Assembly: GCA_003209165.1 (NCBI GenBank)
Contig: QCSL01000001.1
Coordinates: 1-64,000, forward strand
Direction of reading: 5' to 3'
Origin: Synechococcus sp. AG-670-B23
Lineage (GTDB): Bacteria; Cyanobacteriota; Cyanobacteriia; PCC-6307; Cyanobiaceae
Length of the DNA: 64,000 nt
Positions 1 to 64,000 of the stretch are shown here, piece by piece. How positions within the stretch are numbered: the first letter of the stretch is position 1; every line of letters starts with the position of its first letter. The notes beneath the pieces are model-generated. The model did not search any database. It saw only the letters and a list, made by a program, of their open reading frames with translations, and was not told where the DNA came from. Position numbers and translations under genes: made by a program.

Positions 1-7
1 TCACCCG

Positions 8-32
8 GCCTGTCCTTGCGGCAGGCTTTTTT
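8..32 (+). terminator. Rho-independent terminator of an upstream gene
   Basis: An inverted repeat GCCTG...CAGGC (positions 8-12 and 22-26) is followed directly by six T residues on the plus strand. This fits a terminator for a plus-strand gene that ends left of the window. Read on the minus strand it has no T-tract, so it does not serve the minus-strand gene beside it. Confidence 0.7.
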
Positions 33-75
33 GTTGGCGACACACCACATCTGGCGGTGGGGACTCAGAAACTTT

Positions 76-306
76 TCAACCGGCTTCAGGAGCCCAGCCA
101 GCCTCAGCTCGCCATGTTGGTGTCCAAAGTTTGCATCGCTTTTTTAGGTGCTGTCCCTGCTGCAACTGCTTCTGCCTGAGGTTGCATCCCACCATCGTGT
201 GGCAGTGCTGGTCGACGCCATAGATGAAGTGCTGGCAGGTCATACAGACCACGCTGCCTTTCCAGTTCTTCAAGTCGCGTTCGTCAATGAAATCCCATTC
301 CTCCAT
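76..306 (-). CDS. Small Cys/His-rich conserved hypothetical protein
   Basis: A protein of about 76 residues if translation starts at the methionine of MEEWDF; the track's 87-residue ORF starts 11 codons earlier. Its core has a CxxC pair (CMTCQHF), then an HCH motif, a GCN and a later KRC. That looks like a small metal-binding (zinc-ribbon-like) fold, which is inference from residue spacing only. The lysine/glutamine-rich stretch after the cysteines is hydrophilic, and no membrane segment or signal peptide is visible. It is divergent from dapF, with about 280 bases between the two starts. I believe similar short ORFs occur in marine picocyanobacteria but cannot verify it here. Function unknown. 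Confidence 0.6.
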   Translation of the reverse strand: MEEWDFIDERDLKNWKGSVVCMTCQHFIYGVDQHCHTMVGCNLRQKQLQQGQHLKKRCKLWTPTWRAEAGWAPEAG

Positions 307-588
307 AACTCTCTGCATCAGTACTGCTGTACTAATCAAAGCGAGTGGGGTTTGGCAAGTACCAAAGGATCTAGGCCCTGGCTCAGTAGCAAGTGGGGTT
401 AGGGCAGGCGATTAGGCGTGAGGTTGCGGGTGTGACCTGGCTCTTGGCTGGCTTCGGACGTATTTGCTTTGTGATCAGTACAGCGCGAATGGCTTGCCAT
501 GATGTGTCATGTGTACACCTCTATCTGGGCCTAGACCTTGGGCCTAGTGAACGAGCCAAACTCCTTGCAAATACTAGGATTGCAACAT

Positions 589-1695
589 ATGCTCTCGTTC
601 AGCAAATATCAGGGACTGGGCAACGACTTCCTGATCGTTGAGGGCCGGCAGGGACAACTCCCCGATGCCATCAGCGATCCCGATCCCGCCTGGGTGCGAC
701 GCATCTGTGATCGGCGCTTCGGGGTGGGTGGCGATGGCCTTATCTTGGCGCTGCCTCCTCAGTCGGAGGGGGAACTGCGGATGCGAATCCTCAATGCCGA
801 TGGAAGTGAGGCCGAAATGTGCGGCAACGGCATCCGTTGCCTGGCTCGCTATCTGGCTGATACCGACGGCGATGCACCCTCCCGCTTCTGGAACATCGAA
901 ACCCTCGCGGGAATGATTCGCCCCGAACTGATAGCCGATGGCCAGTTGCGGGTGGACATGGGCCCGCCTTTCCTCACCTCCGAGGGCATCCCCACAACCC
1001 TGATGCCCGAAGACGGACTCCCGCAGGGCGTGCTGTTGCTGGAGGGCGAGCAATTGAAGGTGGCTTCCGTTGGCATGGGCAATCCCCATGTGGTGGTGCC
1101 CGTCGACGATCTCGCCAGCATTCCCTTTGATGACTGGGGCGCAGCGTTGGAGGTGCATCCGGCGTTTCCGGCCAAGACCAATGTTCATTTCCTGCAGGTG
1201 CATAGCCGTGAGAAGCTGGAAATCCGGGCCTGGGAACGGGGTGCAGGACCCACCCTGGCCTGCGGTACCGGGGCCTGTGCAACCCTGGTGGCGGCGGTAT
1301 TGCTGGGCCTCGCTGATGACTGCGCCGAGGTGGTGCTACCTGGTGGTCCGCTGATGATTGAGTGGCGCGATCGCACCGGTTCCGTGCTGATGACAGGACC
1401 CGCCGAAGCGGTATTTGACGGTGTGCTCACGCCGGATTTGGTGCCGACAGGTTCGGCGATGGCTTCCATCAGGGAAGCCCCTGATGCTCCCACGTCTCAG
1501 GCGACCGCCGCCGAATTCGATTGCTTCAAGGATTGTGCTGACCAGTGTCAACGTCCCGACCTCTGCCTCCGCGATGAGGCACAGCAGAAGGTGCAGGCCT
1601 TCCTCAGCAGCACCTCTCTCGATTCAATGCTCAATCTCGCAAGTGAGTCACTGGAACAACGCACCAAAGACCGGTTCGAGCGTGGGACGCCCTGA
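589..1695 (+). CDS. dapF: Diaminopimelate epimerase with C-terminal extension
   Basis: DapF interconverts LL- and meso-diaminopimelate for lysine and peptidoglycan synthesis in the cytosol. I start it at ATG 589 (MLSFSKYQGLGNDF), the usual family N-terminus, rather than at 538. Both catalytic cysteines are present: MCGNG near residue 78 and ACGTGAC near residue 225. The normal enzyme ends around residue 281. This protein runs on for about 87 more residues, with a low-complexity linker followed by a cysteine-rich segment (CFKDCADQCQRPDLCLRDEA) and a helical tail, for 368 residues in all. The 3' end overlaps the cysteine desulfurase start by 14 bases, which suggests translational coupling. The enzyme call is firm; the role of the tail is unknown. 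Confidence 0.95.
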   Translation: MLSFSKYQGLGNDFLIVEGRQGQLPDAISDPDPAWVRRICDRRFGVGGDGLILALPPQSEGELRMRILNADGSEAEMCGNGIRCLARYLADTDGDAPSRFWNIETLAGMIRPELIADGQLRVDMGPPFLTSEGIPTTLMPEDGLPQGVLLLEGEQLKVASVGMGNPHVVVPVDDLASIPFDDWGAALEVHPAFPAKTNVHFLQVHSREKLEIRAWERGAGPTLACGTGACATLVAAVLLGLADDCAEVVLPGGPLMIEWRDRTGSVLMTGPAEAVFDGVLTPDLVPTGSAMASIREAPDAPTSQATAAEFDCFKDCADQCQRPDLCLRDEAQQKVQAFLSSTSLDSMLNLASESLEQRTKDRFERGTP

Positions 1696-2854
1696 GCTCT
1701 ATCTGGATGCTGCAGCCACGACACCCCCTCTGCCAGCGGTGTTAGCGGTGATGCAACAACTGCAAGAGACGGCCTGGGCAAACCCCAGCAGCCTCCATGG
1801 TGCCGGGCTAGCAGCGGCGGATGCCCTCGAGCGGGCCCGGTGGTCTATGTCGGAGCGGTTCGGTGTCGGTGCAGATCAATTGATCGTCACCTCAGGGGCG
1901 ACGGAATCCGTCCACCTCGCCCTTCTTGGCAGTGCCGCCGGTTTTGCCCCTAGCCGGTTGGTGATCTCTGCGGTAGAGCATCCAGCGGTGATTGCTGCGG
2001 CCCAACAACTTGAAGCGTTGGGCTGGAGCGTTGCTGAATGGCCGGTTGATGGTCAGGGCGTGGTGCGGCTCGACCAGCTCGATCGACTGTTGTCGGCTCC
2101 GACACGCCTGGTTTCTCTAATCGCTGCCCAGGGTGAGGTGGGTGCGCTGCAGCCCGTAATCGAGGTCGCTAGGGCCTGCCGCGAACGCGGCATCGTGATC
2201 CACAGCGATGCCACTCAATTGGTGCCTCAGGGCAGTTTTCCCTTCAAGCAGCTTGGGGTCGACCTGATGACGCTCTCCGCCCACAAGTTTCGTGGTCCTC
2301 GGGGCGTGGGTTTGCTGATTCGTGCCCCAGGTGTTGCTCTTTCTTCTTTACAAGGCGGTGGTGGCCAGGAACACGGCTTGCGTTCAGGCACCGAACCCGT
2401 TGCTTTGGTCAGCGGCATGGCCGAAGCCCTGGTGGCCCTTCCCAACTTTAATCCCGTCACCCACCACGTCCCCCCGGGGTGCTCAACGCAGATCCGTCGT
2501 CAACGGGATCAACTGCTCGAACGCCTGCTTGAGCTCCCTCAGCTCCAGCTCTGCGGTCCAGCATTGGATCATCGTTTACCGCACCACATCGCCCTTTTGG
2601 CGAAAACCGCCGATGGCCAGCCCCTGCCGGGACGCGATCTGGTGCGACGGCTTGCGGCGGCGGGGGTGGCTTGCAGCAGCGGTAGTGCCTGCAGCAGTGG
2701 CAAGAGTTCCGACAGCGCTGTACTCACGGCCATGGGGTTTCCAGTGCCCGAACGGCAGTCGGGCCTGCGGTTGACCCTTGGCCCGTGGCTGTCGGATCAA
2801 GATCTCGATTCCGTTCCCGGCCGATTTGAATCGGTGTTGGAGGCGTTTTCCTGA
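1682..2854 (+). CDS. Cysteine desulfurase (NifS/IscS family)
   Basis: A PLP-dependent aminotransferase-fold enzyme that releases sulfur from L-cysteine for Fe-S cluster and cofactor assembly. The track ORF begins at 1415 inside dapF, but recognisable protein begins at GTG 1682 (VGRPELYLDAAATTPP), giving 390 residues. The PLP lysine lies in SAHKFRGPRG near residue 201. The catalytic cysteine loop near residue 330 reads ACSSGSACSSGK, as in IscS/NifS types. GGGQEHGLRSGT, another conserved segment, is also present. It overlaps the dapF tail and is followed 12 bases later by a DUF1995 gene, so the three are probably cotranscribed. Which subgroup (IscS-like or NifS-like) it belongs to cannot be settled by eye. 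Confidence 0.93.
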   Translation: MGRPELYLDAAATTPPLPAVLAVMQQLQETAWANPSSLHGAGLAAADALERARWSMSERFGVGADQLIVTSGATESVHLALLGSAAGFAPSRLVISAVEHPAVIAAAQQLEALGWSVAEWPVDGQGVVRLDQLDRLLSAPTRLVSLIAAQGEVGALQPVIEVARACRERGIVIHSDATQLVPQGSFPFKQLGVDLMTLSAHKFRGPRGVGLLIRAPGVALSSLQGGGGQEHGLRSGTEPVALVSGMAEALVALPNFNPVTHHVPPGCSTQIRRQRDQLLERLLELPQLQLCGPALDHRLPHHIALLAKTADGQPLPGRDLVRRLAAAGVACSSGSACSSGKSSDSAVLTAMGFPVPERQSGLRLTLGPWLSDQDLDSVPGRFESVLEAFS

Positions 2855-2866
2855 CATGCTTTGGCA

Positions 2867-3583
2867 ATGACTCAATTCGACGCTGCATGCCTCGACCTCC
2901 CCGCGGATCTGCTCGCTGCGGAGCAGGACATGCTGCACGCCGCACTGGCGGCGGTGGGATCCGGCGAAGGTCAACGCTGGGCTGCGAGCCTCCGGTTTGA
3001 GGGTCTTCGACTGCTACCGGTGGCGGTGCGTCTGGCACGTGCACTCATCGCTGCTGATCAGAAGCTGCTGATGGTTTGGCCCGATGCTGGTGCTGCTGCC
3101 CTGGCCCGGCGTGATGCAGAAGACCTCAAAGAAGTCATTATTGATTTCAATCAGCTGAAACGTGCAGAGAGCGACTCCCCCGACACACGCCTGCTGCTTG
3201 CGGTGAATCCCTCCCCTGCCGATTACGAAGAGTTCCAGGCGTTATGTGAGAACCACGCTGGAGTGGTTCTGATGCTTAATGGGCGTCTTGAAGATGCTGC
3301 TGTGGGCATTGGCAGCGTGGCTCGGGAGCGCCGAAAGGGTTTTGTGGCTAGTTGGAAGCAGGCCTATTGGCTTCAGCCACTAGAGGGAGGAGCGCTAATG
3401 CGCTGCTTCCCCGATGACTGGCGTCTCTATCGCCAGGATCCCGATGGTTATCGGCAGCTGGAGGTTCTTCTTGAACGTCCGGATCCCGACACCACAGCAG
3501 CACTTCTGGCCGGGGAAGATCCTGACAGCATCAAGCAACAGCTTTCAGGCGTGGACCGCTTCCTTGATGGTCTGCGCAATTGA
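2867..3583 (+). CDS. DUF1995 family protein
   Basis: A cytosolic protein of about 238 residues without signal peptide or membrane helix. The pattern matches DUF1995, a family of cyanobacteria and plastids: an N-terminal region that handles LRLLPVAVRLA, a central AVNPSPADYEEF, a VVLMLNGRLED strand and an aromatic C-terminal half (WQKAYWLQPL-like; here SWKQAYWLQPLEGG). The DUF1995 assignment is from memory of the family. Plant relatives have been tied to photosystem assembly, but no enzymatic motif is visible. I prefer ATG 2867 over the TTG at 2861. It follows the cysteine desulfurase closely, suggesting one transcript. Confidence 0.75.
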   Translation: MTQFDAACLDLPADLLAAEQDMLHAALAAVGSGEGQRWAASLRFEGLRLLPVAVRLARALIAADQKLLMVWPDAGAAALARRDAEDLKEVIIDFNQLKRAESDSPDTRLLLAVNPSPADYEEFQALCENHAGVVLMLNGRLEDAAVGIGSVARERRKGFVASWKQAYWLQPLEGGALMRCFPDDWRLYRQDPDGYRQLEVLLERPDPDTTAALLAGEDPDSIKQQLSGVDRFLDGLRN

Positions 3584-3645
3584 GCTCCGTCTGGCTTGAT
3601 CCAGGCTCAGACACTCTTTAAGGTTCGTGCTCAAGGTCCCTTTCG

Positions 3646-4152
3646 ATGGTGCTCAACAGGCTGCGATCCCTTTCCCCCATCGATGCAGTGGCTGGAGTCG
3701 TCGCCCTGGCAGCTCTGGGTGGGGTGATCTGGTCCCCCAAGCTCTCAAATTCGGTCGCCAAAGCCACGGGTGCTGTGAGGCCTGTGCAGGTCAGCGTTGA
3801 TGTTCATCGTCTGTACAGCGCTGATCCCGAACAGCTACTGAATTCAGCCCGGGAGGAAGCAGCCCTCAACATCGTGATCCGCAACCAACCAGTGGGGAGG
3901 GTGACCCTTGTGTCGGTGGATGACCTCACCAACCCCCTTACGGCGGTCCAGCCCGATGGTTCGGTGGTGATCGCTGATGCCCCCCGCACGGGCCTGCCCC
4001 GGCATGCCCGGTTTGTGATGGAGGCCCAGGCTGAAATCAAATCCTCAGGTGTTGTGATTGGTGGCACTAAGTTGAAGGTGGGCGTGCCTGTTGAGCTGGA
4101 AGGACACCTCTACCGCTTGAACGGTGTTGTCAGCGGAGTGACGCCTCTGTGA
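3646..4152 (+). CDS. DUF4330 family membrane-anchored protein
   Basis: A protein of 168 residues with one N-terminal hydrophobic segment (about residues 13-30, IDAVAGVVALAALGGVIW) and then a soluble beta-rich domain of roughly 130 residues. It matches the cyanobacterial DUF4330 pattern, including the IVIRNQPVGRVTL and GGTKLKVGVPVELEG stretches. Probably anchored in the inner or thylakoid membrane with the domain outside the cytosol, but topology is inferred. Its stop codon overlaps the GTG start of the following PBP4-type gene by four bases, so the two are likely translated together; this hints at an envelope role. Function unknown. Confidence 0.75.
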   Translation: MVLNRLRSLSPIDAVAGVVALAALGGVIWSPKLSNSVAKATGAVRPVQVSVDVHRLYSADPEQLLNSAREEAALNIVIRNQPVGRVTLVSVDDLTNPLTAVQPDGSVVIADAPRTGLPRHARFVMEAQAEIKSSGVVIGGTKLKVGVPVELEGHLYRLNGVVSGVTPL

Positions 4153-5456
4153 TTCGCTCCGCCCTGGTCACCCTGCTGGTGCTGGCGCCCCAGTTGCCTA
4201 TCAGGGCAGCCCCTCCGCTGTTGGCACCGCCACCGGTCGTTCAACGTCAGGGCCAGGCCTTGCTCACCAGTGGGGCCCTTTGTCCTGCCTTGCAAACAGC
4301 CGTGGAATCGTCCGTGGGGCCGGAAGAGCGACTTTGGAGCGTCAGCGTTCTCGATCAACGTGGTCAGCTGCTGGCTGATCTGAACGGGGGGATTCCCCGT
4401 ATCCCCGCATCGAATCAGAAACTGGTAAGCACGGCCTTTGCTCTGGATCGGCTTGGCCCCGATTTCCGGCTGAAAACGCAGCTGTTGCGTCACGCCGATG
4501 GATCTCTCGAGATCGTGGGGGAGGGCGATCCTGACCTCAGCATTGCCGAGATCCAGAAGTTCGTCATGGTGGCTCTTGGCCAGGGCGGCTCCCTCACCCC
4601 CGCCAGCCTTGCCGTTGCGCCTCTTCAGTTGATGGTGCGAGAGGAACCGCGTCAGCGCTGGTGGCCCGCTGATTGGGATCCTGCGGATCGCTCTTACGCC
4701 TACGGCGCACCGATCACCCGCCTCGCCCTCACCAGCAATGCCCTGCACATGGCAGTGATGGATCCAGCGGCCCGGTTGCAACGGATTCTTCACTCCACCG
4801 TCCGTCAGCAGGGGGGACAGATCCACTTGCTGATGGTCGATCAGCAAACCCGGGAAGCTGCCCTCGAGCAGAGTAACGAGGGGAGTGTGGTGTTGCACAG
4901 CGAGGATTCTGCGCCAATGCACGCCTTACTCAGCCTAGCCAACACCGAGAGCCATAACTTCACCGCTGAGGTGCTGATACGTGAGGCGGCGAACATCTGG
5001 GATGTGAATCGTGCGTCGCTTGCCACCACCCTATGGATGCAAGCCCAGGGTCTCCCGATGACAGGTATTCGGGTTCGGGATGGCAGCGGACTTTCACGGG
5101 GAAACCGTCTCACGAGCCGTTCCCTGTCCATCTTGCTATGGCGCATGGCGCAACACCCACTTGCGGCTTATTACCAGGCCTCAATGGCGATTGCTGGTAA
5201 GAGGGGGACGCTACGCAACTATTTCCGCGGCACTTCACTTCAGGGTCGCTTCTGGGGCAAAACAGGAACTCTCACCGGTGTTCGATCGATTTCCGGAATT
5301 CTTGAAACGCCCGGTGGACCCCGCTACGTGAGCATGATCGCCAACGGGGCCTATGCACCCAACACCGTGATGGGGGATATCCTTCTGGCTAGCCAGCGGA
5401 TCAGCCGTTGCCCCGCATGGAACGCAGCCGGGACGCTGCCCGGTGGGCGCGACTGA
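4149..5456 (+). CDS. dacB: D-alanyl-D-alanine carboxypeptidase/endopeptidase (PBP4, peptidase S13)
   Basis: A periplasmic peptidoglycan hydrolase that trims the terminal D-Ala or cuts DD-crosslinks. An N-terminal signal peptide (about residues 1-20, ending near IRAA) precedes the domain. All three penicillin-binding motifs are in order: SxxK as ASNQKL near residue 90, SxN as SHNF near residue 267, and KTG as WGKTGTL near residue 370. The length of 435 residues fits the S13 family. The GTG start overlaps the preceding DUF4330 stop. Its 3' end overlaps the convergent coiled-coil gene by 56 bases. Confidence 0.92.
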   Translation: MIRSALVTLLVLAPQLPIRAAPPLLAPPPVVQRQGQALLTSGALCPALQTAVESSVGPEERLWSVSVLDQRGQLLADLNGGIPRIPASNQKLVSTAFALDRLGPDFRLKTQLLRHADGSLEIVGEGDPDLSIAEIQKFVMVALGQGGSLTPASLAVAPLQLMVREEPRQRWWPADWDPADRSYAYGAPITRLALTSNALHMAVMDPAARLQRILHSTVRQQGGQIHLLMVDQQTREAALEQSNEGSVVLHSEDSAPMHALLSLANTESHNFTAEVLIREAANIWDVNRASLATTLWMQAQGLPMTGIRVRDGSGLSRGNRLTSRSLSILLWRMAQHPLAAYYQASMAIAGKRGTLRNYFRGTSLQGRFWGKTGTLTGVRSISGILETPGGPRYVSMIANGAYAPNTVMGDILLASQRISRCPAWNAAGTLPGGRD

Positions 5457-6417
5457 TCGACACGGTCTTGGAGTCATTAACGATGTCCCCAAGCGACGCT
5501 GAGCGGATTGTCTGAATCTTGGAGAGCTCTTGACGGCCGGCCATCACCACCTGGGCCATTTCCTTGAGGCGCACTTCCAGCTCACCCAACGTTTGTTCGG
5601 CGTAACGGTTAGCGCCGTCCTGAACACCAGCGGCCTCCTGGCGGCTGCGTTGGATCAGCGACTCGCACTGCTGTTGTGTCTGCTGGCGGAACTGCAGCGC
5701 GTCGTTGTGGATTCGCTCGGCCTCGTCACGGCCTTCATTCTGCAATCGTAGGGCTTCACGGCGAATGGCATCGAGATCCTGCAGAGCCTGCTGGCGGTTA
5801 GCTTCATGCTGCTCAGCATGTTGGCGCTTGAGTTCAATAGCGGTTTTCTCGATCTCCTGGATTTGCTGTTGGGCCCGTTGGCGGCTGGCTTCAAGTCGCT
5901 CGGCCTGTTGCCGCTTGAGTTCAATCGCCTCCTGATCCAGTTGTTGGCGACGCTCCATTGCTTCCTGCTCAAGCTGCTGGCGGCGAGAGGCGAACTGCTG
6001 CTCCAATTGCGCCAGCTTGCCTTGCATCTCCTGTTCCAACTTGGCGCCCTGTTGTCGTGTCTTCTGGAGCAGTTGTTCACACTGCTGGCGGGTCTGGTCA
6101 CGCATCTCATTCACCTGCCGTTCCGCTTCCTGACGAATGGCGGCGTTGTTCACCAGTTGTTCCCGCTGACGCTGGGCCTGCTCGACAATTTCATCGGCGC
6201 TCTTGCGGGCGGTGTTGATGAACTCATCCCGGCGCTCCAGCAATTTGACGGCCCGCTCCAGCTCCTTCGGCAATTCTTCGCGGACGGCATCAAGAAGCTC
6301 TACGGCATCGGTTTCGTTCACCAGACGTCCTCCGGTGAAGGGCAGCCGGCTGCCCTCCAACACAACTTCCTCCAAATGATCGAGTTGATCGAGAATGGAG
6401 AACCGGACGTCGTTCAT
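5401..6417 (-). CDS. Cdv3/DivIVA-like coiled-coil protein
   Basis: A 338-residue protein dominated by Gln/Glu/Arg/Ala coiled coil from about residue 70 to 300. The N-terminal 70 residues (LDHLEEVVLEG, PFTGGRL, LLDAVREELP) resemble the start of cyanobacterial Cdv3/DivIVA-like division proteins as I remember them. That supports a scaffold role in cell division or polarity, by inference. The coil contains two adjacent 29-residue repeats beginning AIELKRQ. The C-terminus is basic (RAASRLRSM). The ATG lies one base after the coaD stop, so the two genes form an operon. The opposite-strand leucine-rich ORFs here are shadows of the Q/E-rich codons. Confidence 0.72.
   Translation of the reverse strand: MNDVRFSILDQLDHLEEVVLEGSRLPFTGGRLVNETDAVELLDAVREELPKELERAVKLLERRDEFINTARKSADEIVEQAQRQREQLVNNAAIRQEAERQVNEMRDQTRQQCEQLLQKTRQQGAKLEQEMQGKLAQLEQQFASRRQQLEQEAMERRQQLDQEAIELKRQQAERLEASRQRAQQQIQEIEKTAIELKRQHAEQHEANRQQALQDLDAIRREALRLQNEGRDEAERIHNDALQFRQQTQQQCESLIQRSRQEAAGVQDGANRYAEQTLGELEVRLKEMAQVVMAGRQELSKIQTIRSASLGDIVNDSKTVSISRAHRAASRLRSMRGNG
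5755..5928 (-). repeat. 87-bp tandem repeat inside the coiled-coil gene
   Basis: Two consecutive units of 87 bases each (5842-5928 and 5755-5841) encode 29-residue segments starting AIELKRQQAERLEASRQR and AIELKRQHAEQHEANRQQ. The shared DNA string CGCTTGAGTTCAAT appears in both units at the same offset. This indicates an internal duplication that lengthened the coiled coil while keeping the reading frame. Confidence 0.8.
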
Positions 6418-6418
6418 C

Positions 6419-6910
6419 TCAGCTGGCAGGGAAAGCCGAATTAAAGAGCCTGTTGAGGTCCTTCGCCACCTCTGGCGGCACCATGTGGTCGATCGATCCT
6501 CCGAAGCGGGCCACTTCCTTCACCACAGAGCTGCTGAGAAAGCTGTGGCGTGCCGTTGTGGCCATGAACACCGTCTCCAGATCTTCCGTCAGCGAGCGGT
6601 TGGTGTGTGCGATCTGCAGTTCGTATTCGAAATCACTCATCGCTCGTAGGCCCCGCAGGATCAGATCAGCGCGATGGGTTACGGCACAGTTCACCGTGAG
6701 GCCATCGAAACTGATCACTTCGACGCCGGAGAGGTGGAGCGTCGCCGTGCGGATCTGTTCAATCCGTTCGTCGACGCTGAAGGCTGGAAGTTTGCTCGGA
6801 TTGCTGAGCACAGCAACGACCACTTCGCCAAACAGGCTCACCGCCCTTTCAATCAGATCCATGTGCCCGTTGGTAAGGGGGTCGAAACTTCCGGGATAGA
6901 GCGCCCGCAT
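6419..6910 (-). CDS. coaD: Phosphopantetheine adenylyltransferase
   Basis: CoaD makes dephospho-CoA from 4'-phosphopantetheine and ATP, the penultimate step of coenzyme A synthesis. The 163-residue length is typical. The nucleotidyltransferase motif TxGH appears as SFDPLTNGH near residue 10, followed by the conserved [13 protein letters not shown] segment and a C-terminal [15 protein letters not shown]. It is the first gene of a two-gene minus-strand operon with the coiled-coil gene one base downstream. Confidence 0.95.
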
Positions 6911-6979
6911 CGGAAATCAGCGATGGGCGGATCCTATGCAGCGGATCGCTGTTTAGATTTCAGCCACCGCATCTATGCC

Positions 6980-7462
6980 ATGAGCCTCGACGCCGACGCC
7001 AAGAAGGTCCTGCTTCGCAAGATCCCCCACGGACTCTTCATCTGCGGCGTGCGCAACGGCGATGAGGTCAACGGTTTCACTGCCAGCTGGGTCACCCAGG
7101 GATCCTTTGAACCGCCTTTGGTGGTGATGGGCGTTCGGGCTGACAGCAGCAGTCATGCCATCATCGAGGCCACAGGCAAGTTCTCCCTCAATGTGCTGAG
7201 GTCAGATCAGAAGGATCTGGCGGCTGTCTTTTTCAAGCCTCAGAAGGCTCTTGGTGGTCGCTTCGAAGCTGCACCGTTCGAGGAAGGCGAACTCGGTCTG
7301 CCTCTCCTCAATGATGCCGTCGGGGGTGTGGAGTGCGAGCTCGTTGGTTCCATCAAGCACGGTGACCACACAGTTTTCGTTGGCGAAGTGAAAACGGCGC
7401 GTCTAATTGCAGATTGCGAGGCCTTGAATCTTGCCAGCACCGGCTGGAATTACGGCGGCTGA
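6980..7462 (+). CDS. Flavin reductase-like FMN-binding domain protein
   Basis: A 160-residue single-domain protein of the flavin reductase-like fold. The start at ATG 6980 (MSLDADAKKVL) fits the domain boundary; the upstream part of the track ORF lies over coaD and is noise. Visible features are the strand-turn GLFICGVRNGDEVNGFTASWVTQGS near residues 15-40, the segment SSSHAIIEATGKFSLNVL and a GDHTVFVGEV strand. These match the FMN-binding core. Such proteins reduce flavin with NAD(P)H or act as domains of diflavin proteins; the substrate is unknown here. It is divergent from coaD and lies nine bases before uvrC. Confidence 0.82.
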   Translation: MSLDADAKKVLLRKIPHGLFICGVRNGDEVNGFTASWVTQGSFEPPLVVMGVRADSSSHAIIEATGKFSLNVLRSDQKDLAAVFFKPQKALGGRFEAAPFEEGELGLPLLNDAVGGVECELVGSIKHGDHTVFVGEVKTARLIADCEALNLASTGWNYGG

Positions 7463-7471
7463 GCTTGCCTA

Positions 7472-9457
7472 GTGGATGCCGCTTCCGGTACACCGCTGCT
7501 TAAGCAGCCAGAACGCCTTGAACGCCGCCTGAAAGAGATCCCGGCTGAGCCGGGTTGTTATCTGTTGCGGGACGTCGACGACCGGATTCTTTACGTCGGC
7601 AAGTCAAAGGCATTGCGCAGCAGGGTGCGCAGCTACTTCCGCAGCCGCCACGATCTGTCGCCTCGGATCCGGCTGATGACGCGCCAGGTCTGTGAGATCG
7701 AGTTCATTGTCACCGACAGCGAGGCGGAAGCCCTCGCGCTCGAATCCAACCTGATCAAAAACCATCAGCCGCACTTCAACGTGTTGCTGAAGGACGACAA
7801 AAAATATCCCTACCTCTGCATCACCTGGAGTGAGGCTTACCCACGAATTTTCATCACTCGTCGCCGGCGCTTTCGCAGTCCTCTGGATCGCTTTTACGGG
7901 CCCTATGTCGATGTCGGGCTGCTGCGCCGAACGCTGTTCCTGGTGAAACGGGTGTTCCCGCTGCGACAAAGGCCCCGTCCGATGTACCCCGACCGGACTT
8001 GCCTCAACTACAGCATTGGGCGCTGTCCGGGGGTCTGTCAGGAAAAAATCAGCTCGGATAATTATCACCGCACCCTGCGCAAGGTGGCGATGGTGTTTCA
8101 GGGCCGCAGCGATGAATTGCAGCAACTGCTTCAGGAGCAGATGGAGCGATATGCCGAGCGGATGGACTACGAATCGGCAGCCCGGGTTCGCGATCAACTT
8201 CATGGGCTGGATCAGCTCACCGCTGACCAGAAGATGAGCCTGCCTGATTCCTCCGTGAGTCGGGATGTGCTGGCCCTTGCCTTTGATGAGCGGCTGGCGG
8301 CCGTGCAGCTTTTTCAAATGCGGGCCGGGAAGTTGGTGGGACGTCTCGGCTACACCGCCGATGCTTCCAGCCTTGAACCGGGCCTGATTCTGCAACGGGT
8401 GATAGAGGAGCACTACAGCCAGGTGGATTCCGTTGAGGTGCCCCCCGAGCTGCTGGTGCAGCACGCTCTACCCCAACAGAAGCTGATGGAGGACTGGCTC
8501 TCCGAACAGCGGGAGCGTCGGGTGCAGATCCACTGCCCGCAGCGGCAGCAGAAGGCTGACCTGATCGAACTGGTGCAGCGCAATGCCGAGTTTGAGTTGC
8601 TCCGCGCCAAGCAAGGCCAAGAGAAGCAGTCGTTGGCCACGGAGGATCTGGCGCAACTGCTTGAGTTGCCTACCCCGCCGCGTCGGATCGAAGGGTACGA
8701 CATCAGCCACATCCAGGGCAGCGATGCAGTGGCCTCCCAAGTGGTGTTTATCGACGGACTGCCTGCCAAGCAGCATTACCGCAAGTACAAGATCCGCAGC
8801 AGCAGCATCCGTTCTGGCCACAGCGATGACTTCATGGCGATGGCGGAGATCATGCGCCGCCGTTTTCGGCGCTGGGCCCGGGCCAAGGCGGAGGGAGTGG
8901 ATGTGGGTGCGCTGCGTCACAAGGGCGGCAGCGCCCTACAGACCGATGGCCTCAACGACTGGCCCGATGTGGTGATGATCGACGGCGGCAAAGGCCAGCT
9001 TTCCGCCGTGATGGAGGCCCTGCGTGAGCTAGATCTGCATGAGGATCTCAACGTCTGCTCCCTCGCCAAGCAGCGCGAAGAGGTTTTTCTCCCAGGCGAA
9101 AGCCAGCCGCTGGAGAGTGAACCGGACCAGCTCGGTGTTGTGCTCCTGCGTCGGTTGCGGGACGAAGCCCACCGTTTTGCCGTCAGCTTCCACCGCCAGC
9201 AGCGGGGTGAGCGGATGAAGCGTTCACGCCTGTCGGACATCCCTGGGGTCGGGCCCAAGCGGGTCAAGGATCTATTGGCTCATTTCCATTCGATTGATGC
9301 CATCCAACTGGCATCGTTTGAGACCTTGTCCAAGGCCCCTGGCGTGGGCCCGGCGTTGGCCCGCGATATCCATGATTTCTTCCACCCTTCAGACGACGGA
9401 ACCGACGCTGATGCCAGGGCTGCTTTAGAAGAACAGACTCAGGAATCCTCCGCGTGA
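7472..9457 (+). CDS. uvrC: Excinuclease ABC subunit C
   Basis: UvrC makes both incisions in UvrABC nucleotide excision repair. The protein has 661 residues from a GTG start. Domains in order: an N-terminal GIY-YIG nuclease ([21 protein letters not shown], about residues 25-100), a Cys-containing linker ([15 protein letters not shown]), a UVR motif around residues 210-245 ([12 protein letters not shown]), an RNase H-like 5' nuclease core ([17 protein letters not shown] and [10 protein letters not shown]), and tandem helix-hairpin-helix at the C-terminus ([25 protein letters not shown]). It overlaps the next small gene by four bases and sits upstream of a photolyase-like gene. Confidence 0.97.
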
Positions 9458-9741
9458 TCCTTCATCTCTGCATGGCTCTGGCAGGAGTGCTTCTGCTCGC
9501 TACTCCGGTTTGGGCGTCCCCTGGCCTGTGCACGGGGCCTGTGTGTGCCGATGGCATCACACGCAGTGCCAAGAACCACTGGCAGTTGGTGCTACGGCTC
9601 AACGATCAGCAGGGGCATCGCGAAAAAGTGGTGATGAATTGCCGGGCCGGCCAGCTGAGCCCCATGGCCGGGCCCGTTGATCGCGCCTATGCCTCCGCTC
9701 TGGGACGGCGTGCATGCCGTCTTGCAGGGGAGGACATCTGA
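9454..9741 (+). CDS. Small exported hypothetical protein
   Basis: A 95-residue protein with a clear signal peptide ([17 protein letters not shown], cleavage near ASPG) and a mature part of roughly 73 residues containing four cysteines, suggestive of two disulfides. The GTG start overlaps the uvrC stop. The stop is three bases before the photolyase start. No known family was recognised. Being wedged between two DNA-repair genes looks like operon packing rather than a shared function. Confidence 0.7.
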
Positions 9742-9743
9742 CG

Positions 9744-11240
9744 GTGGATCTCAGTCTCGTTTTTCCCCATCAGCTGTTTGAGCACCATCCCGCGATTCAT
9801 CCGGGACGGGCCATAGCCCTGATCGAGGATCCGCTGCTGTTCGGTTCGGATCCGCGATGGCCGATCCAGGTGCATCGGCAGCGCCTTCTTCTGCATCGGG
9901 CCTCGATGAATTCCTATGCCGAGATGCTTGAGGCCAAGGGTTTCACCGTGTTGCGGATCTTGCAGGGGCAGGCGGGCAACACCGCGGAGATCCTGGTGGG
10001 TCTGCTGAATCAGGGATATCGCTCTTTTTATCTCGCGGATCCGGTGGACGATGTTCTGACCCAACGGATTTCCGCCTTTGCATCAGGTCACGACTGCAGC
10101 CTGCAGATCTTCCCCACCCCCATGCTGCTCACCCCATCGGTAGTCATCGATGACCATTTTGCCTCCGGCAAGAAGCCCCTGATGGGTCGCTTCTACGAGA
10201 TGCAGCGCAAGCGACTGGATCTCCTAATCGAGCCTGATGGTGGGCCCGTTGGCGGTCGCTGGAGTTTCGATGCCGACAACCGCAAGAAGCTCCCCAAGGG
10301 AATCCTTGTTCCTGAGCCACCGGCCGAACGCTCGATAGGTTCGATCGCCATTGTCGACGCCGCCCGGCAGCAGCTCCTCCAGGAGGGGGTGTCCGGCATC
10401 GGCAGCTGGGACAGGTTCCATTACCCCGTAACCCATGGCGATGCAGCCCGTTGGTTGGATCAATTTCTCGATCTGCGGCTGCGCCAGTTCGGGGCTTATG
10501 AAGATGCGATCAGCACTCAGCACCAGGTGATGTGGCACAGCGTGCTCACGCCGATGCTGAACACCGGTCTGCTCACACCGCAGCAGGTGCTGGATCGCAC
10601 TCTGGAGAGGGCTGAGGCAGGTGATATCCCGCTTAATTCATTGGAGGGATTTCTGCGCCAGATCGTCGGCTGGCGGGAGTTCATGGCCGCGATGTACCGG
10701 CGCCACGGGGTGGAGATGCGCAACGGCAATTTCTGGGACTTTGAAGACCGACCGATCCCCTCCGCCTTCTATACCGCATCCACGGGCTTACCTCCGATTG
10801 ATGACGCCATCCGAAATGCGCTTGAGACCGGTTATTGCCATCACATCGAACGCTTGATGCTGCTGGGCAACGTCATGCTCCTCTGCGGATTCCATCCAAC
10901 CCGGATCTACACCTGGTTCATGGAGCTCTTTGTCGATGCCTACGACTGGGTGATGGTGCCCAACATTTACGGCATGAGCCAGTTCGCCGATGGCGGCATC
11001 TTTACCACCAAGCCCTATCTCTCAGGCTCGAACTACGTGCGAAAGATGTCGGACTACCGCAAAGGGGAGTGGTGTGACACCTGGGATGGCTTGTTCTGGA
11101 CTTTCATCCATCACCATCAGGACTTCTTCAGGCGCCATTACCGGCTGGCGATGATGGCCCGCAACCTGGATCGCATGGCAGCAGACGTTCTGGCAGCCCA
11201 TCAGCGCCGAGCCAGCGATTTTCTTGACGCCCTCACCTGA
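9744..11240 (+). CDS. PhrB-like cryptochrome/photolyase family protein, Fe-S cysteines missing
   Basis: Belongs to the bacterial (6-4) photolyase-related group (FeS-BCP/PhrB/CryB). The start is GTG 9744 (VDLSLVFPHQLFEHHP), giving 498 residues. The N-terminal alpha/beta antenna domain covers about 1-130. The helical FAD domain holds ITRWRE-like GWREFMAAMYRR near residue 310, LMLLGNVMLLCGFHP near 372 and MELFVDAYDWVMVPNIYGMSQFADGG near 391. In PhrB the segment after KMSDY carries CKGC plus a later Cys that ligate a 4Fe-4S cluster. Here it reads MSDYRKGEWCDTWDG, so at least two ligands are gone. It probably binds FAD without the cluster. Repair versus signalling cannot be decided by eye. Confidence 0.88.
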   Translation: MDLSLVFPHQLFEHHPAIHPGRAIALIEDPLLFGSDPRWPIQVHRQRLLLHRASMNSYAEMLEAKGFTVLRILQGQAGNTAEILVGLLNQGYRSFYLADPVDDVLTQRISAFASGHDCSLQIFPTPMLLTPSVVIDDHFASGKKPLMGRFYEMQRKRLDLLIEPDGGPVGGRWSFDADNRKKLPKGILVPEPPAERSIGSIAIVDAARQQLLQEGVSGIGSWDRFHYPVTHGDAARWLDQFLDLRLRQFGAYEDAISTQHQVMWHSVLTPMLNTGLLTPQQVLDRTLERAEAGDIPLNSLEGFLRQIVGWREFMAAMYRRHGVEMRNGNFWDFEDRPIPSAFYTASTGLPPIDDAIRNALETGYCHHIERLMLLGNVMLLCGFHPTRIYTWFMELFVDAYDWVMVPNIYGMSQFADGGIFTTKPYLSGSNYVRKMSDYRKGEWCDTWDGLFWTFIHHHQDFFRRHYRLAMMARNLDRMAADVLAAHQRRASDFLDALT

Positions 11241-11275
11241 ACCCTGCGTAAGGTCGCTTCAGAGCAGTTGTGTAG

Positions 11276-11848
11276 ATGACGTTTTCGCCCGAGGCCTACC
11301 TCTGGTTCAAGACCCTGCACATCGTTGGGGTTGTGGTGTGGTTTGCGGGCCTCTTTTATTTGGTACGCCTGTTCATCTACCACGTTGAAACCGAGGAACT
11401 GGCGCCGGAACTGCAGCAGCCGTTCCGCGATCAGTACACCTTGATGGAGAAACGTCTCGCCAACATCATCACCACGCCCGGCATGGCGGTGGCGGTGTCT
11501 ATGGCCATCGGGCTGCTTCTGGCCCAGCCCTCCTGGCTTCAGCAGGGCTGGATGCACGCCAAGCTCGCCTTGGTGGCGGCTTTGCTGGCCTATCACGTGT
11601 TCTGTTACAGACTGATGGGCCAACTCCACGCCGGCACCTGTGCCTGGTCGGGCAAGCAGCTGAGAGCCCTCAATGAGATGCCCACGCTGCTGCTGGTGAT
11701 CGTGGTGATGCTGGTGGTGTTCAAAACGCAGTTCCCCACCAGCGCAGCGACCTGGTTCATCGTCGCCTTAGTGGTGTTCATGGCCGCGTCGATTCAGTTT
11801 TATGCCCGTTGGCGCCGCCTGCGGGCCGAAGCCTCCGCCAAGGCCTGA
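11276..11848 (+). CDS. hemJ: Protoporphyrinogen IX oxidase HemJ
   Basis: HemJ oxidises protoporphyrinogen IX to protoporphyrin IX in heme and chlorophyll synthesis and is the usual form in cyanobacteria. The 190-residue protein has about four to five membrane helices (starting near LHIVGVVVWFAGLFYLVRLF). The conserved histidine in FKTLHIVGVVVW near residue 15 is visible, as is the RLANIITTPGM segment with its Arg near residue 61. The spacing to the photolyase (35 bases) and to the PHP gene suggests a long plus-strand transcript. Confidence 0.9.
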   Translation: MTFSPEAYLWFKTLHIVGVVVWFAGLFYLVRLFIYHVETEELAPELQQPFRDQYTLMEKRLANIITTPGMAVAVSMAIGLLLAQPSWLQQGWMHAKLALVAALLAYHVFCYRLMGQLHAGTCAWSGKQLRALNEMPTLLLVIVVMLVVFKTQFPTSAATWFIVALVVFMAASIQFYARWRRLRAEASAKA

Positions 11849-11861
11849 GATGAGGGCTGAG

Positions 11862-12509
11862 ATGACCCATCCGCTCAAGGCTGTTCTCGACAAGGTGGGA
11901 CCGTCGAGCTGCCCCACCACGCACAACTTTCACTGCCATACCGTTTGCAGCGACGGCAGCTTCGAACCGCTGGCCCTGATTCAGCAGGCCACAGAGCGCG
12001 GACTCCAGCATCTGGCGGTAACGGATCACCACAGCAGCCAAGCTCATAGGGAGATCCAAACCTGGCTGGATCAGCAGCACGGCAGCGGTGCGGTGCTCCC
12101 CACTGTGTGGAGCGGCATGGAAATCAGCACACTGCTGAAGGGATGCCTCGTGCATGTGCTCGCTCTTGGCTTCGAGCTCAACCATCCTGCGCTTCAGCCT
12201 TACAACCAAGGTGATGCCGTCGTCGGAGAACTTCTCAGAGCGGAAACGGTGGTCAAAGCCATACATGACGCCGGTGGTTTGGCGGTGTTGGCCCATCCCG
12301 CCCGTTACCGCCTTAGCCATGACGTGTTGATTGATGAGGCCGCCTGTCTCGGTTTCGATGGAGGAGAGGCCTGGTACGACTACGACATGCAACCAACCTG
12401 GTCCGCCAGTCCGTTGATCTGTGAGGCCATCGATCGTCAGTTGAACAACCTTGGCCTTTTGCGTACGTGTGGCACCGATACCCATGGAATTGACCTTTGC
12501 GGCCGCTAA
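11862..12509 (+). CDS. PHP-domain metal-dependent phosphoesterase
   Basis: A PHP (polymerase and histidinol phosphatase) domain protein of about 215 residues. Metal-binding motifs are visible: HCHTVCSDGS near residue 21, VTDHHSS near 53, the Glu of the GMEIS strand, LAHPARYR near 146 and a C-terminal GTDTHG. This set matches the trinuclear metal site of YciV/RNase AM-like PHP phosphoesterases, which cleave 3',5'-bisnucleotides or RNA 5' ends; the substrate here is unproven. Two ATG codons compete, 11850 and 11862; the latter has AGGG a few bases upstream. Confidence 0.85.
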   Translation: MTHPLKAVLDKVGPSSCPTTHNFHCHTVCSDGSFEPLALIQQATERGLQHLAVTDHHSSQAHREIQTWLDQQHGSGAVLPTVWSGMEISTLLKGCLVHVLALGFELNHPALQPYNQGDAVVGELLRAETVVKAIHDAGGLAVLAHPARYRLSHDVLIDEAACLGFDGGEAWYDYDMQPTWSASPLICEAIDRQLNNLGLLRTCGTDTHGIDLCGR

Positions 12510-12536
12510 GTTCGTCACATCTCAGTTCCGGTCGAC

Positions 12537-13091
12537 ATGGGCTTATTGGATCGTCTGCTGAAAAAGGATTCCGCAGAGTCCGACTCCACGATTCAGCCGC
12601 GCAAGCCAGCGAAGGAGAAGCCGGCCGAATTTTTTCTTGATGCTGATGCTTCCTCTTCTCTGGGGGATGTGAATTACATGCGCGAGTCGAAGACGATTCG
12701 CCGCACCTTCCCCGGTACGGCCGCAAACCCCGGAACGAAGGAACAGATCATGGAGGTGGCTGCTGAAACCGAGAAGCTCGAGAAGCGGAGCGAAGGTCTC
12801 GGCGGCGTTGTCAAGCAGGAAGAGTCCTTCAAAGTCACGGCCGGCATCCCCAAACCTGTGAAGAAAACCTTCGCTGAGCAGATGAGCACGGCGGAGATGA
12901 ACAAGCGCCTTAAGGGCACTGCCATCACCGGTGTCAACACCCCTGCTCCTGCGGATGCCGCTCCCCTTGGCCGCAAGGAAGAATTGAAGCCTCAGGAAGA
13001 GCCGGTGGCTAAGACGGGGTCCGCTGCTCCGTCCTCCAAGCCTGGATCGATCGATCCCTTCCGTCAGATGGTGCGCGACCTCAGCAAATAG
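12537..13091 (+). CDS. Conserved hypothetical protein, mostly disordered
   Basis: A 184-residue hydrophilic protein with no signal peptide or membrane helix. It is rich in Lys, Glu, Pro, Ala and Ser, with a short conserved-looking middle (NYMRESKTIRRTFPGT) and a C-terminal amphipathic DPFRQMVRDLSK. Composition predicts a largely unfolded chain. I do not recognise a family; similar short cyanobacterial proteins of unknown role exist, from memory. Its last 11 bases overlap the 3' end of convergent cobN. Confidence 0.65.
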   Translation: MGLLDRLLKKDSAESDSTIQPRKPAKEKPAEFFLDADASSSLGDVNYMRESKTIRRTFPGTAANPGTKEQIMEVAAETEKLEKRSEGLGGVVKQEESFKVTAGIPKPVKKTFAEQMSTAEMNKRLKGTAITGVNTPAPADAAPLGRKEELKPQEEPVAKTGSAAPSSKPGSIDPFRQMVRDLSK

Positions 13092-16000
13092 GGCTGCCCC
13101 GTTCAATTTGGGCTTCGCTGCTGTGCACCAGCTTTTGCAGGTGCAGCAGCTGCCCATCCGTTGCTGCAGTCCAAAGGCCTCGATTCGAGGCCTCCAGCAG
13201 TCGCTCGGCCATGTCTCTGAGCACCCAGGGATTGCTTGCCCTTAGGAAGTCAAGAATCCGCGACTGGCTTAGCCACTCATCACATAGAGCGCCGTAACAC
13301 CAATCGGGAACGCGATCGGTGGCCGCGTCGTAGGCAAACAGGTAATCAAGGCTGGCCCCCATCTCGAAGGCACCCTTGTAGCCGTGTCGCATCATTCCCT
13401 CGATCCAGCGGGGGTTGAGCATCCGGCTGCGCATCACCTTGTCCAGTTCCTTTTCGAGCCGGTGCAGGCGAGGCCGTTCGGAGCGGGAATGGTCCCCGAA
13501 CCACAGCTGCGGACGTGCTCCCGACACCTCTTCCACCGCTGCACTCAGGCCACCCTGGAACTGGTAGTAGTCGTCGGAATCGAGCAGATCGTGCTCGCGG
13601 TTGTCCTGGTTGTGAAGCACCACTTGCACTCTGCCCAAGGCCTGTTCCAGACCGGAACGGTCGAGGCTGGGGGCGGCGCCACCGTCGTACGACCACTGGC
13701 TCCAGCTGAGGAAGGCTTGGCCCAGGTCTGCTCGGGATTCCCAGGCACCACTGTCGATCAGAGCCTGCAGACCGGCTCCATAGGCACCGGGGGCTGATCC
13801 ATAGATGCGGCCCTGGGGTCCCCCTTGACGGGTGAGCTCGGCCAGGGGGTTGAGTTCATCCGGTTCATCGAGGGCCGCAATCATCGACTGGGCCTGATGC
13901 ACCCAGCCCACCAATTGGGGAAAGGCATCGCGAAACAGTCCGGAGATGCGCAGCACCACATCCACCCGTGGTCGCTCCAGCAAGCGGGGTGGGATGACCT
14001 CCAGGTCCACCAGCCTTCGGGTAGGGCCATCCCAGACCGGTCGAACACCCATCAGGGCCAGCAGCTGTGCGATGTCTTCTCCGCCATTGCGCATCGTGGC
14101 CGTTCCCCAGACCGACAACGCCAGATGGCGCAAGGGCTCACCCTGCTCCAGCAGATGGAGATCCAGTAATTGCTCCGCTGAGCGTCGCCCCAGGTCCCAG
14201 GCGGCTTCCGTGGGCAAGCCCCGCAGATCGACGGAATAGAAATTCCGGCCTGTGGGCAGCACATCGGGGCGGCCGCGACTCGGAGCTCCTGACGGTCCAG
14301 CAGCAATGCGCTGACCCTGAATGCCCCGAAGGAACGCCGCTTTTTCGGCTGCGGCACAACCGCTCAAGCGGGGCCAGAGGTCGCTGCGCAGGTTCAGCAG
14401 GCTGGGATCCTCCGGGTTCCAGGTCTGGAAGGGTTCCGCCATCCCGTCGCACTGTTCCCCATGGACGACCTGACGGATCAACAACTGAGCCTGTTGCTCC
14501 AGCCATGCACAACCATCCCCCACCCGACGGCAGTCCGATCCGCCCAGCACCCTCAGGCGGATCTGGTCCGTCTCCGAGAGCTTGTCGCCTTCGTCCTGCT
14601 GCCAGGGATCGAAGCCCAGACCTGCCTGCAGGGCCATGGCTTGCAGCAAGCCCGGCTGTCCCTGCCTTGGGGGACGAGCCAGGGCAACCAGCAGTTCATC
14701 GGCAGCTTCTGCCGACGGCGCAACGCCGAACCGATGCAGGCCCGTGCGGATCTGCGATTCCTTCAGCTCGCAGAGATAGGTCTCCGCCTGATCAAGACAG
14801 CTCTCCAGCAGCTGTGGTTGTCGGCGAATCTCCTCTTCACTGGGGATTCCAGGCCAGTTGAGGTCTAGCAAGCTGGCATGCACCGACTGTTCCAGCACGT
14901 GGGCCCGCTGCCCCCCCAGCTGGCGAACCTCCACAAGTTCATCGAGCAGCCCCTCCAACCGTTGCAGTGGTCCGTGCAACCCAGCACGACCCAAGGGCGG
15001 TGTGAGGTGGTCCAGCACCACGGCGTGACCGCGACGCTTGGCCTGAGATCCTTCGCCGGGGTCGTTGACGATGAAGGGGTAGAGATGTGGGATGGGGCCG
15101 AGGGCTAGGCCGGGGCCGCAGGAATCGCTTAACCCCACTGACTTGCCCGGCAGCCATTCCGCACTGCCGTGCTTGCCAACGTGCAGCATCACCTGGGTTT
15201 GATGCACGCTGCGCAGCCAGAGGTACTGGGCCAGATACCGGTGTGGTGGCGACAGATCCGGTGAGTGGAGATCGGCGATCTGGTCGGCGTCATAGCCGCG
15301 ATCCGGCTGGATCAGCACCACCACATGACCGAAGCGCAGGCCGTGAATGGCAAACCCCTGGTTTGGATCCAGATCGCAGGCGGTCTCCGGAGGCCCCCAT
15401 CGGGATTCGATCAAGCGTCGAGCCGGCTCCGGAACGGAGCCCCACCACTGCTGATAAGTGGTGAGGGGCAGATGATCCAGCGGTGGACGGTGCTGTCCCT
15501 CCGGTGCATTGGTACGACCGGCCAACAGTTGTTGCATCAAGTCATCGCCTGTACCCGGCAAGGCATCTGTGCCCAGGTCATGGCCTGCGTCCGCCAGCCA
15601 CCGGAGCATCCGCGCCGTGCTGTCGGGCGTATCGAGGCCAACACCATTGGCCACACGCCCATCGCGCACGGGATAGTTGGCCAACACCATGGCGATGCGC
15701 CGCTCGGCGCAGTTGGTCTGGCGCAGCTCCACCCATCGACGGCTGTGTTCGACCAGCCACGCCAGCCCCTTTTGATCTGGCTGCAGACAAGGAATGGCGG
15801 TGGCCAGAGGTCCGCTCGTCTGCCGGTGCTCACGAAAACTGCAGGGCCGCGAGGTGATCCGGGCATCCATCTCCGGCATCACTACTTGCAGGGACAGATC
15901 CATCGGATTGAGCCCCTGGCTGCTCTCCAGCCACTGGGTACGGCTGCGGCTGCTGCTGAGCAGTTGCAACACCGGCCGATCCAGCCGATCCCAGAGCGGG

Positions 16001-16809
16001 CTGCCCAAGCCGGCCTGTTCGGACTGCACCGAGGCAAAGGATGTGCCTGCGATCACGAGCTCAGCGTTTTGCTGTTCCAACAGGTCGTGGACGCCGGCCT
16101 GCACCGCAGGGTCTCTCAAGCTGCTGACCCACAGCAGACAGGGTCGCAGTCCCTGTTGCCGCAGTGCGGCCGTGAGTTCATCCGCCAGGTTTAGATCTCC
16201 GGCCTGAAACTGAGCTCGATAGAGCACCACACCAACGGCGGTCCCCGGTTCATCGCGCCAATCCCAGGGCATCGGATCGGGGCAAGGCACCACCGCGACG
16301 CTGTCGGGTGATGGGGGGCTGCCCTCCATCAGAGCCTCGAGGACCTTCAAGAACTGCCCCATGTTGTCGATGCCGCCTTCCCGCAGCAGTGCCGACAGCC
16401 GATCGGCCAGTTCAGCACTGCAGGAGCCCAGCCCATGCAGTTCGTTGCCTTGATCAGCCGTTCCGGCAAGGACGATCAGTTGCCGTTGTTTCGCTTCGGC
16501 GCGCCAGCGCTGCAGTTGCTCTAGGCCGTAGCTCCAGTGCCCACGACTGCCCAGCAGCCGCACCACAATCAATCTCGCCGCCTGGGCGGTGGTGTTGAGG
16601 TAGTGGTCCAGCTGCGCGGGGTGGTCCAGGCAGCTCAGGGGCAATGCCCGGATCTGATCGTTCCAGGCCGGGTTACTCGGCAGGCTGGCGTCGAGGCAGC
16701 TGATGTCCGTGCCTGCGCTGGTGAGGAACAGCACATCCGCGCCCGGCTGCTCAACGAGCACCACATCTTCCGGTGGGTCCAGACCCGGACAGGTGGCGAG
16801 GCGATGCAT
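13081..16809 (-). CDS. cobN: Cobaltochelatase subunit CobN
   Basis: The large subunit of ATP-dependent cobalt chelatase, inserting cobalt into hydrogenobyrinate diamide for cobalamin synthesis; it is related to magnesium chelatase ChlH. The 1242-residue length fits CobN. Diagnostic segments include LHVGKHGSAEWLPGKSVGLSD near residue 540, then IPHLYPFIVNDPGEGSQAKRR, RNFYSVDLRGLPT and LSVWGTATMRNGGEDIAQLLALMGVRPVWD. In cyanobacteria the partner ATPase subunits are often shared with chlorophyll synthesis (ChlI/ChlD); no partner is in this window. The large opposite-strand ORFs are shadows. It lies divergent from ilvE with about 66 bases between. Confidence 0.93.
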   Translation of the reverse strand: MHRLATCPGLDPPEDVVLVEQPGADVLFLTSAGTDISCLDASLPSNPAWNDQIRALPLSCLDHPAQLDHYLNTTAQAARLIVVRLLGSRGHWSYGLEQLQRWRAEAKQRQLIVLAGTADQGNELHGLGSCSAELADRLSALLREGGIDNMGQFLKVLEALMEGSPPSPDSVAVVPCPDPMPWDWRDEPGTAVGVVLYRAQFQAGDLNLADELTAALRQQGLRPCLLWVSSLRDPAVQAGVHDLLEQQNAELVIAGTSFASVQSEQAGLGSPLWDRLDRPVLQLLSSSRSRTQWLESSQGLNPMDLSLQVVMPEMDARITSRPCSFREHRQTSGPLATAIPCLQPDQKGLAWLVEHSRRWVELRQTNCAERRIAMVLANYPVRDGRVANGVGLDTPDSTARMLRWLADAGHDLGTDALPGTGDDLMQQLLAGRTNAPEGQHRPPLDHLPLTTYQQWWGSVPEPARRLIESRWGPPETACDLDPNQGFAIHGLRFGHVVVLIQPDRGYDADQIADLHSPDLSPPHRYLAQYLWLRSVHQTQVMLHVGKHGSAEWLPGKSVGLSDSCGPGLALGPIPHLYPFIVNDPGEGSQAKRRGHAVVLDHLTPPLGRAGLHGPLQRLEGLLDELVEVRQLGGQRAHVLEQSVHASLLDLNWPGIPSEEEIRRQPQLLESCLDQAETYLCELKESQIRTGLHRFGVAPSAEAADELLVALARPPRQGQPGLLQAMALQAGLGFDPWQQDEGDKLSETDQIRLRVLGGSDCRRVGDGCAWLEQQAQLLIRQVVHGEQCDGMAEPFQTWNPEDPSLLNLRSDLWPRLSGCAAAEKAAFLRGIQGQRIAAGPSGAPSRGRPDVLPTGRNFYSVDLRGLPTEAAWDLGRRSAEQLLDLHLLEQGEPLRHLALSVWGTATMRNGGEDIAQLLALMGVRPVWDGPTRRLVDLEVIPPRLLERPRVDVVLRISGLFRDAFPQLVGWVHQAQSMIAALDEPDELNPLAELTRQGGPQGRIYGSAPGAYGAGLQALIDSGAWESRADLGQAFLSWSQWSYDGGAAPSLDRSGLEQALGRVQVVLHNQDNREHDLLDSDDYYQFQGGLSAAVEEVSGARPQLWFGDHSRSERPRLHRLEKELDKVMRSRMLNPRWIEGMMRHGYKGAFEMGASLDYLFAYDAATDRVPDWCYGALCDEWLSQSRILDFLRASNPWVLRDMAERLLEASNRGLWTAATDGQLLHLQKLVHSSEAQIERGSPIC

Positions 16810-16875
16810 AACCCCATTCTCCGTCTTTGCGGTGACTGGTGGTGAGAAGATTCAGCGGTCGGATCCATCACGGTG

Positions 16876-17790
16876 ATGCATCAGTTCCTGCCCTATGCGT
16901 GGTTTCAGGGCCAGTGCGTTCCCTTCGAGGAGGCCAGGATCTCCATTGCCACCCATGCTCTGCACTACGGCACCGGTGCCTTCGGAGGCATGCGCGCCAT
17001 TCCCGATCCCCAGAGCAGCAACACCATGCTGCTGTTCCGTGCTGATCGGCACGCCCGGCGTCTCAGCCAGAGCGCCCGGTTGCTGCTTACGGATCTGAGT
17101 GAGGAGACGATCCTTTCGGCCCTCACCGCGATGCTGCAGGCCAACAAGCCTGACCAGCCCATCTATTTGCGGCCCTTTGTGTACACCAGCGATCTGGGCA
17201 TTGCCCCGCGCCTGCACAATATCGAGACCGATTTCCTGATCTACGGACTCCCCTTGGGGGATTACCTGTCCCCGGAGGGGGTGAGCTGTCGAATCAGCAG
17301 CTGGACCCGCCAGGAGGACCGGTCCCTGCCGCTGCGCGGCAAGATCTCCGGCGCCTACATCACAAGTTCGCTGGCCAAGACGGAAGCCGTGCAGAGCGGT
17401 TTCGACGAAGCCTTGCTGTTGAACAGTCGCGGCAAGATCAGTGAAGCCAGCGGCATGAACCTGTTCCTGGTGCGTGATGGCCAGCTGATCACGCCTGGAG
17501 TTGATCAGGACATCCTCGAGGGCATCACCCGCGCCAGCGTGATTGAGCTGGCCAAAGCGATGGACATCCCTGTGATTGAACGTCCGGTCGACAAAACCGA
17601 GTTGTTCATCGCCGATGAAGTGTTCCTTTCCGGCACGGCCGCCAAGGTGACGCCGATTCGTCAGATCGAATCAACAGTGCTGAATGCCAAGCGGCCTGTG
17701 ATGGATGCGCTGAAGGCCAAGCTTGTGGGGATCACCGAAGGGCGGGACCCCGCCTATGAGCACTGGGTGACTCGAATTCCGATCTCCTGA
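16876..17790 (+). CDS. ilvE: Branched-chain amino acid aminotransferase
   Basis: A fold-type IV PLP enzyme that transaminates Ile, Leu and Val with 2-oxoglutarate. About 304 residues. Visible segments are HALHYGTGAFGGMRAI near residues 28-45, the PLP lysine in GKISGAYITSSLAKTEA near residue 155, and EASGMNLFLVRDG followed by GITRASVIELA. The C-terminus has DEVFLSGTAAKVTPI. ATG 16876 and GTG 16873 are adjacent possible starts. D-amino acid transaminases and aminodeoxychorismate lyase share the fold, but the length and motif wording favour IlvE. Confidence 0.92.
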   Translation: MHQFLPYAWFQGQCVPFEEARISIATHALHYGTGAFGGMRAIPDPQSSNTMLLFRADRHARRLSQSARLLLTDLSEETILSALTAMLQANKPDQPIYLRPFVYTSDLGIAPRLHNIETDFLIYGLPLGDYLSPEGVSCRISSWTRQEDRSLPLRGKISGAYITSSLAKTEAVQSGFDEALLLNSRGKISEASGMNLFLVRDGQLITPGVDQDILEGITRASVIELAKAMDIPVIERPVDKTELFIADEVFLSGTAAKVTPIRQIESTVLNAKRPVMDALKAKLVGITEGRDPAYEHWVTRIPIS

Positions 17791-17854
17791 TAGGAACAGC
17801 CTGAAGTTCGTCCTGAGCTTTTCTTAAGATCAGACCCTCTTCAGGGGTGCATTG

Positions 17855-20800
17855 ATGGTGGTGACGCAGGCAGATCGGCAAGCCACCACCTCTGCATTCC
17901 TTGAGTACCTGAATGGGCCTGAGCGCCCTGTGCTCGTGTTCGACGGTGCCACGGGCACTAGTCTTCAGTGTCTCGGGCTCACCGCGGATGATTTCGGCGG
18001 TCCTGACCTTGAGGGATGCAACGAGAACCTGGCGGTCACCAAACCTGATGCGGTCAAGGCGGTGCATCGCCAGTTCCTTGAGGTGGGTTGCGACGTCATT
18101 GAGACCGACACCTTCGGGGCTGCATCGATCGTGCTGGCGGAATATGGACTTGAAGACAAGGCATTCGAGCTGAACAAGCGGGCAGCGGAACTGGCCCGTG
18201 AGATGGCTGATGAATTCAGCACACCTGAGAAGCCCCGCTTCGTAGCGGGCTCCATGGGTCCCACCACCAAGCTGCCCACCCTTGGCCACATCGATTTCGA
18301 CACGATGCGTGCTTCGTTCCGCGAGCAGGCTGAGGGGCTGATCGCCGGCAACGTCGACCTGTTTATCGTCGAAACCTGTCAGGACGTGCTTCAGATCAAG
18401 GCAGCCCTGCAGGGAATTGAAGAGGCCTTCGCCGCCACCGGTGAGCGGCGGGCCCTGATGGTTTCGGTCACGATGGAAACCACCGGCACCATGCTCGTCG
18501 GCACTGACATCGCTGCTGTGGTGTCGATCCTTGAGCCGTTCCCGATTGACATCCTCGGCCTGAACTGCGCCACCGGGCCGGAGCAGATGAAGGAGCACAT
18601 TCGCTACCTCTCCGATCATTCCCCCTTCACCGTCAGCTGCATTCCCAATGCCGGTCTGCCCGAAAACGTCGGCGGTGTGGCCCACTACCGCCTCACGCCG
18701 GTTGAGCTGAAGATGCAGCTGATGCACTTCGTTGAAGACCTCGGCGTGCAGGTGATCGGTGGCTGCTGCGGTACCACCCCCGCCCACATCGGCAGCCTGG
18801 CGGAACTGGCCCAGGAGCTCAAGCCGGCGCAACGCCCCTCCCGCTGGGATCGCGCCAGCGCGGAGAATGTGCGCCCAAGTCTCAATTACGAGCCCGCCGC
18901 GTCATCGATCTATGGCGTCACTCCATATCACCAGGACAACTCCTTCTTGATCATTGGTGAGCGGCTAAATGCCAGCGGCAGCCGCAAGGTGCGCGAACTA
19001 CTGGCGGAGGAAGACTGGGACGGTCTGGTGTCGGTGGCCCGCGGCCAGGTGAAGGAGAACGCCCACGTGCTTGACGTCAACGTCGACTATGTCGGTCGAG
19101 ATGGCGAGCGGGACATGCATGAGCTGGTGAGCCGTCTGGTCACCAACGTCAACCTGCCCCTGATGCTCGACTCCACCGAGTGGCAGAAGATGGAGGCGGG
19201 CCTGAAGGTGGCGGGGGGTAAATGCATCCTCAACTCCACCAATTACGAAGACGGTGACGAGCGCTTCTTCAAGGTGCTTGGGCTCGCCCGCCGCTACGGA
19301 GCCGCTGTGGTGGTCGGCACGATCGACGAAGACGGCATGGCCAGAACGGCCGAGAAAAAGTTCGCCATCGCCCAACGGGCCTACCGCGATGCCCTGGAAT
19401 TCGGCATCCCGGCCCATGAGATCTTCTATGACCCCCTGGCCCTGCCTATCTCCACCGGCATCGAGGAAGACCGCCTTAATGGGCGCGCCACTGTGGATGC
19501 CATCCGGATGATCCGGGAAAACCTTCCCGGCGTCCATGTGGTACTCGGGGTCAGCAATGTGAGTTTCGGCCTGTCACCGGCGGCCCGAATCACCCTGAAT
19601 TCGGTGTTCTTGCATGACTGCTGTGAAGCCGGCATGGATTCAGCAATCGTGAGCCCCGCCAAGATTCTTCCGTTGATCAAGATCAGCGATGACCACCAGA
19701 GGGTGTGTCGTGATCTGATCAACGACAACCGCCGTTTCGACGACGGCATCTGCGTCTACGACCCGCTCACCGAGCTCACCACGCTGTTTGACGGGGTCAG
19801 CACCAAGGAAGCCCGGGCCTCAGGCCCCTCCTTGTCCGATCTGCCGATCGAGGAACGGCTAAAGCAACACATCATCGATGGGGAACGCATCGGCCTGGAG
19901 CCCTCACTGGATGAGGCCCTTCAGACCTATCCACCTCTGCAAATCATCAACACCTTCCTGCTGGACGGCATGAAGGTGGTGGGTGAGTTGTTTGGCAGCG
20001 GCCAGATGCAGCTTCCCTTTGTGCTGCAGAGCGCCGAGACGATGAAGTCAGCCGTGGCTCATCTCGAGCCACACATGGAAAAAAGCGAGGGCGAAAGCAC
20101 CAGCAAGGGCAAGTTCCTGATCGCCACGGTAAAGGGAGATGTCCACGATATCGGCAAGAATCTGGTGGACATCATCCTTACCAACAACGGCTATGAGGTG
20201 ATCAACCTGGGCATCAAGCAGAGCTGTGAAGCCATCGTTGAGGCCCAGCGTGAGCACAAGGCTGATTGCATTGCCATGAGCGGTCTCCTGGTGAAGTCCA
20301 CGGCCTTTATGAAGGACAACCTCCAGGCCTTCAACGACGCCGGGATCGATGTTCCTGTGATCCTCGGCGGCGCTGCGCTGACGCCACGATTCGTGCAAAA
20401 GGACTGCCGTGAGGTCTACGACGGCAAGGTGATCTACGGCAGGGATGCCTTCGCTGATCTGCGCTTCATGGACGCCTTGATGGATGCGAAGCGGAGCGAC
20501 AACTGGAACAACACCAAGGGCTTCCTGGCGGATGCTCCCCACAGCGTTGGCTTGGATGAGGATTCGACAACCTCCAAGAAAGCTGAGGAGACTTCCCCCT
20601 CCGCAACGGATGCCCCAGCAGTGGATCTGCCGCCAGTGAGCTCGGATCGTTCCGACGCCGTCCCCGCAGAGGCCGCACTGGTACCGCCCTTCCTCGGGTC
20701 TGCTGTGATCACCGAGAGCGATATCGACATCGCTGAGGTCTTCCACTACCTCGATCGCAACGCTCTCTTCGCTGGCCAGTGGATGCTTCGCAAAACGAAA

Positions 20801-21481
20801 GAGCAGAGCCGGGACGACTATGAGGCCATGCTGGTGGAGAAGGCAGAGCCGGTGCTCCAGGAGTGGATGCAGCGTTGCATTGACGAGTCACTGCTGACCC
20901 CTCGGGCGGCATACGGCTACTTCCCTGTTGGAAGAGATGGCAACAGCCTGAAAGTGTTCGATGCCGATGGCACACGGGAACTCGGCCGTTTTGAACTGCC
21001 CCGTCAGCGGTCGGGCAAGCGCTACTGCATTGCCGATTTCTTCAACGATCTAGACCCTGAGGGATGCCCCACTGACGTGTTGCCGATGCAGGCCGTGACC
21101 ATGGGCCAAAAGGCATCCGTCGTGGCACAGGAGCTGTTCAAAGGTGATCGCTATAGCGACTACCTCTATTTCCACGGCCTTGCTGTGCAGATGGCTGAAG
21201 CAATGGCGGAATGGATGCACGCACGGATTCGCGCTGAACTCTGCTTCGCTGATCCCGATGTCATTGCGCTACGGGATGTGCTGGCGCAGCGATACCGCGG
21301 CAGCCGTTATTCCTTCGGCTACCCAGCCTGCCCCAATGTGGCCGATTCCAGGCAACAGCTGGAATGGCTCAGTGCAGATCGAATTGGCCTCAGCATGGAT
21401 GCCAGCGATCAGCTCGAACCGGAGCAGAGCACCACAGCACTGGTGGCACTGCACTCTCAAGCGCGTTACTTCAGCGCCTGA
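17855..21481 (+). CDS. metH: Cobalamin-dependent methionine synthase
   Basis: MetH transfers a methyl group from methyltetrahydrofolate to homocysteine via methylcobalamin. The 1208-residue protein has all four modules. The homocysteine domain has zinc cysteines in LNCATGP near 236 and GGCCGTTP near 302. The pterin domain starts at [13 protein letters not shown] near 370. The B12 domain carries the His loop GDVHDIGKN near 758, then SGLLVKST and ILGGAALT. The AdoMet reactivation domain occupies about 960-1200. A disordered Ser/Pro/Glu linker of about 60 residues precedes the last module. Start is ATG 17855 rather than TTG 17852. A terminator follows directly. Confidence 0.96.
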
Positions 21482-21488
21482 GCTTTGA

Positions 21489-21521
21489 AGGGTGTCCCAT
21501 AGCCTGAGACGCCCTCTTTTT
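21489..21521 (+). terminator. Rho-independent terminator after metH
   Basis: An eight-pair stem AGGGTGTC...GACGCCCT (one G-U pair), with an 11-base loop, is followed by CTTTTT. It begins eight bases after the metH stop. Its T-tract ends seven bases before the ATG of the next small gene, so that gene needs its own promoter or depends on read-through. Confidence 0.75.
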
Positions 21522-21528
21522 GTTCACC

Positions 21529-21801
21529 ATGTCCATTGCCGGACCAGATGGTGTTGATGCCGCCATCAAAGCGGGCATCGATCTCGATGGGAGTCCAATC
21601 CCCGAAGCGATGCTCGCTCTCTACAACCACGCGATGGATCTGGAAAGTCAGCGTGCTCGCAGTGGTGTTCTGAAGTCGATGCGCAACCGGGTGGTCAAGA
21701 CCGGAGCCAAGCATTTCGACTATCAGACGCTCAATCAAAGGCTCCAAGAGGCCGGATGGGATGGTCTGAAGGAGAAGGAGATCGCTTTCTTCTACGGATG
21801 A
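21529..21801 (+). CDS. Small conserved hypothetical protein
   Basis: About 90 residues from ATG 21529 (MSIAGPDGVDAAIKAG). Mostly helical and charged, with an EAMLALYNHAMDLESQRARSGVLKSMRNR segment and an aromatic C-terminus EIAFFYG. No signal peptide, membrane helix or catalytic motif. Codon use looks like that of the neighbours, so I take it as real. The metH terminator sits immediately upstream. Function unknown; I recall no named family. Confidence 0.65.
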   Translation: MSIAGPDGVDAAIKAGIDLDGSPIPEAMLALYNHAMDLESQRARSGVLKSMRNRVVKTGAKHFDYQTLNQRLQEAGWDGLKEKEIAFFYG

Positions 21802-21834
21802 TTTCCTGTTTACGAGAAACAGCCTCTGCCGGAC

Positions 21835-22065
21835 TCAGTCCTGGCAGAGCTTCTCCATCGTGTCGATCACTTCCTGTTGGAACGACTCGAGGGCGCTGGA
21901 CTCGCTCAGATCCAGACCTTCGCCAGCGGCGTTCTGGGCCAGGTCCTGAAAATGAAAGGCTCCCTCTCCATTGGCAAGGAACTCGATCGCTGAGCTTTCG
22001 CCGCTCTCGCGAAACGCATCGCAGAGCGCCAGAAACGCAGCGTCTTCAGTGAACTCCCAATCCAT
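21835..22065 (-). CDS. Small acidic hypothetical protein
   Basis: A 76-residue acidic, soluble protein (MDWEFTEDAAFLALCDAFRE) with no known motif. It lies convergent to the preceding small gene, and its start is about 110 bases from the DUF2237 start on the other strand. Composition and a clean ATG support it as a gene, but homology cannot be tested here. Confidence 0.55.
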   Translation of the reverse strand: MDWEFTEDAAFLALCDAFRESGESSAIEFLANGEGAFHFQDLAQNAAGEGLDLSESSALESFQQEVIDTMEKLCQD

Positions 22066-22176
22066 CGAGTGGACATGACTGAATGACCTTTAACCCGCTC
22101 CCCTAGGGGTTCGTCAACCGTCTGAGGTCAAAATGTGCCAATCCTTGGGCAGACTCACCTTCAATTCAGCGCTCAG

Positions 22177-22572
22177 ATGTCCAGCAGTAGCCCCGAATTT
22201 CCACCGGCTAGGAACGTTCTTGGCGACCCACTGCAAAGTTGCAGTTGTGAGCCGATGACGGGTTGGTACCGCAATGGTCTCTGCCAAACCGATCCAACTG
22301 ATCTCGGCCAGCACAGCATCTGCTGCGTGATGACCGATCAGTTTCTCAGTTACAGCAAGGCCCAGGGCAATGACCTGATGACGCCTATACCGGCGTTTCA
22401 GTTTCCGGGCTTGAAACCAGGGGACCACTGGTGTATCTGTGCGCCGCGCTGGAAGCAGGCCTACGAGGATGGCGTTGCACCGCTGGTGCGGTTGGAAGCG
22501 ACGGAAGACACGGCTCTGACCGTGGTCAGCCTTGAACAGTTGAAGCAACACTCTCACCAATCGATCGACTGA
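22177..22572 (+). CDS. DUF2237 family protein
   Basis: About 131 residues from ATG 22177 (MSSSSPEFPPARNVLG). The run NVLGDPLQSCSCEPMTGW, then GLCQTDPTDLGQHSICCVMT and a final PGLKPGDHWCICAPRWKQAYEDG is the hallmark of DUF2237. These are small cysteine-rich cytosolic proteins found in many bacteria; no biochemical role is established to my knowledge. Six or more conserved cysteines suggest metal or redox chemistry (inference). Its 3' end overlaps the convergent SDR gene by 19 bases. Confidence 0.85.
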   Translation: MSSSSPEFPPARNVLGDPLQSCSCEPMTGWYRNGLCQTDPTDLGQHSICCVMTDQFLSYSKAQGNDLMTPIPAFQFPGLKPGDHWCICAPRWKQAYEDGVAPLVRLEATEDTALTVVSLEQLKQHSHQSID

Positions 22573-23282
22573 CCGTCCCAGGCGAGGAAGGCTCCTGACT
22601 GGTCTGGGGTTTGTTCCAGCAAAACCTCAACCAACTGCCGGGCGGCCCGTTTTGGAGAGAACAGCTTGTCCGGTGCCACAAAGCTCTGGAAAGGTCGAGA
22701 CAGGTTTGTGTCTGTTGTACCGGGATGCAACAGGCTCACGGTCGCCATGGGCCAGCGGCGGGCCCATTCGATGCTCAGGGAGCGCAGCAGCTGGTTCTGA
22801 GCTGCCTTGGCCGCTCTGTAGCCATACCAGCCCCCTGTGCGGTTATCGCCAATGCTGCCCACCCGAGCGCTCAGGCTGGCGAAATGGAAAGGTTGATCAC
22901 GCACCAGCAGAGGTTCGATCGCTTTGGCCAGGAGGATCGGAGCAATGGCATTGATGCCGAATTGCTGCTCCAACGGGGAACGCTCGACCTGTTGAAGACG
23001 TTTTTCCGGTTGAAGCTCAGGCCCATGCAGGCGGCCTGTGCAGTTGAAGACCAAACGCAGGGGCAGCCCCTCGGCACGCAGGCTCGAGCTCAGTTGATTG
23101 AGATCAGTGTCGTTCTCAATGTCCAACTGCAGTGAGGATGCCGGCGGTCCATGACGTCCTGCTGTCAGAACGTTCAAGTCAGGGCAGGTCCGCTCTAGTT
23201 CCGCTGCGACCGCTGATCCGATCCCGCCGGGGCCAACCACCAGCGCCAAGCCAACCCAAGTGGTTGAGGCTGCTTCAACCAT
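22554..23282 (-). CDS. Short-chain dehydrogenase/reductase, C-factor-like
   Basis: A Rossmann-fold SDR of 242 residues. The nucleotide-binding glycine motif is altered but readable (VVGPGGIGSAVAAEL). An NNAG-like region appears as FNCTGRLHG. The catalytic Ser and YxxxK are visible as SLSARVGSIGDN and YGYRAAKAAQNQLL. After the SDR core it has WPMATVSLLHPGTTDTNLS, typical of the CsgA/C-factor-like group. Substrate unknown. Confidence 0.85.
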   Translation of the reverse strand: MVEAASTTWVGLALVVGPGGIGSAVAAELERTCPDLNVLTAGRHGPPASSLQLDIENDTDLNQLSSSLRAEGLPLRLVFNCTGRLHGPELQPEKRLQQVERSPLEQQFGINAIAPILLAKAIEPLLVRDQPFHFASLSARVGSIGDNRTGGWYGYRAAKAAQNQLLRSLSIEWARRWPMATVSLLHPGTTDTNLSRPFQSFVAPDKLFSPKRAARQLVEVLLEQTPDQSGAFLAWDGQSIDW

Positions 23283-23611
23283 GTGATCTTGCTGCTGAGT
23301 GGAGATCGTCTAACGGAAATCAGGCATCATCGGCCGCAAGTTCTGCTGAGCAGTTCTGTTGCCGCTTCACCATCACGTCTGGCCCTCTGCAGTGCTTGGA
23401 AGCCTGCTCAGGGCAGCCTTGATTGGCTGGTTGGCTCGGCCGCTCGGCCATTCCCACAACGGCTTGAAAAGCCCCCTTTCAGCCTGCTTGTGCTGATCGC
23501 GACCGATTCAACCGTTGGCTCCACTGCACCATCCGCGAACGACCCCTTGCAGCGGGCTGAGAACTTGGTTCTTAAGGCACGACCTGTTGCAAATCACGTG
23601 CCTCTGGAGAT

Positions 23612-24269
23612 TTGCGTCGGTTTAGTCAGCAGAGAGCTGTCACAGCCTTTTGGCCTGGTCGCAAGGTGCTTTGTCCCAACGAGCAAGGCTTTGTGATCCC
23701 TACTCAGCAGCTTGGCACCAGGATCGCTTCATTAAACCAACAGGAGATTCACTGCTCCGTCGGGCCTGTTCAGATCAACCAGACGTATCTGGAGGATGTT
23801 TCGCTGCTCAAAAACCAGCGTGATTGGTTTCCCGTGATCTCCCTTGATCTGGAAACTTATGTTGCCTCGGTGTTTGTGGCTGAAATGCCCAGCCAGTTGC
23901 ATCAGGAAGCTTTGAAGGCGCAAGCCGTTGCAGCACGCTCCTATGCGATTGCGCATCTCGCAAGACCAGCAACGGGGCCTACCACCTGGGTGATACAGCC
24001 CATTGGCAGGTGTTCGCTGGGGAGACATGCACCACCTCGGCCAGTCGATCAGCCACGTGGGAGACCTGTGGGATCATCCTCAGTTACGGCGGTGGCATTG
24101 TGGACACCTCGTACACCTCGAACGCGCAAGTCAGTGCTGAAGCTCACGGCCACCTCGGCGCCAGCATGAGTCAAACCGGGGCTCAGCACCTTGACTTCCC
24201 TTCAATGCCATCCTCGGCAGGTACTACGCAGGAGTTTCGCTGGCAAGGTTGAAATGGCATGACCAGTGA
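23612..24269 (+). pseudogene. SpoIID/LytB-domain protein, broken by frameshifts
   Basis: Remnant of a SpoIID-type peptidoglycan-associated gene. One frame gives DLETYVASVFVAEMPSQLHQ and EALKAQAVAARSYAIAHLARPA, the SpoIID signature. Just after, about 23970, the homologous reading jumps to another frame: NGAYHLGDTAHWQVFAG, then LSYGGGIVDTSYTSNAQ. A second break near 24200 moves to a third frame ending NAILGRYYAGVSLARLKWHDQ and a stop at 24269. At least two frameshifts and probably a small deletion are needed. The 5' limit is unclear; the weak ORF at 23283-23696 may hold the decayed N-terminus. The final frame overlaps the next gene's ATG, as in a former operon. Confidence 0.8.
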
Positions 24270-25104
24270 TCTGCTTCGCAAAGCGACGGAAGTCGCGGTT
24301 GCAGCGACAGCATCCGGAGCTCTTGTTCCGCTCGAAACTTCGCTAGACCACCTGAGGAGCAATGGAGGAGGTCGTTTCGAACTGCGGCATCTCCTTAGTG
24401 CGACACCAAAACACTTGCGCGCCGAAGGCCCCAAGCCGAATCCATTTCTCCCCTGGGATCGACGTCTGGAGGTTGAGCAGATCGGCGACTCCCACGTCGT
24501 GATCCTGAACAAATTTCCCGTTCAGGCGGGCCACATGCTGCTGATCACCCAGGCCTGGCAGCCACAGACCGGTTGGTTGTCTATCGACGATTGGTGTGCA
24601 CTCGCGCAAGTCAATGCGACAACCACAGGACTCTGGTTCTTCAACAGTGGTCCTGATGCGGGTGCTAGTCAGCCACACCGGCATCTGCAGTTATTGCCCC
24701 GGGGAGCTTTGGAACCCATCTGTGCAAGACAGGATTGGTTCCAAAGCTGTGCCGAAGGCACAACCGATCTGCCGGGAGACCCTCTCTTGCACAGCTGTCG
24801 AGTTGTGCCAATGAACCCAAACCCGAATGGTGAAGTGCTCCACCAGATCTACTTGTCTCTGGCTCGAGACCTTGAGCTGGGGACCCCCGCGCATGACGGC
24901 CGTCCCCGGGGGGCTTACAACCTTTTGCTCTCGCGGGATTGGATGGCCATAGTTCGACGCCGAATGGAAGGAATCCGTGGTTTTAGCGTCAATGCTCTCG
25001 GTTTCGCCGGTTCCTTGCTGAGTACCGAGGCATCCGATCGCGCATGGATTGAGCGGTCAGGGCCAGAAGCACTGCTTCACGCGGTTGTAGAACCTGTTGG
25101 TTAA
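24259..25104 (+). CDS. ATP adenylyltransferase (Ap4A phosphorylase)-like protein
   Basis: A 281-residue member of the HIT superfamily group that includes Ap4A phosphorylases. It shows the segment NKFPVQAGHMLLITQAWQPQTG near residue 80, and the triad motif SQPHRHLQLLP near residue 137, corresponding to HxHxQ. The N-terminal PKPNPFLPWD is also typical. Expected reaction: phosphorolysis of diadenosine tetraphosphate to ATP and ADP, lowering alarmone levels. It overlaps the last frame of the decayed SpoIID gene. Confidence 0.85.
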   Translation: MTSDLLRKATEVAVAATASGALVPLETSLDHLRSNGGGRFELRHLLSATPKHLRAEGPKPNPFLPWDRRLEVEQIGDSHVVILNKFPVQAGHMLLITQAWQPQTGWLSIDDWCALAQVNATTTGLWFFNSGPDAGASQPHRHLQLLPRGALEPICARQDWFQSCAEGTTDLPGDPLLHSCRVVPMNPNPNGEVLHQIYLSLARDLELGTPAHDGRPRGAYNLLLSRDWMAIVRRRMEGIRGFSVNALGFAGSLLSTEASDRAWIERSGPEALLHAVVEPVG

Positions 25105-25119
25105 GCGGTGAGACATCGC

Positions 25120-25593
25120 TCAAGCCTGGGGCTTGGCTTTCTCCAACTGACCGATGATGAAATCCCGGTATTCGGAAGCCAGGTCATGGAATCCCTGTTC
25201 GATCAAACCGGCAATCACGTCAACGGCATCGTCTTCGCATTCGGGGATCAGCATGACCCCGCGTTTCCGGCCAAGAATCATTTCCTGAATGATCGGTTGC
25301 ATCTTTCTAGGCACGCCTGATGGTTCCTCAAGGACTTCCTGGGCAGGGATAAAGCGTGCACGGTGCTGATCATCGGAATTGATCTGTGCGATGAAGCAAT
25401 ACTGAGTTGCGTTGATCTCAACCAATCCCCTGAATTCAGAGATCTCTTCTGTGGCGTCAACACAGCAGAAGTTGTTGCTCTGGGATGGAGGTTCGCCATC
25501 AAAACCACGAATCCTGGAGATCGATGCGGTGGAATCGAACGACTCTTGACCCAGACGATTCACCAACGTCTCGCAGAAGGCTCGCTTATCCAA
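25120..25593 (-). CDS. Hypothetical protein
   Basis: A 157-residue soluble, acidic protein starting at a TTG (MDKRAFCETLVNRLGQESF) with no recognised domain. It has a pair of cysteines (NFCCVD), a beta-rich middle (LVEINATQYCFIAQINSDDQHRARF) and a helical C-terminus (EYRDFIIGQLEKAKPQA). It lies convergent to the Ap4A phosphorylase gene and divergent from the sigma-factor remnant. The reading frame is intact over its full length despite the decaying surroundings. Function not assigned. Confidence 0.55.
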   Translation of the reverse strand: MDKRAFCETLVNRLGQESFDSTASISRIRGFDGEPPSQSNNFCCVDATEEISEFRGLVEINATQYCFIAQINSDDQHRARFIPAQEVLEEPSGVPRKMQPIIQEMILGRKRGVMLIPECEDDAVDVIAGLIEQGFHDLASEYRDFIIGQLEKAKPQA

Positions 25594-25749
25594 GACAACA
25601 GCGTTGCAATAAGCATTAGACCCCTTTCCAGTGCCCAGCTATGTAGCGATAGGCACAGCTTCTTTATGGGTCCGAACAGTGCCGTGTTTGCACGGATGTC
25701 ATGGCGTGGCACGCACTGCTATCGCTGAAAAGCAACTGAAATCCATTCA

Positions 25750-26413
25750 TTGAACAAACACTGCATCTTGCGTCGGAACCGTCAGATCCAGGACAATCTG
25801 CAATTGGTTCGCCCCTTTGAACGTCATTACGACTAACAAACAGGCCTAGAGACTGACGACCACCTCCAAGTGAGTTCTCTGGGCTTGTTCAAGGCTTGCA
25901 AGAGCTATGACTCTCAGCGGGGAGTGGAATTACAAATTTCGCCAAGGCAGATATTCGGGGAGCCATTCTTAATTTTCTTCGCGACAAGTCAATTTGATTC
26001 GTCTCCCCCGGGCCGTTGAGGAACAGGCCATGCGGGTAATGCGCAAGCGGCAAGGTTCTTTACTGAATCCCTCGGATGCGCTGGTGGTTCACCAATACCG
26101 CAGCAAGCAGCACTCGGTGGAATTCAACGATGATCTGGTGGAAGGGACACCTGAAGGAATCGAGCTTGTCGAGCGTTCAGATGCCTGGAGCTGGGTGAGG
26201 AGGATGTTCTGGAGTCTTGAGGACGATCAACGTGCCCTGCAGATGGTCGTCATCGTGGGAATGAGCCTGAGGCAAGCGGCGCAACACATTGGTGTTTGAG
26301 TCATGACTGTTAGACGGCCCGTTAAACGTGGCCTGAACAGCCTCGCTGAGTGGTTGAAGATGGTCAGTTGGATGCCTAAGCATCCCGCTCCATCTGCTCT
26401 TGAAGTGTTTTGA
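25750..26413 (+). pseudogene. Sigma-70-family factor, broken by nonsense codons and frameshifts
   Basis: The remnant reads, across three frames, as a small sigma-70-like protein. Frame one from TTG 25750 gives NLQLVRPFERHYD, a TAA at 25834, then QTGLETDDHLQVSSLGLFKACKSYD, which is region 2. A one-base loss near 25930 leads to FAKADIRGAILNFLRDKS. Another near 25992 leads to the track ORF LIRLPRAVEEQAMRVMRKRQ, region 3. That frame continues to a region 4 helix-turn-helix, WSLEDDQRALQ...SLRQAAQHIGV, but is cut by TGA at 26297. The same frame resumes VMTVRRPVKRGLNSLAEWLK to 26413. At least four lesions make it non-functional; it may once have been an accessory sigma factor. Confidence 0.82.
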
Positions 26414-26546
26414 TGGCGGCGTTGAGGGCCGACAGCTGTCGTTCGGCTCCATCACGCCAAAACCGCAGCATGGACAGCTTCCGGTCCTGATGCTGGCGGC
26501 GAAGAGTTGAGTGATCCGTGTTGGTGCTGAAGCAGAAGGGAGGAAG
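26376..26546 (-). CDS. Small hypothetical protein
   Basis: A 56-residue basic/helical protein if started at MLPPFCF. The convincing part is TDHSTLRRQHQDRKLSMLR plus FWRDGAERQLSALNAAIKTLQEQMERDA, an amphipathic pattern ending in a short coiled coil. It lies opposite the tail of the sigma-factor remnant and divergent from the DUF3370 gene. I suspect small homologues in marine Synechococcus but cannot confirm. Start uncertain. Confidence 0.5.
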   Translation of the reverse strand, partial: LPPFCFSTNTDHSTLRRQHQDRKLSMLRFWRDGAERQLSALNAAIKTLQEQMERDA

Positions 26547-26702
26547 CATGCCAACAAATGCAATCACGTGAATCCTGACGGATTTTCAAGCGTGGTGCGA
26601 CTCTGCAATCACTTGGCTGTGACAGAAGGTTTAACTACGGTGTGGGTTCACCCCTCTCACCGTGGTGTCGATGTTCTTTCGAACACCACAACACCAAGCC
26701 GC

Positions 26703-28214
26703 ATGAGTCTCAGGCGAGTCCCAGTACTGGTCTTGACCTGCGTCTCGCTTGCGGGACTTGAATTTGGACTGCAGTGCCGCGCTGGGGCGTATGTGGCCTT
26801 GATGGCAGGTCAACGCGCACGCCCCCTCAACGGAACGTTCAATAACGTCCCGGTTTTGCATTCAAATCAACCTGAGATCGTCACTGGGCCTGGAATCCTG
26901 GTGAACACCGCTTCGGGTTCGGCTGTCGCCACCGAGTCCAACCAGCCGCTGCGAAACGCCACCTACACCTTCGATGGTGAGTTCGGCGTTCATATGCACC
27001 ACAAGTACTACCCCCAAGACCAGTCCATGCTCGGGGGACGTCGATCCAGAGGCTTGATGACCCTGGCCCTGATTGCGACGAATCCAGGATCGACGCCAAT
27101 CACGCTGTATTTCGACCGTGGTTCGGTCAAAAACAGTTTTGAAGCGCCTTATCACCCGAATCGCTTGATGGGGGTCAAGCCCCTGGGCAAGCGGCCCTGG
27201 AACACTGGGCCGGGAGATGCGACTGCCGTTCAACTGCTTCGCGGAGAACTGGACCGCAAGTTGCCTGAACGAGTGGTGATCCCGCCTGGAGGACGAAGCG
27301 TTGTAGTACGCACTGTGCTTCCTGCCCGTGGCATTGCCAACGGCCTTTTGAGGGGACGCAGCAATGGTCCTTTCACGATGGCTGTTGTTGCTGCTGAACA
27401 ATCAGCACAGGATTTTGATCTCTTTGCAGTACTGCAATCAGGGCGTCTGGCACCTGGGCGGATTTACTTGAATCGAATTCAGGAGATTCAGTTGGGTCGC
27501 GTCTTCTCCCGTGTGGCCGGCGTTGCCCTTGGCGACGCCTACAAGGCTGAGATCAGCCATGACCTCAATCAGGGGCCATTGCATGTACCCCTCACCAGTA
27601 CGAAGCGGCATCATTTCGGCACCAGCGATGTTCAGGTCAATCCATTGACCACACGGATGGTCGATTCCGCTCTGAACAATGTCGGCACCTACGGGGTGCG
27701 CTACGACGTGTCGCTCAATCTTTCTGGTGCAGGACCCCATCAATTGGTGCTCAGTCACCCAGTTGTCTCTGGAAAGAAAACATTTACGGCCTTTCGAGGG
27801 TCCCTGCAAATTGTTCAGGATCGAACCCTCCAAGAGGTTCACGTGGGCATGCGCTCTGGGGAGAGCCTGGCTTTGGCGGATCTGAACCTGGCTCCTGGCG
27901 CCAGCAAAGCGGTCAGGGTGAGTCTGGTCTACCCAGCCGATGCCACCCCAGGCCATCTCCTCAGTGTTGTTCCCGATCAGCAATTAGCCATGATTCACCG
28001 CCGCCAGCAACAGCAGCGAAACGCCAAGTTAAAAATTGCGGACAACAAATCACGGAAGGTGGGACCGAAGACCGCGCCCCCTCCCCCTGAAAGGCAGCCC
28101 ATTGTTGTCAAGCCTGCTCCTTTAATCCCTGCAGTGGTTCCCGTCACCACTCCGCGTTACGGCGATTTAATTCGATCTCAACAGCAATGGTTGCTGCAGC
28201 TTCAGGGTCGATAA
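26703..28214 (+). CDS. DUF3370 family exported protein
   Basis: About 503 residues from ATG 26703 (MSLRRVPVLVLTC), which places a signal peptide at the N-terminus; the longer track ORF from 26511 does not look like protein. After it come PVLHSNQPEIVTGPGILVNTA and a beta-rich body with FGVHMHHKY, TLALIATNPGSTPITLYFDRGS and NGPFTMAVVA, matching cyanobacterial DUF3370. The C-terminus is Lys/Pro-rich (PPPPERQPIVVKPAPLIP). Probably periplasmic or envelope-associated; function unknown. The next gene begins 24 bases downstream, suggesting cotranscription. Confidence 0.82.
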   Translation: MSLRRVPVLVLTCVSLAGLEFGLQCRAGAYVALMAGQRARPLNGTFNNVPVLHSNQPEIVTGPGILVNTASGSAVATESNQPLRNATYTFDGEFGVHMHHKYYPQDQSMLGGRRSRGLMTLALIATNPGSTPITLYFDRGSVKNSFEAPYHPNRLMGVKPLGKRPWNTGPGDATAVQLLRGELDRKLPERVVIPPGGRSVVVRTVLPARGIANGLLRGRSNGPFTMAVVAAEQSAQDFDLFAVLQSGRLAPGRIYLNRIQEIQLGRVFSRVAGVALGDAYKAEISHDLNQGPLHVPLTSTKRHHFGTSDVQVNPLTTRMVDSALNNVGTYGVRYDVSLNLSGAGPHQLVLSHPVVSGKKTFTAFRGSLQIVQDRTLQEVHVGMRSGESLALADLNLAPGASKAVRVSLVYPADATPGHLLSVVPDQQLAMIHRRQQQQRNAKLKIADNKSRKVGPKTAPPPPERQPIVVKPAPLIPAVVPVTTPRYGDLIRSQQQWLLQLQGR

Positions 28215-28238
28215 CCTTCCTTAAGGTGGATTGAACTT

Positions 28239-29237
28239 TTGAGCGGCGAGGACTCAAAACGTCAACGCATCTCAGTCGAGATGTCAGAGCCCATGGTCGA
28301 GTTGATTGACCAGCTCAAGGGTGAATACGGCGCACGTTCCCGTGGTCGTGTACTCGAAATGCTGCTGCAGTATCTGCTCGAGCCCGGCGAGACATCGTCG
28401 GATCCTGAGGTCACAACGGTCCTGGACAATGCAGAACCAACTGCGCCCAACAGTTCCGATGAAGTCACCAGTCTCGTTCTGATTTCAAAGGGCAGACAGC
28501 ATCAAAGTGACGAAGAAACCCCAACATCTGCATCTAGCATCTCTTCAAGTGGATCTTCTGGCATTGACCTTCCTGGGTTCGTAAGCAAGCGCACCAGTCA
28601 GCTCAAGGCAAGCCTCCGTTCTTCGCAGCTAAGGGATTCCACTCAAAACGATCCCCTTGTCTCAACGGTGGATCCTGCTGATTTACGTGATGCCATTGCT
28701 GCAGCCGAAGAGCACTGGAGATCCTTGTATGGCCAACCACCGGGACCAACAGTGATCGAAGCCGCGATGACCTGGCTGGCACGTGATGTTTGGTCCAGCA
28801 CGGATGCCAGTGATGGGCGTCCATTCACATGGTCTGCGGCTAATGCAGCCGTTGAGACGCTCTGTGCCACCTGGGAGTCCCGCGACCCATCCCTTGGGCG
28901 GGTGATGGTAGTGGCCGGAGCGCTCGAGGACCCCTTTGCCACGTCATCTTTGGCGGAACGCATGCCGACGTTGATCCGTCGCTTTGTGAACCGTTTCCGT
29001 CGCAGCCGTCAGGTGACGTCCTTTGAAACCCTGGAATCCACGATGACGGTCCATGGGGCTCTCAAGCTGTTGGGATTGTCCACGCAAGCGGGGACCTCGG
29101 TCACCCTGAGCTCCATTCGTGAGGCTTACAAGCAACGGGCCCTTGAAGAACATCCCGATGCAGGTGGTTGCACCGATGTGATGCGCCGACTAAATGAGGC
29201 CTATCGACTGCTGCGCGAGCTGTATCGAAATCGGTGA
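28239..29237 (+). CDS. Ribbon-helix-helix / J-domain fusion protein
   Basis: A 332-residue protein from TTG 28239. Residues 9-48 (RISVEMSEPMVELIDQLKGE, ARSRGRVLEMLLQYLL) resemble a ribbon-helix-helix DNA-binding motif. A Ser/Thr-rich disordered linker follows to about residue 145. Then comes an unknown helical domain (PGPTVIEAAMTWLARDVW). The last 60 residues read SIREAYKQRALEEHPDAGG and MRRLNEAYRLLRELY, a J-domain with the HPD tripeptide that stimulates Hsp70 ATPase. The combination suggests a DnaK-recruiting DNA-binding or regulatory protein, by inference. No zinc finger or G/F region of classical DnaJ is present. It follows DUF3370 closely. Confidence 0.72.
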   Translation: MSGEDSKRQRISVEMSEPMVELIDQLKGEYGARSRGRVLEMLLQYLLEPGETSSDPEVTTVLDNAEPTAPNSSDEVTSLVLISKGRQHQSDEETPTSASSISSSGSSGIDLPGFVSKRTSQLKASLRSSQLRDSTQNDPLVSTVDPADLRDAIAAAEEHWRSLYGQPPGPTVIEAAMTWLARDVWSSTDASDGRPFTWSAANAAVETLCATWESRDPSLGRVMVVAGALEDPFATSSLAERMPTLIRRFVNRFRRSRQVTSFETLESTMTVHGALKLLGLSTQAGTSVTLSSIREAYKQRALEEHPDAGGCTDVMRRLNEAYRLLRELYRNR

Positions 29238-29335
29238 AACATATGTCCCATCTAAGTCCCAATATTGGACTCAAATTGAGTCGCTTATAAGACGCTCGCT
29301 TTACACTCTGTACTCCGTTCCATGGCTGCAAACAA

Positions 29336-29820
29336 TCAACCAAGCGCTGAGGTACAGCATGGCCATAGAGCCTTATAAGGCCAAAGATCGGTGGAGTTGT
29401 TCACCTCTAAGCCAATGGGCTTTTTGAACGCTGCGTAAAGCAGGCCCACAACAATCACGTTCGAGAGGTTGTTCTCCCTGCAGTCTATTCACCGAGCGGA
29501 AGCTGATGTGCTGTTCTGCGCCACCTTTAAGAATTGGATCCAGGTTTGAGATCACCAGTTCATAAATTCCGAAGCCAAAGATGAGCAGCAATGCCGATCA
29601 CGAAGTAATCAACTCTCACCAACATCTGTGCGATCGTCTTTGCCGCAATGCTCTTGCCTTCGAAAGGCATGCGAATGATCAGGAAGAAAGGCGTTGAAGA
29701 CTTCAATCGCCCCAATCACGAAGCAGCCGACGCTCCCCAGCAAGCTCAAGCTCAGCAGCACTGGAACAATGCTGTTCAACCGGATTTGCAGGTCAGTCGC
29801 TCAAACCGTCGTTCATCCAT
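29336..29820 (-). pseudogene. UPF0114 (YqhA-like) membrane protein, multiply frameshifted
   Basis: Reading the minus strand in shifting frames reconstructs a UPF0114-type protein. From ATG 29820: MDERRFERLTCK, shift, then LNSIVPVLLSLSLLGSVGCF and VIGAIEVFNAFLP. After another shift: FEGKSIAAKTIAQMLVRVDYF and VIGIA. After a further shift: LLIFGFGIYELVISNLDPIL, and after another: NNLSNVIVVGLLYAAFKKPIGLEV. The total span of 485 bases fits the usual size of about 165 residues. At least three to four single-base shifts interrupt it, so it is a decayed gene. The short track ORF at 29373-29591 is one surviving piece. Confidence 0.75.
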
Positions 29821-30337
29821 CGCGCGGCCTGCCCACTCACATCAACGCCTAGCAATTAATCTCTGAGTGCGTTTACTAGTCTTACTAGAGACTCAAAAAG
29901 AGGCTCTTGATGAGTCTTATCTGGGACTAACGCTAATCATCAAAATCTAAAAAATTGCCCGTTTCGCTTGTTCGGTGCATAGATGTGACATATGACATAG
30001 AGATGTAAGTCGGTCTCGTGTAAGAACATATTTTTTTTGATGCACTGCATTGCAGTCCAGGTTCAGTCCAGTCTAGAAGCGATGAACGCAAAACGATGTT
30101 ATTTCAACTGTTTTAAGACTTGCGTACCTGCTGTAGACACAGGTACGCAATAATTTCGCGGGCGTTTTGACGTAACAAGGCGTGAGGTTGGCTCAGTCCC
30201 CTGTTTCTCAATCGGGATTTACTGCTAGACCCATAAAGAAACTCAAATTGGCCCGTTGAGAACATTAGTGTCTACTTGAGCTCGTCTGCGACGCGGCCTG
30301 GGTCTTAAAACTTGTCTCGGATGGGAAAAATTGGCAA
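29821..30337. other. Long intergenic stretch without a convincing gene
   Basis: About 500 bases, more AT-rich than the flanks, between the UPF0114 remnant and the apcD terminator. No ORF here reads like protein. It contains short repeats around AGTCTTACTAGAGACT near 29880 and a strong hairpin at 30120-30150. A T-run (TATTTTTTTT) lies near 30030. It could hold a small RNA or upstream signals, but nothing specific was recognised. Confidence 0.5.
30120..30150. repeat. Perfect 11-bp inverted repeat (hairpin)
   Basis: The arms TTGCGTACCTG (30120-30130) and CAGGTACGCAA (30140-30150) are perfectly complementary. The nine-base spacer CTGTAGACA contains a further TGT/ACA pairing, so a long hairpin can form. 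The flanks are TTTTAAGAC before and TAATTTCG after, so there is no clean T-tract for intrinsic termination on the plus strand. It may be an operator, a small-RNA stem or a decayed terminator. Confidence 0.6.
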
Positions 30338-30368
30338 TAAAAAAAACCTGGTCCTAAGGCCCGGTTTT
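30338..30368 (-). terminator. Rho-independent terminator after apcD
   Basis: On the minus strand an imperfect stem AACCGGGCC...GGACCAGGTT is followed by a run of eight T residues. It starts about 20 bases after the apcD stop. Strength and position fit termination of an abundant phycobilisome transcript. Confidence 0.75.
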
Positions 30369-30388
30369 AAGCGATGACGAGCCTTGGA

Positions 30389-30883
30389 TCAGGTTGACGT
30401 TTGCATGCCTTGAATCAGGTAGTCGAAATAAGGTGATGTGAGTTTCACCTGCTGCTCAGACAAAAGGGCCAGGGAGGCGTCCTTCATGCACTTCATGGCT
30501 TCGACCATGCCTGGCATCGGAACACCCAGGCTGTTGTACATCTCGCGGGCGCCCACCAGGCCGATCTCCTGGATCATTTCGGTGCTGCCGGCAAGAACTC
30601 CGTAGGTGATCAGACGGAGATACCAGCTGTAGTCCCTCAGGCACTGAGCTCGCTGTCGCTGACCGTAAGCGTTGCCGCCAGGAGCGACGTACTCGGGTTT
30701 GCGACCGAACAATTGCTTGGCGGATTCGTCGACGATCTTCTTTTCGTTCTCGGTCAGAACCTTGACCACAGAAACGCGCATGGCGCCTTGGTCGAGGAAA
30801 TCCACCATTGTGCGGAGTTCTCCGCTGGTGGGATACCGCAGATCGTCATCGGCCTGGAGGATGAGATCCCGGACAACGCTCAT
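30389..30883 (-). CDS. apcD: Allophycocyanin alpha-B subunit (phycobilisome terminal emitter)
   Basis: A 164-residue phycobiliprotein of the allophycocyanin alpha type. MSVVRDLILQADDDLRYPTS at the N-terminus is closer to ApcD than to ApcA, which begins MSIVTKSIVNAD. The bilin-binding cysteine lies in RAQCLRDYSWYLRL near residue 80, attaching phycocyanobilin. EIGLVGAREMYNSLGVPMPGM is the conserved C-terminal helix region. ApcD sits in the phycobilisome core and passes excitation to the photosystems. It stands alone with its own terminator, divergent from rlmD. Confidence 0.9.
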   Translation of the reverse strand: MSVVRDLILQADDDLRYPTSGELRTMVDFLDQGAMRVSVVKVLTENEKKIVDESAKQLFGRKPEYVAPGGNAYGQRQRAQCLRDYSWYLRLITYGVLAGSTEMIQEIGLVGAREMYNSLGVPMPGMVEAMKCMKDASLALLSEQQVKLTSPYFDYLIQGMQTST

Positions 30884-30983
30884 GGAACTGGGCAGGCTTC
30901 GTGGAGTTTAGTGGTCTCGACCCGTTCACCAGACCCTTCACCGCCCGGGTGTTACGCCATTGCAATGGCAGGGTACCGAGAGC

Positions 30984-32381
30984 ATGACCAAAGTCGACAG
31001 CCCGAACAGCAGTGAACCGCGGCCGGGGCTCACCATCGAGCTCGAGGCTGTTGACCTGGACCGCGACGGCAAGGCTCTGGCTCGTTGGAACAACTGGGTG
31101 ATCGTTGTTCCCGATCTCTTGCCGGGGGAGCGCGCCACGGTTCAGCTGCAGCAACGCCAGAAGTCGCGCTGGTTGAGCCGACGCGTGGAGCTTATCTCGG
31201 CCTCCGAGGATCGGCGCCGTCCACCCTGCATCCTTGCCGATGACTGCGGTGGTTGCACCCTGCAACGCCTGGATGACCCCGCCCAAACCCGTTGGAAAGC
31301 CAAGCAGATTCAGCAGACCATGCAGCGAATCGGGGGCATTGATGTTCCCCCCGCGGCACCTCTTGTTGATGCCGACCGCTGCTTCGGCTATCGCAACCGC
31401 GCCCTGATTCCGTTGAAGCGAGACCAGGACGGTCGCCTGAAAGCCGGCTACTTCCGACCGAAGACCCACAAGATCGTCAACCTGAACCACTGCCCGGTGC
31501 TGGATCCGCGCCTTGACGCGTTGGTGGAACCACTCAAGCAAGACCTGGATGCAGGGGGGTGGCCGGCCGACCATGACCTGCTCGAAGCCCAGGGCCTGCG
31601 CCACCTCGGGCTTCGTATGGCCAGCGCCACTGGCGATGTGCTGATCACTTTGATCAGCAGCCATGCCCAGCTTCGAGGCCTTGAGGATCTCGCGCAGAGC
31701 TGGGTGCAGCGTTGGCCCGCGGTGAAAGGGGTCTGCCTCAACCTTCAACCCAAGGCCAACAACCTGGTTCTCGGTCGAACCACCCATTGCCTTGCCGGTG
31801 TTCCCACGATCGAGGACAAGTTCTGCGGCATCAAGCTTTCCCTGAGCAGCACCACCTTTGTTCAGGTCAATACACCGCAGGCTGAACGGATCGTTCAGCG
31901 GCTGATCGACTGGCTATTGCTCAAGCACGCCGGTGCATCCGTAGTGGATGCCTACTGCGGTGTCGGAACCATTGCTCTACCCCTGGCAAAGGCAGGCTTT
32001 CATGTTCAAGGTTTGGAACTGAATCCCGACTCTGTAGAGCAGGCTCGGCTGAATGCCATGCACAACGGCCTGTCCTCCCGCTGTGAATTTCATCCAGGTG
32101 ATGTGGCGGATTTGCTCGCCTATCAGCTTGAGAACTGCCAAGCCCTCGTTCTGGATCCACCCCGACGGGGACTCGATCGCCGCGTTGTGACCAGCATTCT
32201 TGAACAACCTCCCGAAGTGCTGGCTTATCTCAGTTGTGATCCCGCCACCCAGGCAAGGGATCTCAAAGTACTACTTGCACCATCAGGCCCCTACGAGCTG
32301 GAAACTCTTCAGCCAGTTGATTTCTTCCCCCAAACAACTCACCTTGAGTCATTAGCGCTGATGAAACGAATCAGCTCCTGA
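30984..32381 (+). CDS. rlmD: 23S rRNA (uracil-5-)-methyltransferase RlmD/RumA family
   Basis: An AdoMet-dependent RNA uridine C5 methyltransferase of the TrmA/RlmD family. About 465 residues from ATG 30984. An N-terminal TRAM domain (TIELEAVDLDRDGKALARW...LLPGERATVQL) is followed by Fe-S cysteines in PPCILADDCGGCTLQ and a fourth in NHCPVLDP. The methyltransferase part has VVDAYCGVGTIALPLAK for AdoMet binding and LDPPRRGLD. The catalytic Cys is in AYLSCDPATQARDL. The exact target uridine is inferred from family. It overlaps pheT by 11 bases tail to tail. Confidence 0.88.
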   Translation: MTKVDSPNSSEPRPGLTIELEAVDLDRDGKALARWNNWVIVVPDLLPGERATVQLQQRQKSRWLSRRVELISASEDRRRPPCILADDCGGCTLQRLDDPAQTRWKAKQIQQTMQRIGGIDVPPAAPLVDADRCFGYRNRALIPLKRDQDGRLKAGYFRPKTHKIVNLNHCPVLDPRLDALVEPLKQDLDAGGWPADHDLLEAQGLRHLGLRMASATGDVLITLISSHAQLRGLEDLAQSWVQRWPAVKGVCLNLQPKANNLVLGRTTHCLAGVPTIEDKFCGIKLSLSSTTFVQVNTPQAERIVQRLIDWLLLKHAGASVVDAYCGVGTIALPLAKAGFHVQGLELNPDSVEQARLNAMHNGLSSRCEFHPGDVADLLAYQLENCQALVLDPPRRGLDRRVVTSILEQPPEVLAYLSCDPATQARDLKVLLAPSGPYELETLQPVDFFPQTTHLESLALMKRISS

Positions 32382-34794
32382 GCTCGGCCTGAAACTGCTT
32401 GCTTAAAGCAGCCCGCACCTTGTCGTGCACCGGCTGGATTTTGTCGTCAGTCAAGGTTTCGTTCCTGCCGCGATAGCGCAGACGAAAGGCCTGGCTGACC
32501 TTGTTATCACCGAGTTGCGCACCTTCAAACCGATCCACCAACTCCACCTGCTCCAGCAGGGGCTTGCCCGCTTTGCGGATGGCTTGAATCAGGTCCGCAG
32601 CTGCACTGGAACGATCGACTACGACGGCAAGATCACGTTCACTGAAGGGCACGGTCGGGTATGCCTTGAAGGACGGGGTCCAACGGTTGCTGCGGGTGGC
32701 GGCATCCAATAGACGCGTCAGATCAAGTTCAAACAGATATGTCGCTTCGGGGAGATCCAGCTCCTCAGCCAGGGCAGGGTGGAGTTGACCGAAACAGCCG
32801 AGGGGACGACCCTCCAGGACCAGGGTCGCGGCCCGGCCGGGATGCAGTCGTGGATCGTCAGACAGGCGACGATCAGATAGCTCAAGTTGCAGGGTTTCCA
32901 TCACCCTGGTCAGAACACCACGGGCCTGGAAATAGTCCGGTGCCTGCGGTTTACCACTGGTTCTCCAGATGGAGAGGCGCCGATCTCCGCAAATCACGCC
33001 ACCGAGTACAGCTGTTTGGTTCACCGCTTTCGGTGATCCGCTGTAGGTGTTACCGATCTCGAAGACGGAACACCCGCGCTGTGATGCCTTCAGATTGCGC
33101 ACGCAGATCTGCAGATGTTCCTCCCAGAGATTGGTGCGCAGATGGCTGGTATCGGCGAGCAAAGGGTTACTGATGGCGATGCGCTGTTCTTGCTCTGAAC
33201 CCGGAACAAGGGACAGGGTGGTCACTTCCTGAAGGCCCGTCGCACAGAACAGCTGCCGTAAGCGCCGTTCCGCCTGCTGGCGCGGTGTCAGTACTCCTGG
33301 TTCAAGCGGATCAGGCAGATGAGTTCCGAAACGGTCGAAGCCGACCAGACGCGCAACTTCTTCTATCAGATCAACTTCACGCTGCAGATCTTGGCGTCTT
33401 GAGGGTGGCGCTATGACCTGCCACCCCTCGTCAAGGGCTGAGAGTTGACAGCCCAGGGCTGTCAAACAGGTCTCGATGCTGCGGTCGTCCAGATCTTCAG
33501 CGCCGTCCGCCCCGACGAGAGGGCCAAGTAGTTGATGCAGTGCATTGCGCCGCAACATCACTGGTGCGGGTTCAGCGGGGCCATCCCCACCAACCCAGCG
33601 ACCCATCTCGGTGCAGGCGAACTCCTTGTTTAACAACGCAGAGGCCCGAGCCGAACAACCCAGGGTCATCTCTACGGGCAAGCCTTTTTCGAAACGGCTG
33701 CTGGCATCCGTGCGCAACCCGAGGGCCCGGGCGGACTGGCGAACCCGCGGCGGTGCAAACATGGCGGATTCCAGCCAGATATTCCGTGTCTGGGCGGTCA
33801 CCCCACTCTCGAGACTTCCCATCACCCCCGCGACGGCCACAGGACGGTCATGACAGGTGACGACCTGAACGCGGCTGTCGAGGCTGCGCTTCTGATCATC
33901 CAGACCAACAAAGGTTTCCCCGTCGCGAGCGGGACGGACGGCAAAACTCTGGGCATCCACCGGTTGCCCGGTTAGTTGTTCCAGCGCATCGGCATCAAAG
34001 GCGTGGAGGGGCTGTCCCTGCTCCAGCATCACCAGATTGGTGACGTCGACCACTGCATTCACGCTGTTCACACCGCCGCGCTCAAGCTGCTGCTGCAACC
34101 AGGTCGGTGACTGCTTGGAGCCATCCACGCCCTCGATCCTGGTGATCGAGTAGAAGCAACCATCCATTTCCGTGGTCAGCGGTCTAGTGCTGGGATCAAG
34201 ATCGAGCTGGGGCAGGCTCAAGCTCCCACCGGTCAGGGCCGCCACCTCTCGGGCAATCCCGACCATGGACAGGCCGTCGGGGCGATTGGCGGTGATCGCC
34301 AGCTCCAAGACGGTATCATCAAGGCCCAGCAGTGGTGCCACTGGTGCACCCGTCGCAGGCAGCGTTGCCTGGAGCCCATCAAGGATGGCGATGCCGTCGG
34401 ATTGCTCCGTCAGGCCCAGTTCCGTCAGGGAGCAGATCATCCCGTTGCTGGCAACTCCACGGAGTTCGCCGGCCTTGATCGTCAAACCAACGGCGGGGAG
34501 GGTCGCTCCGACCATGGCAACTGGAACATGAATTCCGGCGCGAACGTTGCTGGCACCACAGACGATCTGGATCGGCTCCTGGGCACCAACATCCACGCTG
34601 CAGACGCTGAGCTTGTCGGCATTGGGGTGTTTGTCCCGTTCGAGCACGTGTCCGACAACAACGCCCTGGGCGCGCGCGCTGAGGTCATCAACATCGTCCA
34701 CCTCAAAGCCCGCCATGGAGAGACGCTCCGACAGATCGTCCACGGATTCATTCATCTGGACCAGCTGTTTCAGCCAGGAGATGGATACCCGCAT
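32371..34794 (-). CDS. pheT: Phenylalanyl-tRNA synthetase beta subunit
   Basis: The beta chain of the alpha2-beta2 enzyme that charges tRNA-Phe. At 807 residues it has the full bacterial architecture: an N-terminal tRNA-binding (EMAP-like) domain at about 40-150 ([21 protein letters not shown]), B3/B4 editing domain around 210-380, B5 near 400-480, the catalytic-like core near 490-700, and a C-terminal anticodon-binding FDX-ACB domain ([16 protein letters not shown]). The start [12 protein letters not shown] is typical. It is divergent from rpmG with about 126 bases between. Confidence 0.96.
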
Positions 34795-34920
34795 CGGATC
34801 AAAGCCAGACAGCGCGCGATCTTAGGAAGTCCCCCTTGGAGTGCTGCTCAGTTCCTGTCAGGTCGGGGGGTAAGCTCGATGTTTGTCAATTCGCTTCGCA
34901 CCTGCGGCGCAACGTCCTTT

Positions 34921-35115
34921 ATGGCCAAGAACAAGGGCGTCCGGATCGTGATCACTCTCGAGTGCACCGAATGCCGGTCCAATCCCGCCAAGCGTTCACC
35001 CGGCGTGTCTCGCTACACGACGGAAAAGAACCGCCGGAACACCACCGAACGGCTGGAGATCAAAAAGTTCTGTCCCCACTGCAACAAGTCCACGCTCCAT
35101 AAGGAGATCAAGTGA
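34921..35115 (+). CDS. rpmG: 50S ribosomal protein L33
   Basis: A 64-residue protein starting [18 protein letters not shown]. Two CxxC zinc-type pairs (CTEC and CPHC) and the [18 protein letters not shown] ending mark the cysteine-containing form of L33. The longer track ORFs through this region begin inside pheT antisense and are extensions. It is followed 38 bases later by rpsR, a common cyanobacterial and plastid pairing. Confidence 0.96.
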
Positions 35116-35153
35116 CCTTGCAGGTCCGTCTTTCCTCCATCCGTTCCTGAGTC

Positions 35154-35375
35154 ATGTCCAGCTCCTTCTTCAAGAAGCGTCTCTCGCCAATCAAGCCCGG
35201 TGATCCCATCGATTACAAGGATGTGGATCTTCTCAAGAAGTTCATCACCGAGCGCGGCAAGATCCTTCCCCGTCGCCTCACCGGTTTGACCGCTAAACAG
35301 CAACGCGATCTCACCAACGCTGTCAAGCGTGCACGCATCGTTGCCCTTCTGCCGTTCGTGAACCCCGAAGGTTGA
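35154..35375 (+). CDS. rpsR: 30S ribosomal protein S18
   Basis: A 73-residue basic protein. [23 protein letters not shown] and [24 protein letters not shown] are the S18 core that binds 16S rRNA with S6 at the platform. The order rpmG-rpsR-RNase II, with only 10 bases before the RNase gene, indicates one transcript. Confidence 0.96.
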
Positions 35376-35385
35376 TCCTCCGGCG

Positions 35386-37416
35386 TTGAACAATCCCATC
35401 CAACCCGGAGACACCGTCGCGGTTGTTCTTAAGGGTTCCCCACTCATCGGCCGTCTTCTGTCCATCAAGGGCAGCAAGGCGGTTGTTTCTTTTGGCGGTC
35501 AACGTCGGGATCAGGGCCTCCCCCTGCGAGACCTGATTGCTATCGATCCGGATCATCTGTTCGATAACAGCGTTCTGCCCGCCCCCGAGCAGGTGCAGGA
35601 CAGTGCCCCATCAGCCCGGGCCGTCGTTGAGGCCTGGCAGCTGCTTGAAACAGATCAACCAGGCGGAATGGCTCGACTCAGCCTCTGCGAACTGGGAGAG
35701 CTTGTACTGACACCCCTCAACCTCGAAGGTTTGGCAGCCCTCTGGAGCTGGTTGCTTGGGCCCCAGCAGTTGTTCCGCTGGAGGCGTGATCGCATGATCC
35801 AACCGCTCACCAGGGAGGAACGGGCCAGTCTGCGGCGCCAACGCCGTGCTGAGCGCCACGCGCAACAGCATGAACAACGGCAGCTCGCGTTGCTCCGGGC
35901 GGAGCGTGCCCTCAGCGACGATGAACGCCTCGAACTGGGCCAGGTTTGGAATGAGCGCTTCAGCCACTGGATTCAGCTGCTGAAAGACAATCCCGCGGCG
36001 GTGGGCTCCGACTTGGATCTCCAGCAATGGTCGGCACCGTTATCGATCGGATCTGATGCCGCCGATCTGCGGCAGTGGTTGAGCGTGCGTGGGTTGCTCG
36101 ATCCCAATGAGCCCATTGGCCTGAGAGGCAGCGTCTGGTCTTGCAGTTTTCCCACTGATCTGTTGGAGGAAGCGAATCGCCTCGTTGCGTTGTCCAGAGA
36201 GGAGCTGCCTGGGGATGAGCAGCGAATCGACCTCACCGACCTGGCCACCTACAGCCTGGACGATGCGGGAACCCGCGAAGTTGATGACGCGCTCTCCCTG
36301 GAGCGTCGTGGCGGCGTTGATTGGATCTGGATCCACATCGCTGATCCCAGTCGGCTGATCGGCATCGACTCCCCCCTCGATCAGGAAGCCAGACGTCGGG
36401 CCACCAGTTTGTACCTGGCGGAGGGTATGATGCCCATGCTCCCTCTGGAGCTGGCAGCCGGTCCCCTCAGCCTGCTGGCCGGGCAGCGTTGTGCCGCCTT
36501 GAGTGTGGCCGTTCGCCTTGATGACGATGGTGCTGTAACGGAACAACGGATAGCGCGCAGCTGGATCCGACCCCGCTACGGACTGACTTACGCCGACGGG
36601 GATGAGCTGATCGAGTTGGCCCCCCCGGGCGATGAATCCTTGTCGGATTTAGCGAGGCTGTTGAAGCAGCGCATGCGCTGGCGTCGCTCCAACGGGGCCG
36701 TCATGTTTGACCGACCCGAAGGACGCTTCCGCCGCAGCGATGCTGTACTGAGCCTTCAGGTTATTGATCCGTCACCCTCTCGATTGATGGTGAGTGAAGC
36801 GATGCTGCTGATGGGGGCAGTTGTCGCCAACTTTGGTCAACAGCACAAACTCCCGCTTCCATACCGCAGCCAACCTGCAGCGGAGTTGCCAAGTAGCGAT
36901 GAACTTGACCGCATCCCAGAGGGACCAGCGCGCGATGCGGCAATCAAGCGTTGCCTGAGTCGTGGCATACAGGGCACACGACCCATGCCCCATTTCAGCC
37001 TCGGATTGGCCGCCTATGTGCAGGCGACATCACCGATACGTCGGTATGCGGATCTTGTGGCTCACCGGCAGATCCTTGCCCAGCTTTCGGCTGTTCCACC
37101 CATGAGCGAGGAGCGTCTGGGGGAACTGATCGACGATCTTGACGACCCGCTTCGGCAATCCATTCAGATCAGTCGCGAGGATCAACGCCACTGGCAACAG
37201 GTTTGGTTTGCGGAACGTCAGAGCACCGTCTGGTCTGCCGAATTCTTGCGATGGTTGCGCCCCCAGGATCGCTTGGCCCTGGTTCATGTCAGCGACCTGG
37301 CAATGGATTTGGTTGGTTGTGTCGCTTCAACAGACCCTGCGCCAGGCGACACCCTGGAGCTCAAGGTGGGTCGCGCTGATCCCGTGCGCGGTGAATTGCA
37401 GCTTCAGATGGGGTGA
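35386..37416 (+). CDS. rnb: Ribonuclease II family exoribonuclease
   Basis: A processive 3'-5' RNA exonuclease of the RNB family, 676 residues from TTG 35386. It has the catalytic aspartate cluster LDDAGTREVDDALSLE near residue 290. GVDWIWIHIADPSRLI follows, and the C-terminal catalytic motif TSPIRRYADLVAHRQI lies near residue 545, so it should be active. An N-terminal KOW/SH3-like beta segment (GDTVAVVLKGSPLIGRLLSI) is typical of the cyanobacterial/plastid type. It differs from the second RNB protein at 58.4 kb, which lacks these motifs. The 3' end overlaps the convergent FAD gene by 13 bases. Confidence 0.92.
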   Translation: MNNPIQPGDTVAVVLKGSPLIGRLLSIKGSKAVVSFGGQRRDQGLPLRDLIAIDPDHLFDNSVLPAPEQVQDSAPSARAVVEAWQLLETDQPGGMARLSLCELGELVLTPLNLEGLAALWSWLLGPQQLFRWRRDRMIQPLTREERASLRRQRRAERHAQQHEQRQLALLRAERALSDDERLELGQVWNERFSHWIQLLKDNPAAVGSDLDLQQWSAPLSIGSDAADLRQWLSVRGLLDPNEPIGLRGSVWSCSFPTDLLEEANRLVALSREELPGDEQRIDLTDLATYSLDDAGTREVDDALSLERRGGVDWIWIHIADPSRLIGIDSPLDQEARRRATSLYLAEGMMPMLPLELAAGPLSLLAGQRCAALSVAVRLDDDGAVTEQRIARSWIRPRYGLTYADGDELIELAPPGDESLSDLARLLKQRMRWRRSNGAVMFDRPEGRFRRSDAVLSLQVIDPSPSRLMVSEAMLLMGAVVANFGQQHKLPLPYRSQPAAELPSSDELDRIPEGPARDAAIKRCLSRGIQGTRPMPHFSLGLAAYVQATSPIRRYADLVAHRQILAQLSAVPPMSEERLGELIDDLDDPLRQSIQISREDQRHWQQVWFAERQSTVWSAEFLRWLRPQDRLALVHVSDLAMDLVGCVASTDPAPGDTLELKVGRADPVRGELQLQMG

Positions 37417-39191
37417 ACGTGCACCCCAGTGATCCGGATCCAAGGTCCCCAGGGATTTTTGATGCCACGGAGGTTAAGCCGTTGGCCTGAGTGATCAGAA
37501 GCAGCCAGCCAGTGATGAACCGCCGGTTCCAGGGTGATTAGAGGCCAGATCTCCTCTGCCGTCTGCAACAGGTACCCCTCCTTAGCGTTGCCCCTGACCA
37601 CACCGCTCAGATCGATTTCATGACGCTGATTCGGTGCTTGATTCAACCCTGGCTGTTTCAGATCGGAGCTTGAGGCACCTGCAAGATGGCCCCTCGCATT
37701 CAGTTGATCCGGCTGAGCTAGGCCTCGCGTTTGGGCCTCGACCCAGTGGGGATGCCAGTGGGGCCAGTCCCAGATCGGGAGCACTGCAGCAGGGGCTTGT
37801 GGCTCGTGAATCAGTGCCAGTTGGATTTCATCGACCGCCAGATCGCCAATGGCACACCCCTGTCGAACGGCCAGGGCCGCTGCAAGACCAGCCGCCTGGC
37901 CAAGATTCAGAATCAACGGTTGAAGCCGCGTTGCCCCGTTGGCCATGTGGCTGACACTGAAGCCTTTCTCCGCCATCACGAGGTTCGTGAGGGAATCCGA
38001 GATCAGTGCATCAAATGGGATGCAAAAGGGTGTACCGCTCCAACGTCCGCCCCAACGCACACTCTTTGGAGCAAGCGGCCAGTCTTCCCCTGGGTAGTGA
38101 TGGTCATTGGCATAGGTCCCCACAGCGATGCTGGTGCAGCGTCCCTGGGCATCGATTGGGAGCGGTCCCCGCAAAGCGCCCGTCGAGATGGGCAGCAGGT
38201 CGCGTTCCGTGACCGTTGTTCGACCAATCAGCCGCCGACTTTCACGCCAGTACGGCATCAAAGCCAGGCTGGGGTCTTCTCCCGGAAAGGCGTTGCCGGG
38301 AGCAATCCAACCGCCGCTGCATTCCGACAGCGCAGCAAGAAAATCCTTGCTGTGCCCCTGCATCTCTCGGGCCAGCTGAGCACGAACCTGGCCATCAGCG
38401 CTGAGGGCTCGATCGAGGCCTTGATGCCAGTCATTGCCCTCCAGGGGCCAGTTCAACATCACGAGGCCCTCTGGCAGTCGGCCGTAGGTCACAGTTTTTT
38501 CGAGGCCGAAGTTGGCGGTGCTCCGATGAAATGGGCTCCGTGGAATTGCATCAACAGGGTGCTGAACCAGCTCCCCATGCAATTGCCCCATCACCACCCA
38601 GGTGGGTGACTGAATGGGTTGGTTTTGAAAGAAAGCTTCGCTCTCCAGCCGGGACTGTGCAGGGGCGCTGGGCTCATCCCATATTTCCTTGGCTTCCCAA
38701 CCCCAGCGAAAGGGGGCTGAAGTGTGGGAGAGCAGATCACCCAGGTCACTTCCATCAATAAAAACCTTCGCGGCATAGGTCTCCACCCCATCAGTGCTGC
38801 GGATCTTTAGGGAATGGATGCGCCCTTGGCAGCATTCCACCTCCTCCAGCATGGAGCCAGGACGCCACTCCAGTTTCGGCTCAGTAGCCACCCAACGTTG
38901 CAAGATCTGTTCGGCTGTTTGCGGTTGGTATCCAAAACAACTCACCCAGTTGTGGTCCAGGCCCGTCGGTTCCTCCAGCTCCAGCTGTCGGAGAAAAGCA
39001 CCCCAGAGTCCCGTCTGCCAGCAACTCAATTCATGGCCATCCGGAGCGCAGACTCCAGCCGAACTCACCATGCCCCCCAGCCAGGGGCCTGGGGTGAGCA
39101 GTGTCGTGTCAGCCCCTGATCTTGCGCTCTGCAGCGCAGCTGCGACACCACCACAACCGCCGCCCCAAACCACCACGTCGCGTTGCGTCAT
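37404..39191 (-). CDS. FAD-dependent oxidoreductase (FAD_oxidored type)
   Basis: A 595-residue flavoprotein. The N-terminal Rossmann motif reads VVVWGGGCGGVAAALQSARSG near residues 5-25. GPWLGGMVSSAG follows, then a second FAD contact (KVFIDGSDLGDLLS) and a late NLGQAAGLAAALAV near residue 455. This layout fits the FAD-dependent oxidoreductase family PF12831. No signal peptide is visible. Its natural substrate is not known. It lies convergent to rnb and divergent from metG with about 86 bases between starts. Confidence 0.82.
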   Translation of the reverse strand: MTQRDVVVWGGGCGGVAAALQSARSGADTTLLTPGPWLGGMVSSAGVCAPDGHELSCWQTGLWGAFLRQLELEEPTGLDHNWVSCFGYQPQTAEQILQRWVATEPKLEWRPGSMLEEVECCQGRIHSLKIRSTDGVETYAAKVFIDGSDLGDLLSHTSAPFRWGWEAKEIWDEPSAPAQSRLESEAFFQNQPIQSPTWVVMGQLHGELVQHPVDAIPRSPFHRSTANFGLEKTVTYGRLPEGLVMLNWPLEGNDWHQGLDRALSADGQVRAQLAREMQGHSKDFLAALSECSGGWIAPGNAFPGEDPSLALMPYWRESRRLIGRTTVTERDLLPISTGALRGPLPIDAQGRCTSIAVGTYANDHHYPGEDWPLAPKSVRWGGRWSGTPFCIPFDALISDSLTNLVMAEKGFSVSHMANGATRLQPLILNLGQAAGLAAALAVRQGCAIGDLAVDEIQLALIHEPQAPAAVLPIWDWPHWHPHWVEAQTRGLAQPDQLNARGHLAGASSSDLKQPGLNQAPNQRHEIDLSGVVRGNAKEGYLLQTAEEIWPLITLEPAVHHWLAASDHSGQRLNLRGIKNPWGPWIRITGVHVHPI

Positions 39192-39277
39192 TGGAGGGGG
39201 TTTGGGGCGTGGATCGCGATAGGCATGATCGTTAGAGTCTGACGTCGCTGCGGTGCAGCGGAGTTCGAATTTTTCTG

Positions 39278-40822
39278 ATGTCTTACACCCTTACGACTCC
39301 GCTCTATTACGTCAACGATCGGCCGCATCTGGGCAGCACATATACGACCTTGGCCTGCGACGCCTTGGCACGGTTCGAGCGCTTATGCCTGCAAGAGGTG
39401 ACCTTTGTCACCGGCGTTGATGAGCACGGTCAGAAGATTCAACGCACGGCGGAACGTCTGCAGCTCAGTCCTCAGGACCACTGCGACCGCGTCAGCAGCC
39501 GCTACCGCGACCTTTGGAAGCAGTGGGGGATTTCAGACGACCGCTTCGTTCGCACCACGAACCCGAGGCACCTCAAGCTGGTGGAGCAGTTCTACGAGCG
39601 GGTCAAGGGATCCGGCGACATCGTTGCCGGGAAACAAACCGGTTGGTACTGCGTCGATTGCGAGGAATACAAGGATGATCCGGCCGAGGCTGAGTCCCCG
39701 TCATGCCCGATCCACCGCAAGCCTCTGGAATGGCGCGATGAAGAGAATCTCTTCTTTCGACTCTCTCGCTATCAAACCGCCATCGAGGAATTAGTCGCTC
39801 GGGATGACTTCATTGCCCCCGCCAGCAGACGTCAGGAAGTTCGAAATTTTGTCGCCCAGGGGCTTCGCGACTTCTCCATTTCGCGGGTGAATGTGTCGTG
39901 GGGATTGCCTGTGCCCGACCATCCCGGCCACACCTTTTATGTCTGGTTTGATGCCCTGCTCGGCTACTTGACGGCGCTGCTCGATGACGGGGACCCGGTG
40001 TCTCTTGATCGGCTTGCCTATTGCGGTTGGCCCGCCTCCGTGCACGTCATCGGCAAGGACATTCTTCGCTTCCATGCCGTCTTCTGGCCTGCCATGTGCA
40101 TGTCTGCCGGACTTCCTGTACCACAAAAGGTTTTTGGCCATGGCTTCCTCACCCGGGAGGGCCAGAAAATGGGCAAATCCCTTGGCAATGTGCTGGACCC
40201 GGAACTGTTGCTGGATCGATGCGGCACCGATGCCGTTCGTTGGTATCTCCTTCGGGACATCCAATTCGGAGATGACGGAGATTTCCAGCAACAACGCTTT
40301 GTGGATCTGGTCAACAACGACCTGGCCAATACCATCGGCAACCTGCTTAACCGCACATCGTCGATGGCCCGCAAGTGGTTTGATGACTGCGTACCCCCTG
40401 CTGGGTCTGCCTCCAATCCTGACCATCCCCTGGCCCTCAAGGCCGCGCAAAGCGTCAGCAAAGTGATGGAGGCGATGCCGCAGTTAGCGTTCAAGACTGC
40501 GGCCGAGTCGATTCTTCAGTTGGCAATTGCGGCGAACGGCCATTTGAATGACAAGGCTCCTTGGAGTCGCATGAAGGAACCCGGCCAAGAGACGAGCGTG
40601 GCCGAAGATTTATTCGCTGTTCTGGAGACCACCCGTCTTGTTGGTCTTCTGCTCGCCCCGCTGTTGCCCGACCTCAGCGAGCGGATCCTTGCACAGCTTG
40701 GCCAGAGCCTGGATTCAAACAACTGGTCGAATCAGCTGAATTGGGGCAGGCTGACCAGCGGTTCCACACTGCCGAAGCCAACACCTGTAATGCAGCGGTT
40801 GGAACTGGATGAACCGCTCTGA
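39278..40822 (+). CDS. metG: Methionyl-tRNA synthetase
   Basis: A class I aminoacyl-tRNA synthetase, 514 residues. The HIGH motif appears as PHLGSTYTT near residue 15. A single zinc knuckle (WYCVDCEEYKDD with a later CPIHRKPL) lies in the connective peptide near 130-150. KMSKS is KMGKSLGN near residue 300. The anticodon-binding helices follow. There is no C-terminal dimerisation domain, as in other short bacterial forms. The start of lptC overlaps its 3' end by 14 bases. Confidence 0.96.
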   Translation: MSYTLTTPLYYVNDRPHLGSTYTTLACDALARFERLCLQEVTFVTGVDEHGQKIQRTAERLQLSPQDHCDRVSSRYRDLWKQWGISDDRFVRTTNPRHLKLVEQFYERVKGSGDIVAGKQTGWYCVDCEEYKDDPAEAESPSCPIHRKPLEWRDEENLFFRLSRYQTAIEELVARDDFIAPASRRQEVRNFVAQGLRDFSISRVNVSWGLPVPDHPGHTFYVWFDALLGYLTALLDDGDPVSLDRLAYCGWPASVHVIGKDILRFHAVFWPAMCMSAGLPVPQKVFGHGFLTREGQKMGKSLGNVLDPELLLDRCGTDAVRWYLLRDIQFGDDGDFQQQRFVDLVNNDLANTIGNLLNRTSSMARKWFDDCVPPAGSASNPDHPLALKAAQSVSKVMEAMPQLAFKTAAESILQLAIAANGHLNDKAPWSRMKEPGQETSVAEDLFAVLETTRLVGLLLAPLLPDLSERILAQLGQSLDSNNWSNQLNWGRLTSGSTLPKPTPVMQRLELDEPL

Positions 40823-41975
40823 AGAAAGGATGCTGGGTCGCTTGTCACGTTGTGGTTTGACGGCAGCCCTTGCCGCGAGCGCATTGCTGGCCGCCTGCAG
40901 TTCCCGCCGGCCTATCACGGTTGAACCCACGCCTTCGTTCGTATTCCGATCGCTGGATTTGAGTCAACGCGCCGACGATGGCAACCGTGACTGGGATCTC
41001 ACCAGCCCCGAGGCGCGTTATGACCTGACCAGTCGAACCATTCGTGCAAGACGTCCCGAGGGCATCCTCTATCGCGACGATCAACCTCACTACCGGATCA
41101 CCGCCGATCTCGCCACGGTGTTGCGGGATGGAGAACTCGTTGTCCTTGAAGGATCCGTTGAGCTACAGCAGTTGAACCAACGAGGGCTAACAATTGAGGG
41201 AGACAACCTGATTTGGACGCCATCGCAGTCGCGCATGGTGATCAATCAACGGCCCAAGGCCAATGATGGCCAGACGCAAATTCGTTCCCGCGAGTTGGCC
41301 TTCCAGCAAGACAACGAGTTGCTGGTGTTCAGCGGCCCAACCCAGCTGAACCGTGTTGATGAATCAAATGCTGCCTCCACAGTGGTGCGAGGTGGCAGCG
41401 GAACCTGGAATCTGAGGAGCGGTTTGATGCAGGCACCGGGGCCGGTGGAGGCCGTCCGCAGCAATGGCCGCACGCTCAGCGCTTCAGGGCTGGATGGCAA
41501 CACCCGCGAGGGTTACCTCGACCTCCAACAACCGGTCACGCTTGTGCTCGAAAACGACCGCGGACGCATCACCGCCGGTCTAACGCGTTGGCTTTTTTCG
41601 GCAAAGCAACTCCAATCCGATCAACCGGTTCAGGCTGTTTTGCAGAACAGCAAGGTGCAGGGCACGGGGTTCAAGCTTGATGAGCGCAGCGGCACCGTGA
41701 TTATTTCTAGTGGCTGTCGTGTGCTGCAGAAGATGGAAACGCTCACTGCCCAGCGTTGCGCCTGGAACTGGCGCAGTGAACAGGTTGTGGCCGATGGCGA
41801 TGTGGTTCTTCAGCGGACCAACCCGGAGCAGATCACTCGGGCCTCACGGATGGAGGCCAAGATTTCGGATGATGGCGAGATTCGTTTCGGCCAATCCGGA
41901 GCACGGGTTGAATCCACGATCAAGCTGAGTCCGGCGACACAGGAGAAACCTCGCCGGACCCAAGTGTCGTTCTGA
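40809..41975 (+). CDS. lptC: LPS export protein LptC-like
   Basis: A 388-residue envelope protein with an N-terminal hydrophobic segment (GLTAALAASALLAAC) that ends in a lipobox-like LLAAC, so it may be a lipoprotein. The body consists of repeated short beta strands as in LptC/OstA-like beta-jellyrolls (LVVLEGSVELQQLNQRGLTI, GNTREGYLDLQQPVTLVL). LptC bridges LptB2FG and LptA for lipopolysaccharide transport. The length exceeds the E. coli protein, as expected for cyanobacterial forms. A second ATG at 40830 is also possible. It overlaps the convergent CCB gene by 56 bases. Confidence 0.8.
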   Translation: MNRSEERMLGRLSRCGLTAALAASALLAACSSRRPITVEPTPSFVFRSLDLSQRADDGNRDWDLTSPEARYDLTSRTIRARRPEGILYRDDQPHYRITADLATVLRDGELVVLEGSVELQQLNQRGLTIEGDNLIWTPSQSRMVINQRPKANDGQTQIRSRELAFQQDNELLVFSGPTQLNRVDESNAASTVVRGGSGTWNLRSGLMQAPGPVEAVRSNGRTLSASGLDGNTREGYLDLQQPVTLVLENDRGRITAGLTRWLFSAKQLQSDQPVQAVLQNSKVQGTGFKLDERSGTVIISSGCRVLQKMETLTAQRCAWNWRSEQVVADGDVVLQRTNPEQITRASRMEAKISDDGEIRFGQSGARVESTIKLSPATQEKPRRTQVSF

Positions 41976-42576
41976 GCCGCTGGGTCCAGCCCTCCAGCCA
42001 TCGCTCATCCGAGCGGGTGAAACAACGGGGCGACCAGCCCCCCACAATCACAGCCCCGTCGTTTCCCATAGGGCACACAATGATGGCAGGGAGAGACGGC
42101 AGCATTCCGTCGAATTCCGCCCGTCCCGGAAAGAGTGTTGTGTTCACCAAGGAGATGGTTTGCTCACGCTCCATGGCCCGCCTGGTGATTGCTCCTGGTT
42201 GGAAATGCCCTTGACTGATCAGGCCCCGGCGTAGCACGACATGCTGACGCCAAAGCACGAGCACTGAAGCCGCTGGCGTTGCAGTCAGCAGCATGTGGCT
42301 GCCCCAGGCCAGCTCCTGTTTTTGAACATCGTTGAACTTATCGTCAATCACCAGACCCTGCTCTCCCTTCAACGGCACCTTCTCAGCTGATTTGGGATTG
42401 GCCTGTGTCCAGAGCACCGCCACTAGCATCAATCCCACCGCTGCCATCCCCGCCAGAACTTCTGCCCTTTGGAGTTCGGGTGTGACGGTCTCCGCCATGC
42501 CCGCATTCGTTACGGTCAGTCCCAGTAGCAAGAGCGCACAGATCAGAACGGCCCGGGCGGAATCTGGCATCAACAA
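41920..42576 (-). CDS. Cofactor assembly of complex C protein (CCB2/CCB4-type)
   Basis: About 218 residues with two N-terminal membrane helices (ARAVLICALLLLGLTVTNAG and VLAGMAAVGLMLVAVLW). A soluble domain follows, with GLVIDDKFNDVQKQELAWGSHML, SVLVLWRQHVVLRRGL and VGGWSPRCFTRSDERWLEG, matching the CCB2/CCB4 family. These factors help attach heme c-i (c-n) covalently to cytochrome b6. This is a photosynthetic electron-transport assembly role; topology is inferred. Confidence 0.83.
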   Translation of the reverse strand: MLMPDSARAVLICALLLLGLTVTNAGMAETVTPELQRAEVLAGMAAVGLMLVAVLWTQANPKSAEKVPLKGEQGLVIDDKFNDVQKQELAWGSHMLLTATPAASVLVLWRQHVVLRRGLISQGHFQPGAITRRAMEREQTISLVNTTLFPGRAEFDGMLPSLPAIIVCPMGNDGAVIVGGWSPRCFTRSDERWLEGWTQRLRTTLGSGEVSPVSPDSA

Positions 42577-42632
42577 AGGGTGCTGTCAGAACGCAATCAT
42601 CCTGCTCAAATACGAACACGTGCGTCCCTGCC

Positions 42633-43040
42633 ATGACGACCCCTGAGGCTTTTGCCGCCATTGCCCTTGCCGCCGTTGCTTGTGATGGAAAGCTGGGGCG
42701 AGATGAAGCACATGCCCTGCGTTGTCAGCTGGAGTACCGATCGCTCTACAACGACAGATCTGAAGCTGCAATGGGCGATTTGTTTGACAGGCTGCTGCTG
42801 CTGCTGCGGGAGCAGGGCGTTCAGGGCTTGATTACCACCGCCCTGCCCAAACTCAATCCAACACAGCAACAGTCGGCCCTGGCTGTAGCGGCGCATCTTG
42901 TCCATGCCGACCGAAAGATCACAGCAGAGGAGACCGACCTCTTGAATCAGCTCATCCGTCAAATGACGCTTCCGGACAACGAAGCCCGCATGGTTGTTGA
43001 AGCAATTGAAGCCCTGAACCGCGACATGCTGGACAGCTAA
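42633..43040 (+). CDS. TerB-like tellurite-resistance family protein
   Basis: A 135-residue all-helical protein. FAAIALAAVACDGKLGRDEAHAL near the start and AVAAHLVHADRKITAEETDLLNQL near residue 95 are two EF-hand-like acidic helix-loop-helix units typical of TerB/DjlA-N domains. They may bind divalent cations. No membrane helix is present. It is divergent from the CCB gene and 33 bases upstream of psb32. The tellurite name is historical; the real role is unknown. Confidence 0.78.
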   Translation: MTTPEAFAAIALAAVACDGKLGRDEAHALRCQLEYRSLYNDRSEAAMGDLFDRLLLLLREQGVQGLITTALPKLNPTQQQSALAVAAHLVHADRKITAEETDLLNQLIRQMTLPDNEARMVVEAIEALNRDMLDS

Positions 43041-43073
43041 CGGCAGACTGAGTCGGTAATAACGCTTGATGGG

Positions 43074-43745
43074 ATGTCCCTTTCCGCCCGACGCCTGTTG
43101 GCCAGCTTCCTCAGTTTCGGGGTTTGTCTGCTTCTTTGGGTGCCTGCCAGCCTTGCAATCGCACCTAGTGCCTTGGGTGGAAGCCTGCCGGATGCGCTGG
43201 TGATCGACGATGCAGACGTGCTCAGCCGCGCCAGTCGTGGCGAATTGGAAGCGAAATTGCGCAGTTTTGAGGATCAACGGGTGGATGCCCGTTTGATCAC
43301 GCTACGACGTTTGGATTACGGCATCAGCTTGAACAGTTTCGGTGAGGAACTTCTCGAGACATGGAGTTCCCCCACCGGCAATCCGTTGCTTTTGATGTTG
43401 ATTGAAACCGCCAACAAGCGGTCCGCCGTGGTTGCAAATCAGGAGCTGGAAGCTCAACTGCCATCAACCCTACTCAAAAGCACCGCTCGCACAACAATGA
43501 CCGTGCCGCTTCGAGAGGGTGATCGCTACCGCCAGGCATCAGTCGATGGTCTTACTCGACTCTCAACTGTTCTTTCTGGTGGGGAAGATCCCGGCCCTCC
43601 GCAGGAGATCGAAAGGGTCACCTTGCCAACCAACATCCCCACCAAGGCTGAAACCGCTGAGAGTGATGCCACGAAGTGGGTCATCATCCTTTTGGTACTT
43701 GGAACCATCATTCCGATGGCCACCTGGTGGGTGTTTTCACGCTGA
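43074..43745 (+). CDS. psb32: TPM-domain protein, Psb32-like
   Basis: A 223-residue protein with an N-terminal signal peptide (about 1-30) and a TPM domain at about 45-180 (ALVIDDADVLSRASRGELEAKL, NPLLLMLIETANKRSAVVA). A C-terminal membrane helix (WVIILLVLGTIIPMATWWVFSR) anchors it. The layout matches Psb32, a thylakoid-lumen factor that protects photosystem II and supports its repair. The gene lies directly before pxcA. Confidence 0.82.
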   Translation: MSLSARRLLASFLSFGVCLLLWVPASLAIAPSALGGSLPDALVIDDADVLSRASRGELEAKLRSFEDQRVDARLITLRRLDYGISLNSFGEELLETWSSPTGNPLLLMLIETANKRSAVVANQELEAQLPSTLLKSTARTTMTVPLREGDRYRQASVDGLTRLSTVLSGGEDPGPPQEIERVTLPTNIPTKAETAESDATKWVIILLVLGTIIPMATWWVFSR

Positions 43746-43758
43746 TTGAACGACTTCG

Positions 43759-44907
43759 ATGAGCCGCCGTAACTGGATCAACCTGTTCAGCACTAGCCAA
43801 AGCGTTGAACTGTCTGGGGATCTTGAGCGTGGTTACGACGCGGCTCTGCTCATCCAAAGTCTTGAACTGGAGTATTACGGCGACCGGCAGATCCGACCGG
43901 ACCTCAAGCTTTCCGTCCCGCGTGCTGTTCAGGCCACTATTTTGCGTCGCTTTAAAACGGCACTGGCCATCTGCCGTAATTCAGCAGCCAACCTTTCAGA
44001 TCAACGGGGCCAACTGGATTCCCAGGAGCTGCGTCAACTCCAACTGATTGAATCCGTCGTTAGCCGCTATGGATCCCGACGATCCAGCAGTTCACCCTCG
44101 ATCAGCCGCTCACCGGATGCCCTGCCCCGTTCACTCTTGGGTGTCTTCGACAGCATTCGGCTTCAGTTGGATCCTTCAACCGAGGACAGCGTCGTAGCCG
44201 GCTATCGACGCCGTCGTGATACCACTCTGATCTCACTGAGGGTCCTGCTGCTTCTCGTTCTGGTTCCCTTACTGGTTTCGCAAATTGCGGGGACCTATCT
44301 CATCTCCCCTGCGGTGAATCAGTTTTCACCCGAACTGCCTTTCCTGAGTTACCCCAAGCCTCAGCTGGAAGAGAAGGCTGCTGAAAAACTTCGTCTTTAC
44401 AAGCAAGAGCTTGAATTTGATGCCTTACTCAAGGGAGTCCAACCTCTTGATGGTAGTCAACTGCGCGACAAACTCACAGAAAAGGCGACAGAACTCAAGC
44501 ACGATGCTGATGAGGAAAGTCTCAAGGCGATCAAAAATGTCTTTGCAGATCTAGCCGGTCTGATCGCCTTCGCCGTGGTTTGTCTTGTTAGCCGTGACGA
44601 ACTACGGGTTCTTCGAGGATTTTTGGATGAGGCCGTTTACGGACTGAGTGATTCCGCCAAGGCCTTCGCCATCATTTTGTTCACCGACATCTTCGTGGGT
44701 TACCACAGCCCGGAAGGTTGGTCCGTTTTGTTGGAAGGCATTGCGGGACATTTCGGACTTCCATCTAGCCAGAGTTTCGTCAATCTGTTCATCGCGACGT
44801 TCCCGGTTGTGTTAGCGACGATCTTCAAGTATTGGATTTTCAGATATCTCAACCGTGTTTCTCCTTCTTCCGTCGCGACTCTCAAGGGGATGAATGGCAG
44901 TGGTTGA
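43759..44907 (+). CDS. pxcA: Proton extrusion protein PxcA/CemA
   Basis: A 382-residue membrane protein homologous to chloroplast CemA. The N-terminal soluble part (DLERGYDAALLIQSLELEYYGDRQI) is followed by about four membrane helices: LRVLLLLVLVPLLVSQIAGTYLI, FADLAGLIAFAVVCLV, AFAIILFTDIFVGYHSPEGW and FIATFPVVLATIFKYWIFRYLN. PxcA drives light-dependent proton extrusion across the cytoplasmic membrane. Its 3' end overlaps cobU by 14 bases. Confidence 0.93.
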   Translation: MSRRNWINLFSTSQSVELSGDLERGYDAALLIQSLELEYYGDRQIRPDLKLSVPRAVQATILRRFKTALAICRNSAANLSDQRGQLDSQELRQLQLIESVVSRYGSRRSSSSPSISRSPDALPRSLLGVFDSIRLQLDPSTEDSVVAGYRRRRDTTLISLRVLLLLVLVPLLVSQIAGTYLISPAVNQFSPELPFLSYPKPQLEEKAAEKLRLYKQELEFDALLKGVQPLDGSQLRDKLTEKATELKHDADEESLKAIKNVFADLAGLIAFAVVCLVSRDELRVLRGFLDEAVYGLSDSAKAFAIILFTDIFVGYHSPEGWSVLLEGIAGHFGLPSSQSFVNLFIATFPVVLATIFKYWIFRYLNRVSPSSVATLKGMNGSG

Positions 44908-45478
44908 TTCAACAACCGTTGTTGAGCCACCCGATTCAAGCCACAACTTCAGCTTGATCTTGGTGAGCGGACCAGCCCGCAGTGGAAAGAGCCGTTGGGC
45001 TGAACATCTGTTGCATCGACATCCTGTTGTCACCTACATCGCGACGGCTAACTTCCGACCGGATGACCGTGATTGGCAGAAGCGTCTGGAGGCCCACCGG
45101 CAGCGTCGACCGGACCATTGGAGCTTCGCTGAATCCGGAGATGAGCTTGTGAAAGTGATCGACAATCTTGATCCTGGGCAATCTGTTTTGATCGATGCTC
45201 TCGGAGGATTTGTCGCTCATCACCTGGAGCTCGATGCAACGGAGTGGGATCTCCTTTGTGAACGACTGATCGCCTCGATCTCCTCATCGCATTGCACCTT
45301 TGTTCTAGTGATCGAAGAGACAGGCTGGGGCGTTGTTCCTCCAACACGCATCGGTGGATTGTTCCGAGATCGTCTGGGAACCCTTGCTCAAGAGCTTGAT
45401 CGCGTTGCCGACGCCGCCTGGCTCGTTCTCCAGGGTCGTGCTTTGGATCTTCATGCCCTTGGACAGGTGGTGCCATGA
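44894..45478 (+). CDS. cobU: Adenosylcobinamide kinase/guanylyltransferase
   Basis: CobU (CobP) phosphorylates adenosylcobinamide and adds GMP to make adenosylcobinamide-GDP during B12 nucleotide-loop assembly. The 194-residue protein has a P-loop SGPARSGKSRWAE near residue 25. TYIATANFRPDDRDWQKRL and EAHRQRRPDHW are the next conserved stretches, and LIDALGGFVAHHLE holds the Walker B-like strand. It overlaps both neighbours (pxcA and trmL), so the genes are probably cotranscribed. Confidence 0.92.
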   Translation: MAVVDSTTVVEPPDSSHNFSLILVSGPARSGKSRWAEHLLHRHPVVTYIATANFRPDDRDWQKRLEAHRQRRPDHWSFAESGDELVKVIDNLDPGQSVLIDALGGFVAHHLELDATEWDLLCERLIASISSSHCTFVLVIEETGWGVVPPTRIGGLFRDRLGTLAQELDRVADAAWLVLQGRALDLHALGQVVP

Positions 45479-45966
45479 CTGAGACCGCGCCACTTCGTAT
45501 TGCTCTGTTCGAGCCCCAGATTCCACCTAACACCGGGAACATCGCCCGCACTTCGGCGGCCTTCAATCTGCCGTTAACCCTGATTGAACCCCTTGGCTTC
45601 AAGGTGGATGACCGCAGTGTTCGCCGTGCCGGTCTCGATTACTGGCCCCACGTTCAGCTTTCAATCGCTTCAAATTTCTTGGCTTTCCAAGCCGAGCTTC
45701 ATCCAGAACAGAGGTTGATTGGCTGCAGTCGTCGCGGCGGTGCATCGCTTTCCTCGTTCACGTTCCAACGTGGCGATGTTTTGCTGTTTGGGCGTGAAGA
45801 TACGGGACTACCGGAATCTGTGCGCAAATCCTGCGACACCATCCTCACGATCCCGATGCCCGGAGCGGCTGATGATGCTGGCCGTGGCGGCGTGCGCAGC
45901 CTCAATCTTTCTGTTGCCTGCGCTTTGGTGACCTACGTGGCTGGTCAGCAATTGCGGTTGTGGTGA
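45475..45966 (+). CDS. trmL: tRNA (cytidine(34)-2'-O)-methyltransferase TrmL
   Basis: A small SPOUT-class methyltransferase, 163 residues, that modifies the wobble nucleotide of leucine tRNAs. FEPQIPPNTGNIARTSAAF near the start is the first SPOUT motif. LLFGREDTGLPESV, then ILTIPMPGAADDAGRGGVRSLNLSVACA, form the trefoil knot that binds AdoMet. Size and motif wording match TrmL rather than larger TrmH. It overlaps the cobU stop by four bases. Confidence 0.93.
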   Translation: MTETAPLRIALFEPQIPPNTGNIARTSAAFNLPLTLIEPLGFKVDDRSVRRAGLDYWPHVQLSIASNFLAFQAELHPEQRLIGCSRRGGASLSSFTFQRGDVLLFGREDTGLPESVRKSCDTILTIPMPGAADDAGRGGVRSLNLSVACALVTYVAGQQLRLW

Positions 45967-46038
45967 TCGCACCACTGCTCCAAACCCCCTTGCACTGGGG
46001 TGTTCGGGTCGTTACCGTCAACGCGTCTAAGGGTCTTC

Positions 46039-47088
46039 ATGCGCGCATCGCTTGCTCTGGCAGCTGCTGTAACCCCTGTTATGTCTTTGGGTCTATGGAG
46101 CACGGTGCCCGGTATTGCAGATATTGCGACCTTTGAACTTGCCGATCTGCCCCCCCTACCAGCTCTAGAAACGCTGGCAGCTGTTGCAGTTGTCAGGGAA
46201 GCCGATACGACAAATCAGATCTGTTTCAAGGTTGTTCGTGAAACATCACTGAGGAGATTTGCTGAGCTGCTCAAGCTGGAACCAGAGGTTCTTGCCACCC
46301 TGAACAGCGTGCCTGCCTCTCATGTTTTTGAGTCAGGTACGTGGTTCGTTCTACCTGACTCAGCGAGGGCTGTTGCTGTGACGTTGTCGTCACTCAATCA
46401 TTCCAGCGAACGTCAGACGTTTCCTGTTGCTGCCCCACCGCCGGTCAGCACCGTTGCAAAAGTCCAAAAAGGAGATTCCCTGGCTGGGTTCCTCAAGCGT
46501 CACGGAGTGACCCGAGAACAACTCAAGGCCTGGAATCCCGGACTTGAACTCAATGCTTTGATGGTTGGTCGCGAACTCCAGATCGCCGAGGCTTCATCAG
46601 GTCAGTCACTTCTTGCCGTTCGCCCGCTCCGTAGTGGAGGTGCGGCTTGGCCTGAGCAGATACTGCTGCCGACTGCCGACCAACCCGACAGCCTGAAGCC
46701 ACCCATTGTTGGTTATCAGTGGCCAACAAAGGGTGTTTTCACCTCTGGCTATGGATGGCGTTGGGGTCGGATGCATAAAGGTATCGATATTGCGAACAAC
46801 ACCGGAACGCCAGTTGTTGCTGCTCGTGATGGGATTGTTTCCTTCTCCGGCTGGAGCGGTGCCTATGGCTATCTTGTGGAAATCGCCCACAGCGATGGCG
46901 AATCCACGCGTTATGCCCACAACAGCCGGCTTTTAGTCAAAAAAGGGCAGGTTGTACCCCGTGGTGCACGAATTTCACTGATGGGAAGCACCGGTCGAAG
47001 CACAGGACCCCACCTGCACTTTGAGATTCGTCGCGCCGGTGGTGCAGCGCTCAACCCACTGGTCAAGTTGCCCGCCCGAAAAGCTTGA
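46039..47088 (+). CDS. LysM and M23 peptidase (murein hydrolase/activator)
   Basis: An exported envelope protein of about 349 residues from ATG 46039; the track start at 46000 is a GTG upstream. A signal peptide covers about 1-25. Two LysM-like units follow: one near residues 55-105 (ICFKVVRETSLRRFAELLKLE), one near 140-185 (VQKGDSLAGFLKRHGVTREQ). The C-terminal M23 domain keeps zinc residues in MHKGIDIAN and HLHFEI and has GYGWRWGR. This fits an NlpD/EnvC-type factor or a DD-endopeptidase; since metal ligands remain, it may be catalytic. Confidence 0.88.
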   Translation: MRASLALAAAVTPVMSLGLWSTVPGIADIATFELADLPPLPALETLAAVAVVREADTTNQICFKVVRETSLRRFAELLKLEPEVLATLNSVPASHVFESGTWFVLPDSARAVAVTLSSLNHSSERQTFPVAAPPPVSTVAKVQKGDSLAGFLKRHGVTREQLKAWNPGLELNALMVGRELQIAEASSGQSLLAVRPLRSGGAAWPEQILLPTADQPDSLKPPIVGYQWPTKGVFTSGYGWRWGRMHKGIDIANNTGTPVVAARDGIVSFSGWSGAYGYLVEIAHSDGESTRYAHNSRLLVKKGQVVPRGARISLMGSTGRSTGPHLHFEIRRAGGAALNPLVKLPARKA

Positions 47089-47148
47089 GTGAATCAAGCT
47101 CATCGTCAACTGCATTACCAGCGGCTGCTTTCAGCTTGAACCAATGAA

Positions 47149-47222
47149 TGTCAGAGGGGAGACTTGAACTCCCGACCTCAGGGTTATGAATCCTGTGCTC
47201 TAACCAGCTGAGCTACTCTGAC
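47149..47222 (-). tRNA. tRNA-Met (CAT anticodon)
   Basis: Read on the minus strand, the sequence begins GTCAGAGTAGCTCAGCTGG and folds as a cloverleaf. The acceptor stem is GTCAGAG/CTCTGAC. The D-arm is AGCTCAGCTGGTTAGAGC, the T-arm includes GTTCAAGTC, and the anticodon loop TTCATAA gives CAT at 47186-47188. The discriminator base is A and CCA is not encoded. This is probably elongator tRNA-Met; tRNA-Ile with a lysidine-modified CAU cannot be fully excluded. Confidence 0.93.
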
Positions 47223-47269
47223 GCAGGCCCTACAGGCCAGTACCCATCATACATCTCAGGAGATCGGCT

Positions 47270-47569
47270 TCAGCGCATATCGATTGCGTTGAGACGGTCG
47301 CGGAACGATTTTGGCTGGTCATCATTGTTGAGAGACGTCATGGTCTGAACCACGGGTGTCTGTGCTGGCTCGGAGATTCTCGATAGAGACGACCGCTGGG
47401 TTGCTCCGCGATTCCAGCCCAAACTCTTCAGCTGCCCAGTGCGCTTGTCTCGATCCAAGGGTTTCTTGCGCAGATCTCCCTTCAACTGGTTCAGCAGACG
47501 GAAATGTCCGGTGGAACTGAACTTGCGCAGAAGAGCTGGATCCCAGCTTGTGAGTCGGTAAGTCATCAT
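47270..47569 (-). CDS. Small basic conserved hypothetical protein
   Basis: A 99-residue basic protein (MMTYRLTSWDPALLRKFSS) with TGHFRLLNQLKGDLRKKPLDR as its most conserved-looking part. The C-terminal half looks unstructured and Ser/Thr-rich, ending PKSFRDRLNAIDMR. Charge suggests nucleic-acid or ribosome contact, but that is a guess. Adjacent ATG codons at 47569 and 47566 compete. It is divergent from the peroxiredoxin gene with about 118 bases between. Confidence 0.6.
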   Translation of the reverse strand: MMTYRLTSWDPALLRKFSSTGHFRLLNQLKGDLRKKPLDRDKRTGQLKSLGWNRGATQRSSLSRISEPAQTPVVQTMTSLNNDDQPKSFRDRLNAIDMR

Positions 47570-47687
47570 CTTATTTTACGGCGACGGATGGCTACAGCCG
47601 TGATAAATTAACTAGTGAAACTGGAAGTCGATTCGACTACGTGATAAGTCGTTTGGGTCCTTCAGCTCACTCATTCACTCCCCGATC

Positions 47688-48290
47688 ATGACCGACACCG
47701 GTTGCTTGCGTGTGGGCCAGCAGGCCCCTGATTTCACAGCCACCGCAGTGGTGGACCAGGAGTTTAAGGAAGTCACCCTGTCCCAGTACCGGGGCAAGTA
47801 TGTGGTGCTGTTCTTCTATCCGCTGGATTTCACCTTCGTTTGCCCGACAGAAATCACGGCCTTCAGCGACCGGTACGCCGACTTCTCCAGCAAGAACACC
47901 GAGGTCCTCGGCGTTTCTGTTGACAGCCAATTCAGCCACTTGGCCTGGATCCAAACCCCTCGCAACCAAGGCGGCCTGGGCGATATCAACTACCCCCTCG
48001 TTGCCGACCTGAAGAAAGAAATCTCCACGGCCTACAACGTTCTCGATGAGGCTGAGGGTGTTGCCTTGCGTGGTCTGTTCATTATCGATCCCGATGGTGT
48101 GATCATGCACGCCACAATCAACAACCTGCCTGTTGGCCGCAACGTGGATGAGACCCTGCGTGTTCTTCAGGCCTTCCAGTACGTGCAGTCCAATCCCGAC
48201 GAGGTTTGCCCTGCGAACTGGACGCCTGGCGAAAAGACAATGAAGCCTGATCCCAAGGGTTCGAAGGAGTACTTCTCGGCCATCGGCTGA
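47688..48290 (+). CDS. Typical 2-Cys peroxiredoxin (AhpC/TSA)
   Basis: A thiol peroxidase that reduces H2O2 and organic peroxides, normally recycled by thioredoxin. At 200 residues it has the peroxidatic cysteine in [13 protein letters not shown] near residue 53. The resolving cysteine is in [18 protein letters not shown] near residue 175. [14 protein letters not shown] and the C-terminal YF of KEYFSAIG, which confers hyperoxidation sensitivity, are present. A strong terminator follows. Confidence 0.95.
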
Positions 48291-48321
48291 TCCTTCAATT
48301 AACCCATTCGGTATTCTTTTC

Positions 48322-48353
48322 AGCCCTGCCTGTTAAACGGGTGGGGCTTTTTT
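48322..48353 (+). terminator. Rho-independent terminator after the peroxiredoxin gene
   Basis: A long stem AGCCCTGCCTG-TTAAA-CGGGTGGGGCT with few mismatches ends in six T residues. It lies 32 bases after the peroxiredoxin stop and overlaps the last bases of the convergent UPF0182 gene. Confidence 0.8.
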
Positions 48354-51080
48354 CATGAGTTGATCCAAGGCAAGGGTCAGGCTCTGGTCCATCGCAACAG
48401 ATCGACCATCACTGACGACAATGCGGGCCAAGGAGGGCAGCCCCACCTTGCTAGTGCGCAAATACACCGGTTCCACGTAAAGAAGACCAGAACCAACGGG
48501 AAGCACAAGAAGATTGCCCTGCACAAGTTCAAGATCCTCCTGATTCCAAAGCCCAAACTGCTGGCTAACCTCTGGATCCTGATGAATCAGAGCCTGCACT
48601 TGTTCTGGGCCTAAGATATTTTTGTCTTTCGGGAAGTCGATCAGTTCCAATTCTCCGTAGTGATCACCATCGTTTCGCGCCGCCAACCACGCTGTCAGAT
48701 TTGGCCGAGCTAGTGGAGTAAGTGGCTGGAGCAGAAGAAATTCAGAGTTTTGATTATCTTGAACCTGGGCAGTTATGTGATAAGGCTCAACATCAACTTT
48801 TCGACCTGCATAGATCTCACTCGGGACCTGCCAAACATCATCTCCGCTATAAAAGATTCTGGGATCCGTAACGTGATAACGCTTTAGTTGATTCACCTGA
48901 ACATTGAAGAAATCCTCAGGAACTCGGCGGTGATCACGACCGTATTGGGGCATCGCCTGCATCGGTTCCATTAAGTCCGGGAAAACGCGATTCCAGGCTC
49001 TCACAATCGGATCATTGGGTTCTGAGATAAAAAAGCGAACACTGCCGTTGTAGGCATCGACGATGGCCTTCACCGAATTTCTTAAATACCGATCAGAATC
49101 TTCTGGTGAGACTGCTGCGCTGTAGGCCAGGGTGGAGCTGTGGGTGTAACCCTCGACGACCCAGTACTGATGTTGCCGGCGTCGCTCAGATGCCTGCTTG
49201 ATCGTGTTGATGGAGACTGGCTCAGCGTTTGGAATTGAGATCAAGTAAGGCTCACCGCGAAAATCAATGAATGGTGCGATTGCTTTGACGCGGCTGCGGA
49301 CATCGCGTCGGATCATCAGTTGGGAATCTTCGTTGATCGCCTTTGTTACAAGCAGTCGAGGTTCACGGAGATAAACTGCCGCTGCTGAGCGTTGAAGCCA
49401 GGATCCAATGGGTACTCCACCCGATCCGCGATAGTGGGTCGTGACATTGATGTCGCCTTCGGGGTAATCGAATTCCGGAATATCTGTCGGAGCAATCGCA
49501 TAGGGCGAAGGGAGCATCCCGTAATAGAGCGCTGCATCACCAACAGGGATCGCTTCATTCACCTCTGAACGTTCAATTCCTAGTGCTTCATTTCCCTGAA
49601 TTCGGGTTTCCGCACCGAGACCACTGATGAAATAAGAGGGCAGACCGTCGTAACTGCGTTCATTCACCGGACTGACGGTGAATCCGTAGCCGTGGGTGAA
49701 GATGAAATGACGGTTCTGCCAGGTTCTTGATCGACTCGGTAACGAGGATTGATCCAGTTCACGTGCCGTGAGAATTACCTGTTGCGCTGAATCGCTGTCT
49801 TGGTTAAGCGGATAACGGTCAACGGCTGCATTGGAAAAGCGGTAGTAGACGCGCAGCTGTTGCAGTTGTCGATTGGCTTCCAGCAGTGGACCGCTGTCCC
49901 ACAAGCGCACATTCTCCAAAGTGCTGGCGCCTTTCTTCCGATCTGCGGCGCTGAGCCGTGATTGAGGTTCTTTGGCCTCACTTTTGATCAGATCCAACTG
50001 GAAACCCCATCGGGTGTTCCGAATGGCGTGTGCCAGATAAGGAGCTTGCAGATTGATCTCCTGAGGCCGTACCACAAGCCAGCGGACCAGCGGTGTGGCC
50101 ACCATCTCAAGTGCCACTAGCGTCGCCAAGGCCAATGCAAGATATTGACGCAGCCGCCTCCGACAGGGCAACAGAAGCGCAAGAGCAATAAGCACCAGCA
50201 GCAGCGTGGCGAAAGCACGAAACGGGAGGGTGAGATGGGCCTGCAGCCATCCGGCCCCAGCGACCAGGCCATGTTGGGACCATAGGAGCTGATGCCTCGA
50301 TAACCACACAAGGCCTGCTGCTCCGAAAACCTGAAATGCTGACAATGACCTGATCAGATGAATCTGTCGCGGCGCCAAGGCGGGACTGGCCCAGTCAGAG
50401 ATGGCTTGTGAGCACGCCAGGACACGCCAGAGCTCAAAGCAGAGGGTGAAAGCGGCGCCCAAGACCAGCAGTTCAAGGCCCAGATGCAATCCGGCAAAAC
50501 GCCCCAACCCGAAGCTCAGATCGGCTCCGAGCAATGGGTCTTTCTGGGATTCGTTGGGAATCGAGAGGGCCAGTGACCAGATTCCCCAGCCGCGGCTGAC
50601 GATAACGACCAGTGAAGCCGCAATGATCCGTGCCAACCATGGCCTCAAAAGAGGCCATGCCATCGCCAGGCCAATCCCCCCAACTTGGACGAGGGCCACA
50701 ACTGAGCTGATCCGGTTGTAGGGCCATAGGTGTGGCTGCCACTCTCCCAACTGAAACGGATCACGGACGGCCAACGCCAAAAGATCAAGCGTCAGCAGTG
50801 CACTGATCATCACCACACCAGCGCAGATCAGCAGGGCGGTGCCGTAGGACCATCCAGCCAGGCTGACCCCCTGGAATGATGTCGGATTCTGTTGTCTGAA
50901 TTGCCTGGACCAGGCCCGTGCTGCCAGCAAGGGCAGCATTGCCACCCCCGCCAATAGAAGTTGAAGGAGCCAGCGTTCCAGCAGAACATTGGTCCACTTG
51001 AACTGATCAAACCAGAGCCACTCGATCTGCATCCGGGCTGCAACAACAACCAGCGGCAGCAGAAGAAGGAGGCGTCTCAT
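48333..51080 (-). CDS. UPF0182 family membrane protein
   Basis: A 915-residue protein. The first third has about seven membrane helices, from LLLLPLVVVAARMQIEW through LALALATLVALEMVATPLVRWL. A large soluble domain follows, presumed periplasmic, with RDHRRVPEDFFNVQVNQLKRYHV and IFYSGDDVWQVPSE, hallmarks of UPF0182. Function is not known; I infer an envelope role. The ATG overlaps the upstream ftsH stop by four bases, so the pair is one transcriptional unit. Confidence 0.9.
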   Translation of the reverse strand: MRRLLLLLPLVVVAARMQIEWLWFDQFKWTNVLLERWLLQLLLAGVAMLPLLAARAWSRQFRQQNPTSFQGVSLAGWSYGTALLICAGVVMISALLTLDLLALAVRDPFQLGEWQPHLWPYNRISSVVALVQVGGIGLAMAWPLLRPWLARIIAASLVVIVSRGWGIWSLALSIPNESQKDPLLGADLSFGLGRFAGLHLGLELLVLGAAFTLCFELWRVLACSQAISDWASPALAPRQIHLIRSLSAFQVFGAAGLVWLSRHQLLWSQHGLVAGAGWLQAHLTLPFRAFATLLLVLIALALLLPCRRRLRQYLALALATLVALEMVATPLVRWLVVRPQEINLQAPYLAHAIRNTRWGFQLDLIKSEAKEPQSRLSAADRKKGASTLENVRLWDSGPLLEANRQLQQLRVYYRFSNAAVDRYPLNQDSDSAQQVILTARELDQSSLPSRSRTWQNRHFIFTHGYGFTVSPVNERSYDGLPSYFISGLGAETRIQGNEALGIERSEVNEAIPVGDAALYYGMLPSPYAIAPTDIPEFDYPEGDINVTTHYRGSGGVPIGSWLQRSAAAVYLREPRLLVTKAINEDSQLMIRRDVRSRVKAIAPFIDFRGEPYLISIPNAEPVSINTIKQASERRRQHQYWVVEGYTHSSTLAYSAAVSPEDSDRYLRNSVKAIVDAYNGSVRFFISEPNDPIVRAWNRVFPDLMEPMQAMPQYGRDHRRVPEDFFNVQVNQLKRYHVTDPRIFYSGDDVWQVPSEIYAGRKVDVEPYHITAQVQDNQNSEFLLLQPLTPLARPNLTAWLAARNDGDHYGELELIDFPKDKNILGPEQVQALIHQDPEVSQQFGLWNQEDLELVQGNLLVLPVGSGLLYVEPVYLRTSKVGLPSLARIVVSDGRSVAMDQSLTLALDQLMKKAPPV

Positions 51081-52876
51081 GGGAGGCCAGCAATGTCTCG
51101 GAACCGATCACCGTTGATCGTTTCCTCAGCAATCAAAACGTCCACCAGTTGATCCATCAACTCCCGGCGCGGCTCTAACAAAGCGATGGCTTGCGCTAAG
51201 GCATTTTTTGCAAGCTGGCGGATTTGGGCATCAATGGCTTGGCCAGTTGACTCTGCGTAGCCAGGTCGTTGGTTGAACCAGTCGCGCCCCAGAAAAACCT
51301 CGGTGCCCGGGCCTTCAAGGGCCATCGGTCCGAGGTTGGAAAAGCCAAAGCGCGTCACCATCTCCCGCGCAAGTTGTGCCACCATCTGGAGGTCTCCACT
51401 GGCCCCCTGGGTGATCTCGAGCGATCCGAAAACCACCTGCTCTGCAGCCCGTCCGCCAAGGGACACCACCAGATCGGCTAGACAGGACGACCGTGTGATC
51501 AAGCCGGAGTCCAACACCTCCTCGTCGGGCATGAAGCGGGTGTAACCACCGGCTCCGCCCCGGGGAAGAATAGTGACCTTGTCCACCGCGTTGGCAGCCG
51601 GAATAAGGCTGGCCACCAGGGCATGACCCACTTCGTGGTATGCGATGAGCCGTTTTTTGGCGCTGTCTTGCAAGGGACGATTGCTCAGCCCCATGGTGAT
51701 CCGCTCCAAGGCACCTTCAAGCTGGAATTGACCGATGCGGAGCACGTTCTGGCGGGCCGTGAGGATGGCTGCTTCGTTAAGCAGATTTGCCAGATCAGCA
51801 CCGGAGAATCCAGGGGTCCGACTTGCCCAATCCGACAAAGAGACGGAATCATCGAGTGGCCGAGTTCTGGCGTGCACCGCGAGAATGGCCTCGCGACCAC
51901 GGCGATCGGGCAGCCCCACATCAATGCGGCGGTCGAAACGGCCTGGACGCAAGAGCGCCGCATCCAGCACGTCAGCGCGGTTCGTGGCCGCCAAAAGGAT
52001 GACGCCCGAGTTCTCCTCGAATCCATCCATCTCCGTCAGGAGTTGGTTGAGGGTCTGTTCCCGTTCATCGTTGCCGCCGCCAATACCGGCACCCCGCTGG
52101 CGACCCACCGCATCGATCTCGTCGATGAAAACGATGCAGGGGGACTTCTCCTTGGCTTGGCGGAAGAGATCGCGAACCCTGCTCGCACCAACACCCACGA
52201 AAAGCTCAACAAACTCGGAGGCCGCGATGGAGAAGAAGGGCACCCCCGCTTCCCCTGCAATTGCTTTGGCAAGTAGCGTTTTTCCAGTTCCCGGGGGGCC
52301 TACCAACAGCACACCCCTTGGGATCTTCGCTCCTAGCCGAATAAATGCCTCGGGCTGCTTGAGAAAGGTGACCACCTCCTCAAGTTCCAGCCGTGCATCG
52401 TTCATGCCGGCAACATCCTCAAAACGAAGCTGCAGGTCTTCCTGTGGCTTCAACCGAGGTTGACTGCGCCCAAAACCCAGTGCCCGATTCGCCATCTTGG
52501 CTGAACGCTTCAGCAAGAGCGATAAACCGACCACCACGAGCAGCACCAGAAAAAGGGTCCCCGCTAGTTCCCGAGCTGCTTGTTCGCGGCGAATATCAAC
52601 GACCGTCAGGGGCGTGCCTGAACTCTCAGCGGCCCGAAGAATTTGGTTGTCGTTGGCGAAAACGGGAACTGTGACCTGCCGGCCATCGTTGTATTGGACC
52701 CTGACCTCCCTGCGGCCCGGGACAAGATCCAACTGCTTGATGACTTTTGCGTCAATGTCCTTCAGCAGGGTGGAGTAACTCACCGAGTCCTGTTCCTTCC
52801 AGAAACCCTGAACCGAGGAAGGTTGGACCTTCTGAGGGGCAGCGGAACCACTGGAGCTGTCCGAACCTGTTACCAC
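51077..52876 (-). CDS. ftsH: FtsH-family AAA+ zinc metalloprotease, single N-terminal helix
   Basis: A membrane AAA+ protease for damaged or misfolded membrane proteins. It shows Walker [14 protein letters not shown], Walker [16 protein letters not shown], the second region of homology ([20 protein letters not shown]) and the zinc site [12 protein letters not shown]; the third ligand region ([14 protein letters not shown]) is present. FtsH normally has two membrane helices flanking its outer domain. Here only the second ([16 protein letters not shown]) is seen. The first is absent in every frame upstream. Start choices are GTG 52876, used here, and TTG 52936, the track start; neither adds a helix. 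rpmF is divergent just upstream. Confidence 0.88.
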
Positions 52877-52963
52877 GTCAACGCTGCACTTCGTTGAGCC
52901 TAGCGATTTGACGCAAGGGGGTTCCAAACGAGACAATCTCTGTTTGGAAATACACCAGGCGCA

Positions 52964-53140
52964 ATGGCCGTCCCGAAGAAGAAAACATCCAAGGCCAAGC
53001 GCAACCAGCGCAGTGCCACATGGAAGGCCAAGGCAGCCGTCGCAGCACAGCGTGCCATGTCTATCGGCAAGTCTGTGTTAAGCGGCCGGGCCCAGGGTTT
53101 TGTCTACCCGGTGAGTGAGTCCGAAGACGCTGAATCCTGA
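52964..53140 (+). CDS. rpmF: 50S ribosomal protein L32
   Basis: A 58-residue ORF too short for the track. It reads [20 protein letters not shown], then [21 protein letters not shown] and ends SESEDAES. The MAVPKKKxSKxxRNxRxxxWK start is diagnostic of L32. Cyanobacterial/plastid forms lack the zinc cysteines of other bacteria, as here. It is divergent from ftsH and its last 37 bases overlap the 3' end of the convergent glycerate kinase gene. Confidence 0.95.
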
Positions 53141-54114
53141 ATACCACCGCGGAGGTGGATTCGCCGCAGGGTGCGATCCGAATCCACCTCCAACACAACA
53201 TCCGCCGGCATCTGTCGAAAACTGCTCGATGGCAGCGAGCAGAGAATCATTCGGATGAAACGTTCCAGTTCTGAGTTGGAAAGCGATGCTCCTCGTTCCA
53301 ACTGAAGGGTTGCTTCCTGTTGCCTTTTCCAAAGCAATGGAGCGTTGAAGTCAATTGCTCGCAGTTGCCAGAGTTGATCAAAACAACTCCAAGAGGCCTC
53401 GTATTTGGCGAGCATCGGTTGCAGTTTCTGGCGCCACTCCCGCTCCTGGGGAGTTAAAGGGGTCTCGAGATGGGGCTCATCTCCAGCTGAGTCAACGTTT
53501 GATCTGCACCCTACAAACCAACCCTCCAAAATCAACAGGTCGGCATTGCAACGACGCCAGCCGTTGCGATCTCCACGCCCTTGTCGCTTGGCTTTATCGA
53601 AACAGGGCATCAAGACCTCCTGACCCTGACGCCTTCGTTCAAGACAGTCCTGTAGGAGCTCCAAGTCATGGCTGCCGGGGAGGGCGCGGGGCACACCCCA
53701 GGGGTTGCCGCGCATCGCGGCATCAAGCCGATCAGCTTCGAAATAAAAATCATCCAGCGAAACCACCTGTATGGAAAGGCCAAGAGCCTTGGCGGCAGCT
53801 TCAATCCATAGCCCAAGAGTGGTCTTTCCACATCCCGGCAGAGCACTGAGTCCGAGCAGACGGCGTTCTCCCTGATACTGCTCCGCCAGGCTCAGAACAG
53901 GAAGTCCAACAGACCACAACCAATCCGGCGCCGCCTTGGGGTGCCATTGATCCAGGGCCACCTGATGACGCTTGGCCCTGCGCTGCTCAGCAAACCAAAT
54001 CTCCAGTTCGCCCAATTCGAGATGGTGAAGCAACCGTTGCTGGTCGCTGTTCGGAATGAAGCGTTGGCCTTCAGGATCCAACTTTGAACGCCTCCAAAAC
54101 AACGGCGTAGACAA
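53104..54114 (-). CDS. glyK: D-glycerate 3-kinase-like P-loop kinase
   Basis: Probably phosphorylates glycerate to 3-phosphoglycerate, the last step of photorespiration, in the cytosol. The 336-residue ORF starts at TTG; a start some codons later is possible. Walker A is [14 protein letters not shown] near residue 92. [34 protein letters not shown] is the phosphoribulokinase/uridine-kinase-like strand-loop typical of plant-type [19 protein letters not shown] and [11 protein letters not shown] follow. The start overlaps the ycf20-like gene, so both belong to a minus-strand operon with the HAD gene. Confidence 0.82.
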
Positions 54115-54382
54115 ATCCGAGCCGCAGGTTGTCGAGCCAGGGGAGACGACGACGCCCGAGCACCATCAGTTCACAGACGATGAGGGCATAGAACGCTGTG
54201 TAGGTCCTGAGCCCTACAGCATCCAGGATGTAAACGGGGAGATTGCTGCCGATGAAAAATCCGAGCAGAAGCAGCAGCAATGAGGCACTCCGGCGCCACC
54301 AGGGTCCAGACCAAGAACTCTTGATCCCTGCACCCCAACTGTTCTGAAGCCCCGCCAGGCGTGTGCGCTGGATTGAGCTCAT
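54071..54382 (-). CDS. DUF565/Ycf20-like membrane protein
   Basis: About 103 residues from ATG 54382 (MSSIQRTRLAGLQNSWG). Two or three membrane helices are visible: SASLLLLLLGFFIGSNLPVYI, YTAFYALIVCELMVLG and perhaps [14 protein letters not shown]. GFFxG followed by a helix pair matches DUF565, the family of chloroplast Ycf20, linked in plants and algae to photoprotection. The ATG overlaps the upstream HAD stop (ATGA) and the 3' end overlaps the glyK start by 44 bases. Confidence 0.75.
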   Translation of the reverse strand: MSSIQRTRLAGLQNSWGAGIKSSWSGPWWRRSASLLLLLLGFFIGSNLPVYILDAVGLRTYTAFYALIVCELMVLGRRRLPWLDNLRLGFVYAVVLEAFKVGS

Positions 54383-55137
54383 CGATCTGGAACCGACAGC
54401 AAGGTCTCCAGATACTTCAGCGTTACAAACCCCTCCTGGCAAGAGGCACCGGAAAGCACGGTCGCTGGTAGCCCAGGGTCCCCCAGGTGGTCCAGCACTG
54501 CAGATGCTTGGTCACCGGCAACACGAAGAGCTTCGGCATCCCAGGGGGAAGGGGTCAAGAGACAGCGCAGACCCGCTGCTCTTGTCGCATAGAGACCCGC
54601 GGCAGAATCTTCGATGGCGAGGCTGGCAACGCTATTGGCGCCACTGAGCTTCATTGCCAGATGATAGCCGTCCGGTGCTGGCTTTCCTGAGGCAACGTCA
54701 TCCGATGTCACCACGCCATCGAAGCGGGGAATCTGCTTCTGGATCTGTTCAAGTAGAGCCATCACCGAGGCCGATCCACTGGAGGTAACGATCCACTGCT
54801 GTACGCCGGCGCCGTTCAGCTCCTGCAAAAGCCTCCTGACACCCGGGCGCATTTTCACGTGTCCTTGGCGGACCCGTTCCAGGTAATGCAACCGTTTTCG
54901 ATCACGCACCTGGTCCAGTTGTTTCTTGCTGAGCTTCACCCCACAGGCTTCAGCATGAAGCTTCACCCTGCGGAGTCCACCCGGGATCGCTAGCAGCCTG
55001 TTGTAAAGGGCTTCATCCCAATAAAAGGGAAGATTCAGCTCCTTGAAGGCCGTATTGAAGGCCGGACGATGACCGTCCATTTCCGTGTCGGCCAAAGTGC
55101 CATCTACATCCCAAAACACCGCTGAAAGCCTGTTCAC
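54379..55137 (-). CDS. HAD-superfamily hydrolase, CbbY/beta-phosphoglucomutase-like
   Basis: A haloacid-dehalogenase phosphatase of about 252 residues. Motif I is FWDVDGTLADTE near the N-terminus. Motif II is WIVTSSGSAS, motif III is the Lys in SGKPAPDGYHLA, and motif IV is AIEDSAAGLYA. The helical cap lies between motifs I and II, as in CbbY-type sugar-phosphate phosphatases such as xylulose-1,5-bisphosphatase. Substrate unknown. GTG 55137 (VNRLSAVFWD) and ATG 55158 are both possible starts. It is first in the operon with the ycf20-like gene and glyK and divergent from recJ. Confidence 0.82.
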   Translation of the reverse strand: MNRLSAVFWDVDGTLADTEMDGHRPAFNTAFKELNLPFYWDEALYNRLLAIPGGLRRVKLHAEACGVKLSKKQLDQVRDRKRLHYLERVRQGHVKMRPGVRRLLQELNGAGVQQWIVTSSGSASVMALLEQIQKQIPRFDGVVTSDDVASGKPAPDGYHLAMKLSGANSVASLAIEDSAAGLYATRAAGLRCLLTPSPWDAEALRVAGDQASAVLDHLGDPGLPATVLSGASCQEGFVTLKYLETLLSVPDR

Positions 55138-55190
55138 CTTGAGGAGAAGCAACGGCACAATGCTGGGACATCACCCTCTGTTGCGTTCCC

Positions 55191-57089
55191 TTGCCGGCTG
55201 TTCCAACCCACTGGTCCTGGTCTCTTCCAGCCGTGGTGGAACCATCACCACTGCGAGGGCTCGATTTACCGCTGGCGCTGCGTTGTGTTCTGCGGCGCAG
55301 AGGATTCACTTCAACATCCGAGGCTAAGAGGTTTCTCTCTCCTGGTGATCTGCCCCCCACCCAAGATCACTTTCCTGACCTTGAGCAGGCCTGCACGCGA
55401 TTGATTGCCGCCTGCCAATCCCGTGAACGGGTGGCCATCTGTGGTGATTACGACGCCGATGGAATGACCAGCACAGCACTGCTGTTGCGTGCGTTGGCCC
55501 CTCTCGGCGCTGATCCGGAACCAGCGATTCCCTCGCGGATGGAGGAGGGATATGGCCTCAATCCAGCCATGGTGCAGCGGCTCTACGACAATGGAGTGCG
55601 GCTTTTGGTCACCGTTGATAACGGCGTTGCCGCAAGAGAAGCGCTCGAATTGGCTGTCAGGTTGAGAATGCAGGTGATCGTGACCGATCACCACACCATC
55701 CCGGCGGAACGACCGCCCATGACCGCTCTCATCCACCCGGCCACAACACCGGAGGGATCGCCCTATCGCGGACTGGCCGGCGTGGGGCTGGCCTATGTGC
55801 TTGCCCATGCCGTTGCCGAGAGCCTGAACAAACCTGAAGCCATTCGTGTGGCTCGAGACCTGTTCTGCATCGGCACGGTGGCCGATATGGCTCCTCTTGT
55901 GGGGGCCAATCGCAGTTGGTTGCTTGAGGGGCTGAATCATCTGCACCGGTCCGAGTGCAAGGGCTTGCAAGCGCTTCAGCGGTTGGCGGGTCTCGGTGAA
56001 CGTCCACTAACGGCCGAGGACATCGGATTTCAGATTGCACCACGCATCAATGCCGTCGGTCGCCTTGGTGAACCAAGGCTTGTTGTGGATCTGCTCACGG
56101 CCGAGGATCCTGATTCGGCCATGGGCTTGGCTCGCCGTTGTGATGATTTCAACCGTCAGCGACGGGATCTCTGCGACGCGATCGAAGCGGAAGCCGTGGC
56201 TCTTGTTGAGGCGGAGAGCAGAGATGCTCTTCCTTCCTTCTTGCTGCTGGCACAAAGCCACTGGCACCACGGAGTGATTGGAATTGTTGCTGCGCGCCTG
56301 ATGGAGCGCTACCACCGTCCCACTGCTCTGCTGGCTGGTGACGGTGATGGATTCCTTCGGGCTTCAGTGCGTGGGCCCGTCGGCTTTGCCGTGGATCGTG
56401 CCCTCTCCAGCTGCAGTGATTTGTTAGAACGCTTTGGTGGCCATCTCGCAGCAGGGGGGTTCACCGTAAAAGCGGAGCTTGTGCATGCCCTGCATGAGCG
56501 CCTTTGCATCGAGGCGGATGGATGGCTGATGACCCAGGCCCGGGGGCGCCCCGTGCAACCTGACGCTCTACTTCAATTGAAGGATGTGAACTGGGATCTG
56601 TGGCGCCATCTGCAATCCCTAGCCCCCTTTGGCATCGGTCATCCGAAACCGCTGTTCTGGTCGCGGGGCGTGAATGTTGAGGAGCGCCGCGATCTCAAGG
56701 GAGGCCATCTGGCCCTGACGTTGCGCCAAGGAGAGAGCGAGCGTCGCGCCATCGCTTGGCGTTGGGATCCGTCAGCGATTGTTCCCGAATGCTGTGACGT
56801 GGCTTACAGCATTTCGATCAATCGTTGGCAGGGCGAACAGCGTCTACAACTCGAGCTCAAAGCGATTCGTACCCATACCGAGTTGGTGTTGATCGACCGT
56901 GGGTCGCGGCAGTACATCGCTCGTTGGACAGAAGCCTCAGGTCTGATGCTGATCAATGGTGAGGGTGAGACACTCCAGGCGAGCATTCAACAAGAAAGAT
57001 CCCTCACCAGTAACGACGACCTGGCAAGGGATCAGCGAGTGATTCAGTTAATCGAGGAAGCCTGTCTTGGCCTGGGGCTTCGTCCTTGA
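55191..57089 (+). CDS. recJ: Single-stranded-DNA exonuclease RecJ
   Basis: A 5'-3' single-strand exonuclease for recombination and mismatch repair, 632 residues from TTG 55191. DHH-family motifs are present: ICGDYDADGMTSTALLLRAL near residue 82, LVTVDNGV, IVTDHHTIP near 166, and a DHHA1 domain (HWHHGVIGIVAARLMERYHRP, RASVRGPVGF). A C-terminal OB-fold region (FGIGHPKPLFWSRGVNV) follows. No other in-frame start was found upstream. Confidence 0.94.
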   Translation: MPAVPTHWSWSLPAVVEPSPLRGLDLPLALRCVLRRRGFTSTSEAKRFLSPGDLPPTQDHFPDLEQACTRLIAACQSRERVAICGDYDADGMTSTALLLRALAPLGADPEPAIPSRMEEGYGLNPAMVQRLYDNGVRLLVTVDNGVAAREALELAVRLRMQVIVTDHHTIPAERPPMTALIHPATTPEGSPYRGLAGVGLAYVLAHAVAESLNKPEAIRVARDLFCIGTVADMAPLVGANRSWLLEGLNHLHRSECKGLQALQRLAGLGERPLTAEDIGFQIAPRINAVGRLGEPRLVVDLLTAEDPDSAMGLARRCDDFNRQRRDLCDAIEAEAVALVEAESRDALPSFLLLAQSHWHHGVIGIVAARLMERYHRPTALLAGDGDGFLRASVRGPVGFAVDRALSSCSDLLERFGGHLAAGGFTVKAELVHALHERLCIEADGWLMTQARGRPVQPDALLQLKDVNWDLWRHLQSLAPFGIGHPKPLFWSRGVNVEERRDLKGGHLALTLRQGESERRAIAWRWDPSAIVPECCDVAYSISINRWQGEQRLQLELKAIRTHTELVLIDRGSRQYIARWTEASGLMLINGEGETLQASIQQERSLTSNDDLARDQRVIQLIEEACLGLGLRP

Positions 57090-57100
57090 ATCAAAACGAC

Positions 57101-57208
57101 TCAGAGTGCTCCGCGACGGTAGAAGAGGATGAAAATGACAGCAGGGCCGGCAATGGTGATCATCGCCAGGGCGGCAAAGTTGGCGATCAGGTGAATGTCA
57201 AAGCCCAT
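57101..57208 (-). CDS. psb30: Photosystem II protein Psb30 (Ycf12)
   Basis: A 35-residue gene too short for the track. The minus strand gives [20 protein letters not shown], then [15 protein letters not shown] and a stop. A single membrane helix ending in FYRRGAL is the Psb30/Ycf12 signature; this subunit sits near the edge of photosystem II. It lies 12 bases from the recJ stop, convergent with it. Confidence 0.92.
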
Positions 57209-57316
57209 GGCGATGCAGCGCTGTCCGAAATCGTTACGCCTCCCAGGCTACGGGGCTCAGTCCCATGAGCGATGGATTGGTTCTGATCTCTGTGATGGCT
57301 TGTCACAGCTTCAGTC

Positions 57317-57691
57317 ATGACCCGAGAGAAGCCGCAATGGACCTGCATCAAACACTGTGGCGCCTGTTGCCGACTCGCCCCCGAAGAGCGAGCTGATGCA
57401 CTGGCGGCTTTGAGCGAGGAGCAACAACGCACCTATCTGGGCATGGTTGGCGACGATGGCTGGTGCATTCACTACGACACGGGTAGTCAGCGCTGCTCGA
57501 TTTACGAGGAGCGTCCTGATTTTTGTCGTGTCAGCGGTTTGGGCCACCTGTTTGACGTTCCCGATGATCAGTTCAATGACTTCGCCATCACCTGTTGCAA
57601 TCAGCAGATCCGCAGCACCTATGGCGGTCGCAGTGGGGTGATGCGTAGGTTCAAGCGATCGCAGACAGCCGGAGGGCCTGTTGAACAATGA
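57317..57691 (+). CDS. YkgJ-type cysteine-cluster protein
   Basis: A 124-residue soluble protein with cysteines placed as in the YkgJ/zinc- or iron-chelating domain: WTCIKHCGACCRL near the N-terminus, GWCIHYD, RCSIYEERPDFCRV and a later ITCCNQQ. These probably bind a metal, which is inferred from family. No enzymatic role is established. The stop overlaps the next TTG start by 11 bases. Confidence 0.85.
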   Translation: MTREKPQWTCIKHCGACCRLAPEERADALAALSEEQQRTYLGMVGDDGWCIHYDTGSQRCSIYEERPDFCRVSGLGHLFDVPDDQFNDFAITCCNQQIRSTYGGRSGVMRRFKRSQTAGGPVEQ

Positions 57692-58013
57692 GCAAACCAG
57701 CAGCGAGTCGCGAAGCTTTGCTGCCGTTCTGTTCAGCACCTTCACCACGGTATTTGTGGCTGAACTGGGGGACAAAACACAGTTGGCAACACTATTGCTC
57801 TCCGCTCAGTCTGGCTCACCAGTTCTGGTGTTCATCGGTGCCGCACTGGCGTTGATTGCCTCCAGCCTTGTGGGCGTTCTTGTGGGGCAATGGTTGGCCA
57901 AAACCCTTCCCCCTGAGCGTCTTGAACTGATGGCTGGAGTGCTGATGGTGGCGCTTGGAATCTGGCTGGGTCTGCAGGCCGCCCGATCCCTTTGGCTTAA
58001 CGCCGCGAGCTGA
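57681..58013 (+). CDS. UPF0016 half-size transporter, first copy
   Basis: A 110-residue membrane protein with about three helices and one ELGDKTQLAT motif (near residue 28). Full-length UPF0016/GDT1 proteins have two such motifs in one chain; here the halves are separate genes lying in tandem. Split cyanobacterial versions have been described as hemi manganese exchangers (Hmx1/Hmx2) that form a heteromer, to my recollection. Likely exports Mn2+ from the cytosol. The start is TTG 57681. Confidence 0.85.
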   Translation: MNNEQTSSESRSFAAVLFSTFTTVFVAELGDKTQLATLLLSAQSGSPVLVFIGAALALIASSLVGVLVGQWLAKTLPPERLELMAGVLMVALGIWLGLQAARSLWLNAAS

Positions 58014-58015
58014 CT

Positions 58016-58333
58016 ATGGATTTCCCTCTTCTGATTTCCACCTTCTTGACGGTGTTCCTCGCTGAACTCGGTGACAAGACCCAACTCGCCACAGTTGCAA
58101 TCAGTGGCACCTCCAATCAGCCACTAGCGGTATTTCTTGGATCCTCATCAGCTTTGGTTCTTGCCAGTTTGCTAGGAGCCTTTGCCGGTGGATCCGTCGC
58201 GACGGTGATCCCCAGCGACTTTCTTCAGCTGGTGGCCTCCCTCGGTTTTCTTGTGATCGGCGGGCGCTTGCTGGTGCCTCTCTTCCATGGGAAGCAACTC
58301 ACTGCAGATGGAGATCAGACTCCTGAGCCCTAA
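58016..58333 (+). CDS. UPF0016 half-size transporter, second copy
   Basis: A 105-residue partner of the previous gene, three bases downstream. ELGDKTQLATVAISG near residue 17 carries the cation-binding motif. Three helices follow (AVFLGSSSALVLASLLGAFAG, FLQLVASLGFLVIGGRLLVPLF). The two halves differ in sequence outside the motif, which fits opposite-orientation partners. A hydrophilic tail (ADGDQTPEP) closes it. Manganese export is inferred from family. Confidence 0.85.
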   Translation: MDFPLLISTFLTVFLAELGDKTQLATVAISGTSNQPLAVFLGSSSALVLASLLGAFAGGSVATVIPSDFLQLVASLGFLVIGGRLLVPLFHGKQLTADGDQTPEP

Positions 58334-58431
58334 GGTGAATGCTGAAGGGCTAACTCCGCATGGCCTGCTGAACAGCTTCGGCCCCCTTCCGTCTCTCCCG
58401 TCCCTGATGGTCGGTTTCTGCGTACGCCAAG

Positions 58432-60753
58432 ATGAAATTCACGGTTGCCGATCTGCTGGATCAGCTCTCGACGGACCACTCGTCTGAGCCCGACCAACTG
58501 GCAAAAATACTCAGGCTCAGCAACAAGACCGATAAGGCATCGCTTGACCTTGCCATTACATCACTGGTGAAGATCGGTGTGATTCAACAGTCGAGTGAGG
58601 GGGGTCTCACACGACCCCAAGTCAGCGAGCTGATTGATGCCCGCCTGCGCTGCAGCAGCAAAGGCTTCTGCTTCGCTATTCGCGATGACGGCGGTGAGGA
58701 CATCTACATCCGAGACCATCAACTGAACCACGCCTGGAATGGAGATCGTGTTCTGGTGCGGGTGACCCGGGAGGGCGGACGCCGCCGCTCTCCAGAAGGT
58801 GGTGTGCAGTGCATCCTGGAACGGGCCACCCAGTCGCTCCTGGCTCAAGTTGAACAGCAGAGTGAGCAGCTGCTGGCCTCCCCCCTGGATGACAGGGTGC
58901 TCGCCGGCATCGAACTGCCACCAGAGGACTCAAAGCATCTGCCGGGTGATGAGGTTTCAAGCGTTGTTGAGGTGCGAATTGACCGCTATCCCGTGGCTCA
59001 ACATCTAGCGGCTGGTCATATTGTGCGTTCACTACCGCTCAATGGCGGCCCTGCGGCGGATCGAGACCTTTTGCTCACCAAAGCCGGGCTCCAGGACCGT
59101 CCAGCAGCACCTCGTAGCTCTGGCAAAACCCCTGCGACCAAGGGCCGTGTCGACCTCACCGCGCAACCTTCTCTCCTGCTCAAGGGATGGAGGCAGGAGG
59201 ATGCACCGGGGTTGCCTGCCGTTCATGTGGAAGCCAAGGACGGTGGTTGTCGCCTTTGGGTGCATGTGCCCAGCGTGGGCGAGCGGATTGGGACGGGCAG
59301 CAGCCTCGATGCCTGCCTGCGCGATCGCGGTGAAGCGCTCTGCCTCGGTGAGATCTGGCAACCACTGCTGACGCCCGCCCTCAACAAGGCAACAACCTTC
59401 TCCTCCGGTTCCGAGGCTGATGCCATCAGCGTTCGTCTGGACATCGCAGCCGGTGGAGAGGTCACAGACTGGGAGTTCATGTTGAGCTCGGTGCGCCCCG
59501 CTGCCGCAGTCAACGCTGATCAATTGATCGCGCTTGCGGAACGCAAACCCAAGGCGCGCAGCATCCCAGCGGTACTTAAACCGATTAAAGACCAGCTCGG
59601 ACAGTTGGAGACACTACGGTTTTGCTGCACCCTGCTGCTGGATCAAGAGCGAAGCTGCGGGGCTGTGCAACTTGATCTCTGCCCTCCCCAGCTTGAAGCC
59701 CTTGGTGACCTCCGCAGCGCGGATCCATCCGGTTTACGTCATCGCTGGATTGATGCTTTCAACCCGATGGACCCCCATTCTTTCCTCCAGCCTTTGTTGA
59801 GGGCTGCCGATCGTGCATGGACGGCGCAACGACACGCTCTGCAATTGCCCGGGATCACCATCGAGGCGGATGAACCCGATGGCAGCGTTATGACGGATGT
59901 GGCGAAGACGGCCATCGCCTTGGATCTCCCCCTCGAGCTGGATGATGATGGTTGTCCATCAGCTTCAGAACTTATCCAGGCGTTCCAAGACAGCAACCAT
60001 CGTCGTGTGCTTGAACAGCAGCTCAGTCACGCCCTGCCGCCCCTCAGCCTTGTGGCATCAACAGAGACGACCTCTGCGTCAGCAGATTCCGATGTGGAAG
60101 AGGCTGTACCGACGAGCCCCAACACGCCCCTCACCCCTTGGACCTGTGCCACCCAGCACTACGCACACCTGGTAAACCAGCTGTTGATCGTTGCTTTGCT
60201 CAGCGATGCGAAGGATCGACCAACCGTGCGTCACAAGACGCGCTTGAAGCTTGGGCTAAAGGGAGTCGGCACTGATCTCACATGGCCTCTCTTCACGGCA
60301 TCCCAGGACGAGAAGCTGAATGGATTAGTGAACGACCGCACCTTGCAGCGGCTCAACACCCGTCGACGTCAGGTGCTGGAACTGGAAAAGGATCTGCTGT
60401 CGATGATCCAGGCCCGTTCAGCTCAGCTGTTGATTGGCCAACAGGTAGAAGGCCTTATCAGTGGTGTGCAGAGCTATGGCTTCTTCGTTGAAGTTGGCGA
60501 GAGTCGCGTTGAGGGTCTGGTTCATGTGAGCTCCCTCAACGATGACTGGTACGAATACAGATCACGCCAGAATCGTTTGGTTGGGCGCAAGAACCGTCAG
60601 ACCTATCAACTTGGTGACTCGGTGCAGGTGCGCGTAATCAATGTGGATGCTCTGCGCAACCAGATCGACCTTGAGGTCATCAGTCAGGGCTCCGCTGGGT
60701 CCACTGAGCCCAAATCGTCGGAGTCTTTGCCCGTTGCACTCAGCGAGCGCTGA
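58432..60753 (+). CDS. RNase R-like protein with lost active-site motifs
   Basis: A 773-residue RNB-family protein with the RNase R layout. An N-terminal winged helix (AKILRLSNKTDKASLDLAITSLVKIGVIQQS) is followed by cold-shock segments (GFCFAIRDDGGEDIYIRDHQ), an RNB-like core and a C-terminal S1 domain (QQVEGLISGVQSYGFFVEVGE). The usual catalytic cluster DxxxxxDxDDA before the GGxxLxVHIA strand reads EDAPGLPAVHVEAKDGG, followed by CRLWVHVPSVGE. The TSPIRRYADLV motif reads TPWTCATQHYAHLV. Metal-ion catalysis is therefore unlikely. It may bind RNA or regulate another nuclease. The frame is intact and not decayed. Confidence 0.85.
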   Translation: MKFTVADLLDQLSTDHSSEPDQLAKILRLSNKTDKASLDLAITSLVKIGVIQQSSEGGLTRPQVSELIDARLRCSSKGFCFAIRDDGGEDIYIRDHQLNHAWNGDRVLVRVTREGGRRRSPEGGVQCILERATQSLLAQVEQQSEQLLASPLDDRVLAGIELPPEDSKHLPGDEVSSVVEVRIDRYPVAQHLAAGHIVRSLPLNGGPAADRDLLLTKAGLQDRPAAPRSSGKTPATKGRVDLTAQPSLLLKGWRQEDAPGLPAVHVEAKDGGCRLWVHVPSVGERIGTGSSLDACLRDRGEALCLGEIWQPLLTPALNKATTFSSGSEADAISVRLDIAAGGEVTDWEFMLSSVRPAAAVNADQLIALAERKPKARSIPAVLKPIKDQLGQLETLRFCCTLLLDQERSCGAVQLDLCPPQLEALGDLRSADPSGLRHRWIDAFNPMDPHSFLQPLLRAADRAWTAQRHALQLPGITIEADEPDGSVMTDVAKTAIALDLPLELDDDGCPSASELIQAFQDSNHRRVLEQQLSHALPPLSLVASTETTSASADSDVEEAVPTSPNTPLTPWTCATQHYAHLVNQLLIVALLSDAKDRPTVRHKTRLKLGLKGVGTDLTWPLFTASQDEKLNGLVNDRTLQRLNTRRRQVLELEKDLLSMIQARSAQLLIGQQVEGLISGVQSYGFFVEVGESRVEGLVHVSSLNDDWYEYRSRQNRLVGRKNRQTYQLGDSVQVRVINVDALRNQIDLEVISQGSAGSTEPKSSESLPVALSER

Positions 60754-60756
60754 GTG

Positions 60757-61365
60757 ATGCATCCCTACGTTTTGGCCGTTACCGGTGCGTCGGCTCAACC
60801 CCTCGCCGAGCGTGCCCTCCAGCTGCTGTTGCAGCGAGGGCGAGCCGTACATCTCGTGCTCAGCCACGGCGCCCATGAGGTCTTCCGCGCGGAACAGGGC
60901 CTTTCCATCCCAGTGGATCCTCTAAAGCAAAGGGAGTTCTGGAGAGACAGACTTGGGGTAGAGAGCGGTGATTTGACCTGCCATCGCTGGAATGATCAAG
61001 CCGCCTCCATCGCGAGTGGTAGTTACCGAACCCGGGCGATGGTCATCGTCCCCTGCAGCATGGGAACCCTTGGACGGATCCACGCGGGTATTGCATCTGA
61101 TTTGATCGAACGCTGCGCGGATGTTCATCTCAAGGAGCGCCGACCCCTAGTGATCGCTCCCCGGGAGATGCCCTTCAATCTGATTCACCTCCGCAACCTC
61201 ACCGGTCTTGCGGAAGCTGGAGCCACCATTGCTGCTCCTATTCCGGCGTGGTACTCAAGGCCCAACTCGCTCGAGGAGATGGTGGATTTTTTGGTGGTGC
61301 GCCTGTTCGATGGCTTAGAGGATGACCTTGCACCGCTGAACCGCTGGAGCGGCCCCCTGGAATGA
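60757..61365 (+). CDS. ubiX: Flavin prenyltransferase UbiX
   Basis: UbiX makes prenylated FMN, the cofactor of UbiD decarboxylases. About 202 residues. Its FMN-binding start is VTGASAQPLAERALQLLL, where most relatives have TGASG. VIVPCSMGTLGRIHAGIASDL near residue 98 and RRPLVIAPREMPFNLIHLRNL near 130 hold phosphate- and flavin-binding loops, followed by AAPIPAWYSRP. ATG 60757 and GTG 60754 are adjacent starts. The gene follows the RNase R-like stop by three bases and overlaps the next gene. Confidence 0.9.
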   Translation: MHPYVLAVTGASAQPLAERALQLLLQRGRAVHLVLSHGAHEVFRAEQGLSIPVDPLKQREFWRDRLGVESGDLTCHRWNDQAASIASGSYRTRAMVIVPCSMGTLGRIHAGIASDLIERCADVHLKERRPLVIAPREMPFNLIHLRNLTGLAEAGATIAAPIPAWYSRPNSLEEMVDFLVVRLFDGLEDDLAPLNRWSGPLE

Positions 61366-61835
61366 GCATGTTTCAGCGGCTGTTGCTGATTCCCTGCCTG
61401 GCTCCACTGCTGGTCTTGCTCGCTCTGTCAGCAACCAATGTCGGAGACAAAGCTCGGCTTCGTCTGCTGGTTTGGACGACGCCCCCGCTTCCCCTGGGGG
61501 CATGGACGGCTCTTGCCGGCGCTGGTGGTGCTGCTGGAGCGGCTCTCGCAGCGTTTCTTGTGTCGCCATCCGAACGTCCTCTGAGTCGCAAACGCCACTC
61601 ACCCGTCCAACCCGAGTTCAGTGAGTCAGGCCACAACGCCAACGAATCGCCACCCCGATCGACTACAGACCCCGGCCCTGAAAGGGATGTAAGGGAACCT
61701 TCTCCAACGGTCTCTGTGGCCTACCGCGTGATTCAGCGCCCTGCATCGGAATCCCGGCAGCCACAAGCTTCAGCAGTGGCCTCTCCCCCACAGGAGCTGA
61801 GTGATTGGGGAGATGATCCCGAGGCGAACTGGTAA
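61362..61835 (+). CDS. Two-helix membrane protein with disordered tail
   Basis: A 157-residue protein. The first 65 residues form two membrane helices (LLLIPCLAPLLVLLALSA and LGAWTALAGAGGAAGAALAAFLV). The rest is Pro/Ser/Glu-rich and looks unfolded, ending in an acidic ELSDWGDDPEANW. No known family was recognised. It overlaps the ubiX stop by four bases, so is probably cotranslated. A membrane-tether role is only a guess. Confidence 0.65.
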   Translation: MSMFQRLLLIPCLAPLLVLLALSATNVGDKARLRLLVWTTPPLPLGAWTALAGAGGAAGAALAAFLVSPSERPLSRKRHSPVQPEFSESGHNANESPPRSTTDPGPERDVREPSPTVSVAYRVIQRPASESRQPQASAVASPPQELSDWGDDPEANW

Positions 61836-61880
61836 GCAACGCATCAAGCTGCTTACAGTTGCGCCAGCAGCGTTGGATCG

Positions 61881-62318
61881 GTGAGCGAAACCCCTGTCGA
61901 GAAGAAGCCTTCAGGTCAAGAGTCCCCCGCCAAGCCGGCGCCGAAAGCCAAGCCGCCCAAGCCTGAGGACAAACCCTTCCCTGAGTTCATCGACACGCTA
62001 TTTCTACCGGCCGTCGCCAAACAGCTGGCTGAACACGACATCACGGCTGATCGGCTTGAGCGTGTGGACGGGCAGCGTCCCGTTGTGGGTGGTGAATGTC
62101 CGATGGTGGTGGGTGAACTACCTGGTGGGCGTCGGTTTTGGGTATGCTTCTCCAAAGGCGACATCAATAGCTCCAAGGTGATTGCCCTGGCTGATGCCGG
62201 CAGTGAGCCAACCCTTCTGGAGAGCTTTCTGATCGATGAGAAGCGAATGTCGTTGCCTCTTCTTGTCTCCCGGCTGTTGCAACGGCTCAACGGCCAAAAG
62301 TGGCTGGGAGGTAACTAA
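61881..62318 (+). CDS. DUF2996 family protein
   Basis: A 145-residue soluble protein from GTG 61881. A Lys/Pro/Ala-rich N-terminus (about 1-33) precedes a folded domain with [42 protein letters not shown] and [20 protein letters not shown], matching the cyanobacteria/plant DUF2996. Function unknown; its place before acsF suggests a photosynthesis-related context, but this is weak. Confidence 0.8.
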
Positions 62319-62383
62319 CGTCCTGGTTTCTCCTCGAGGGTGGGCTAACACGCCTACATTGGCAGGATAGTGAAACGCAACTG

Positions 62384-63454
62384 ATGGTCCCTCCCACCGC
62401 CGTGGCCGAAGGCAGCGCTGTAGCCATCAAGGATCCTGTCAAGGACACAATCCTGACGCCTCGCTTCTACACCACTGATTTTGAAGCGATGGCGGCGATG
62501 GATCTTCAGCCCAACGAGGCTGAACTAGAAGCCATCTGCGAAGAGTTCAGGAAGGATTACAACCGTCATCACTTCGTTCGCAACGAAGAGTTCGAGGGTG
62601 CAGCCGACAAGCTAGATCCGGAAACCCGCAAGGTGTTCATCGAATTCCTTGAGCAAAGCTGCACATCTGAATTTTCAGGATTCCTCCTTTACAAAGAGCT
62701 GAGCCGTCGGATTAAAACCAAAAACCCACTCTTGGCTGAATGCTTCGCCCATATGGCTCGTGACGAAGCGCGCCACGCCGGATTCCTCAACAAGTCGATG
62801 AGCGACTTTGGTATGCAGCTGGATCTCGGCTTCCTAACGGCCAACAAGGACTACACCTTCTTCAAGCCGAAATTCATCTTCTACGCGACCTACCTTTCCG
62901 AGAAAATCGGCTACTGGCGCTACATCGCCATTTACCGCCACCTCGAAAAGAATCCCGACAGCAAGATCTTCCCGATCTTCAACTTCTTCGAGAACTGGTG
63001 CCAAGACGAAAACCGTCATGGCGATTTCTTCGATGCTCTCATGAAGGCCCAACCCGACACGGTTCGTGGGCCGATTGCCAAACTCTGGTGTCGCTTCTTC
63101 CTGCTGGCGGTCTTCGCGACTATGTACGTGCGTGACGTGGCCCGAAAGGAGTTTTACGAGGCTCTCGGTTTGGACGCCCGGACTTACGACAAGATGGTGA
63201 TCGAGAAGACTAATGAAACCTCCTCTCGAGTCTTCCCTGTCGTTCTCGATGTGAACAACGAGAAGTTCTGGTCCCGTCTCGAACGCCTTGTCACCAACAA
63301 CGCTGCCCTCGATCGAGCTGATGCCAGTGATGCCATCGCTCCTGTGAAGCTGCTCCGCAAGCTTCCCTTGTGGATCGGTAATGGTGCCGAAATGGCCAAG
63401 CTGTTCCTGATGCCTGCGATCGACAGCGATCGTTTCCAGCCAGCTGTGCGCTGA
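62384..63454 (+). CDS. acsF: Mg-protoporphyrin IX monomethyl ester oxidative cyclase (aerobic)
   Basis: AcsF (ChlE/CycI) forms the fifth ring of chlorophyll in the presence of oxygen. It is a 356-residue di-iron enzyme: [11 protein letters not shown] near residue 125 and [11 protein letters not shown] near 208 are the two ExxH ligand motifs, with upstream glutamates in [17 protein letters not shown]. The opening [11 protein letters not shown] is typical. It lies alone in front of a tldD-like gene 32 bases downstream. Confidence 0.95.
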
Positions 63455-63486
63455 GGGGTGTCCCCCAGCCCAACCAAGGAGATTTC

Positions 63487-64000
63487 TTGACCAACGCCTT
63501 TTCGAATCAGTGGCGGGGACTCTTGGAGTCTCTTCTGCATCGCGGCAGTGCTGCGGGAGCCAACCTGGTAGAGGTATTCCTCGAGCGCACCGATCACATC
63601 GGATTGCTTGCCGAACAGGATCAGATCACCAGTGTTAATCCATCCTTTGCGCGCGGCGCTGGACTCAGGGTTTTCCGTTCTGGCCGAGATGGCTTCGTGA
63701 GCACCAACGACCTCAGCGAAGCAGGGCTCATGCGAGCCCTCGATCAGGCACTAGCCATGCTCGGGCTTGAGCCTCAACAGCTCACAATGCCCACAGCTTT
63801 TGAAGGGTTGAAGGGGCTGACCGACCACGGTCTTGCCAAAGCCGACTGGCTGGAACGTTGCCCATCGCTCGATCAGGCCGGTCAGTGCCTGCTCCACGGC
63901 ACAGCCCATCTCGAGCGTCTGGGTCAGCATCTTCAGGTGCGTCGCGGCAGCTACGCCCGCGACTGGCAGGAAGTGCTGGTTGCTGCGTCCGATGGCACCT
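63487..64000 (+). CDS. tldD: TldD/PmbA-family metalloprotease, partial
   Basis: The first 171 codons of a gene running off the window; it is absent from the track because no stop is included. TTG 63487 (MTNAFSNQWRGLLESLL) is supported by an AAGGAG Shine-Dalgarno five bases upstream. ANLVEVFLERTDHIGLLAEQDQI and ARGAGLRVFRSGRDGFVSTNDL match the N-terminal domain of TldD/PmbA proteins, which process peptides such as microcin B17. The metal-binding HExxxH motif, if present, lies beyond the window. Confidence 0.85.
   Translation, partial: MTNAFSNQWRGLLESLLHRGSAAGANLVEVFLERTDHIGLLAEQDQITSVNPSFARGAGLRVFRSGRDGFVSTNDLSEAGLMRALDQALAMLGLEPQQLTMPTAFEGLKGLTDHGLAKADWLERCPSLDQAGQCLLHGTAHLERLGQHLQVRRGSYARDWQEVLVAASDGT

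Follow-up and report, generated by a model that had tools for sequence, protein, structure and literature searches.

The gene zam occupies positions 58432..60753 of the + strand of the window, by which we mean the whole 64,000-nucleotide stretch analysed here, from the first contig of Synechococcus sp. AG-670-B23 (family Cyanobiaceae). From its open reading frame, Pfam matches, fold match and orthologues in the family, it encodes an RNase R-like pseudonuclease of 773 amino acids; the ORF listing confirms the long, clean frame claimed in a first-pass annotation of this DNA, starting with ATG and staying open throughout. Three base pairs past the zam stop lies ubiX (60757..61365, +), assigned as a flavin prenyltransferase by the NCBIfam UbiX family and by sequence, and acsF comes next along, at 62384. 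This arrangement is widely shared: ubiX is directly downstream of zam on the same strand at 30/30 loci of the genus, and follows it within 1.5 kb at 63 of 80 other named cyanobacterial loci, with two more at less than 3.6 kb and several of the misses falling at contig ends, while 6 of 8 heterocyst-type genomes have the same order. UbiX supplies decarboxylases of the UbiD type with their flavin cofactor (PMC5159609), and the paper describing Zam makes no mention of ubiX (PMC9145284). A putative role for ubiX in plastoquinone synthesis here would fit the redox theme developed below. At 57681-58333, two adjoining genes encode membrane proteins of half size (about 105-110 aa), both bearing an ELGDKTQ motif, which resemble the halves of a split GDT1/UPF0016-type transporter; both adjoin zam at 30/30 genus loci. 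Promoter and terminator scans returned nothing above chance.

Within the protein, Pfam identifies OB_RNB (residues 71-126), CSD2 (89-131), RNB (239-591; E 1e-30) and S1 (668-749; 60433..60678, +; 48.8 bits). The first cold-shock domain, CSD1, spans residues of about 66-130 (58627..58821, +) and carries the signature LRC74SSKGFC80FA together with a family-specific C127. The RNB domain (59146..60204, +) is catalytically degenerate and has a low yet significant score, 107.6 bits as against 235 for the Rnb paralogue; it contains the former aspartate cluster LLLKGWRQEDAPGLPAV (residues 248-264; 59173..59223, +), aligned to D201-D210 of E. coli RNase II, and PWTCATQHY in place of the SPIRRY motif (residues 569-577; 60136..60162, +), aligned near R500. 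By sequence, RNase R provides the closest solved structures (8cdu and, from E. coli, 5xgu), and the NCBIfam RNase R model TIGR02063 gives 186.9 bits, below its curated cut-off of 597.85. An AlphaFold2 model built from 60 sequences, with those of Cyanobiaceae, the window's own family, left out (pLDDT 74.4, pTM 0.74), matches RNase R structures over the full length (E 3e-41 to 5e-34, target-normalised TM 0.74-0.82), with confidence locally low at residues 546-557, just ahead of the former SPIRRY motif. This model was used in place of an earlier one from 25 sequences (pLDDT 59.5, pTM 0.36), which was set aside as its superpositions were meaningless. As for the domains said to be kept, the cold-shock and S1 domains are recovered by Pfam, whereas the winged helix is named by no Pfam model, and what the structural model offers in its place is an N-terminal helical region. 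Taken together, the protein shows the order wHTH-like N-terminus, CSD1, CSD2, RNB and S1, on a predicted RNase R fold.

Catalysis in the RNase R fold depends on residues that coordinate two metals and hold the scissile phosphate in place. Alignments with E. coli RNase II and RNase R show that in the window protein D201 is replaced by K251, D209 by L or a gap, D210 by P and R500 by Q, SPIRRY having become CATQHY; the D207 position is occupied either by P or by a lone D257, according to the alignment, and the position of D257 varies among Zams of the family between D, E, N, S, G and Q. The window protein does not retain the four metal-binding aspartates and the SPIRRY arginine expected of an active RNase R, in agreement with the earlier claim that the aspartate cluster and SPIRRY motif are both gone. 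The same holds throughout the family: 0/72 of the Zams read keep any equivalent of D201, D209, D210 or R500. It was specified beforehand that displaced but complete catalytic aspartates would count against this reading, and a column survey of the RNB region of the 72 family Zams, made on sequence alone, found no displaced conserved acidic quartet, which is a strong but not final test. The acidic columns that are conserved either lie at non-catalytic positions common to active enzymes or are scattered along the sequence. The degeneracy is not a matter of chance, since all 72 family members read have the gene with its site lost in this manner, and we regard the identification as Zam and its catalytic loss as all but certain on the sequence evidence.

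The window also encodes an RNase II paralogue, rnb (35386..37416, +; Pfam RNB 235 bits), whose active site is intact in the alignment (D,E,D,D plus SPIRRY), just as had been noted for the RNase II at 35.4 kb. Its D207 position holds a Glu (TREVDDAL), a conservative change, and Rnb proteins of heterocyst-type genomes show the same D,E,D,D pattern. Two RNB genes are present in the window's genome, which is 88% complete, and this second RNB protein, with its site intact, would supply nuclease chemistry alongside Zam.

The window gene is the zam orthologue of what its sequence and genome relatives suggest to be a marine Synechococcus-type cyanobacterium, and zam encodes an RNase R-like, site-degenerate protein found across cyanobacteria. 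Its full-length best matches in relatives are Zams, and the tree groups the window protein with Zams and not with Rnb, with a support of 1.0 for the clade of the window's family and just 0.53 for the all-Zam node. The zam-ubiX neighbourhood that it shares with other cyanobacteria agrees with this orthology. The gene first came from a screen for acetazolamide resistance, and in 2022 Zam was described as an RNB-family protein of RNase R architecture with a degenerate site, a redox-sensitive regulator that is not a nuclease and on which normal photosynthesis depends (PMC9145284). In that study, two CSD1 cysteines, C73/C79 in PCC 7002, were redox-active and essential, their C-to-S mutants behaving like the deletion, which lowers phycocyanin synthesis and alters the PSI:PSII ratio; nuclease activity was not detected in the purified, aggregation-prone protein (data not shown by the authors) (PMC9145284). 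Both signature cysteines are present in the window protein, as C74 and C80 of LRCSSKGFCFA; among the 72 family Zams C74 is found in 97% and C80 in 100%, and outside the family in 97/98 and 96/98, respectively. The protein therefore combines a degenerate RNB site, the paired CSD1 cysteines and orthology with Zams apart from Rnb. It follows that the original observation is correct and already known, the pseudonuclease having been described for Zam in 2022 (PMC9145284): the first-pass annotation was right to read a pseudo-exonuclease, yet it did not recognise Zam, overlooked the redox pair in LRCSSKGFCFA and took a phylum-wide protein for a find.

Of 59 relatives sampled as far as class level, 57 gave a strong match and the remaining two are incomplete or fragmented assemblies; within Cyanobiaceae the gene occurs in 225 of 251 genomes, including 165 of the 167 good ones. 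With the window protein as query, no Zam relatives were found in viral contigs. Comparison of 13 close relatives gives a dN/dS of 0.087 for the whole frame, with 0.017 for CSD1, 0.035 for S1 and 0.11-0.12 for RNB, and mean column identity across family Zams follows the same order (CSD1 0.88, S1 0.80, RNB 0.55-0.62). Purifying selection on the RNB domain as a scaffold thus persists, and is weaker than on the RNA-binding domains. The checks of dN/dS and conservation that had been proposed for this gene, together with the catalytic loss, support the suggestion that selection has preserved an RNA-binding scaffold devoid of nuclease chemistry.

These data are best accommodated if Zam is a redox-switched regulator of RNA turnover that binds RNA and/or RNase E, an explanation that we hold as a whole to be very probable, though its regulatory step is drawn from the work of others and is disputed. 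Lacking the residues that hold the metals and position the phosphate, the window's Zam would not degrade RNA, and its conserved parts are the predicted RNA-binding OB domains, chiefly CSD1 with its C74/C80 pair, and S1. Photosynthetic electron flow would set the thiol/disulfide state of CSD1, and this state would control the binding of Zam to RNA and/or to the RNase E of the degradosome; altered binding would then shift transcript decay and, with it, the balance of phycobilisomes and photosystems. By orthology, the redox switch probably extends to the window protein. Counting against the explanation are the negative RNA-binding result for purified, aggregating Zam in the published work (PMC9145284) and an identity of just about 34% between the window protein and Zams of other families. 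The RNA-protective role put forward earlier is one of several that are possible.

The part played by RNase E is less secure. The RNase E model was proposed by the authors of the Zam study, for whom the binding evidence is that for Anabaena Alr1240, which Thomas et al. call Zam (PMC9145284). A review reports Alr1240 to be an active RNase II, with unstructured RNA as the substrate that it degrades, and lists two RNB genes for the strain; a transcript table gives alr1240-alr1241-alr1242 as one unit. No named Nostoc locus was among those returned by a Leptolyngbya-like Zam query, and the heterocyst-type genomes were found through their HetP genes. In each one read, a single intact Rnb accompanies a single Zam whose site is broken (x-V/T/L-E-N, in most cases with SPLRRY), from which it follows that one of the two published statements about Alr1240 needs correcting, or that the broken site is active. 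Either the RNase E data have no bearing on Zam, Alr1240 being the Rnb, or activity survives in a broken site. Given this conflict, RNase E as the partner of the window protein seems to us plausible but somewhat short of an even chance.

The same dispute over identity favours a different route, in which Zam acts as a stand-alone RNA-binding protein, protecting or delivering particular mRNAs in the manner of yeast Ssd1, with no involvement of RNase E. Ssd1 too is a pseudonuclease of this kind whose cold-shock domains are conserved (PMC8097288), and the strongest constraint in Zam falls on CSD1 and S1. Against this, purified PCC 7002 Zam showed no RNA binding, although the protein aggregates and the authors urge caution (PMC9145284). 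We consider this route a real but distinctly less than even possibility.

Cyanobiaceae Zams also carry cysteines of their own, at residues 127, 304 and 571-572 (approx. bases 58809-58812, 59341-59343 and 60142-60147, +). C127 lies at the end of CSD1 and is shared by 72/72 family Zams, against 0/98 outside; C304 is Cys in 66/72 and again in 0/98, and sits at the position of RNase II Tyr253, which belongs to the pair of aromatic residues clamping the RNA inside the cavity (PMC3293843). A Cys at 571 or 572, within the former SPIRRY motif, occurs in 62/72 family Zams and is rare outside. C304 and C571/C572 are kept or lost jointly more often than expected, by counts made without ancestry correction. 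One may ask whether the dead cavity of alpha-cyanobacterial Zam has been rebuilt as a cysteine redox or metal site (C304, C571/C572 and perhaps C398), added to a three-Cys CSD1. The near-exclusive presence of these residues in the family and their co-retention would favour this, but the counts remain uncorrected for ancestry, several lineages, including the most divergent, lack the pocket cysteines, and model confidence is low at residues 546-557, so that we think it improbable. If true, the cysteine-lined pocket and the three-Cys CSD1 (C74, C80, C127) would form a second input to redox control of RNA turnover.

Outside the family the loss of the active site is graded. Of 106 Zams, an uneven sample in which 80 were taken as the closest loci to a Leptolyngbya-like query, 34 keep D201, D209, D210 and R500, 41 have none of these three Asp, and D207 is found in none. 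Three catalytic Asp and SPxRRY survive in most of the Leptolyngbya-like Zams examined, which thus come near to having a functional site; the protein of Leptolyngbya sp. FACHB-8 is one that keeps the three Asp and the Arg. On a Zam tree built without the catalytic columns, proteins of differing active-site state are interspersed, suggesting that the site was lost repeatedly and independently after an early change at D207. The same history is published for fungal Ssd1/Dis3L2, where the cold-shock domains stayed conserved while the active site disappeared on at least four occasions (PMC8097288). That Zam of the window's family might still be a nuclease, acting through displaced acidic residues, gains something from the lone D257 at or near the D207 position and from the reported activity of Alr1240, which may be a Zam; with D201, D209, D210 and R500 lost in 72/72, D257 unconserved, and the conserved acidic columns scattered in sequence or non-catalytic in active enzymes too, we judge it very unlikely. 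A decaying pseudogene or annotation artefact, to which only the weaker constraint on the RNB domain lends any colour, is effectively refuted by dN/dS of 0.087 for the whole frame and 0.11-0.12 in RNB, by presence in 165/167 good genomes, and by frames that are open in all family-search matches listed but one, which has one stop.

An exonuclease fold has thus been retained across cyanobacteria after its chemistry was lost, and apparently ties RNA turnover to photosynthetic redox state. Annotation can be corrected accordingly, such look-alikes of RNase R or exoribonuclease by fold being Zam pseudonucleases. That site loss is graded and not uniform, and is complete in the window's family, adds to published work, as do the additional cysteines, the position of zam ahead of ubiX and the disagreement about Alr1240; the graded series and that disagreement make a published assumption directly testable.

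Compared with known systems, the window's Zam shares its full-length fold and domain order with RNase R (E. coli Rnr, B. subtilis 8cdu), whose catalytic Asp and SPIRRY Arg it lacks. The cyanobacterial Rnb (Sll1290, and 35386-37416 in the window) has the RNB domain in common with it but keeps D,E,D,D and SPIRRY, and the window's Rnb, unlike Zam, has no OB_RNB or CSD2 by Pfam. Yeast Ssd1 (7am1; fold match E 8e-25) is likewise an RNB pseudonuclease with conserved cold-shock domains; it differs in being fungal, in deriving from Dis3L2 and in having lost activity independently, and no redox cysteine pair is described for it in the portion of the study at hand (PMC8097288). The closest counterparts are the Zams of PCC 6803 (Sll1910) and PCC 7002 (A1543), with the same architecture, C-X5-C pair, degenerate site and co-existing intact Rnb. 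The window protein is about 31-38% identical to Zams outside the family, and its lineage stands apart from Sll1910 and A1543 in having lost every catalytic position and in its extra cysteines C127, C304 and C571/C572.
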